NCBI GenBank assembly: GCA_009780345.1
Contig: WRAG01000024.1
Location: 1-35,183 of the forward strand
DNA length: 35,183 bases
Direction: 5' to 3'
Source: Oscillospiraceae bacterium
GTDB lineage: Bacteria; Bacillota; Clostridia; Monoglobales; WRAG01
How positions within the stretch are numbered: the first letter of the stretch is position 1; each line of letters opens with the position of its first letter. The translations under genes were made by a program, and so were the position numbers. Shown in pieces: positions 1-35,183 of this stretch. Below the pieces are notes generated by a model. The model ran no database searches. It saw nothing but the letters and a program-made list of their open reading frames with translations, and was not told where the DNA came from.

Positions 1-89
1 CCGCAGCAGTTCAATTTTCATGTGCAATTTTTCGCTCAATTTTCCGCTCAACTCCGCTCCACACACTCTCGCACACTACGTCATCTACT

Positions 90-119
90 ACTATATCACA
101 TCTCCATAGCAATTGTCAA
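90..119 (-). promoter_or_regulatory. Sigma-A-type promoter reading leftward out of the window
   Basis: On the minus strand a perfect TTGACA (119-114) is followed after 18 bases by TATAGT (95-90). It would drive a leftward transcript. The first ATG downstream is at 21-19 and opens a frame (MKIELLR) that runs off the window edge; no clear ribosome site precedes it, so the gene is not called. The leader between contains near-tandem copies of a TTGAGCG-plus-A-run unit. Confidence 0.55.
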
Positions 120-211
120 CAAAAAAGTGATTTTTTCTTTGTTAATTTATGATATTTTTTACATAATTTATGGGTTTTCAAAAACAAACAGCATTTAAAA
201 ACGACATCAAA

Positions 212-241
212 AAAGCAGATAATGCGAGCATTATCCACTTT
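212..241. terminator. Bidirectional terminator hairpin
   Basis: The inverted repeat GATAATGC (218-225) / GCATTATC (228-235) is flanked by an A-run on the left and a T-run on the right, so it can act on either strand. On the minus strand it lies just past the end of the DUF3892 gene and probably ends that transcript. Confidence 0.65.
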
Positions 242-271
242 TTTCGATTTCACACAAATTCACACATTAAA

Positions 272-565
272 CTATTCGCTTACAGTCGGCAAATGAGATA
301 AATTATTGTCCTCTGTTCCATCCGGAATCGACTTCAAATATTCTTCATCATTCCGCGCGGCAACGCCAACTCCTTTTATTCCTCCGGACTTCGCATATGC
401 AACCGCCTCTTCTTTCTGCAAAACCTGCCCGTCCGAAAGCTTATATCCCACCACTCGCCCATTATCTTTAAGCAACGCAACAATTTCCTTCGCATCACTA
501 TTCGGAGTCGGAATATCACGAAGCGCGTTTTTGGGTAGCGTATGCGTATGATCATTATTGTTCAT
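272..565 (-). CDS. DUF3892 family small protein
   Basis: This 97-residue protein ends with the pattern I associate with DUF3892: a modified-residue-like stretch (YKLSDG, about 41-46), a conserved VAYAKSGGIKGV block (55-66), then EEYLKSIPDGTEDNNLSHLP (74-93). The function of the family is not established. The start is taken at ATG 565 because AAGAGGTGA lies about 8 bases upstream; an in-frame GTG at 577 falls inside that ribosome site and is rejected. There is no signal peptide or membrane segment. The gene diverges from pflB across a 132-base spacer and is followed by a hairpin terminator. The stop codon is TAG. Assignment to the family is from remembered motif pattern, not a search. Confidence 0.75.
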   Translation of the reverse strand: MNNNDHTHTLPKNALRDIPTPNSDAKEIVALLKDNGRVVGYKLSDGQVLQKEEAVAYAKSGGIKGVGVAARNDEEYLKSIPDGTEDNNLSHLPTVSE

Positions 566-625
566 AATATAAATCACCTCTTAAAAATATTTTTTGCAAA
601 TTTTAAAAATTTATACAATTTCCCC

Positions 626-654
626 TTGTATTTTATATCCAAATGTGTTATTCT
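626..654 (+). promoter_or_regulatory. pflB promoter with inverted repeat over the -35 box
   Basis: TTGTAT (626-631) and TATTCT (649-654) are separated by 17 bases, with the pflB ATG 44 bases further on. The -35 box is one arm of an inverted repeat, ATACAA (613-618) / TTGTAT (626-631), a plausible repressor or activator site. It does not match the Rex operator consensus I know. Confidence 0.6.
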
Positions 655-697
655 GTAATGTGACAGAAACAAAAATTTTACAAACGAGGTGAGTGTT

Positions 698-2926
698 ATG
701 CAACAAGCTTGGAAAGGCTTCATTCCCGGCAATTGGGGACGGGAAATTGACGTAAGAGATTTTATACAACTTAATTACGAGCCTTATGAAGGCGACGAAT
801 CATTTCTAACCGCTCCGACAGACCGTACGAAGCAGCTTTGGGAAGATGTTTTGGAGCTTTATAAGCAAGAAAACGAAAAGGGAGTTTTAGACGTTGAAAC
901 CAGGACGCCGTCTACCATAACCGCATACGGCCCGGGTTATATAAATAAGGATCTTGAGCAAATCGTAGGATTCCAAACCGATAAACCGTTAAAACGAGCG
1001 ATTATGCCGTTCGGCGGACTTAACGTTGTTAAAAATGCCCTAAACGCGTATGGTTATCAGCTTGACGAAGATACCGAAACTGTATTTAAGAAGTACCGCA
1101 AAACTCATAACGACGGAGTTTTCGATGTTTACACCGCGGATATGTTAAAAGCGCGCAAAAGCGGGATAATAACGGGGCTTCCCGACGCTTACGGGCGCGG
1201 GCGAATCATCGGCGATTATCGTCGTGTCGCGCTTTACGGAACCGAAATTCTTATCGAGCAAAAAACATCAGAGAAAAAAGAATTGGATTGCGGCGCGATG
1301 GACGAATCCACAATTCGTTTGCGCGAAAACATTTCGGAAAGTATCCGTTCGCTCAAAGAGCTTACCGAAATGGCGGGAAGCTATGGATTCAACATTTCGC
1401 AGCCCGCAAATTCAGCAAAAGAAGCGATACAATGGACATACTTCGGCTTTTTGGCGGCGATTAAACAACAAGACGGCGCAGCAATGAGCCTCGGACGCGT
1501 GTCCACTTTCTTGGACATTTACATCCAAAGGGATATCAAAAATGGCGATTTAACCGAAATTGAAGCGCAAGAGTTGATTGACCATTTCGTAATGAAGCTT
1601 CGAATGGTCAGATTCCTGCGCACACCCGAGTACAACAGCCTATTCTCAGGCGACCCGACTTGGGTTACCGAATGTATCGGCGGAATGGGCGAAGACGGAC
1701 GCTCGCTTGTAGCTAAAACGTCCTATCGCATGCTTCACACGCTGTACAACTTAGGACCCGCGCCCGAGCCGAATCTTACCGTTTTGTGGAGCGTAAATCT
1801 TCCGCAAAACTTTAAAAATTACTGCGCGAAAGCGTCAATTGACACAAGTTCGATTCAATACGAAAACGACGACCTTATGCGCGGCCATTGGGGCGACGAT
1901 TACGCAATCGCCTGCTGCGTTTCCGCAATGCGAATCGGCAAGCAGATGCAATTTTTCGGCGCGCGCGCAAATTTGGCGAAAGCATTGCTGTATGCCATCA
2001 ACGGCGGCAAAGACGAGAAAAGCGGCGACCAGATCGGTCCCGAATTTGCGCCCATTACAAGCGAATATCTTGATTACGACGAAGTAAAACGCAAGTTCGA
2101 CCAAGTTGTCGAATGGCTCGCTGGCTTGTATATCAGCACGTTGAACGTTATTCACTACATGCACGATAAGTATAACTTCGAAAGTTTGCAACTTGCGCTT
2201 CACGACAAGGATATCCTGCGAACTCAAGCAACGGGAATCGCCGGCTTATCTGTTGTTGTCGATTCTTTGTCCGCGATAAAGCACGCGAAAGTTAAAGTTA
2301 TCCGAAACGAAAAAGGGCTTGCAACCGATTATGAAATCGAAGGCGACTATCCCGCATTCGGAAACAACGACGAAGAAATAAACAAGCTTGCCTCTAAGGT
2401 TTTGAAGAATTTCATGATCGAGCTTAAAAAACACGCGACCTATAGAGAAGCAGTTCCAACGACATCAGTTCTTACCATCACGTCAAACGTTGTGTATGGC
2501 AAAAAAACCGGCTCAACTCCGGACGGCAGAAAAGACGGCGAACCTTTCGCCCCCGGCGCGAATCCGATGCACGGCAGAGACAAAAAAGGTGCGATTGCGT
2601 CCCTTGCGTCGGTCGCGAAACTCCCGTACGCGTATGCGTTGGACGGAATTTCATATACATTTTCGATCATCCCCGCCGCGCTCGGCAAAACTGAAGAACG
2701 CAGAGTCAGCAACCTTGTCGGCATAATGGACGGATATTTCGCGGATAACGGGCATCATATGAATGTCAACGTTTTCGACCGCGAAACCCTGCTCGACGCA
2801 ATGGAACGCCCCGAATTGTATCCGCAATTGACAATTCGCGTCTCCGGCTACGCCGTAAACTTTATAAAACTGACGAAAGAGCAGCAGTTGGACGTTATCC
2901 ACCGTACCTTCCACGAACATGTGTAG
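698..2926 (+). CDS. pflB: Pyruvate formate-lyase (formate C-acetyltransferase)
   Basis: This cytoplasmic glycyl-radical enzyme converts pyruvate and CoA to acetyl-CoA and formate in anaerobic fermentation. The 742-residue length is close to the usual 740-760. The catalytic cysteine pair is visible as C406-C407 in [11 protein letters not shown], and the glycyl radical site as G717 in RVSGYAV, 25 residues from the C-terminus, as in known PFLs. The start is ATG 698, preceded by GAGGTGA; the in-frame GTG at 689 overlaps that ribosome site. The stop is TAG. Downstream come a ferritin gene after 28 bases and the cognate activase pflA, so the three probably share a transcript from the promoter at 626-654. 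Confidence 0.97.
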
Positions 2927-2954
2927 AGAAATTACAATGTAAGGAGGAAAAATT

Positions 2955-3467
2955 ATGCTAAGCAAAAATTTAACAACAGCTTTAAGTGACCAAGTGAATG
3001 CCGAGTATTATTCGGCGTATCTATATCTTTCAATGTCTGCCGCGGCGGATGGAATGGGCTTGAAAGGCGCGGCAAACTGGTTGTTCGCGCAAGCGCAAGA
3101 GGAAATGTCACACGGAACAAACATATACCAATATATTTTAGAACGCGGCGCAACTCCGGATTTTGAGGCAATCGAAAAACCGCCGACTTCATTTGCCGAC
3201 ATTAACGAAATATTTAAAATGACTCTTGAACACGAGCAAAAAGTTACGTCAAGAATCAACGCTATCGCAACCCTTGCAATGCAAGAGTCTGATCACGCTT
3301 GCTATCAATTTATGATGTGGTATGTAAACGAGCAGGTTGAGGAAGAGGCGAGCGCGACCGAAATTTTAGATAAACTGAAATTTATCGGCGACAATGACGC
3401 GATGTTGCTGGCTTTGGATAACGAGCTTGCTACACGAGTGTTTGTTGATCCTTTTCCGGCGGAGTAA
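2955..3467 (+). CDS. ftnA: Non-heme ferritin (FtnA type)
   Basis: Ferritin oxidises Fe(II) and stores iron as a mineral inside a 24-subunit cytoplasmic shell. The 170-residue four-helix protein keeps the ferroxidase residues at the positions expected from E. coli FtnA numbering: E17, E50, H53, E94, Q127 and E130. The C-terminal region, LDNELATRVFVDPFPAE, lacks the longer tail of some homologues. The start ATG is preceded by AAGGAGG. It sits between pflB and pflA, 28 bases after the first and 115 before the second, suggesting co-transcription with an oxygen-labile radical enzyme system. Stored iron or peroxide consumption could protect or supply that system; this is inference. Confidence 0.93.
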   Translation: MLSKNLTTALSDQVNAEYYSAYLYLSMSAAADGMGLKGAANWLFAQAQEEMSHGTNIYQYILERGATPDFEAIEKPPTSFADINEIFKMTLEHEQKVTSRINAIATLAMQESDHACYQFMMWYVNEQVEEEASATEILDKLKFIGDNDAMLLALDNELATRVFVDPFPAE

Positions 3468-3582
3468 AATTATTTTTTTGGCTTTTATTTTCGGCAAGTT
3501 GCAGCCCTACACTCTGCCCAACGGATTTTCCTTTACTTGAAACATTGGGAATTGACAACACAGGCACAACGGAGGACACCAT

Positions 3583-4335
3583 ATGAACGATATTTATAAT
3601 GTTGTCGGAAAAATACATTCGATAGAAACCTGCGGCACAGTTGACGGCCCGGGAATTCGATATGTTATATTCATGCAAGGCTGTCACCTTCGGTGCTTGT
3701 ATTGCCACAACCCCGACACTTGGGATATCAATAATTATAGCAAAGAGCTGACTGTCGGCGAAATCATGGAAGACATATTAAAATATCGGTCGTATTTCCA
3801 AGCATCCGGCGGCGGAGTGACATTAAGCGGCGGCGAACCGCTTTTGCAAAAAGAATTCGCCGCGGCGTTGTTCAAAGCTTGCAAGCTTGAAGGTTTGCAC
3901 ACCGCGTTAGACACATCAGGACATGACGGCAACATAAACGACGCAACTCTTGAGGTTCTGAAATACACCGACTTAGTTTTGTTAGACATCAAAAGTATAA
4001 ACGCCGATACTTTCAAAAAAGTGACAGGCGCGACCATTGACGCAACGCTTAACTTCGCGCAATTCCTATTCGACGAGGAAATTCCCACTTGCGTTCGGTT
4101 TGTGCTTGTTCCCGGGCTTACCGACAACGAAGACGACCTTCACGAAATGGCGAGATATTTAAAATCTCTCAAAAACGTGACAAAAGTCGGAGTTTTGCCG
4201 TTCCACCAAATGGGCGCGTATAAATGGGAAAATCTTAATCTCAAATACGAACTTAAAGGCAAACCCGAGCCAACCGCCGAAGAAACCGAAAAAGTGCGGA
4301 AATTGTTCAGAAGCTATGGCTTCCGTGTCAGATAA
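3583..4335 (+). CDS. pflA: Pyruvate formate-lyase activating enzyme (radical SAM)
   Basis: This enzyme uses S-adenosylmethionine and a [4Fe-4S] cluster to abstract hydrogen from the PFL glycine, creating the glycyl radical. The 250-residue protein has the radical SAM cysteine motif CxxxCxxC at C34, C38 and C41 (GCHLRCLYCHNPDTW) and the glycine-rich SAM-binding segment GGGVTLSGGEPLLQ. The length matches PflA (about 245-265) rather than the larger activases with extra ferredoxin-type clusters. The start ATG 3583 follows GGAGGA. It is the last gene of the pflB - ferritin - pflA group and is followed by a rho-independent terminator. Confidence 0.96.
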   Translation: MNDIYNVVGKIHSIETCGTVDGPGIRYVIFMQGCHLRCLYCHNPDTWDINNYSKELTVGEIMEDILKYRSYFQASGGGVTLSGGEPLLQKEFAAALFKACKLEGLHTALDTSGHDGNINDATLEVLKYTDLVLLDIKSINADTFKKVTGATIDATLNFAQFLFDEEIPTCVRFVLVPGLTDNEDDLHEMARYLKSLKNVTKVGVLPFHQMGAYKWENLNLKYELKGKPEPTAEETEKVRKLFRSYGFRVR

Positions 4336-4346
4336 TAATTGATAAC

Positions 4347-4372
4347 AAAAAACCGCCTCTCGGCGGTTTTTT
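4347..4372. terminator. Terminator between pflA and tspO
   Basis: The stem CCGCC (4353-4357) / GGCGG (4362-4366) with a TCTC loop is flanked by A6 and T6. It serves the convergent pflA (plus) and tspO (minus) transcripts. Confidence 0.85.
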
Positions 4373-4388
4373 GCGTAATTAGCAAACA

Positions 4389-4853
4389 TCAGTTCAACAT
4401 CAATATTCCATAATTTAAATAAAGCATATAAATAATGAACAGCAAATATGGAATAAGCAAAACTCCCGCACCTTTGCTTGCTTTGGCAAATTTTTTGATC
4501 GTAATTCCGATAAGCGCAACTAAAATAAGAAGCCAAATCGAAGCAAACCCAAACGCCCGCAGGTTAAAAAACCAAATCGGCCATAAACATGCGAAAATCA
4601 ACTGCAACCAAAACCAACCGCCGATTTTATCGCCATTTTTCGAACTTTTCGCAAAGTATAGCGCAACTCCCATCATCGCAAGCACAGCAAACCACATGAT
4701 AATCAGCGCGTTTAACGACAACGCTAAATCCGGCGTTATAATATCGTTCCACATTCCTCTTGCTCCGCTCGCGATGATAAGCGAAACAGCGCCGATCAAT
4801 TCTACTATCAAAACAGAAAAGAACATCTTTTTAAGATTAATTGCTTTGAACAT
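4389..4853 (-). CDS. tspO: TspO/MBR family membrane protein
   Basis: The 154-residue protein is almost entirely hydrophobic, with five likely membrane helices (about 10-29, 45-67, 79-96, 103-120, 129-148). The family's aromatic-rich helix is recognisable in GGWFWLQLIFACLWPIWFF (78-96), with PYLLFIIYMLYLN (135-147) near the end. TspO proteins bind porphyrins and related ligands in the inner membrane and are linked to tetrapyrrole and stress signalling; the ligand here is unknown. The start ATG 4853 follows GGGGG. It converges with pflA and lies alone between two terminators, so it is probably monocistronic. Confidence 0.8.
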   Translation of the reverse strand: MFKAINLKKMFFSVLIVELIGAVSLIIASGARGMWNDIITPDLALSLNALIIMWFAVLAMMGVALYFAKSSKNGDKIGGWFWLQLIFACLWPIWFFNLRAFGFASIWLLILVALIGITIKKFAKASKGAGVLLIPYLLFIIYMLYLNYGILMLN

Positions 4854-4923
4854 TTCAATCCCCCTTTGTCCTATATTTATGAGAAGGATTTTGAAAATAT
4901 GTCCTGTTTAACCGAGAAAAAAC

Positions 4924-4951
4924 AAAACAGCGGCTTGTCTGCCGCTGTTTT
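4924..4951. terminator. Terminator after the CAO-N/DUF6273 gene
   Basis: An 11-bp perfect stem AAAACAGCGGC (4924-4934) / GCCGCTGTTTT (4941-4951) has a 6-base loop. On the minus strand it lies 14 bases past the stop of the gene ending at 4966 and is followed by a T-run. Confidence 0.85.
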
Positions 4952-4965
4952 CATGTTTTTTAGTC

Positions 4966-5988
4966 TTAGTTTGCGTTATAAACCCACATAGCGGGGCGAA
5001 CGCCGGCATACTGCTCAACCGGCATACCGTTTTGCACCAATATGGTTCCGTCAAAATTTACAACAATTGCGGACCCGCTTCCGTCAGCAGGCGTTCGAAG
5101 CCACCAAGGCCTGATTCTCTGCGCCGAATCCATGCCCATTCTGCCAACGTTATACATATCGCTTATTCGATTCGCATTATACCGCGGATGTTCCAACTGC
5201 TCGCTATCACCAAAGTATTCCACAACTTCCTCAACGCTTAGCAAGAATATCTTATCGGTTGTGTCCGGTGGATTAGAAGCGCCGGCACGCCATGGGTTAG
5301 CAGTATTCACCAAGTTTGTTTGCGCTATCCGCGCGCGGTCAGCGGCAGAAAATTGCAGGTAAAATTCACCATTTAAGTAAGCGCGCAATTGACTTTGGCT
5401 CCAAAACGCGCCAGCGTTCGATTCCGCGTCGTGAAACGCGGCAATATCAAGCACCCTCTCGCTGAGCAAAAGCGTTCTTCCGTCTTGTTCGTCAAGCACA
5501 AGCCAATTCAAACCGCCGAATTCCATTATATCAAACTCCGGCATAAAAATATCCAGCATCGTTCTTATAGTCACAACTCGCGCGTCGCCATCCCAGTAAA
5601 CATCCGCGTTCAGCCCTTCCGAAATCGCGCGAACGGGCACAAGCGTGCGGTCATTCACAATTTGCGGCGCAACATCTAAATTTGCAGGCTCGCCGTTCAC
5701 GAAAATAACAGGCAATCCGATTGTAAGCGTGATGGTTTCGGTGTCACTTTTCCAAGCATAAATAACCTGAGTGTAATAATGCCACTCAACTTCATACCCG
5801 AACGCCTCGAATATCGCGCGCATCGGAACCATCGTCCGATTATTGATGATCTGCGGCGGCACGTCGAATTGAATTTCTTCACCATTCAGAAACACTCTGA
5901 TTGGCGCTTCAGCCGTTACAGTCAACGGAATCGCGAAAAACGAAACCGCCAAAGCCACTACCAAACATACTGATAATACTTTTTTCAT
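4966..5988 (-). CDS. Secreted CAO-N stalk protein with a DUF6273 domain
   Basis: The 340-residue protein has a Sec signal peptide (1 to about 26). Two copper-amine-oxidase N-terminal stalk repeats follow (about 29-143), with the hallmark NNRTMVPMRAIFEAFG and NDRTLVPVRAISE motifs. A C-terminal domain of about 155-336 (NWLVLDEQDGRTLLLSE, then DKIFLLSVEE and GVRPAMW) fits DUF6273, often found on clostridial surface proteins. No enzyme activity can be assigned. The start is ATG 5988, with AAAGGAG upstream; a longer start at 6018 would overlap the preceding gene and lacks a site. It lies 13 bases after the CAO-N protein ending at 6002, so the two are probably co-transcribed. Confidence 0.85.
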   Translation of the reverse strand: MKKVLSVCLVVALAVSFFAIPLTVTAEAPIRVFLNGEEIQFDVPPQIINNRTMVPMRAIFEAFGYEVEWHYYTQVIYAWKSDTETITLTIGLPVIFVNGEPANLDVAPQIVNDRTLVPVRAISEGLNADVYWDGDARVVTIRTMLDIFMPEFDIMEFGGLNWLVLDEQDGRTLLLSERVLDIAAFHDAESNAGAFWSQSQLRAYLNGEFYLQFSAADRARIAQTNLVNTANPWRAGASNPPDTTDKIFLLSVEEVVEYFGDSEQLEHPRYNANRISDMYNVGRMGMDSAQRIRPWWLRTPADGSGSAIVVNFDGTILVQNGMPVEQYAGVRPAMWVYNAN

Positions 5989-6001
5989 ATTTTTCTCTCC
6001 T

Positions 6002-7069
6002 TTAATCATTAGTTTCAATTGTTATCGTCCGCGTCTCCTCATCCCACTCAATTGTTGCATCCATCGCCTCAGAAATCGCGCGAAGCGGCACAAGAGTGCG
6101 GTTATCCACAATCATCGGCGGAACGTCGAGCGTAATTACTTCGTCGTTTCTAATCAATTCATCGCTACCAATCCGCAACGACACCGTTAAATCTCCGCGT
6201 GTCGCTGTAACTGTTAGTGTCTCCTCGTCCCAATCAACATTCGCGCCTAATGCTTCAAAAATCGCACGCATTGGAACCATAGTCCGATTATCAATTATCT
6301 GCGGCAGAACGTCGAATTCGATTACTTGGCCGTTTAGAAGCACGGTGATATCGGATGTCGGAGCAGACGACACAAAGTTTTTCAAATAGTCTATCGCCTC
6401 TTGATAGCCCATTGCAACACAAACGGTTCCGGCGCGTAAAGTGGATTCTATGAAATCAAAGTACCTATAATCATAAATAAGCCGATATGCCGCTCCTTCA
6501 TATATCCGATTAAGCTCTGCCTCGTATGCTTCTTGGGTTACTTGCACGTTATTAATCAACCACATTTCGCCTTCAACCCAGTTGTCGTCAATCATCATGC
6601 CTCCCCATGAATACGCAAGTTCAACTTCTTCCGGCGGTTCATTTAAATTTCTAAAAATGTAAAAACTTGACCACGCAGCAGCCTCGCCGCCATTTCCGCC
6701 GCGCACAATCAGAGTTCCGTCGCGCGTAAGATATACGTCGTAATTAACCGCGCTTACTATATGCTCTAATCCCGGAACATGTATAATCCGATTAACGCCG
6801 CTTCCGTCAAAGCTATATACTGAGAAGTTAACAATCATATTATTTTCAATATGCGTAAAAATAAGTTCAGGTATACCATCGTTATTTATATCAACAACGG
6901 CAACACTATCAACGCCATTTTCAACAAAACCGCCCACCTGAGCATAGGTAACGCCTATATTCTCAAGAATCACGATATAATCATCTTGCCACGACGCGGA
7001 AGCGGTTGCGGTATATAATGCACTTACCACCAACATAAAAGCAACAATTGCACTAAAAAATTTTTTCAT
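6002..7069 (-). CDS. Secreted protein with C-terminal CAO-N stalk repeats
   Basis: The 355-residue protein has a signal peptide (1 to about 25). The unrecognised N-terminal part contains D60-I-N-N-D-G-I-P-E68, a calcium-binding-loop-like motif of FG-GAP/VCBS type. Two CAO-N repeats occupy about 241-355, with NRTMVPMRAIFEALG and NRTLVPLRAISEAM. The stalk is therefore at the C-terminus, opposite to the next gene where it is N-terminal. The start ATG 7069 follows GGGAGGG. Exported and probably surface-exposed; ligand unknown. It is encoded between kdgK (26 bases upstream) and another CAO-N gene in a leftward run. Confidence 0.8.
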   Translation of the reverse strand: MKKFFSAIVAFMLVVSALYTATASASWQDDYIVILENIGVTYAQVGGFVENGVDSVAVVDINNDGIPELIFTHIENNMIVNFSVYSFDGSGVNRIIHVPGLEHIVSAVNYDVYLTRDGTLIVRGGNGGEAAAWSSFYIFRNLNEPPEEVELAYSWGGMMIDDNWVEGEMWLINNVQVTQEAYEAELNRIYEGAAYRLIYDYRYFDFIESTLRAGTVCVAMGYQEAIDYLKNFVSSAPTSDITVLLNGQVIEFDVLPQIIDNRTMVPMRAIFEALGANVDWDEETLTVTATRGDLTVSLRIGSDELIRNDEVITLDVPPMIVDNRTLVPLRAISEAMDATIEWDEETRTITIETND

Positions 7070-7095
7070 TGTTTTCCCTCCCGTTTAGTAATATT

Positions 7096-8130
7096 TTATC
7101 TCTGCACTCTCCCGCTGCCGTCGCCGCCCATAAGAGCCTCAACTTCCTTAACCGATACGCGGTTAAAATCGCCGCCGATAGAGTGTTTCAGGCAACTCGC
7201 CGCAACCGCGAACTCCAACGCCTGCGCGTTCGTCGGATAATTGTTCAATCCGTAAATCAAGCCGCCCGCGAAACTATCGCCGCCGCCAACGCGGTCAACA
7301 ATATTGAAAATATCATATTTTTTACTTACGTAAAACTCGTTACGATCATATATGCAAGCACCCCAGCCGTTGTGGTTCGCGCTTTTGCTCTCCCGCAATG
7401 TAATCGCGATTTTTTGCGTATTCGGGAATTGCTTCAACACTTCCGCCGCCAATTCTTCATACTTCTTCGTGTCCAACTCGCCGCTCTCAACGTGCGCGCC
7501 ATTCTCGATTCCAAGCGACTTTTGGCAATCTTCCTCGTTCGCGATAATCACATCGACGTATTTTGTAAGCTCACGCATTACCTCTTTCGCCTCTTTACCG
7601 TATTTCCACAAGTTTTTGCGGAAATTCAAGTCACAAGACGTGGTCAAGCCCATTTCTTTCGCCTTTTTAATCGCCGCAATCGAAAGTTCAGCCGAAGCTT
7701 CGCTCAAAGCAGGCGTAATTCCCGTAATATGGAACCAAGTCGCGCCTTTAAACGCCGATTCCAGGTCGAAATCGCTGATTTTCGCCGTCGCGATCGAAGA
7801 ATCCGCGCGATCGTAGATAACCTTACTCGGACGCTGATTCGCGCCGGCTTCAAGGAAGTAAATTCCGACTCTTCCCTTTGTTGTCGCGATGTGCGACGTG
7901 TCAACGCCGAACCCGCGAAGCTGATAAACGATCGCGTTCGCGATATCGTTATCGGGAAGCGCGGTCACAAACGACGCGTTCATCCCATAATTCGCAAGCG
8001 ACACCGCAACATTCGCCTCGCCGCCGCCAAATGTTGCCTCAAGCGTCGAAGTTTGGAAGAATCGTTCAACCCCCGGCGGTTTAAGCCGCAACATAATTTC
8101 TCCTAGTGTAACTACTTTTTTATTAGACAT
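7096..8130 (-). CDS. kdgK: 2-keto-3-deoxygluconate kinase (PfkB family)
   Basis: This enzyme phosphorylates 2-keto-3-deoxygluconate with ATP to KDPG, which Eda then cleaves; the pathway is typical of uronate/pectin breakdown. The 344-residue protein starts with [15 protein letters not shown], carries the substrate-side [12 protein letters not shown] motif (35-46) and the PfkB signature [11 protein letters not shown] with the catalytic base at D285. Sugar kinases of this family overlap in sequence, so a related ketose kinase is possible, but the nearby eda gene (10188-10814) supports KdgK. The start is ATG 8130; its ribosome site (AAGGAT, about 13 bases away) is poorly spaced. A block of palindromic repeats lies directly upstream. 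Confidence 0.87.
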
Positions 8131-8877
8131 GGTTTATCATCTATCCTTTCTTTCTTTAATATCAAATTTGTTTTCAGAGCAAGGCTCTGGGGTTTTGCGC
8201 CTGTGGGCGCAGGCATTTTTGCCGCTGCGGCGGCGAGCTTTTGTTCGGGCTTCGAAGCCCGTCTTTGTTTGTCAAAGGTGTTATCGAACACCCTTGACGA
8301 ACCCCGAAAAACTTTAAAAAGTTTTATCAAACTTGCGGCACAAACGCGCTTGGACAGCAAAAACCGCTGTCAAAACGGCGTAAAGTAATTGCCATTCGCC
8401 TGCGGCGAAGGCCGCCGTTACCTGCGCTATCAAAAACGTGCCGCTATCTGGGTTAGCAAACCGCATTCGCGGAAAGACTGGTACGTGCGAACGCCGCGCC
8501 CGGTCGAAACCGACCCACGCAGTGGTCAACTGCAACCGTTCATACATCGGTAAAAACCACCTCGTATTCACGGGCAGTTTTCACAGGGGTGTCGTTACCG
8601 AAAACAAGTTTTCGACGACACTTCCAAAGCGCGCGGGTACCCCGCTTGGCGGAAATGAAAGTGCGGATATATGCCGCTATCGACCATTTGTATGCGAGTA
8701 GAGAAGGGAGGCAAATTGCCGACCGCCTAACTTTCGTCAGCCCTTAAAAAATTTTTGGAGCGAAGCGACAAAAATTTTTAAAATACCCTCACCCACACTC
8801 GCCGCGCCACTCCAATGCAGCAAAATGGGTTTTTAGGGCAAAGCCCCAAAAACCCGCGCCCACAGGGCGCAAAAACC
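8131..8877. repeat. Mosaic palindromic repeat block 1 (no gene)
   Basis: This 747-base gap contains no supported gene. It holds GC-rich inverted repeats shared with the blocks at 11637-12142 and 13839-14541. Module C (8453-8518, AACCGCATTCGCGG core then a CGCGCCCG segment) recurs at 11815-11880 and 14083-14160. Module D (about 8634-8660, GCGGGTACCCCGCTTGGCGG) recurs inverted at about 14207-14233. The right end (8825-8877) resembles 14465-14515. GCGCC palindromes lie at 8195-8211 and 8856-8870. Short reading frames through it are low-complexity and look non-coding. The block abuts the stop codon of the CAO-N gene at 8878. Confidence 0.75.
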
Positions 8878-9435
8878 TTACCGCTCTATCGTCACCGTCC
8901 GTGTCGCCTCGTCCCACTCAACGCTCGCGCCGGTCGCTTCCGAAATCGCGCGAAGCGGCACCAAAGTCCGATTGTCCACAATCTGCGGCGGCACATCCAA
9001 CGGGAAATTGGTTGCCTGATTATTTTCCGTATAATAATCATCATAACCGGTTACAACCGTCATCAAAGGTTCTCCAACACGAAGTTTGATACGGTCTGCG
9101 CCCCTTGACGCATATATAAATTGAAAATAAGGATTCCAATCAACAGCCATTCCGAACGCCTCGAATATCGCGCGCATTGGAACCATAGTTCGATTGTCGA
9201 TTATCATCGGCGGAACGTCGAATTCCAACGCCGCGCCGTCCAAATACACACGAATTTCCGAACCATACGCCGCTATCACAGCGGGAGAAGCATAATATTC
9301 TTCCGAATAATCAGCATAACCGCCCGCGTACTCGTCGGGATATTCCTCAACATCGTCCGGATACGCCATTGTCAGAATCACAAACAACGAAACCGCCAAA
9401 ACTACTGCCAAACATAACGCTAATACCTTCTTCAC
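8878..9435 (-). CDS. Short secreted CAO-N stalk protein
   Basis: The 185-residue protein is a signal peptide (1 to about 24), an acidic/tyrosine-rich linker (DDVEEYPDEY, SEEYYA) and two CAO-N repeats (about 60-185) with NRTMVPMRAIFEAFG and NRTLVPLRAISEATG. It consists of little but the stalk domain, so it may bind wall or another surface protein. The start is GTG 9435, which has AAGGGGG about 7 bases upstream; a longer TTG start at 9462 overlaps the previous gene. It follows the membrane-anchored gene ending at 9449 by 13 bases, with the ribosome site overlapping that gene's stop codon, suggesting an eda - anchor - stalk operon. Confidence 0.8.
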   Translation of the reverse strand: MKKVLALCLAVVLAVSLFVILTMAYPDDVEEYPDEYAGGYADYSEEYYASPAVIAAYGSEIRVYLDGAALEFDVPPMIIDNRTMVPMRAIFEAFGMAVDWNPYFQFIYASRGADRIKLRVGEPLMTVVTGYDDYYTENNQATNFPLDVPPQIVDNRTLVPLRAISEATGASVEWDEATRTVTIER

Positions 9436-9448
9436 TGATTTATCCCCC

Positions 9449-10186
9449 TTATAGATCCGCAATAAATTCTCTTATCGCGGAAATAAACATCCCCAAATCA
9501 TTTTCAATCATAAACAGCGTCTCATCCTCTTGCATTCGTATCTTGCTTACAGTAATAAAATAGTTAATCGACGTATCATCCGGCATAAAATCAAATTCAA
9601 ACCCTCGTTCAAGGGTGAAATAAAGCAATCCCAACTCTTGATTGTCAACAATCGCCAAAAACGAGTTTAAATGTGATATCTCCAAACTACGAAGCTCAAC
9701 TATAGCAATGTTTACATCGGCGTCAAGCTCTTCAATACGCACGGAAAGTATATGTTCGGCAATATTGTCAATGCCAAGCCTAAGCTCGTTACGTCTTTGT
9801 TCCATAAGCGCGAAAAGCGCGTCATAATCCTCTTCAAGCGCGTCAATCGCCGCGTCATCAAGCTGCCCGCCCAAGCTGGCAAGAACAATTCGGTCAACCG
9901 CCATCATCCAAGCAGTTCGAACGACGTTTTCAACTCCGGAAACATTGCCGTCCTCGATAAAAGTCGCCACTACATCTTCCGCTTCAAACAAAATTTCAGG
10001 CATCTCAATCCGCTCGAACATATATCTCGCGTTAAAAATCCATTCGTCAACTTCAAAATCGACAATGTTCGAATCGTTTCCGCCGTTATCACCGTTTCCG
10101 CAAGCAAATATAAGCGTCACCGCAACTGCCGCCGCGATAATTACCGCAACAATTATTAGTATGAGTAATTTTTTGTTTTTTAACAT
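9449..10186 (-). CDS. Membrane-anchored or lipoprotein of unknown function
   Basis: The 245-residue protein starts with a lysine-rich N-terminus and a long hydrophobic segment (about 7-28) ending LIFACGNG. IFAC is a weak lipobox, so it may be a lipoprotein or a single-pass anchored protein. The extracellular part is acidic and helical (for example EELDADVNIAIVELRSLE), with no family I recognise. The start ATG 10186 is one base after the eda stop codon; AGAGG lies about 12 bases upstream, a rather long spacing, so translational coupling to eda is likely. A TTG 24 bases further upstream is in frame but less credible. Confidence 0.65.
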   Translation of the reverse strand: MLKNKKLLILIIVAVIIAAAVAVTLIFACGNGDNGGNDSNIVDFEVDEWIFNARYMFERIEMPEILFEAEDVVATFIEDGNVSGVENVVRTAWMMAVDRIVLASLGGQLDDAAIDALEEDYDALFALMEQRRNELRLGIDNIAEHILSVRIEELDADVNIAIVELRSLEISHLNSFLAIVDNQELGLLYFTLERGFEFDFMPDDTSINYFITVSKIRMQEDETLFMIENDLGMFISAIREFIADL

Positions 10187-10187
10187 A

Positions 10188-10814
10188 TTAACCACGAACC
10201 TCTTTAACAATTTTCACCGCTTCTTTTGATAGGCGCGTAACTTCCGCCAAATCAGGCTTTATCATAAACGATCCGCCGCAAGCGATAATTTTCCCAAATT
10301 CCAAATATTTTGCCAAATTACCGGTATCAACACCGCCGGTCGGAATAAATGTCATCTTCGTATACGGCGCGGCAAGCGCTTTAATCATCGAAAGTCCGCC
10401 CGCCTGCTCCGCCGGAAAGAATTTCACCGTGTCAAGTCCGTGTTCAATCGCCATTTCAATCTCGGTCGGCGTTATACATCCCGGGAAAATCGGGACGTTT
10501 TTACTTTGACAATGCTTAACCACCTTCGAATTAAATCCCGGCGACACGATAAACTTCGCGCCCGCCGCAATCGCGCGGTCGGCCTGTTCGGTGGTCAGAA
10601 CGGTTCCCGCTCCGATAAACATGTCCGGAAATTTGTCCGAAATCAGCTTAATGGACCCTTCCGCCGCGTCGGTTCTAAACGTAATTTCCGCGCACGGAAG
10701 TCCGCCATCAATCAACGCCTGCGCCAACGGAACCGCGTCAGCAGTATCGTCAATTTTAATTACCGGAACAATTCCGATTTCCCGAATTTGAGTTAAAATT
10801 TGCTCTTTTGTCAT
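10188..10814 (-). CDS. eda: KDPG aldolase (Eda)
   Basis: This enzyme cleaves 2-keto-3-deoxy-6-phosphogluconate to pyruvate and glyceraldehyde 3-phosphate. The 208-residue length is standard. The Schiff-base lysine is K130 in VKFFPAE, with E43 and R47 in AEITFRT and the phosphate-binding IPTGGVD near the end. The related KHG aldolase activity is often carried by the same protein. The start ATG 10814 follows TAGGAGG. With kdgK (7096-8130) it completes the lower Entner-Doudoroff steps, although the two genes are separated by two surface-protein genes and a repeat block. Confidence 0.94.
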   Translation of the reverse strand: MTKEQILTQIREIGIVPVIKIDDTADAVPLAQALIDGGLPCAEITFRTDAAEGSIKLISDKFPDMFIGAGTVLTTEQADRAIAAGAKFIVSPGFNSKVVKHCQSKNVPIFPGCITPTEIEMAIEHGLDTVKFFPAEQAGGLSMIKALAAPYTKMTFIPTGGVDTGNLAKYLEFGKIIACGGSFMIKPDLAEVTRLSKEAVKIVKEVRG

Positions 10815-10838
10815 TTGAAATTCCTCCTATTTAAATTG

Positions 10839-10863
10839 GAATTTCGCGTTTTTTGCGAAATTC
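10839..10863. promoter_or_regulatory. Intergenic hairpin upstream of eda
   Basis: A 9-bp perfect stem GAATTTCGC (10839-10847) / GCGAAATTC (10855-10863) encloses a 7-base loop of mainly T on the plus strand. It lies between the DUF1858 gene and eda. No U-tract follows on the minus strand, so it looks more like a processing or stability hairpin than a terminator. Confidence 0.4.
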
Positions 10864-10896
10864 TCTCTTTCATTGTTAATTGCACATTGTTAATTA

Positions 10897-11100
10897 TTAA
10901 TTGGTTTGCGCAAGATATGTATTTATTTTTCTAATCAACGCGTCCGCGTCCTGCCCGTGCGAAGCGCAAGCCTGCTCAATCGTTTCGCCGCTCGCCGACG
11001 GACAACCGAGGCAATGCATGCCGATTTCCATAAAAAATTGCGCCGTCCCTCTGTCCATGTTTAACGCATCTAAAATTATTGTGTCTTTTGTAACTTCCAT
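10897..11100 (-). CDS. DUF1858 domain protein
   Basis: The 67-residue protein matches the DUF1858 pattern almost end to end: VTKDTIILDALNMDRGTA, then FMEIGMHCLGCPSASGETIE with the CxxC cysteines at C30 and C33, and an ACASHGQDADALIRKIN tail. The family is small, cytoplasmic and common in anaerobes. The paired cysteines suggest metal or redox binding, but the function is not established. The start ATG 11100 follows AAAGGAG. It lies between eda and the disrupted signal peptidase gene on the same strand. Confidence 0.85.
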   Translation of the reverse strand: MEVTKDTIILDALNMDRGTAQFFMEIGMHCLGCPSASGETIEQACASHGQDADALIRKINTYLAQTN

Positions 11101-11146
11101 AGTAGATTCTCCTTTGTATTGATATTATATAAAAATTGTTCCTAAT

Positions 11147-11636
11147 TTACCTAGTCGTAACTCTTCCTCGAATTCTCAAAAGGGAAACCGGTCCGTTCTC
11201 ACGGCTGTCATTGCTGTTATTGCGGTTATCGCCCATCACAAATACATATCCATCCTCAACGATAACCGGATTTTCTCGGCTAAATCCGCCGCTTCGCATA
11301 AAATTACCGGAAATTCTCGTCGGCTCCATAATTATATGGTTCGTCGAGAATTTCATCATTCAAATAAACATTCCCCGAAGCAAGATCGATGTAAATCGTA
11401 TCTCCCGCAACCGCGATGATACGCTTAAAATGCGTCGGACACTCACAATCATACTGCGCCTCAAAAGCAATTATATCGCCTCTGTCAAAGGTTTCCGCGC
11501 GACTATCTATAAAAATTAAATCCCCGTTTGAAGCGGTGGGTTCCATCGAATCTCCCAAAACAATGCCAATCGGCGGCGTACAGCCAATTATGAGTAAAAA
11601 TGAGATAATGATGAGGAGTATTATGGTTTTTTTCAT
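11147..11636 (-). pseudogene. lepB: Signal peptidase I-like gene, frameshifted
   Basis: The first frame (11636 to 11304, 110 residues) carries the S26 peptidase nucleophile S30 in GDSMEPT and the general-base lysine K71 in FKRIIAVAGD. The last conserved box, VFVMGDNRNNSNDSRENG, is in another frame ending at 11147. The two frames meet at about 11303-11315, so a single indel splits the gene. The start ATG has AAAGGAG. The N-terminus is unusual: the hydrophobic segment ends in LLIIGC (C19), a lipobox, just 11 residues before the catalytic serine. The indel may be a real mutation or a sequencing error; both catalytic residues lie before it. Confidence 0.7.
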
Positions 11637-12142
11637 TCAATCTCGCTCCTTTGGGCTAAGGGCTTTGCCCTAAAACCCTTTATTCGGGTCCGTCCCAAGA
11701 GCCTCTGCTGCCGCAGGGGCGGTAAGGACTCTGCCCTTACCAATCCCGGTCGCCTATGGTCGCAAACGCACAAACCGCGATTTGCGCCAAAGTCGGCGAC
11801 GATAAAAGCATTAGTTAGCGAACCGCATTCGCGGAAAGATTAGCGAGATATAGCACCGCGCCCGTTCGAGAGCGACCCGCGCCTTAAAGCGCGAGATATT
11901 TTTTGGTAGAAGCGAGTTGATACGCTAGCCACCGCGCCATGTGCGCTCGGTTTTTGAGCGTGTTCATGAGCGCGGCGCTTTTGGTCAAACTTTTGGCGCG
12001 CAAAAGTTTGCTGGATTGGCAAGGACTGGTCCTTGCCGCGTCGCGCGCGCCCGCGCAACGTCTGCGGCAGTCGCCGCACATATGCGCTTGTCAGCGCAAA
12101 ATCCCCGCGCGCCCGCGCAAAAGGTCTAAGGCGCAACGCGCC
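11637..12142. repeat. Mosaic palindromic repeat block 2 (no gene)
   Basis: The 506-base gap has no supported gene. It contains module C (11815-11880), module B (about 12011-12066, including GGCAAGGACTGGTCCTTGCC at 12018-12037), a GGGCTAAGGGCTTTGCCC segment near 11648-11666, and TAAGGCGC (12127-12134) / GCGCCTTA (12138-12145), the last arm of which includes the stop codon of the HAD gene. Module B recurs at about 14398-14453. Very GC-rich compared with flanking genes. Confidence 0.72.
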
Positions 12143-13177
12143 TTAATTCAAAAACAACTCCCGTAACCCCATCACATCATCGAAGATATACTCCGCGCCG
12201 TTCTCCTCAAAATATCCGCGCATATCCGCGCCCGAAACTCCGGTAAGTACAGCAGCGAACGCGAACCCGCCCGCTTTCGCCGAAACAAAATCCGCCGCCG
12301 CGTCACCAACAACCAAAACACCGTCAGTAATATTATCGTGCGAGCCGGCCAAAATCTCCTTATCAGTATATCGCCCGCCCGCCGCGGCTTTCAAAAACAC
12401 ATACGGATGCGGCTTCGCAAGCGAAACCTCGCTTTTGCAAGCAATCTCAGCATTCACCGTATCGGTGTAACTTCCAATACTGGCTTTATCAAAATATTCC
12501 TCAATATCCCACATCTCCAGCGGGCGTTTCAGTTCGCCGTCAGGACGCCCGGTACCAATTCCTAACACAATCCCACGCGCTTTCAACGTTTCAAGCAACC
12601 CGCGCAACTTCTCAAGCGGCACACACGGCTTCTCCATCGCATAAAGCCCGGTTTCCACGAACCAATACGCGAACACATCTTGCACTATCCCCCAAAATTC
12701 GCCTTTCTCCCGAACAAAGTAAGAAACATCCCTGCCGGTCACTCGCGCCGCGGCATTATACGAAATATCATAAACTTCCGTCGCGTCGTACGGCAAACTT
12801 TGCGCAAACTCAAGCACTTTTTTGAAGTGTTCCTTATCAAGTTTCTGCAAATCCGGGTCAATATGCTTAGAAATGCAATATGTAACAAGCGCCAAATCCC
12901 AATTCGTATTAACGCCGCGCACTTTCAGCGCATTTATCATATCCCGCCCGCAAAATACCGTATCATGAACGCCGTCAATATCACTCGCGTCAACATTCTC
13001 CCGCCCGAACAGCAATTCGCAAACGGTAAGCGCCGCCGCGTCCCAATACATACTCTCACCGGTGATAACACCGTCCATATCGAAAATAATTTTACTGAAG
13101 CAGGCGGAGCCTGCTGAATGCCCCGCGTCCGAATTTGCATTAACATTTGTGCCGCGAGTATTTGAGTTATTTAACAT
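12143..13177 (-). CDS. HAD-superfamily phosphatase in the his-like cluster
   Basis: The 344-residue protein has all HAD motifs: the nucleophile and acid D33 and D35 in FDMDGVIT, motif II T209 in GIGTGRPDGE, motif III K255 in KPHPYVF and motif IV VVGDAAADF (289-297). An inserted cap domain lies between about 45 and 190. It is expected to hydrolyse a phosphate monoester. The start ATG 13177 overlaps the end of the HisB-like gene by 11 bases and uses AAGGTGA within it, so the two are translationally coupled. That makes histidinol-phosphate phosphatase one candidate role, but the neighbouring His-like proteins are atypical and another sugar-phosphate-like substrate is possible. Confidence 0.82.
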   Translation of the reverse strand: MLNNSNTRGTNVNANSDAGHSAGSACFSKIIFDMDGVITGESMYWDAAALTVCELLFGRENVDASDIDGVHDTVFCGRDMINALKVRGVNTNWDLALVTYCISKHIDPDLQKLDKEHFKKVLEFAQSLPYDATEVYDISYNAAARVTGRDVSYFVREKGEFWGIVQDVFAYWFVETGLYAMEKPCVPLEKLRGLLETLKARGIVLGIGTGRPDGELKRPLEMWDIEEYFDKASIGSYTDTVNAEIACKSEVSLAKPHPYVFLKAAAGGRYTDKEILAGSHDNITDGVLVVGDAAADFVSAKAGGFAFAAVLTGVSGADMRGYFEENGAEYIFDDVMGLRELFLN

Positions 13178-13838
13178 CGTATGTCACCTTTCCCGCAACT
13201 CCGGCGGTCAAACCTGCCCTCGCCGGATCAACGTATAACGCCCGTCCAAGCGCGGTTCCGACCGCGCGAAACGCCGCTTCCCAAATATGATGCCCATTCG
13301 CGCCCTTTTCAACGTCAACATGCAGCGTACAACTCGCCCCCTGCGCGAATCCATCCAAAAACGTCAATAAATCGTCGCTATACATTCCCTCAACCTCGTC
13401 GGCAATATAAATGCCGCCCTCGTTGCAAGTACAACTTTCACATCCGCAATCACACGAACGCCCGCCGCCCGCAGTGCTAAAATCAAACAACGCGCGCCCC
13501 TCAAAAGAAATCGCCGCGCTCACTTTCGCCTCGTCGATTATACCAATCGCATCGCCGTATCCGATCGGAACATTCTCCGCCACAAGGTCGGCAACAGCCT
13601 TGCCGAAAGTCATTCCGACATCTTCGGCGATCACATGCGTCAAGTCAAACTTGTCCAGTTCAACCGAAACTTCAATATTTACAGAACTTCGATACGCGAT
13701 ATGCTCTAACATATGGTTAAGAAACATAATCGGCGTATTGATTTTGCTTCGATAGTCCGCGGCAAGCGCGCCGAGCGTCAATTTAACGACAATCTCCGAT
13801 TCGGTCGTCTTCCGCGTCGCGGTAACAGTGGTTTTCAA
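13167..13838 (-). CDS. HisB-like (imidazoleglycerol-phosphate dehydratase family) protein, divergent
   Basis: The 223-residue protein follows the IGPD fold pattern: FLNHMLEHIA (39-48), an AEDVGMTFGKAV block (71-82), GYGDAIGIIDEAKV (93-106), then GANGHHIWEAAFRAVGTALGRAL (179-201). IGPD is a Mn enzyme whose ligands come from repeated histidine motifs. Here HHIWEA (183-188) is kept, but the usual DHML is NHML (41-44), the histidine after it is R50, and HHTxED is reduced to H68-x-x-x-E72-D73. A cysteine cluster (C129, C131, C133, C136, C138) is inserted mid-protein. The start is TTG 13838, with AAGGAGG eight bases upstream. The fold is clear; canonical dehydratase activity is doubtful. Confidence 0.75.
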   Translation of the reverse strand: MKTTVTATRKTTESEIVVKLTLGALAADYRSKINTPIMFLNHMLEHIAYRSSVNIEVSVELDKFDLTHVIAEDVGMTFGKAVADLVAENVPIGYGDAIGIIDEAKVSAAISFEGRALFDFSTAGGGRSCDCGCESCTCNEGGIYIADEVEGMYSDDLLTFLDGFAQGASCTLHVDVEKGANGHHIWEAAFRAVGTALGRALYVDPARAGLTAGVAGKVTYDVK

Positions 13839-14541
13839 AATAATTTCCTCCTTTTTGCTTTTAAGGCTCCTTAGGCAAAGGCAGATGGCTGTGGATTTTG
13901 CTTTGCAAAATCTTACGCCCCTGCACTTTTTGGCTATGGCTTTCCAAAGACGAAAGCCAAGTCTCAAATGAAGCTGTCACGTAGTGACTGAGGATTGTTA
14001 TTTTTACAATCCCCCGTCGCCAACAGGCGACACCCCCTTTGCCTGGAAGCAGGGCTTTTCTAGTTATCAACTTACTCCCTGTCGCGAACCGCATTCGCGG
14101 AAAAATTACCGAGATATAACACTGCGCTCATTCGAGATCGACCCGCGCCTAAAAGCGCGAGATGTCATTTGGTTGAATGTGCTATGTTTGCACTAACTTT
14201 CGCCCGTGGTTCCGCTAGCGGGGTACCCGCCCGATGGTTTTTGTCGGGAAGGGTCGCAGCGGGGAGGGCGACGGTTTTTGTCAAGTTTTTGACGCACAAA
14301 AACTTGGCAGATGGCTGTGGATTTTGCAAGCAAAATTTTACGCCCCTGCACTTTTCGGCTACCGCTTGCGAAAAACCACGCAAGCGAAGTCTCAAATGCT
14401 GGTTTGGCAAGGACTGGTCCTTGCCGCGCCGCGCGCGCCCGCGCAACGCCTGCCGCCACAGCGGCAAAAAGGGCTTTTAGGGCAAAGCCCTAAAAACTCG
14501 CGCCCTTTGGGCGCAATTTTGCAAAACTTTTTTCAAAAGTT
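13839..14541. repeat. Mosaic palindromic repeat block 3 (no gene)
   Basis: The 703-base gap between the HisB-like and HisD-like genes contains no supported gene, apart from the HisB-like ribosome site at its left edge. Module A occurs twice (13880-13970 and 14307-14398, GGCAGATGGCTGTGGATTTT start), module C at 14083-14160, inverted module D at about 14207-14233, module B at 14398-14453, a TTTAGGGCAAAGCCCTAAA hairpin near 14476-14494, and a GCGCCC-TTT-GGGCGC palindrome (14500-14514). An AAAACTTTT-type hairpin (about 14523-14543) adjoins the HisD-like stop and could terminate it. Confidence 0.75.
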
Positions 14542-15840
14542 TTATTCCCTATCGGCAACAGCTGCCGCATGCGCGTCAAACCCCTCCGCAGTCGCGAATC
14601 GCGCCGCGTGCTCGCGAACCCGCTCGAATCCCTCGCGAGACGCATATCCAATCGACGAACGCTTCAAAAAGTCGAACACCGACACACTCGAATACGTCTT
14701 CGCGAACCCGCCGGTGGGCAATATCGCGTTCGGCCCGAGCAAGAAATTACACAACGTCACAGGCGTATTATCGCCCAACAAAATTTCGCCCGCATTCTTA
14801 ATCTTCGGCAAAAGATCGAACGGATTTTCGCACATGACTTCCATATGCTCGGGCGCGTAAAGGTTAACAAAATCAATACTTTCACCCAAACTATCGGTCA
14901 AAATCACGCCGCCGTATGTCGAAAAGTTTGTCGCGATAAAACCTTGTCGTTTCGGCGATAACTTCTTCATTTGTTCTTGCATAATCGGCAAAACCTTGTC
15001 CACCAATTCCCTGGAATGAGTCACAAGCAACGACGCCGAATCCCCGCCATGCTCCGCCTCAATCATCCAATCAAGCGCGACATTATGCGGATTCGCCCTC
15101 TCGTCGGCAAGTATAATCGCCTCACTCGGCCCCGCGGGAAGCCCGACATCGATATAATTCGCCAAAACCCGCTTCGCCGCGGTGGCGTAAGCATTTCCGG
15201 GTCCAATAATTTTATGACATTTCGGTATGGTTTCGGTTCCAAACGCCGCGGACGCGACGGCCTGAATCCCGCCAACCTTATATATTTCAGTAATTCCGAT
15301 AATTTTCGCCGCCGCCAAAAGCGTATCGTCAACATTCCCCTCTTCATTCGGCGGAGTAACAACAACAATCTTCGACACGCCGGCGATAACCGCGGGAATT
15401 CCAAGCATTAAAAGCACCGACGGAAAACTCCCTTTCCCGCGCGGCACATAAAGGCAAACATCCACAATCGGCGTAGTTTTCTCGCCCACCATAAGCCCTT
15501 TATCAACCTCGGTAAACCACATTTCCTCCGGTAACTGCTTCTCGTGGAAATTCCTGATATTCCCCGCCGCGTATTCGATGGTTTCCCGAATTTTCGGATC
15601 AAGCCGACGATATCCGTCCTCAATTTCCGCCTCGGTAACCTTGATTTTATCCTGCGAAAGCTTAACTTTATCGAATTTTTCGGTATATTCCAAAACTGCC
15701 TTATCTCCGCGCGCACGAATATCGTTCGAAACCTCGGTTGCAAGTTTCATATGCTCCGAAATATCAATTTCCGCGCGTTTGAGGACAAAATTTTTGACCT
15801 CCGCGCTAACCTCTGACCACTTATGTATATTGACGTTCAT
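14542..15840 (-). CDS. Histidinol dehydrogenase family protein (HisD-like)
   Basis: The 432-residue protein is HisD-like along its length: GGIQAVASAAFGTE (190-203), IIGPGNAY (211-218), LPAGPSE (234-240), the catalytic pair E331-H332 in APEHMEV, and H424 near the C-terminus. HisD oxidises histidinol to histidine with two NAD and one Zn. Two usual residues differ: the Zn-ligand Gln of QAEH is E261 in IEAEHGG, and the conserved NHVLPT is NAILPT (371-376). It may therefore act on another alcohol substrate. The start is ATG 15840 with GGAGGGGG; a longer TTG start overlaps that site. A good promoter precedes it. Confidence 0.85.
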   Translation of the reverse strand: MNVNIHKWSEVSAEVKNFVLKRAEIDISEHMKLATEVSNDIRARGDKAVLEYTEKFDKVKLSQDKIKVTEAEIEDGYRRLDPKIRETIEYAAGNIRNFHEKQLPEEMWFTEVDKGLMVGEKTTPIVDVCLYVPRGKGSFPSVLLMLGIPAVIAGVSKIVVVTPPNEEGNVDDTLLAAAKIIGITEIYKVGGIQAVASAAFGTETIPKCHKIIGPGNAYATAAKRVLANYIDVGLPAGPSEAIILADERANPHNVALDWMIEAEHGGDSASLLVTHSRELVDKVLPIMQEQMKKLSPKRQGFIATNFSTYGGVILTDSLGESIDFVNLYAPEHMEVMCENPFDLLPKIKNAGEILLGDNTPVTLCNFLLGPNAILPTGGFAKTYSSVSVFDFLKRSSIGYASREGFERVREHAARFATAEGFDAHAAAVADRE

Positions 15841-15873
15841 AGCTACCCCCTCCAATCAAGCTCACATGAAAAC

Positions 15874-15902
15874 ATTTTACCATAATCCCAAAATTTATGC
15901 AA
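15874..15902 (-). promoter_or_regulatory. Promoter of the HisD-like gene
   Basis: On the minus strand TTGCAT (15902-15897) and TAAAAT (15879-15874) are 17 bases apart, 34 bases upstream of the ATG at 15840. Confidence 0.65.
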
Positions 15903-15950
15903 CAGTTATTTGCATTAATTTAAGATAGGAATTTTGCCCATTATGGTAAA
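15876..15950. promoter_or_regulatory. Candidate operator: spaced inverted repeat over the HisD-like promoter
   Basis: TTTACCATAAT (15876-15886) and its exact reverse complement ATTATGGTAAA (15940-15950) are 64 bases apart start to start. The first half overlaps the -10 box of the HisD-like promoter. The spacing suggests a looping repressor or a long-stem cruciform. Confidence 0.45.
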
Positions 15951-16203
15951 CATATTCGTTTGCAGAGATTCGAAAATTTTTAATTTAAGTAGTGATACCG
16001 CAAAGCGGACGCGTTTCCTAAAATATGTAAAATTCGTCATAGTTGACACATAAAAAATGTGCATAATGTGCATAAAACTGTCAATAACTTTGAAATATGG
16101 CTTTGTCCTTGTCGATAACTTTTTAATTCGCATCACATATTTCACATTATGTACACTAACGTTAACATAAATTTTTATACTGTATATTGTGTTATTTTTT
16201 TGG

Positions 16204-16232
16204 TTGACAAATAGATATTGTTATGATAGAAT
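16204..16232 (+). promoter_or_regulatory. Promoter of the tRNA-Leu transcript
   Basis: TTGACA (16204-16209), a 17-base spacer and TAGAAT (16227-16232) form a near-consensus promoter about 145 bases upstream of the mature tRNA. The transcript would carry a long 5' leader with a hairpin. Confidence 0.75.
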
Positions 16233-16378
16233 GTTTTAAGTCACCGCAAATACGGTTTTATTTCCAAAAACGCCCTAACAAGGTGGACGTTTTTGGAAAA
16301 GACGATTCGCCATCCATAATGCGAGCTTTTGCCGCGCTATTTGCGGGAAAATGAGCGATAAGGACGAGCGACGAGGAC

Positions 16379-16466
16379 GCGGTCGTGGCGGAATTGGCAT
16401 ACGCGCAAGACTAAGGATCTTGTGAGCATAACGCTCGTGCGGGTTCAAGTCCCGCCGACCGCACCA
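16379..16466 (+). tRNA. tRNA-Leu, anticodon AAG
   Basis: A complete class II cloverleaf is visible. Acceptor arms are GCGGTCG (16379-16385) and CGACCGC (16456-16462). The D arm has GCG/CGC, the anticodon arm CAAGA/TCTTG encloses the loop CTAAGGA, the long variable arm has GAGC/GCTC, and the T arm GCGGG/CCCGC encloses TTCAAGT. CCA is encoded. The anticodon AAG reads CUU, and CUC/CUA if A34 is deaminated to inosine. AAG is uncommon among bacterial tRNA-Leu genes, where GAG is usual. Confidence 0.95.
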
Positions 16467-16473
16467 GTACGAG

Positions 16474-16512
16474 TGTAGATATAGGATTTCAATTCTATAT
16501 CTACATTTTTTT
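16474..16512. terminator. Strong terminator after tRNA-Leu
   Basis: An 11-bp stem TGTAGATATAG (16474-16484) / CTATATCTACA (16495-16505) is followed by seven T residues. It ends the tRNA transcript. The T-run reaches the stop codon of the leftward recombinase at 16511, so it marks the boundary between the host tRNA and the accessory region. Confidence 0.9.
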
Positions 16513-18217
16513 ATGCTAATTTTCTTGTGGACGAATATGTAACATTGACACCTTTTCGTGTGTTGACAGTTACATCTACATTCGGGATTTTTGACAAATC
16601 GGGAATTTCAATATCACCGACACAAGCGTAATATATAGTGATTATTTGTATATTCTCGCCGTCAACTTTTTCGGTATGGTGGATTTCGATTTTGTCAATA
16701 AGTTCATTCAACATCTGCGGCGTGAGTTTCCTTGCGCGTGTGTACTTGCGGACTGTCGAGATAAACATTTCACTTGTAACGGCTTTGTCCTCTGCTTTGT
16801 TGAGTTCGGCGCGGAGCGTTTTCATCTTTTCGGCAATGTCCGTCTGCTCGTCTGTGTATGCCTTTGACATTCGGGCGAAACGGCTATCGTCAATTTTTCC
16901 GCTTGCGTTGTCCTCATACATACGATTGAAAAGGCTGTCGAGTTCCTTATCCCTTGCAAGTAGCGCGTTTAACTCCTTTTGCTTGCCCTGCCTGTCGTTT
17001 TCAACTGTGCTTTTCGAGTGTCCCATAACCGCCTTTGCAAACTCTTTTTCATATTGTGTCGCAAACTTCGTCAAACGGCGTACTTCTTGCAAGATAACTT
17101 GTTCGAGGAAGTCAACACGGACATAGTGGGTTTGGTCGCAAGTTTTATGTCGCTTGTTGAAATTGGCGCAATTGAAATATTTTATGTCGTGGTTGCCTTG
17201 ATTAAAATGAAAATTCAACCGCCCTTTACAATCAGCGCATACAAGCAAGCCGGAAAACATATTGACTTCGCCGTCCGTTGTCTTACGCTTGCGTGTTTTG
17301 CTCCGCTTTTTCTGCACTCGCTCCCAGTCCTCGCGGTTTATGATTGGCTCGTGAACGTCCTCAAATACCGCCATATTTTCCTCGCTGTTTTTCAACCGCT
17401 TTTTGCGCCTGTAATCTTTTGAATATGTTTTGAAGTTGATTAAATCGCCGCAATATTCCTGTAATGTCAAGATATGTACTACGGTTGAAGCAGTCCAGTT
17501 GTAGGGCTTGTCGCTTAATCCGTTGCGATTGGGGCGTTTAATCCCCTTACTGTGCCAGTAGTGCATAGGTGTGAGAATTTTGTCCTTTTCCAACCCTGCG
17601 GCTATCTGTTCCGTTCCCTTGCCCAAGAACTCGAAATAAATTCGGCGGACAATTTCGGCGGCTTGTTCGTCAATTATCCATTGTTTCGGGTTGTCGGGGT
17701 TTTTGATGTAACCATACGGAGCAAACCCTAACGGCTCGCCAGCGTTGCCCTTAATTTGATTGCTGATACGCTTTTTCTTTGATATGTCGCGGCTGTACCA
17801 TTCGTTAAATAGGTTGCGAATAGGTGTCAAATCATTCTCGCCCTCGGCGGTATCAACGTTGTCAGCAACAGCCACAAACCGCACATCATAATCAACGAAA
17901 AAGTAATCCGTCAGCCGTCCAACCTATAAATGGTTACGACCTAACCTCGACAAATCCTTTACAAATACGGCGTTGATATAACCTTTTTCAATTTCAGCAA
18001 GCATTTGTTGCAGTCCGTTTCGCTCCATTGTTACGCCCGATACGCCGTCATCTACAAAGGTTTTGAGATTTTTATATCCCTTTTCCCTCGCAACTTTCGT
18101 GAGTAACTTTTTTTGATTGGAAATACTGTAACTTTCGCCGTCCAAATTATCGTCCCGCGAGAGCCGGACATATAGCGCGGCGGTGTGATTGATATTTATT
18201 TTGCTTGATTGTTTCAT
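16511..18217 (-). pseudogene. Large serine recombinase (TnpX-like) with an in-frame amber codon
   Basis: Read through the amber codon this is a 568-codon serine recombinase. The N-terminal resolvase domain has the nucleophile S20 in YVRLSRDD, a DDGVSG segment and DLSRLGRNHL. A recombinase domain follows, with PLGFAPYGY. A zinc ribbon has C327, C330, C350 and C360, and a long coiled coil comes after it. Codon 98 is TAG (17926-17924), exactly between NHL and VGRL, with no frame change, so one substitution explains it. TAG ends pflB and pcrA in this window, so the code is not altered. The start ATG 18217 follows AAAGGAG and lies inside a hairpin loop. Likely function: integration and excision of the element. 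Confidence 0.85.
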
Positions 18218-18248
18218 AATATACGCTCCTTTCGGCACAATCAAGCAA
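18201..18248 (-). promoter_or_regulatory. Perfect 12-bp hairpin enclosing the recombinase start
   Basis: TTGCTTGATTGT (18201-18212) and ACAATCAAGCAA (18237-18248) are exact reverse complements. The 24-base loop contains the recombinase ribosome site and ATG (18217-18215), while codons 2-6 form one arm. It could limit translation initiation or be a protein-binding palindrome. Confidence 0.6.
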
Positions 18249-18264
18249 TATTTACGATAAATAA

Positions 18265-18293
18265 ATTGTATCATACTTGACTGTATTTTTCAA
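18265..18293 (-). promoter_or_regulatory. Promoter of the recombinase gene
   Basis: On the minus strand TTGAAA (18293-18288) and TACAAT (18270-18265) are 17 bases apart, about 48 bases before the recombinase ATG. The transcript would begin near the 5' arm of the hairpin at 18201-18248. Confidence 0.6.
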
Positions 18294-18309
18294 TATATTT
18301 TGTAGATTT

Positions 18310-18474
18310 TTAGTCGTTTTTTTCAACGTCCGCACGCATTAAGCGAAATAGTTTAGCGTTTATATCGGGTGCGCTGTCTTTCTTAAATATCGAACATACA
18401 ACAGCAATTTTTTCAGCCGATTTCCCAACTTTAATTATGTGTGTGCTGTATCTTATGTTTTCAAATTTTTTCAT
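18310..18474 (-). CDS. Small TnpW-like element protein
   Basis: The 54-residue frame starts at ATG 18474, inside the last codons of the rep gene (14-base overlap), and has AAAGGGGGA about 7 bases upstream. The layout indicates translational coupling to rep. Its sequence pattern (STHIIKVGKSAEKI, about 10-23, then NAKLFRLMRADVE, 39-51) resembles the small TnpW proteins encoded next to tnpX-type recombinases in Tn4451-like elements. Those proteins have no firmly assigned role. It lies directly upstream of the recombinase promoter. The family call rests on a remembered motif and position only. Confidence 0.6.
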   Translation of the reverse strand: MKKFENIRYSTHIIKVGKSAEKIAVVCSIFKKDSAPDINAKLFRLMRADVEKND

Positions 18475-19288
18475 CGAAAATTCCCCCTTTAAGTTCGCCG
18501 TCCTCGTTAGTAAAATATGAAAGTCCGTCCTCTATTGATGTAATTGTTTTAAGTCCGATGTACTCGTTTTCGTAATCCATTTCAATTGGTTTTTGTAACT
18601 CGCCTTGAAATTCAATTGTTGCGCGTTTCAAGCCTTGCGAACAGTAATATAAATGATTACCTGCCCCGATTTTCGCAGATGTGCCTTTAATTCCTTTTCG
18701 TACATATTTAGCTATGTAAAACGCAATCCGCAAGTTGTCCTGTATAGTTTCAAGCGTTATATATCCAAATTTTTCAGCGTATGCCTGCCAACTATAAATC
18801 TCTCGTCCGTCTCGCAACATTTTCAAAATTTTTCTCGGCAACTTATCTTTGGGCGTGAATTGTGTTAGATGTTCGAGCGGTAATCCTGCTAAAAGTCCGT
18901 GAATATGGAAATTTTTGTTATCTGAATGCAGTTCTGGGATTAGAATGTAAGCAATCTTGATATTATGTTTATAATTATAATTATTCAAGAATTTAGATAA
19001 TTTCTTGCGGTAAGCTCTTAAATTATCTCTTGCGTGTTTAGTGCCGTTTATCGTTAGCGTTACCCAATAATTCCAGTCGTTAGCAATCGCGATTTCAAAC
19101 ACCTTCGAGCGTGAGCGTGAAATACTGCTATACTCTCGCTCCTTACTTTCGTTTGTAACATCTCTTGAAACTTTACCGATATTGGTCTGCTTGTCATTGC
19201 TTGCCGTTATCTCGGCGCAATTTTGCTTATATATAACGAGCCGGAAATAATCGTCTTTATATCGTTTCAAAACTGCTTTGTAACTCAT
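18461..19288 (-). CDS. rep: HUH-type replication initiator / relaxase-like Rep
   Basis: The 275-residue protein has the three rolling-circle motifs in order: WVTLTI (75-80, motif 1), FHIHGLL with H128 and H130 (motif 2, metal-binding HUH), and YIAKYVRKG with Y191 and Y195 (motif 3, nicking tyrosine and lysine). Such proteins nick one strand at an origin and drive replication or conjugative mobilization. The start is ATG 19288, with GGCGGTG upstream; a TTG 15 bases earlier is less likely. It follows the ftsK-like gene after about 110 bases that contain a large hairpin, and overlaps the TnpW-like gene. Confidence 0.8.
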   Translation of the reverse strand: MSYKAVLKRYKDDYFRLVIYKQNCAEITASNDKQTNIGKVSRDVTNESKEREYSSISRSRSKVFEIAIANDWNYWVTLTINGTKHARDNLRAYRKKLSKFLNNYNYKHNIKIAYILIPELHSDNKNFHIHGLLAGLPLEHLTQFTPKDKLPRKILKMLRDGREIYSWQAYAEKFGYITLETIQDNLRIAFYIAKYVRKGIKGTSAKIGAGNHLYYCSQGLKRATIEFQGELQKPIEMDYENEYIGLKTITSIEDGLSYFTNEDGELKGGIFDEKI

Positions 19289-19348
19289 ATTATTCACCGC
19301 CAAAAATGTGTATTTTAGTAAAAAGTGTTATTTATGTCAAGTGGGGCA

Positions 19349-19380
19349 TTGGGCGTTTGCGCCTACGGCGCACCGCCCAA
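19349..19380. repeat. Large hairpin between ftsK-like and rep genes
   Basis: TTGGGCG (19349-19355), GCGCC (19359-19363), GGCGC (19367-19371) and CGCCCAA (19374-19380) form a 12-bp stem with a small internal loop and a TAC apex. It is much more GC-rich than the element around it. It may be the rep origin/nick region or a copy of the host's GCGCC palindrome family seen at 27157 and 33174. Confidence 0.6.
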
Positions 19381-19399
19381 GCCCAAGACATCAAACAAT

Positions 19400-20608
19400 T
19401 TAATGACACATTGCTTGACGGATAATATCATTAAGAGCGTCTTTGTCCTCGATTGGCTCTATTTTCACTCGTTCTACACCTTTTCCCTTAATAAGACAAA
19501 AACCCTCACCCACGCCGTTAATTTCATTCAATTTGTCCTCGTAACCTTTGAATAACATAGACTTTTGCTCTTTTGACAGCTCGCCAAGTCCGAGAATACA
19601 GCCGAAATTATCACGCGCGCCGTGATTAAAAAAATCCGAATATGCAGCTTGCATACCAATCCACAAAAAGCACCCGAAACTACGCCCCATTGCCAAAATT
19701 GATGCTATGGATTTTTTAAGCTCGGCAGCTCTGGCGATACCCTCTTTACCCTGTGCAGAAAGTGTATCAAGCGTTGTGTTAAGTTCGTCTACGAATAGCA
19801 CTCTGATTTTGTTGTCAAGCGGTTTTTCACCCGACACAAGTTCCATAAACTCATTGTAAAATTTTTTAATGCCCAACTCTGACTTATCAAAAGAGAAGTA
19901 ATTTCCTGTGTTCTCAAACTGCTTGAATGAGTTTTTGAAATCTGCTATCGTTATTTCGATATTTTCATTGGTAGATTTTATGATTTTGCCGAGCAATACA
20001 GATATTGCATAGCTTTTCCCACTGCCTGTATGACCGACCACGCACCAATGCTTGCAGAGCATATCGGACAATTTATCGTTGTTTAACGATATAATCATTG
20101 GCATATCTAACTCCGCAGGGATAGAGGTTACAACAATTTTTTGCTTATTCTTGCCATAACCAAATTTTGCATACTCAATGTTTTTTATAGTAATGTTCAA
20201 TTCTTCTTCAAGAGCCATTTCGTATTTGATAAATCGGTCTTTCGTCAAGCCGTTAGGTTTTACGAATGTATTATGAATAATGTTAGGATTCTCAACATCT
20301 TTCACGCTATGAATAAGGCGAGGTATTTCATTTTTTTCGCCGAAAATCCCCCATTTTTTCATAGCTCTTTCCCAACGATATGTGCCTTTGGGTGTGCCGA
20401 TTATATAAAGCGTGATTATAAGCGGTAATGCCATTAGGTCATCGGCAAGCAAGCTTAATATAATGTTTACATCTCTAAAAATCCAACTTATCAAGATAAT
20501 TGTTGCAGGAATTAAGAGAAACAAAAGCTTTCTCTTATCTTTTGCAAGTTTAAAACAACCTTGATAAACTTTTAGGAAACTTCTATACAAAAATCTAAAA
20601 AATTTCAT
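19400..20608 (-). CDS. FtsK/SpoIIIE-like DNA translocase (coupling ATPase)
   Basis: The 402-residue protein has two N-terminal membrane helices (about 27-44 and 48-70), then an ATPase domain with Walker A GHTGSGKS (192-199) and Walker B RVLFVDE (269-275). A glutamine-containing GMQAAYSDFF sensor-like segment comes after it. It is shorter than chromosomal FtsK/SpoIIIE and fits the coupling ATPases of Firmicute integrative elements (Tn916 Orf21/TcpA-like). It would bring the Rep-nicked DNA to a conjugation channel. The start ATG 20608 follows AAAGGAG. Confidence 0.83.
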   Translation of the reverse strand: MKFFRFLYRSFLKVYQGCFKLAKDKRKLLFLLIPATIILISWIFRDVNIILSLLADDLMALPLIITLYIIGTPKGTYRWERAMKKWGIFGEKNEIPRLIHSVKDVENPNIIHNTFVKPNGLTKDRFIKYEMALEEELNITIKNIEYAKFGYGKNKQKIVVTSIPAELDMPMIISLNNDKLSDMLCKHWCVVGHTGSGKSYAISVLLGKIIKSTNENIEITIADFKNSFKQFENTGNYFSFDKSELGIKKFYNEFMELVSGEKPLDNKIRVLFVDELNTTLDTLSAQGKEGIARAAELKKSIASILAMGRSFGCFLWIGMQAAYSDFFNHGARDNFGCILGLGELSKEQKSMLFKGYEDKLNEINGVGEGFCLIKGKGVERVKIEPIEDKDALNDIIRQAMCH

Positions 20609-20635
20609 TTTAATTACTCCTTTAATTCATTTTGT

Positions 20636-20677
20636 GCCGTCCATTGAGGGCGAACATTATATCCGCCCTCTGACGGC
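20636..20677. promoter_or_regulatory. Intergenic hairpin upstream of the ftsK-like gene
   Basis: Nested stems GCCGTC (20636-20641) / GACGGC (20672-20677) and GAGGGCG (20646-20652) / CGCCCTC (20664-20670) form a strong structure. It lies between the small upstream gene and the ftsK-like gene. No U-tract follows on the minus strand, so it may stabilise or partly attenuate the transcript rather than end it. Confidence 0.5.
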
Positions 20678-20687
20678 TGATGTCATA

Positions 20688-20975
20688 CTACTTTCCAAGT
20701 TTAAGATTAGTAGTAGTGTCGGCTGATGTAGTTTTTGGAAGAACAATCTTCAGCTTGCCCTTGCTGTTAAATTGCACTTCCAAACTATCGCCAACGGCAT
20801 ACCCGCCTGCGGGAATGAGATGGTTCTCAATGGATACCTTTGTTGCGATATTCCCCTCAAAAGGTTCTTCCTCGAACATCACATATAATGATGTTCTCTC
20901 AACCTCTTTTTTGGTTTTTTCGTCAACAAAATTATACATCGCCTTACCGATAATTTTTGCTAAAATTTGTATCAC
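20688..20975 (-). CDS. Small beta-rich element protein, function unknown
   Basis: The protein of about 95 residues looks beta-rich (MYNFVDEKTKKEVERTSLYV, GDSLEVQFNSKGKLKIVLP) and could have an OB-like fold, as in single-strand DNA-binding or Tn916 DUF961-type accessory proteins; neither is shown. It is the first gene before the ftsK-like and rep genes. The start is uncertain. GTG 20975 is used here, but that GTG is part of GCGAGGTGA, which is itself a ribosome site best spaced to an ATT codon at 20966. The next ATG is at 20939. Confidence 0.6.
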   Translation of the reverse strand: MIQILAKIIGKAMYNFVDEKTKKEVERTSLYVMFEEEPFEGNIATKVSIENHLIPAGGYAVGDSLEVQFNSKGKLKIVLPKTTSADTTTNLKLGK

Positions 20976-21028
20976 CTCGCTTTCGTTTTGGGTACAAAAA
21001 AAGCACCCTTGCAAATTGCAAAAATCTA

Positions 21029-21057
21029 TTGCAATGAGAGCGCTTATGTGTTATAAT
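21029..21057 (+). promoter_or_regulatory. Near-consensus promoter opposing the element genes
   Basis: TTGCAA (21029-21034), a 17-base spacer and a perfect TATAAT (21052-21057) lie on the plus strand, while all neighbouring element genes are on the minus strand. Confidence 0.7.
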
Positions 21058-21063
21058 AAATAT

Positions 21064-21145
21064 AATCACATTAGCGAACTCGATTTGCTTATGTTGATAT
21101 CCGAAAGCCCCTGTCGCTCCGCCAAGAATGATTAGGGGTTTTCAT
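21064..21145 (+). ncRNA. Candidate short antisense RNA
   Basis: From the promoter at 21029-21057 a transcript of about 80 bases would end at a stem GAAAGCCCCT (21103-21112) / AGGGGTTTTC (21134-21143), followed by a T-rich stretch. It lies opposite the leader between the DUF1413 gene and the small gene at 20688. This is the arrangement of plasmid copy-control countertranscripts. It may instead encode a very short peptide; no ribosome site is evident. Confidence 0.45.
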
Positions 21146-21166
21146 TTGTTCTTTTATAATGTCCTC

Positions 21167-21532
21167 TTAATGTTTTTCATACCATTGTATGTTTGTATCA
21201 TTTTTATCTAAAATTTCAATATTAGCTACATTATAATCATCACATACATTTTTATCACTTACATTTTTATAGAACACTCTCCCAAGTGCCAACTTTATCC
21301 CTTTCGGAATATCTTTCCAGTCGGTTGCAAAAACTTCACGAATATTAAATATAGTTCCGCTTTCAAGTTTAGACACCCGTAAAAGCAACTCGGGATACCA
21401 TTTCTTGAACTCATTATCTGGCAATATTTGACTTATTATATAACGAGAAATGGAAAGTCCGTGTTCTTTCGCCTGCCTTTCCAATTCTGCATGTTCAGTG
21501 TTTGATACTGAAATTTGAATTACTTTGCGCAT
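21167..21532 (-). CDS. RHH-like N-terminus with DUF1413 domain
   Basis: In this 121-residue protein the first 45 residues (KVIQISVSNTEHAELERQAK, then GLSISRYI) look like a ribbon-helix-helix DNA-binding region of the MobC/Arc type. The rest (FNIREVFATDWKDIPKGIKL, then ALGRVFYKNV and NIQWYEKH) matches the DUF1413 pattern. It probably binds DNA as a regulator or mobilization accessory protein. The start ATG 21532 has AAAGGCGGGGA upstream. It is the first gene of the leftward element core. Confidence 0.7.
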   Translation of the reverse strand: MRKVIQISVSNTEHAELERQAKEHGLSISRYIISQILPDNEFKKWYPELLLRVSKLESGTIFNIREVFATDWKDIPKGIKLALGRVFYKNVSDKNVCDDYNVANIEILDKNDTNIQWYEKH

Positions 21533-21650
21533 TAAAATCCCCGCCTTTGATATTTGTATTATAAAATAAATATGTGCAATACAAATATTATTATATCACG
21601 AACTTTTGGAAAAGTCAACACTTTTTTTCATATTTTTTCTTGAAATAGCA

Positions 21651-21675
21651 AAAACCGCCTATTTATGGCGGTTTT
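21651..21675. terminator. Terminator after the WG-repeat gene
   Basis: AAAACCGCC (21651-21659) / GGCGGTTTT (21667-21675) with a 7-base loop lies 29 bases past the WG-repeat gene's stop on the minus strand, and a T-run follows on that strand. Confidence 0.8.
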
Positions 21676-21703
21676 GTTATGGTGTCTATATTTATATTTT
21701 ATT

Positions 21704-23257
21704 TTAATTCGTGATAATAACCGTCTGCATTGCTCCGTCCCATTGAACATCTGCACCGAAACTTTCTGCAATCGCGCGAGCAGGGACGAGCGTTCTATCA
21801 TTCACAATTTGAGCGGGAACATCGAGCGGTATGTTTTCGCCGTTTACTGTCATTACTGCATTACCTATCTGCAATCTTACAACAGTATCGCCCCTTGTTG
21901 CCGTAACCATTTGAAACACGCCGTCCCACTCTACATCTGCCCCCAACGCTTCAAATATCGCACGGAGCGGAACGAGAGTTCGTCCGTCTTGCATTATGGG
22001 CGGTTGGTCGAATTGAATTGTTGTACCATTCAAAGTAACGCTGATATTTTGCGTTGGCGCAGGCGTTGTTGGTTGTGTGCCTGTTGCTCCCATTACCCGC
22101 AAGCTAACATTCCCATCAAGTGAAACCACCGCAACACCCTCGGAAAAACGAATAGAATTATATATAACTGGTATAACTTCGTTTCCATATCTGTCTATAA
22201 GTCCAAATCTGCGATTGTTTATGTCTCCTATGCCGACCACCGCAAATCCTTCCGAAAAATGATTATCTTGTATTAAATCATACCTTGGTGGCACAACCTC
22301 ATTACCGAGCGTATCTATAAGCCCCCATTTTCCATCTCGTTCAACTCGTGCAAAACCATTGGAAAATTCCCTTACACTATCATATACAACGGGTATAACT
22401 TCATTGCCGAGTCTGTCTATAAATCCCTGTCTGCCATCTCGCATAACTCCTGCCCTACCATAGGAAAAAAGCCCTACGAAATTATAATTATGATTAAGTT
22501 GTGCAACCACATTGCCGGACGTGTTTATTAGGCTCCATCTGACAAAATCGTGCCTAACTGCCGCCAGACCTTCAGAAAAAGGATTGGCTAAATTATATAT
22601 AAGCGGTATAACTTCGTTACCCGATGTGTCTATAAACCCCCACATACCACCAACTCGACTGACTTCTGCCAAGCCTTCGGAAAAACGCCCTGCGAAATTA
22701 TAATTATTAAGCTGTATAACTTCATTACCGGATTTATCTATAAAACTACTTCTACCATTAAGCAAAACCTGCGCCCTACCATTTGAAAAAACAGCTACGC
22801 TATCATATATAAATGGTATAACCACATTGCCCGATGTGTTTATAAATCCCCATCTGTCGTTAAGCCTAACCGCCGCCAAACCTTCTATAAACCTTCCTGC
22901 GTGAATATCGTTAATTGTAGCTACATCATATTTGAGCGGTACAACTTCGTTGCCTAATCTATCTATAAAGCCAAGTCTGCCATTAAGCGTAACCATAGCC
23001 AATCCATCGGAAAATCCCCATACTCTATCATACATTGGCGGCACGACTTCATTGCCGAGCGTATCAACAAAGCCCCATCTGCCATCTTGACTAACCGCCA
23101 ACAAGCCCTCGGAAAATCCACCGGAAAAACCGCCTGCAATATGCCCTGCATTGTCATATGGCAAAGCAATTTCGGTAAATCCGACAGCCAATGCATACGG
23201 AGCAAGTGCGAGAACAAGAATTACTGCTACTACAAGGGAAATAATGCGTTTTTTCAT
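21704..23257 (-). CDS. Secreted WG-repeat protein with CAO-N stalk
   Basis: The 517-residue protein has a signal peptide (1 to about 24). About nine WG (KWG-type) beta repeats follow (about 40-385), each of the form SEGLAAVxxxGRWGFIDxxGNEVIP. A short TQPTTPAPTQ linker leads to two CAO-N repeats (about 400-517), with GRTLVPLRAIFEALG and NDRTLVPARAIAESFG. WG repeats probably form a beta-solenoid or propeller-like binding surface; the ligand is unknown. The start ATG 23257 follows AAAGAGG. It shares its stalk with the chromosomal proteins at 4966, 6002 and 8878 but lies in the AT-rich region next to the element core, so it is either cargo or the first host gene beyond it. Confidence 0.87.
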   Translation of the reverse strand: MKKRIISLVVAVILVLALAPYALAVGFTEIALPYDNAGHIAGGFSGGFSEGLLAVSQDGRWGFVDTLGNEVVPPMYDRVWGFSDGLAMVTLNGRLGFIDRLGNEVVPLKYDVATINDIHAGRFIEGLAAVRLNDRWGFINTSGNVVIPFIYDSVAVFSNGRAQVLLNGRSSFIDKSGNEVIQLNNYNFAGRFSEGLAEVSRVGGMWGFIDTSGNEVIPLIYNLANPFSEGLAAVRHDFVRWSLINTSGNVVAQLNHNYNFVGLFSYGRAGVMRDGRQGFIDRLGNEVIPVVYDSVREFSNGFARVERDGKWGLIDTLGNEVVPPRYDLIQDNHFSEGFAVVGIGDINNRRFGLIDRYGNEVIPVIYNSIRFSEGVAVVSLDGNVSLRVMGATGTQPTTPAPTQNISVTLNGTTIQFDQPPIMQDGRTLVPLRAIFEALGADVEWDGVFQMVTATRGDTVVRLQIGNAVMTVNGENIPLDVPAQIVNDRTLVPARAIAESFGADVQWDGAMQTVIITN

Positions 23258-23329
23258 TTTTTAATACCTCTTTCGTTTTTATTTTGATTTTTAATTGTTT
23301 TTATAATAATAGTTTGCAAACCAATTTTA

Positions 23330-23803
23330 TCAATATATCTTCGGACTATCAAATTTTTCATACTCATATTTTTCCGCACCGCAATATTTGCAAACATAAG
23401 TAGTTTTATAGGTTTTGCGTGTTACAAGGATATGCTGTTCGGTTGTTGATATAACTTCCCCCGAATAATTATGTCTTGTTTTATTTTTAACGACCTTGTA
23501 GAATTTTTCTGTTTGTGCTAATTCTGTATCTCGCTTGGTAAAAGCAAACCATTTTTTACAACTCTTACAGCGTTTTGGTAAAGCGAAAATAAGAAAAAGA
23601 CCGCCACCTCCAATCAAAAGTGAAATAATGCCAAATATGAGTATGATAATATTTTGTATTATGTTAAAATTCATATCATTATTAAATAAAGATATAATAC
23701 TGCTCCCGCCCAAAATGATAAAAACAACTGCAATTGTTGTGGCGAGTATGCGTATAACATTTTTAATAATAAACATAAATAAACTCTTCTTTCTTATTTG
23801 CAT
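23330..23803 (-). CDS. Two-helix membrane protein with zinc ribbon
   Basis: The 157-residue protein has two hydrophobic segments (about 18-37 and 48-74). A cytoplasmic-looking tail follows with two CxxC pairs (CKSCKKWF near 79 and YVCKYCGAEKYEY near 137), a split zinc ribbon. No family is recognised. The start is uncertain: ATG 23803 lacks a good ribosome site, while ATG 23776 has AAGAAGAG upstream. It diverges from the XRE regulator across nested palindromes and may be that regulator's target. Confidence 0.65.
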   Translation of the reverse strand: MQIRKKSLFMFIIKNVIRILATTIAVVFIILGGSSIISLFNNDMNFNIIQNIIILIFGIISLLIGGGGLFLIFALPKRCKSCKKWFAFTKRDTELAQTEKFYKVVKNKTRHNYSGEVISTTEQHILVTRKTYKTTYVCKYCGAEKYEYEKFDSPKIY

Positions 23804-23814
23804 TTTTCACTTTG

Positions 23815-23887
23815 TGGACTAATACAAGTCCCATTATAACATTGATTTTAATTAAAATCAAGAGGTAAATGGAATAAAATTAGTCCA
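23815..23887. promoter_or_regulatory. Nested palindromes, candidate XRE operator
   Basis: An outer inverted repeat TGGACTAAT (23815-23823) / ATTAGTCCA (23879-23887) encloses a perfect 20-base palindrome (23842-23861, half-site TTGATTTTAA). All lie in the spacer between the divergent zinc-ribbon and XRE genes, where an autoregulating repressor would bind. Confidence 0.6.
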
Positions 23888-23903
23888 AATGGTGGTGGGA
23901 ATA

Positions 23904-24137
23904 GTGAAATCTAAGATTAAGCAAGACGAAATTCGCATAGGTGCGAACATTCGTGAAATTAGAAAATCAAATAAAATAGGTCAAACCGAGTTAGTTCGTC
24001 AATTGCAACTTATGGGAGTAGATATGACAAGAGAAACGCTCGTCAAAATTGAGCGTGGCATACAGCACATTTACGCTATGCAGTTAAAAGGCATTAGAGA
24101 TGTATTGAATACAAGCTATGACGAGTTGCTTAAATAA
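23904..24137 (+). CDS. XRE-family transcriptional regulator
   Basis: This short DNA-binding protein has a Cro/CI helix-turn-helix: IRIGANIREIRKSNKIGQTE, then LVRQLQLMG, MTRETLVKIERG and a DVLNTSYDELLK end. Such proteins act as dimeric repressors or activators. GTG 23904 is chosen because GGTGGTGGGA lies just upstream. An ATG at 23889 would add five residues but has no ribosome site and abuts the outer operator half-site. A terminator follows at 24142-24175. Confidence 0.82.
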   Translation: MKSKIKQDEIRIGANIREIRKSNKIGQTELVRQLQLMGVDMTRETLVKIERGIQHIYAMQLKGIRDVLNTSYDELLK

Positions 24138-24177
24138 AAAACAGTTAAGATAATAAATATCTTGACTGCTTTTATTT
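24136..24177 (+). terminator. Terminator after the XRE gene
   Basis: CAGTTAAGATA (24142-24152) / TATCTTGACTG (24158-24168, one G-T pair) with a 5-base loop is followed by a T-rich tract on the plus strand. Confidence 0.8.
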
Positions 24178-24293
24178 TTTATAGTATTCTACTAAATAAC
24201 AAGGTGATTTTATCGTAAATACTGCTTGGCGTGTGCCTTGTAAACATTGATTTTATTGACTTTTGTGGAAAGTCCTATAAAACAAACCGCACC

Positions 24294-24329
24294 ATATCGC
24301 GCTTTGAGTTACTCCTCAAAGCGCGATAT
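24294..24329 (+). promoter_or_regulatory. 15-bp perfect hairpin in the lipoprotein leader
   Basis: ATATCGCGCTTTGAG (24294-24308) and its exact complement (24315-24329) close a 6-base loop, about 43 bases before the lipoprotein ATG. A weak -10 (TATAAA, 24276-24281) lies just upstream, so the hairpin would sit near the 5' end of the mRNA. There is no U-tract, which argues against termination. Confidence 0.55.
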
Positions 24330-24371
24330 TTATACCCGCGATTACTCAATTTTATAAAAGAGGTGAGCGAA

Positions 24372-24875
24372 ATGAAAAAACTTACTTGCTTATTTGCCGC
24401 ACTCATAATCGTAATCACTCTAACCGCTTGCGGCAACACAAATGAATCGGAATCAACTGATTTACCCTACGAAAACGAAGAACCGCGAAACAACGACGAC
24501 GCACAAGAAACAACATACACCATAGAGCAAATCCAAATCGCGCTGGAGCCGCAATTTAGGATAGGCAGTTGGGGCGAAGAACTTCCGCAGGTTATTTCGG
24601 TCGAAAGAGTTGAACGAGACAGAGACGGTTGGCGCCCCGAAGGCGCCGGGCCCGGTCCATATACCGTTGATTTAACGAACTCTGTGCGTTATCGAGTAAC
24701 TGTAAGATTCATACCATACCCCGAAGATTACGATTCTTGGGATTATAGCATAGCTTTCTGGGCAGAAAGCGGAGAATACCGCGTTAGACGCGACTGTGAT
24801 TTTATACTATTGGACGAGTATTATTACTTCAACGACGTAAACGGCGAACCCGAACTGGCTTTTTTGAGCTGTTGA
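24372..24875 (+). CDS. Predicted lipoprotein of unknown function
   Basis: The 167-residue protein has a type II signal peptide with the lipobox LTAC (lipidated C20), then an acidic, asparagine-rich linker (about 21-50) and a beta-rich domain of about 115 residues (IEQIQIALEPQF, then TNSVRYRVTVRF and DYSIAFWAESGEYRVRRD) ending LSC. No family recognised. It would be anchored on the outer face of the membrane. The start ATG 24372 follows GAGGTGA; upstream in-frame codons lie across the leader hairpin and are not credible. It is monocistronic between the hairpin leader and a strong terminator. Confidence 0.8.
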   Translation: MKKLTCLFAALIIVITLTACGNTNESESTDLPYENEEPRNNDDAQETTYTIEQIQIALEPQFRIGSWGEELPQVISVERVERDRDGWRPEGAGPGPYTVDLTNSVRYRVTVRFIPYPEDYDSWDYSIAFWAESGEYRVRRDCDFILLDEYYYFNDVNGEPELAFLSC

Positions 24876-24908
24876 GTGAAATAAGTTACTATAAATATTT
24901 TAAAATAT

Positions 24909-24952
24909 CAAAATAAGTCAATTATTTGAAATAATTGACTTATTTTGTTTTT
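24909..24952. terminator. Strong terminator after the lipoprotein gene
   Basis: A 17-bp perfect stem (24909-24925 / 24931-24947, AAGTCAATTAT core) with a 5-base loop is followed by GTTTTT on the plus strand. Confidence 0.85.
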
Positions 24953-25001
24953 CACGGTATAGTTCAGTTATAAAAATGAATAAATCTAAGGAGAAATAAT
25001 A

Positions 25002-25208
25002 ATGGGAAGCTATTCAAAAAAATACAAGTCACCATATGATACAAAAACATATGAAGACATAAAAAATACATATCTTTGGATTAGAGGAATTTGTGAAAAA
25101 TTAGATTTTTCTGAATTTAAATCAGAATTTCTTTATGACATTGGCGATATTACTTGTTGTTCTGATTCTTACGAAGAATTTCAAAAGGAAGCTTTTGGGC
25201 AAAAATAG
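25002..25208 (+). CDS. Small hypothetical protein, possibly frameshifted
   Basis: The 68-residue protein (SKKYKSPYDTKTYEDIKNTY start, then DFSEFKSEFLYDIGD and SYEEFQKEAFGQK) has no family I recognise. The start ATG 25002 has AAGGAG well placed. It stops at TAG 25206, right after an A5 run (25201-25205). The -1 frame there continues for about 30 codons to a TGA at 25298-25300, with a hydrophobic stretch (LWQKIISLISRLFCG), so the native protein may be about 100 residues. Codon use and high AT content match the accessory region. Confidence 0.6.
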   Translation: MGSYSKKYKSPYDTKTYEDIKNTYLWIRGICEKLDFSEFKSEFLYDIGDITCCSDSYEEFQKEAFGQK

Positions 25209-25323
25209 GTGGTAGCAATAACACAATCACTAAAAAAGAAAATCTTTGGCAAAAAATAATTTCGTTAATATCACGTCTATTTTGTGGTAGCTCAATTTGA
25301 TTGTACGCTTATAACAAAACACC

Positions 25324-25360
25324 AAAAACCCTTCTGACACATCGTGTCAAAAGGGTTTTT
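25324..25360. terminator. Bidirectional terminator at the accessory/core junction
   Basis: AAAAACCCTT (25324-25333) / AAGGGTTTTT (25351-25360), with inner GACAC/GTGTC, lies between the small hypothetical gene (plus) and the G5/3D gene (minus). Confidence 0.85.
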
Positions 25361-25373
25361 GATTACATATCTC

Positions 25374-26441
25374 CTACCTTACATCATCTATGATATACAC
25401 TTTCGCGCGGCGGCGACCGAACGAAAGCGCCTCCGTCCTCGTACACATAAACAAATCAACTTTATATCCTCGAATCGCGCCGCCCGTATCGCCCGCAATC
25501 GCAAATCCGTAAGTCCACGTCCCATAAGGACAAGTAATATACATTCTTGTTCCCATCGGTATAACCCGCGGGTCTGTCGCGACAACGCCGCGCCGCGCAA
25601 CCGTGCCCGTCGCTGTAATTGGCAAAGGTCTGTTCCCCCTGATTGTCGGGTCATACGCCGTCGCTTCCGCAATAAACGAGCGAGAATAGGTAAACCCGTA
25701 CGCTCTCGATTGTTGCCGCCATCTCGTGGTGGGCGACACAAAACCTTGCGTCCCCACTTCTCGAAGCGCGAACTCAGGATAACTCAACATTTGCTCATAT
25801 AAAACCGTGCGGCGATATTCAACTCCATCACGATACTCAATGCGGTATTGCCTACGCGCCTGCCCGCTTCGCCCGCCTATCACGAATCGATACGCACCGG
25901 CAGGCATTAAATTATTATCCTTCTCAAAAAGCCGGTAAGGAATTTTAACTTCCGCTTCAACATACCTGTACCCCGTTCTTATAAGCGTAATTTCCGCCGG
26001 CAGTTCAATGGGCTCATACGCCCACGGATATATGATATAATTCGAGCTTACATCAAACCCAAGCTGATCCAAAATGGCAATCGGCGTAGTCATACTTGTG
26101 AAAAGCTGCCGCGTTTCGCCGTATGCAGTAATGGTAACCGGCGGATTGCGGAAAATTTCAATAACCATGTTATCCAAAAGCCTGCTATCCAGCGGAACAC
26201 TTACCTCATCTCCAAGATTCAGCGTTATATCATTTTGCATTAGAACGCCGTTTACCGTCGCGCTGCTTATTGCGCCGCTAAACACTTCTTCTCCGTTGTC
26301 GATTAGTGTAACCGATCGCTGAAACGGACCCGCCGCGCTGTATACAGTCACCGCCATAATTAAGGTAAGTCCAACAACAATCGCCGTAATTCTAAGCGGT
26401 ATCTTTCTCTTTTGTAACATCTTTTTTAGATTTGTACTCAA
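25374..26441 (-). CDS. YabE-like protein with DUF348, G5 and 3D domains
   Basis: The 355-residue protein has an N-terminal membrane anchor or signal (17-36), DUF348-type ubiquitin-like segments (about 42-75 and 103-135), a G5 region (about 150-232) and a C-terminal 3D domain (about 256-352). The 3D domain shows ATAYDPT, TATGTVARRG, VIPMGTRMYI and AGDTGGAIRGYKVDLF with its conserved aspartates. 3D domains occur in lytic transglycosylase-like wall enzymes (MltA/Rpf-like), so it probably remodels peptidoglycan at the surface. The start is TTG 26441, with GAGGTGA five bases away. Single gene, followed by a terminator. Confidence 0.87.
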   Translation of the reverse strand: MSTNLKKMLQKRKIPLRITAIVVGLTLIMAVTVYSAAGPFQRSVTLIDNGEEVFSGAISSATVNGVLMQNDITLNLGDEVSVPLDSRLLDNMVIEIFRNPPVTITAYGETRQLFTSMTTPIAILDQLGFDVSSNYIIYPWAYEPIELPAEITLIRTGYRYVEAEVKIPYRLFEKDNNLMPAGAYRFVIGGRSGQARRQYRIEYRDGVEYRRTVLYEQMLSYPEFALREVGTQGFVSPTTRWRQQSRAYGFTYSRSFIAEATAYDPTIRGNRPLPITATGTVARRGVVATDPRVIPMGTRMYITCPYGTWTYGFAIAGDTGGAIRGYKVDLFMCTRTEALSFGRRRAKVYIIDDVR

Positions 26442-26690
26442 ACAATCACCTCGCCTAATATAATATCACCACAACATCTAGAAGTCAAACCGCTTTTGCT
26501 ACCATATTTTGGGGTTAACTCTAATCTCGCCGCTCACACAATGATAAACAATGTATTTTTTATATGTTTTCACGCTATGCTCTCATATACTCCCGCATGC
26601 TCCCTAATCCTCAGGTGTGGCAATTCGACATTTGCTTTTTCCACGCACATCTTAGGCATTATTTACATAATATATTTTGGAGGTGAAAAA

Positions 26691-27155
26691 ATGACGTTAT
26701 TTTACGACGCAATTGCTTATATCAGTGGGAGTTCCATCGCGCCGCGCCTTAGGGGAACCGTGAAATTCAAGAGCCAAGACGGCGGAACATGGGTGTACGC
26801 GGACATATCAGGTTTGCCGCCGTTTAGTCCGGCGGCAGACGGTAAACCGCAGATCTCTCCCTTCGGATTTCATATACATGACGGGAATCAATGCGGCGAT
26901 AATACAGGTGACAATCCGTTCCAAAGCGCCGGAGGGCACTGGAACCCGGACGGACAGTTGCACGGTAATCACGCAGGCGATTTTCCGGTGCTAATCGCAA
27001 GCCATGGTTTGGCGAAACTTGCGTTTTTCACCGACAGATTTACACCGGAAGACATTATCGGACACACCGTAATCATACACCAATCTCCCGACGATTACAG
27101 AACGCAACCATCCGGCGACAGCGGCTTACGCATCGGCTGCGGAGTGATTATGTGA
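26691..27155 (+). CDS. sodC: Cu/Zn superoxide dismutase, no signal peptide
   Basis: The enzyme dismutates superoxide to oxygen and peroxide. The 154-residue protein keeps the complete metal site: copper ligands H61, H63, H83 and H130, zinc ligands H83, H91, H94 and D97, the disulfide cysteines C68 and C150, and the active-site arginine R147. The start ATG 26691 has a perfect GGAGGTG upstream. No signal peptide is visible, unlike most bacterial SodC, so it is predicted to be cytoplasmic or packaged without Sec export. It is the only plus-strand gene among leftward sporulation-related genes and is followed by two hairpins. Confidence 0.9.
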   Translation: MTLFYDAIAYISGSSIAPRLRGTVKFKSQDGGTWVYADISGLPPFSPAADGKPQISPFGFHIHDGNQCGDNTGDNPFQSAGGHWNPDGQLHGNHAGDFPVLIASHGLAKLAFFTDRFTPEDIIGHTVIIHQSPDDYRTQPSGDSGLRIGCGVIM

Positions 27156-27156
27156 G

Positions 27157-27212
27157 TTGCGCCCGAAGGGCGCAAAAAAGCCTTGTATCATATAATGATA
27201 CAAGGCTTTTTT
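27157..27212. terminator. Tandem hairpins between sodC and spo0A
   Basis: TTGCGCCC (27157-27164) / GGGCGCAA (27168-27175) is immediately followed by an 18-bp stem (27174-27191 / 27195-27212, GCCTTGTATCAT core) flanked by A6 and T6. The second ends both convergent transcripts; the first is a member of the dispersed GCGCC palindrome family. Confidence 0.88.
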
Positions 27213-27223
27213 AATTCAAACCG

Positions 27224-28021
27224 CTACGCCGTCTTCAACTGTAACCGCAGCTTATCCGCAATCATTGCGATAAACTCTGAATTCGTAGGCTTTCCCTTAG
27301 AATTCGCAATCGTATATCCGAAAAACGAATTAAGAACGTCGGTATCACCTCTGTCCCACGCGACCTCAATCGCGTGCCGAATCGCCCGCTCTACTCTCGA
27401 CGACGTGGTGTTATACTTTTTCGCAACGTTAGGATACAGCTTTTTAGTAATGGAATTTATAATCTCCAAATTTTCAACAACCATCATAATCGCATGGCGC
27501 AAGTATTGATACCCCTTAATATGCGCGGGAATTCCAACCTCGTGAATAATTTGAGTAACCAAAATTTCAATATCGATGCTCTCAACAACATCCATCGCCT
27601 GCGGCGCGCCCGCCAAGTTCGAAACATTTGTATACCGCTCGTTATTGATAGATTTAATCCTGTCCGACAAGTTTTGAAAATCAATCGGCTTAATCATAAA
27701 ATATTCCGCGCCAAGCGTGATACACTCGCGGGCAACCGTGTCTTTATTGATTGAAGTGATAACTATAAACAAAGGCGCTCTCCTGTCATTTTTCGATTTT
27801 TCCAAAATCGCCAAACCGTCAAGCCCCGGCAAAACAACATCCATAATAACCACGTCGGGCTCGTTTATTTTAATGTTATCCAATGCCTCCGCTCCGTCGC
27901 TGCAAGTATTCACCACCTCGATACCGTCCTGATAATTCAGAAATTCCCCCAAAGTGCCGGAATACCCCTCGTCAACATCCACAATCATCACCTTGATGTT
28001 CTTAGAACCGCTTTTCGTCAT
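27224..28021 (-). CDS. spo0A: Sporulation master regulator Spo0A
   Basis: This response regulator, when phosphorylated, switches on sporulation by binding 0A boxes. The 265-residue protein has a receiver domain (about 9-125) with the phosphoacceptor D61 in [12 protein letters not shown] and the lysine of MIKPID. The hallmark Spo0A DNA-binding domain (about 150-262) includes the recognition helix region [16 protein letters not shown]. The acidic pocket is unusual: the Asp-Asp pair is D15-V16-D17 ([10 protein letters not shown]). The start ATG 28021 follows GAGAGGAG. It lies downstream of spoIVB on the same strand, the usual order in Firmicutes, with its own promoter. Confidence 0.96.
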
Positions 28022-28073
28022 GATTCTTCTCCTCTCTCTTTCGTTTTTACAGTATTTACCATTTACAATTCAT

Positions 28074-28102
28074 ATTGTAAATCAATCTCCAAAATTTGTC
28101 AA
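28074..28102 (-). promoter_or_regulatory. spo0A vegetative-type promoter
   Basis: On the minus strand a perfect TTGACA (28102-28097) and TACAAT (28079-28074) are 17 bases apart, about 53 bases upstream of the spo0A ATG. No clear sigma-H site or 0A box (TGTCGAA) was seen in the 256-base spacer. Confidence 0.75.
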
Positions 28103-28260
28103 TAGTTTTTTCGAAAAAATTTCAATATATAGCAAAAAAATATTAATTACAACTACAGCATACACAATATGTAGTATTTTGGCGGTTCCAATTTTCAGCA
28201 AAAAAATTCAAAAAATCACATATGCTACACAAATTCAACAGATAAACTGCCAAAATTCCC

Positions 28261-28290
28261 CTACACAAGATAAAGTATTATCTTGTGTAG
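28261..28290. terminator. Hairpin overlapping the end of spoIVB
   Basis: A 13-bp perfect stem CTACACAAGATAA (28261-28273) / TTATCTTGTGTAG (28278-28290) has an AGTA loop. The spoIVB stop codon (28278-28280) is in the stem. The T-run on the minus strand is weak, so termination may be partial and allow read-through to spo0A. Confidence 0.65.
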
Positions 28291-29381
28291 GCACTATCCA
28301 ACATCGACTCAATCGAAATTCCGTACCCGCGCGTCGGATCGTTCACGAACACATGCGTAACCGCGCCGACAATATTATCATTCTGAATGATCGGGCTTCC
28401 GCTCATCCCCTGAACAATGCCGCCAACTCTTGATAGCAGGTACTCATCTGTAATCCGAATAACCATCTCTTTCGTGTTATCCGACGTGTTTCGCATAATT
28501 CTTTGTATCTCGATATCGAATTTCTCAACCCTTACACTTTCAATATTCGACAAAATTTGCGCATTTCCTACCCGAATTTCAGATTTTTGCGCAACCGACA
28601 TTTCCCGCGCGTCATCAAGATCCAACATTTCCTTATCCAACGTCCCGTAAAGCCCTTGCTCGTTGTTAATTTTGATTTCTCCGATTTGCCTGTCCCGTTC
28701 GAGAAAAATTCCTCTAAGCTCGCCGATTTGCCCTCGTTCGCTCGGGCGAACCGAAACAACGGTGGAATTTAAAATACTTCCGCCCGCAATGTTAACCGGC
28801 GCGCCACCTTTGCCGGTAATTCCATGCCCAAGCGCGCCGAACGTGCTGTTTTCCGGGTCATAAAATGTAAGCGTCCCGATTCCCGACGTCGAATCCTTAA
28901 CCCACGCGGCAATTCTAAAATCGCCGGAGTCACGACACATTTCCGGCGCAATCGTTAGGTTCAGCGTTTCGTCACCCCGCATTACCTCAACTTCAAGCGG
29001 TTCGGAATCGTCCGCATCGCTATCGTTGATAATTTCATTAATTTCTTCGACGCTTTGAACTTCCTCGCCGTTAATTCTGACAATATTATCGCCGGGCTTT
29101 ATTCCCGCGTCCCTTGCGGGCGCGCGCGTTTGATTGCCGGCTGTAACCATGTCTGAAACTTCAACTACCAAAAGTCCTTCCATATTAATATCCACGCCAA
29201 TTGCGGTTCCGAGCGGAATTACCACTCTCCGCTCCTCTGCCGACACGGCAATCGTTTCACTCGAATAAATATCGGCGGGTTGGAACACACTAATATCGAC
29301 AAACGCGTAAATCAGGCTAAATGCCGGCGTTAGAATCACTAAAATAAGTAAAAAACTGAAATTTCGTTTAAAATTCCACAT
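28278..29381 (-). CDS. spoIVB: Stage IV sporulation peptidase SpoIVB
   Basis: This PDZ-containing serine peptidase (S55 family) is secreted from the forespore and triggers pro-sigma-K processing. The 367-residue protein has a membrane anchor (8-28), a PDZ domain (about 70-145, with AGIKPGDNIVRINGEEV) and the S55 domain. Catalytic candidates are H186 in GALGHGI and S327 in QGMSGSPI, with D312 in RITDEYLL. The start ATG 29381 has AAGGA ten bases upstream; an in-frame GTG at 29390 is too close to that site. It is encoded just before spo0A, as in Bacillus and Clostridium. Confidence 0.95.
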   Translation of the reverse strand: MWNFKRNFSFLLILVILTPAFSLIYAFVDISVFQPADIYSSETIAVSAEERRVVIPLGTAIGVDINMEGLLVVEVSDMVTAGNQTRAPARDAGIKPGDNIVRINGEEVQSVEEINEIINDSDADDSEPLEVEVMRGDETLNLTIAPEMCRDSGDFRIAAWVKDSTSGIGTLTFYDPENSTFGALGHGITGKGGAPVNIAGGSILNSTVVSVRPSERGQIGELRGIFLERDRQIGEIKINNEQGLYGTLDKEMLDLDDAREMSVAQKSEIRVGNAQILSNIESVRVEKFDIEIQRIMRNTSDNTKEMVIRITDEYLLSRVGGIVQGMSGSPIIQNDNIVGAVTHVFVNDPTRGYGISIESMLDSAYTR

Positions 29382-29463
29382 CGCAGTCACGTCCTTGATT
29401 AATTTTCTCTTATTAAATTAACCAAATCGAGCGAAATTAATTCTGAGAATTAAAGGGATACAA

Positions 29464-29494
29464 AAACAGCCCACATCGTAGACGTGGGCTGTTT
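29464..29494. terminator. Terminator after argJ
   Basis: AAACAGCCCAC (29464-29474) / GTGGGCTGTTT (29484-29494) with a 9-base loop lies 24 bases past the argJ stop on the minus strand and is followed by a T-run there. Confidence 0.85.
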
Positions 29495-29518
29495 GAAAAA
29501 TATTGAAAACATTAATAA

Positions 29519-30733
29519 TCAAGTACGATAGTCGCCGTTAATTTTAACATAATCATACGAAAGGTCGCAGCCCCAAGCGGTTGCGCCGTAATCTCCTTGA
29601 TTAAGCGCGATGTCGATTATCACTTCGTCGCATTGCAGGATTGATAGCGCATCTTCTTCGCTAAACGCCACGCCCGCGCCGTTTTGGCATACCAAAACCG
29701 AGCCCGCCACCGACTTGATTGCGACATCTATCGAATTCACGTCTAAACGCGCGCCGGCGTAACCGATTGCGCACAAAATCCGCCCCCAATTGGCGTCGTT
29801 GCCGAACATCGCGGTTTTCACCAACGGTGAATTGATAACGCTATCCGCCACCAATTCGGCGGATTTCACATCCGGCGCGCCGCTAACTACGCACTCAATC
29901 AGCTTTGTCGCGCCTTCTCCGTCTTTCGCGAGCATTTTCGCCAAAGCAACGCAAACGCCCTTCAACGCTTCTTCAAACTGCTCGTACGCCGCAGTTTTGG
30001 GCGAAATTTTCACTCCGCTTTTGCCGTTCGCCATAATGGTAAGCGTATCGTTTGTGGAAGTGTCGCCGTCCACACTTACGCGGTTAAAGCTAATATCCGC
30101 CGCGTTTTTGAGAATGGACGCAAGCACATCGGACTCCGCTTTCGCATCGGTGGTCAAAAATCCCAGCATCGTCGCCATATTTGGGTTAATCATGCCGCTT
30201 CCCTTAGCGATTCCGCCGATTTTAACGGGCGTTCCGTCGATTTCGATTTCAACCGCAACCTCTTTCGCAAATGTATCCGTCGTCATAATCGCCTCCGCCG
30301 CGGACGCGCCGCCCGAAGTTGACAGTTCGCTTACAAGCGCGGGAATTCCCGCCCGAATCGGCTCTAAGTCAAGCGGCTGACCGATAACGCCGGTTGACGC
30401 GACCAAAACGTCGCTCGCCGAAATGTTCAGCGCGCTCGCGGTAAGCTCGCACATGGCAAACGCCTTTTCCATGCCGTCGGCGTTGCAAGTGTTGGCGTTT
30501 CCGCTGTTGCAAACTACGGCGGTCGCTTTGCCGTTTTGCAGATTCTGCTGCGTCACGTAAATCGGCGCGGCTTTCACCAAATTTTGAGTGTATACCGCCG
30601 CAGCGTTCGCCGGAACGTCGGACACGATAAGTGCCAAATCCTTTTTGGTTTTCCCTTTTCTAATGCCGCAATGAACTCCCGCCGCTTTAAATCCTGTCGG
30701 CGCGCATACGCCTCCGTCTATAAATTTTAACAT
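29519..30733 (-). CDS. argJ: Ornithine acetyltransferase / N-acetylglutamate synthase
   Basis: ArgJ transfers the acetyl group from N-acetylornithine to glutamate, recycling it in arginine synthesis; bifunctional forms also use acetyl-CoA. The 404-residue precursor shows the self-cleavage site NMATMLG, with the N-terminal nucleophile T188 created between A187 and T188, the GTPVKIGGIAKGSGMINPN segment before it, and a C-terminal GDYGATAWGCDLSYDYVKIN. The start ATG 30733 follows AAGGAG. No other arg gene is present in the window, so argJ stands alone here, between pcrA upstream and spoIVB downstream. Confidence 0.95.
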   Translation of the reverse strand: MLKFIDGGVCAPTGFKAAGVHCGIRKGKTKKDLALIVSDVPANAAAVYTQNLVKAAPIYVTQQNLQNGKATAVVCNSGNANTCNADGMEKAFAMCELTASALNISASDVLVASTGVIGQPLDLEPIRAGIPALVSELSTSGGASAAEAIMTTDTFAKEVAVEIEIDGTPVKIGGIAKGSGMINPNMATMLGFLTTDAKAESDVLASILKNAADISFNRVSVDGDTSTNDTLTIMANGKSGVKISPKTAAYEQFEEALKGVCVALAKMLAKDGEGATKLIECVVSGAPDVKSAELVADSVINSPLVKTAMFGNDANWGRILCAIGYAGARLDVNSIDVAIKSVAGSVLVCQNGAGVAFSEEDALSILQCDEVIIDIALNQGDYGATAWGCDLSYDYVKINGDYRT

Positions 30734-30762
30734 AAGTTTTTGCTCCTTTTCGAACTATGTAG

Positions 30763-30832
30763 TTTTACATAATTTTACCATATTACAGTTTGTCATAATT
30801 ATGTAAACTTCACCCAATTATTATGTAAACTT
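30763..30832. promoter_or_regulatory. Three copies of an ATTATGTAAA-type motif upstream of argJ
   Basis: AATTATGTAAACTT (30797-30810) and ATTATGTAAACTT (30820-30832) are direct repeats 22 bases apart, about two helical turns. TTTTACATAATT (30763-30774) is an inverted copy. They fill the 103-base pcrA-argJ spacer and may be operators, for instance for an arginine regulator; they do not clearly match the B. subtilis ARG box. Confidence 0.45.
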
Positions 30833-30836
30833 TTCG

Positions 30837-33122
30837 CTACACTTTCTTCAAATTCGCATATGCTGCCATCAAATTTTTATTTCCGGCTTCGTCGAAATCG
30901 ACTTCAAGCCGCATATCATTTCCCACCGCTTGCGCGACTTTCACCGTTCCGACGCCGAACTTGCGATGTTCAACCTTATCGCCGGCTTTGAAACTAATAT
31001 CGGCGTTGGATAGATTCAGTTTCTCACCAACTGTTGGTTTCGCGCCGAAGCTATATTTGTCAAAGGATTGCGCGGTTCCGGAACCGAATGTTGAGCTGCC
31101 GCTTCCGCGACTTCGTAAATCTTCCTTATTAAATTGGAACGTTTGTGGTTCCGCCTCTTTCGCGCAAAATTCCAGCAAATCTTTGGGGATTTCGCTCAAG
31201 AATCGCGAAAGTTTCTGATATTGCGTCGAGCCGAACAATGTTCGCTGATTAGCGCATGTCATAAACAGTTTTTGCCGCGCGCGGGTGATTCCCACGTAGC
31301 AAAGGCGGCGTTCTTCCGCCAAATCGTCTTCAGATCCGAACGAACGCATACTCGGGAACAGTCCGTCCTCCAGTCCGGTTAGGAATACCACCGGGAATTC
31401 CAGTCCTTTCGCCGAATGAAGCGTCATAAGCACCACCGCGTCAAGGTTTTCGTCGTAATTGTCGATATCCGCGACAAGCGAGATGTCTTCTAGCAGTTCG
31501 GCAAGTTGGATTTGCGGGTTTTGCCGCACCGATTCGCCTACCATTGAGACGAATTCGCCTAAGTTTTCCAGCCGTGTTTGAGATTCCACCGACTTGTCGG
31601 CTTGCAACGCCGACATCATCTGCGTTCGCGCCAGGGTTTGCTTTACAAATTCGTCCAACGCCAATCCGTTGCCGATTTGCGATTTCAGTTCGATCAGTTC
31701 GCTTATTGCGGCGCCGAAGTTATGGAGTTTGTCGGTCGCGCGGGCAAGCGAGCTTTCATAATTTGTCGCAGTTCGGCAAATTTCAAACATCGATTTCCCC
31801 TCGGTCGCGGCGACGTTTTCGAGCCTGTCAACCGACGTGCTTCCTATGCCGCGCTTGGGTTCGTTGATGATTCGTTTGAGCGATACATTATCGTTCGAGT
31901 TTTCGATTAGGCGTAAATACGCGACGATGTCCTTGATTTCCTTGCGTTCATAGAAGCGCACACCGCCGATTACGCGATACGGAATCGCCGATTTAAGAAG
32001 GCAATCCTCGATTACGCGGGATTGCGCGTTTGTGCGGTAAAGTATGGCGAAATCTTCGTATTTCATGCCGCCGAACAGCGCGAGATTGGAGATTTTCTCG
32101 GCGATGAAGTACGCTTCGTCGTACTCGTTGCGAGCCGTGTAAACGATCGTTTTGTCGCCCTCGGGATTTTGTGTCCATAGGTTTTTGCCGCGGCGTTCGT
32201 GGTTGTTTTTGATTACCTCATTCGCGGCGGTGAGGATATTTTGCGTCGAACGATAGTTTTCCTCCAATTTGACGATTTTCGTTTCGCCGAACTCGCGCTC
32301 GAAGTTTAGGATGTTGGTAATATCCGCGCCGCGGAACTTGTATATACTTTGGTCGTCGTCGCCGACAACGCATAGGTTTTTGTGCTTACTCGCGAGTAAT
32401 CCGACAAGGCGGTATTGCGCGTGGTTTGTGTCTTGATACTCGTCCACCAGTATATAACGGAACTTCCGCTGATAATTTTCCAAAATGTCGGGATTTTCCT
32501 CAAGCAGGCGGACGGTGTTGTAGATCAAATCGTCGAAATCCATGGCATTGTAGTTTTTCAGCTTCTTTTGATAAAGCCTGTAAAGCTTTGCGATCACGCC
32601 GTTGTAGGCATCATGGGAATTTTGCGATTCGAAATCCGAAACCGAGGTAAGCGAATCTTTCGCGCGACCGATTGCGCTTAAAACGCCGCGCGGCGTGTAG
32701 TATTTATCGTCGGTTGAGATGTTTTCGTCTCTGAAACACTCTTTCATGACGGTAAGTTGGTCGGCGACGTCGAAAATCGCGAAATTTTTGTCGTAACCAA
32801 GCTTGTCCGCGTCGCGTCGCAGGAATTTTACGCAAGCGGAGTGAAATGTGCTTGCCCAAACGTCGCCTCCGGCGGCGTCAAGCTTCGCCGCGAGGCGGGA
32901 TTTCAGCTCTGCCGCAGCCTTATTTGTAAATGTAATCGCCAGAATGTTGTATGGTTGCACGTCGCAATATTTAATTAGATGGTATATTTTATGTATGATT
33001 ACGGTGGTTTTGCCGCTTCCGGCACCCGCAAGGACGAGCAAAGGTCCGTCGGTGCAGAGAACCGCCTCTTTTTGCTTGTCGTTTAGGTTTGTATAGTCGT
33101 TTTGATAGTCTATTTTAATCAC
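30837..33122 (-). CDS. pcrA: PcrA/UvrD-type DNA helicase
   Basis: This superfamily 1A 3'-5' helicase acts in repair and plasmid replication. The 761-residue protein has Walker A GAGSGKTT (33-40), Walker B DEYQD (227-231), motif III GDDDQSIYKFRGA (254-266), a TLHSAKGLEFPVVFL motif and VGITRARQKL. It ends in a Tudor-like RNA-polymerase-binding tail (FKAGDKVEHRKFGVGTV) typical of PcrA. The annotated start is GTG 33122, but the only ribosome site, GAGGAGTGA, overlaps it and is best spaced to ATA at 33113. The stop is TAG. Confidence 0.95.
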   Translation of the reverse strand: MIKIDYQNDYTNLNDKQKEAVLCTDGPLLVLAGAGSGKTTVIIHKIYHLIKYCDVQPYNILAITFTNKAAAELKSRLAAKLDAAGGDVWASTFHSACVKFLRRDADKLGYDKNFAIFDVADQLTVMKECFRDENISTDDKYYTPRGVLSAIGRAKDSLTSVSDFESQNSHDAYNGVIAKLYRLYQKKLKNYNAMDFDDLIYNTVRLLEENPDILENYQRKFRYILVDEYQDTNHAQYRLVGLLASKHKNLCVVGDDDQSIYKFRGADITNILNFEREFGETKIVKLEENYRSTQNILTAANEVIKNNHERRGKNLWTQNPEGDKTIVYTARNEYDEAYFIAEKISNLALFGGMKYEDFAILYRTNAQSRVIEDCLLKSAIPYRVIGGVRFYERKEIKDIVAYLRLIENSNDNVSLKRIINEPKRGIGSTSVDRLENVAATEGKSMFEICRTATNYESSLARATDKLHNFGAAISELIELKSQIGNGLALDEFVKQTLARTQMMSALQADKSVESQTRLENLGEFVSMVGESVRQNPQIQLAELLEDISLVADIDNYDENLDAVVLMTLHSAKGLEFPVVFLTGLEDGLFPSMRSFGSEDDLAEERRLCYVGITRARQKLFMTCANQRTLFGSTQYQKLSRFLSEIPKDLLEFCAKEAEPQTFQFNKEDLRSRGSGSSTFGSGTAQSFDKYSFGAKPTVGEKLNLSNADISFKAGDKVEHRKFGVGTVKVAQAVGNDMRLEVDFDEAGNKNLMAAYANLKKV

Positions 33123-33173
33123 TCCTCAATTATATTATTTTACCAATCAAGTGTGATTTTGTCAAGTGTGGTG

Positions 33174-33194
33174 TTTGCGCCCGTAGGGCGTAAA
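33174..33194. repeat. GCGCCC palindrome, intergenic
   Basis: TTTGCGCCC (33174-33182) / GGGCGTAAA (33186-33194) with a GTA apex and one wobble pair. It belongs to the same family as copies at 8195, 8856, 12127, 14500, 19356 and 27157. Confidence 0.6.
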
Positions 33195-33197
33195 TAC

Positions 33198-33226
33198 AAA
33201 AAAACCGCCTTTCGGCGGTTTTTTTT
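33198..33226. terminator. Terminator after the SLH protein gene
   Basis: CCGCC (33205-33209) / GGCGG (33214-33218) with a TTTC loop, flanked by a run of seven A and eight T residues, lies 14 bases past the SLH gene's stop on the minus strand. Confidence 0.88.
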
Positions 33227-33240
33227 AAGTTTAAATCAAA

Positions 33241-35019
33241 TTATCTCAAGAACTCCAAAACTCTGTATATTATTACAGACATTTCCGCACGAGTAATTTG
33301 CGCGGTCGGGTTGAAGTATCCTGCTGGAGTGCCTGTTACGATGTTTAGCGTTTGGAACAGGTTAACCGCATCAATCGCATAGTCTGCGATATTCGCGTAG
33401 TCGTTAAACTCTGCGGTAGTGGCTTCAACTTCAGTAAGCGCGTCCATGTTTATCAACATACGATAAAGCAGTACAACCGCGTCTTGACGCGTGATGTTTA
33501 ATCCAACGCCGTAGTTTCCTAGTCCGTCGCCATGCGAGATTTCGTGATCGTACATAGCTGAAACTGCGTTAAAATACCATGCGCCGGGTTGCGCGTCGTT
33601 GAACGGAGCATCGTTGTTTGTACGCGCAAGGTCGAACGCGTTTACGAGAATTTGCGCCATTTGCTCGCGAGTCATCGCGCCGTTCGGGTTGAATGTGCTA
33701 TCGCCCATTCCTGTAACATACCCGCGGCTGTAAAGCCAAGTGATTTGTCTGCGCGCCCAATGATCAGCGATGTCAGAAAACGGCCATTCTTCAGTTTCGA
33801 CAGGCTCATCTTCCGGCGGACGTGGCATTATATCGCTTATGCCGGGAACATCCATTCCGCCAACAGGAGGTCTGTTCCAGTTGTTTCCGCCGCCTCCGCC
33901 GCCGCCCCAGTTTCCACCGCCACTAGATGGTGGTGGTTGAGGAAGAACAGCATGCTGTCTTGGATAGCTTATAGGCATCTGAGTGCCAGCCGCCCAATAA
34001 ATAATTCCATTAATGGTTACATTATTAGGAGTACCGAATGCGGGTGGAGTAATATCAAAACGATAATATGTTCCGTCATCACTAAGAGTTATAGTAAAAA
34101 CTCCGGGACGTGTTGTGCTCCAAGTTGCCGGACGATTGAATACAAAAGCCGGCATTGTAAAGCTTGTTGTAATAAATGCAGGCGGCGGAGTAATTGCGTC
34201 AAAAATATCTTCTTGAGTTCCTTGACCTGCGCCCGGGTGCGAGTAACCTGCTATCATGTTAACCGCTTCAACGCCTGCAGGGAACACCAAACGCACATAT
34301 TGGTTAAATTGTCCTACCGGCAAGCTTAAATAATTCGCTATTTTCGGTTGAATTGTTCCGCTTATATATACCGGATTTCCGAAAAGGTTCGGATTATCAG
34401 CAGTATATACTCTTAGCCCTGTAGTCGCAACGCCTTCAAACACCACCAAGAACTCAACAAAAACTCTTTGTCTTGCAGTATTGATAGTTATAACGTTGTC
34501 ACCGTCAATTATTTCCCACGGCTCACTAAAGATGTCACCGTTAAGAGCTCGTCTTTTAGTATGTTCCGCGTTGTCGTCGATAATAACTCGATTTACCAAA
34601 ATATCGTTATCTTCGCGGCGAACAACAGTAAATGCGAAATCGCGAGTAACTTTTATAGCGCCTTCTTCAATAATCGCCGTTAGTATAACGTCAGCGCAGC
34701 TTTCTCGAAGACGATTAACGGTTATAGTTGTGTATTCCGCGTCCTCAGCGTGGTGGTTAACAATTGTTAACCACTCGTCAGACGATTCCCACCTGATTGA
34801 AACTTCATCAATTAAAACAGGAACTTGGAAATTGCCTGTTAGAACCAATCTATCAAACGTTATGCCGTCAAGTATAGCTTGAAGTTCAGCTTCGGTAGGT
34901 TCATCCAGCGGTATAGCTTCAACTTCAACAGCAGATTCGTACGGCGTCGCCATTACAGCCATAGGAACATAAATGCCAAGCATTGCAACTATGACAAGTA
35001 ATGCAATAAACTTTTTCAT
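33241..35019 (-). CDS. S-layer-homology (SLH) surface protein
   Basis: The 592-residue secreted protein has a signal peptide (1 to about 24, AVMA end). An atrophied Ig-like domain follows (about 40-135, with VSIRWESSDEWLTIV), then a beta-rich middle region, a Gly/Pro/Asn linker (about 365-395) and three SLH motifs (about 413-592: FSDIADHWARRQITWLYSRG, ITRQDAVVLLYRML, ITRAEMSVIIYRVL). SLH domains bind pyruvylated secondary wall polymer, so the protein is probably wall-attached with the N-terminal part exposed. The start is ATG 35019 with AAGGAGG; a longer TTG frame is rejected. It follows another leftward gene by 48 bases. Confidence 0.9.
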   Translation of the reverse strand: MKKFIALLVIVAMLGIYVPMAVMATPYESAVEVEAIPLDEPTEAELQAILDGITFDRLVLTGNFQVPVLIDEVSIRWESSDEWLTIVNHHAEDAEYTTITVNRLRESCADVILTAIIEEGAIKVTRDFAFTVVRREDNDILVNRVIIDDNAEHTKRRALNGDIFSEPWEIIDGDNVITINTARQRVFVEFLVVFEGVATTGLRVYTADNPNLFGNPVYISGTIQPKIANYLSLPVGQFNQYVRLVFPAGVEAVNMIAGYSHPGAGQGTQEDIFDAITPPPAFITTSFTMPAFVFNRPATWSTTRPGVFTITLSDDGTYYRFDITPPAFGTPNNVTINGIIYWAAGTQMPISYPRQHAVLPQPPPSSGGGNWGGGGGGGNNWNRPPVGGMDVPGISDIMPRPPEDEPVETEEWPFSDIADHWARRQITWLYSRGYVTGMGDSTFNPNGAMTREQMAQILVNAFDLARTNNDAPFNDAQPGAWYFNAVSAMYDHEISHGDGLGNYGVGLNITRQDAVVLLYRMLINMDALTEVEATTAEFNDYANIADYAIDAVNLFQTLNIVTGTPAGYFNPTAQITRAEMSVIIYRVLEFLR

Positions 35020-35067
35020 ATTATTTGCCTCCTTAGTTTTTTCATTTCCCTCTGATTTCCGTTTCAA

Positions 35068-35183
35068 TTAATCCCTGACGATAACGAGGATGTTGGTTTC
35101 GCCGGCAGGATTGCCGCCATCAACGGTAGAACGAGCAACGAAGATGGTAGAAGCGTTCTCACGACTTCTGTTGTACGGAATAA
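35068..35183 (-). CDS. C-terminal end of an unidentified protein (partial)
   Basis: An open frame enters from the right edge and ends at TAA 35070-35068 with IPYNRSRENASTIF, then STVDGGNPAGETNILVIVRD. The beta-strand-like ending suggests a secreted or surface protein, but 37 residues are too few to classify it. It is upstream of the SLH gene on the same strand, 48 bases away, so the two probably form an operon. No start lies in the window. Confidence 0.65.
   Translation of the reverse strand, partial: IPYNRSRENASTIFVARSTVDGGNPAGETNILVIVRD

Follow-up and report, generated by a model that had tools for sequence, protein, structure and literature searches.

A divergent HisB-fold protein in a conserved HisD*-HisB*-HAD module that appears to stand in for HisB, HisC and HisD in part of the Clostridia

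In the textbook account, histidine is made by one route only, with a single HisB chemistry and with amination performed by HisC; two enzymes of that route, IGP dehydratase (IGPD, HisB) and HisD, serve as targets of drugs and herbicides. The window, that is, the whole stretch of 35,183 nucleotides analysed here, holds homologues of both enzymes together with a third gene:

12143..13177, minus strand: HAD-superfamily phosphatase (PF13419/PF00702), the candidate phosphatase of the module, with an 11 nt overlap with the end of hisB*
13167..13838, minus strand: hisB*, divergent IGP-dehydratase-fold protein of 223 aa, with a TTG start and the RBS AAGGAGG
14542..15855, minus strand: hisD*, histidinol-dehydrogenase homologue with the Zn-ligand changes Q259E and D360N, and with E356V and H367A

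In A. thaliana IGPD2, one manganese ion (Mn1) is bound by H47, H74, H169 and E173 and the other (Mn2) by H73, E77, H145 and H170, while the phosphate is bound by Q51, H55, R99, K177 and the C-loop, and E21, D108 and E173 participate in catalysis (PMC4509728). HisD has a relative, the sulfopropanediol 3-dehydrogenase HpsN, which performs a four-electron oxidation of a 2-hydroxy rather than a 2-amino primary alcohol and is told apart by the motif GRY[AS]H in place of the GSAPL of HisD (PMC11382572). Compared with IGP dehydratase HisB (A. thaliana IGPD2, P. furiosus IGPD and the C-terminal domain of E. coli HisB), HisB* is alike in fold, in the equivalents of E21, D108 and E173, in six of the eight metal ligands and in its operon contact with hisD, but it differs at two metal ligands and throughout the phosphate site.

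Fold, clade and active site of HisB*

The match of HisB* to PF00475, the Pfam IGPD family, scores 100.8 bits against a gathering score of 27, whereas all NCBIfam HisB equivalog cut-offs are missed (108.8 versus 189 at best). An AlphaFold2 model (pLDDT 88.5) has 29 PDB matches at E <= 0.001, and all 29 are IGPDs (TMt <=0.89). The first-pass annotation, which had read HisB* as a HisB-family protein of changed chemistry or function, advised a phylogeny with bona fide HisB and a search for a second, canonical hisB. The tree groups HisB* with the divergent proteins and E. coli with the canonical enzymes, on opposite sides of a branch that has full support and a length of about 5.4 changes per site, and the search returned HisB* as the sole PF00475 match of the source genome.

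The same division is apparent in PF00475 scores across 100 related genomes, which are bimodal (194-232 bits for canonical and 97-137 for divergent proteins), and the HisB* type occurs beyond the source genome in 3 genomes of an even sample of 299 of the phylum. The 116 divergent loci aligned here were drawn from the 100 related genomes and from the best 80 of 133 relatives in a scan of named genomes; some contigs are common to both sources, and the number of species is smaller than that of loci. Among those best 80 of 133, the carriers are all labelled Clostridia or other Bacillota. Cultured carriers include Ructibacterium gallinarum and Petroclostridium sp. X23. A pseudogene reading of hisB* was rejected on the clade-wide conservation of its active-site residues, which are set out below by the following features (positions refer to A. 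thaliana IGPD2, whose reference sequence, with eight loop residues filled in, has a length that fits the numbering in PMC4509728):

13188..13220, minus strand: C-terminal loop R207..TAGVAGK, which replaces the canonical phosphate-binding STKG loop
13275..13295, minus strand: GHHIWEA, residues 182-188 (H183, H184, E187), ligands H169, H170 and E173 kept, invariant in 116/116 divergent loci
13362..13364, minus strand: T159 (position 145), Mn2 ligand lost, His or Glu in canonical enzymes
13413..13469, minus strand: species-specific insertion with C129-x-C131-x-C133-x2-C136-x-C138 (cysteines 13425-13454)
13620..13637, minus strand: H68-V-I-A-E72-D73, Mn2 ligands H73 and E77 kept, Mn1 ligand H74 lost (V69)
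13689..13718, minus strand: NHMLEHIAYR, residues 41-50, Mn1 ligand H42 kept, with new invariant H46 (position 51) and R50 (position 55)

Six of the eight IGPD manganese ligands are thus kept in HisB* and two are lost (H74, now V69, and position 145, now T159). Both losses are found in 116/116 divergent loci and in 0/31 canonical sequences, a clade-wide pattern which is far beyond chance: the position of H74 is V, L or I in every divergent protein versus H in every canonical one, and position 145 is T, V or A in the former versus E (30/31) or H (1/31) in the latter. All 116 loci keep E21, H47, H73, E77, D108, H169, H170 and E173, and the HisB* residues H42, H46 and R50 are likewise invariant. 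The first-pass annotation had correctly described an intact HHIWEA (H183, H184, E187) and the reduction of HHTxED to HxxxED. Its other two changes, DHML to NHML and R50 for the following histidine, are present in the sequence (N41-H42 and R50) but were rejected as metal-ligand losses on the IGPD2 ligand map, in which the aspartate is not a ligand and H55 binds phosphate (PMC4509728), while the second true ligand loss, at position 145, had been missed.

The phosphate site is altered as well, with Q51 replaced by H46, H55 by R50, R99 by G93, K177 by R191 and the Ser and Lys of the C-loop by Gly and Ala. Canonical HisB mostly has L at position 51 (Q in E. coli) and H at position 55. The residues corresponding to H55, R99, K177 and the loop Ser and Lys read R, G, R, G and A (one C) in 36/36 divergent proteins, with S199 replaced by G and K201 by A or C, whereas 31/31 canonical proteins have the canonical residues. 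At the changed positions, 36/36 divergent differ from 31/31 canonical sequences. HisB* is accordingly placed within the IGPD fold family but outside canonical IGP dehydratase, of which two metal ligands and the phosphate-binding residues were looked for and not found. H46 lies four residues past H42 on the same helix (HxxxH) and could substitute for H74 at Mn1 or contact an acid group of the substrate. The phosphate pocket of HisB* is rebuilt around H46, R50 and R191, which keep it basic, and because of this a phosphate-bearing substrate may still be accepted.

The hisD* gene and the HAD phosphatase

HisD* scores 488.9 bits against PF00815, of which it is the only match in the source genome, and 461.4 against TIGR00069 (cut-off 243.8), and its gene lies directly upstream of hisB* in 111 loci. 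With residue roles taken from PMC5585171, HisD* shares with HisD the catalytic E326 and H327 (111/111), the Zn ligands H262 and H419 and the imidazole-binding E414, but it differs in the Zn ligands Q259E and D360N and on the substrate side in E356V/I and H367A, substitutions that are found in 111/111 divergent loci and 0/4 canonical ones. The Zn-ligand set is consequently Glu, His, Asn, His in 111/111 loci compared with Gln, His, Asp, His in canonical HisD, and GKGSF occupies the site of the GSAPL motif in 111/111. Near the Zn, at the place of the substrate's amino group, HisD* has thus lost residues with carboxylate side chains, with the imidazole and hydride-transfer residues kept. HpsN keeps the Gln and Asp Zn ligands and has the GRY[AS]H motif, whereas HisD* has neither; an assignment of HisD* as HpsN was discarded, since this motif is absent and HpsN chains score below HisD chains.

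The HAD gene lies directly downstream of hisB* in at least 100 loci; 12 loci were counted without an adjacent HAD, of which a few have it one gene further on, and two genomes (G006 and G020) carry the HAD without a HisB. Its catalytic residues D33, D35, T209, K255, D292 and D296 are invariant. With the HAD-type histidinol-phosphate phosphatase it shares the catalytic motifs and linkage to hisB and hisD, but its HAD family is a different one, marked by a large cap (about 350 aa), and it is below the histidinol-phosphatase cut-offs (TIGR01656, 20.7 versus 84). One genome, G013, has two complete hisD*-hisB*-HAD sets on separate contigs (L036 and L037). In 56/81 loci the gene after the HAD encodes a hydro-lyase beta subunit of the TtdB/FumA C-terminal type (for example L111:5798-6517 and L107:10437-11039), with no alpha subunit seen adjoining.

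Histidine pathway context and the order of the last steps

The source genome (G000, 96% complete) has one HisB and one HisD in addition to HisG, HisI, HisE and HisA/F, and the loci that hold its remaining his genes are without hisB, hisC and hisD. The first-pass annotation had considered that being the only hisB of a histidine prototroph would speak against a changed function. At the genomic level this is the situation observed (one PF00475 match, upstream pathway present), and since HisB* is the sole hisB beside an upstream pathway, its role would lie within histidine biosynthesis rather than outside it. As to a regulatory link between the two his loci, no T-box was found, and the HisR-like sites at these loci score no better than background.

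The module is exclusive to one type of genome. Among the 100 relatives, the HAD occurs in 35/35 HisB* genomes and 1/47 canonical genomes (p = 2e-22), and a HisC-like protein (>=240 bits) in 0/35 and 46/47, respectively (p = 2e-22), or 0/35 and 43/47 when HisC over the cut-off is counted; these statistics ignore kinship, the HAD and HisC p values span 5e-19 to 2e-22, and aminotransferases were judged through TIGR01141 matches only. HisI is present in 32/35 HisB* genomes compared with 4/18 genomes without any HisB (p = 6e-7, kinship ignored). The split of HisB types is not one deep branching only, because HisB* and canonical types both occur within families f5 and f16. The exceptions with respect to HisC are G155 and G355, two genomes of one genus that pair HisB* with a 358-bit HisC-like protein. 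A change in chemistry or function, as first proposed, is thus supported in that HisD is altered in step with HisB* and HisC is missing almost wherever the HisB* type occurs.

HisD*-HisB*-HAD therefore appears to stand in for HisB, HisC and HisD in part of the Clostridia. The stronger form of this reading, to which roughly even chances are given, is that the conserved module takes the place of HisB, HisC and HisD as well as of the customary histidinol phosphatase, with HisB* as its dehydratase and amination as the last step. That order would be the likeliest in view of the joint change of three features, namely the HisB* phosphate pocket, the HisD* Zn site and whether HisC is present, and the simplest common cause of the missing HisC and of the altered HisD* and HisB* sites would be intermediates that have no amino group. 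The two-metal (Mn) site of HisB*, in which each metal would have lost one protein ligand and retained two His and one Glu (H42/H183/E187 and H68/H184/E72), probably still expels water from an imidazole-bearing vicinal diol, which would be IGP or the dephosphorylated or oxidised product made from it by the HAD and HisD*. HisD* would take a primary alcohol through a four-electron oxidation; by analogy, HpsN shows that the HisD fold is able to accept a 2-hydroxy primary alcohol (PMC11382572). Two orders are candidates, namely dehydration, dephosphorylation and oxidation, or dephosphorylation, oxidation to imidazole glycerate and dehydration. The specific route after IGP, via the HAD, HisB* and HisD* to imidazolepyruvate and from there by a general aminotransferase to L-histidine, bypassing HisC as well as histidinol phosphate and histidinol, is proposed tentatively; in one version it would run from imidazole glycerol through imidazole glycerate to imidazolepyruvate. 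Evidence pulling the other way is that HisD*, by score, resembles HisD more than HpsN and has the imidazole contacts intact, that the HisB* pocket is still basic, and that G155 and G355 have a HisC-like protein beside HisB*.

The main rival is conventional chemistry with drift: HisB* would be an ordinary IGP dehydratase whose site has been remodelled, HisD* would act on histidinol, the HAD would serve as the phosphatase for histidinol phosphate, an unrelated aminotransferase would take the place of HisC, and the parts would co-occur because the module spread as a unit. The fold and the catalytic acid-base residues are unchanged, HisD* exceeds the hisD cut-off of TIGR00069 and is most similar to structures of true HisD, class I aminotransferases occur, and the HAD fits the histidinol-phosphatase slot because no PHP-type enzyme of that function reaches the cut-off in the source genome. 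This explanation nevertheless leaves unaccounted for the coordinated losses at the metal, phosphate and Zn sites in 116/116 and 111/111 loci as well as the distribution of HisC (0/35 versus 46/47), and it is regarded as doubtful.

An assignment of the module to another pathway (of a different imidazole, or a diol oxidation of HisD type like that of HpsN), with histidine not made through it, is unlikely. It would be in keeping with the scores of HisB* below every NCBIfam HisB cut-off, with the missing GSAPL motif of HisD* and with the TtdB/fumarase-type beta subunit that is often next. However, HisG, HisE, HisI, HisA and HisF would then be dead ends in at least 30 genomes without another HisB, no second HisD was found in genomes where one was looked for, HisB* is statistically tied to HisI across genomes, and the HpsN-specific motif is absent from HisD*.

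The first-pass annotation had further suggested that the five cysteines inside ten residues (129-138), which are indeed present in HisB* and absent from canonical HisB, bind an extra metal or cluster and alter its chemistry, but this is very improbable and was rejected as the cause of an altered function, given that the insertion occurs in 1/116 divergent loci (the window protein, from a single genome assembly), that the other 115 have the same active-site changes without it, and that it falls in a loop where the confidence of the AlphaFold2 model drops to about 50-65. On the sequences compared, the five-cysteine loop is an addition peculiar to this species.

Under the amination-last route, if true, the textbook order of amination and oxidation would be inverted. 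A clade that keeps HisG to HisF with a co-adapted block for HisB, HisC, HisD and the phosphatase would constitute a new pathway variant. It would also account for gut Clostridia that are expected to be scored by automated tools as being without hisC and a good hisB. HisB* and HisD* offer natural two-metal and Zn sites with altered ligands for probing substrate choice in IGPD and HisD. A literature search, whose coverage left out most subscription papers, returned no account of the HisB* type, the HisD ligand changes or the module.

Surroundings of the locus

The contact between hisD* and hisB* in the window is interrupted by a gap, for which no comparable case was seen in the other loci:

13839..14541, no strand: hisD*-hisB* gap of 703 bp, filled by the dispersed repeats D1-D4, D9 and D10

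Dispersed repeats (blocks of 20 to 94 nt, 85-100% alike) occupy intergenic gaps at 8456-8475, 11818-11911, 12009-12068, 13905-13951, 14084-14177, 14330-14376 and 14397-14456. Just upstream of hisD*, the segment 16379-20608 is probably a small integrated element, with a tRNA-Leu(aag), a serine recombinase split into two ORFs (Resolvase, 17924-18274; Recombinase/Zn ribbon/DUF4368, 16511-17884), a Rep ORF2/G2P-like protein and a HerA/FtsK-like ATPase. Domains of the copper-amine-oxidase N-terminal type occur in several proteins that look secreted, encoded at 4966-7069, 8878-9462 and 21704-23257, two of them confirmed by Pfam and the others recognised from their translation, and this clostridial genome also encodes a Cu/Zn superoxide dismutase (PF00080) at 26496-27155.
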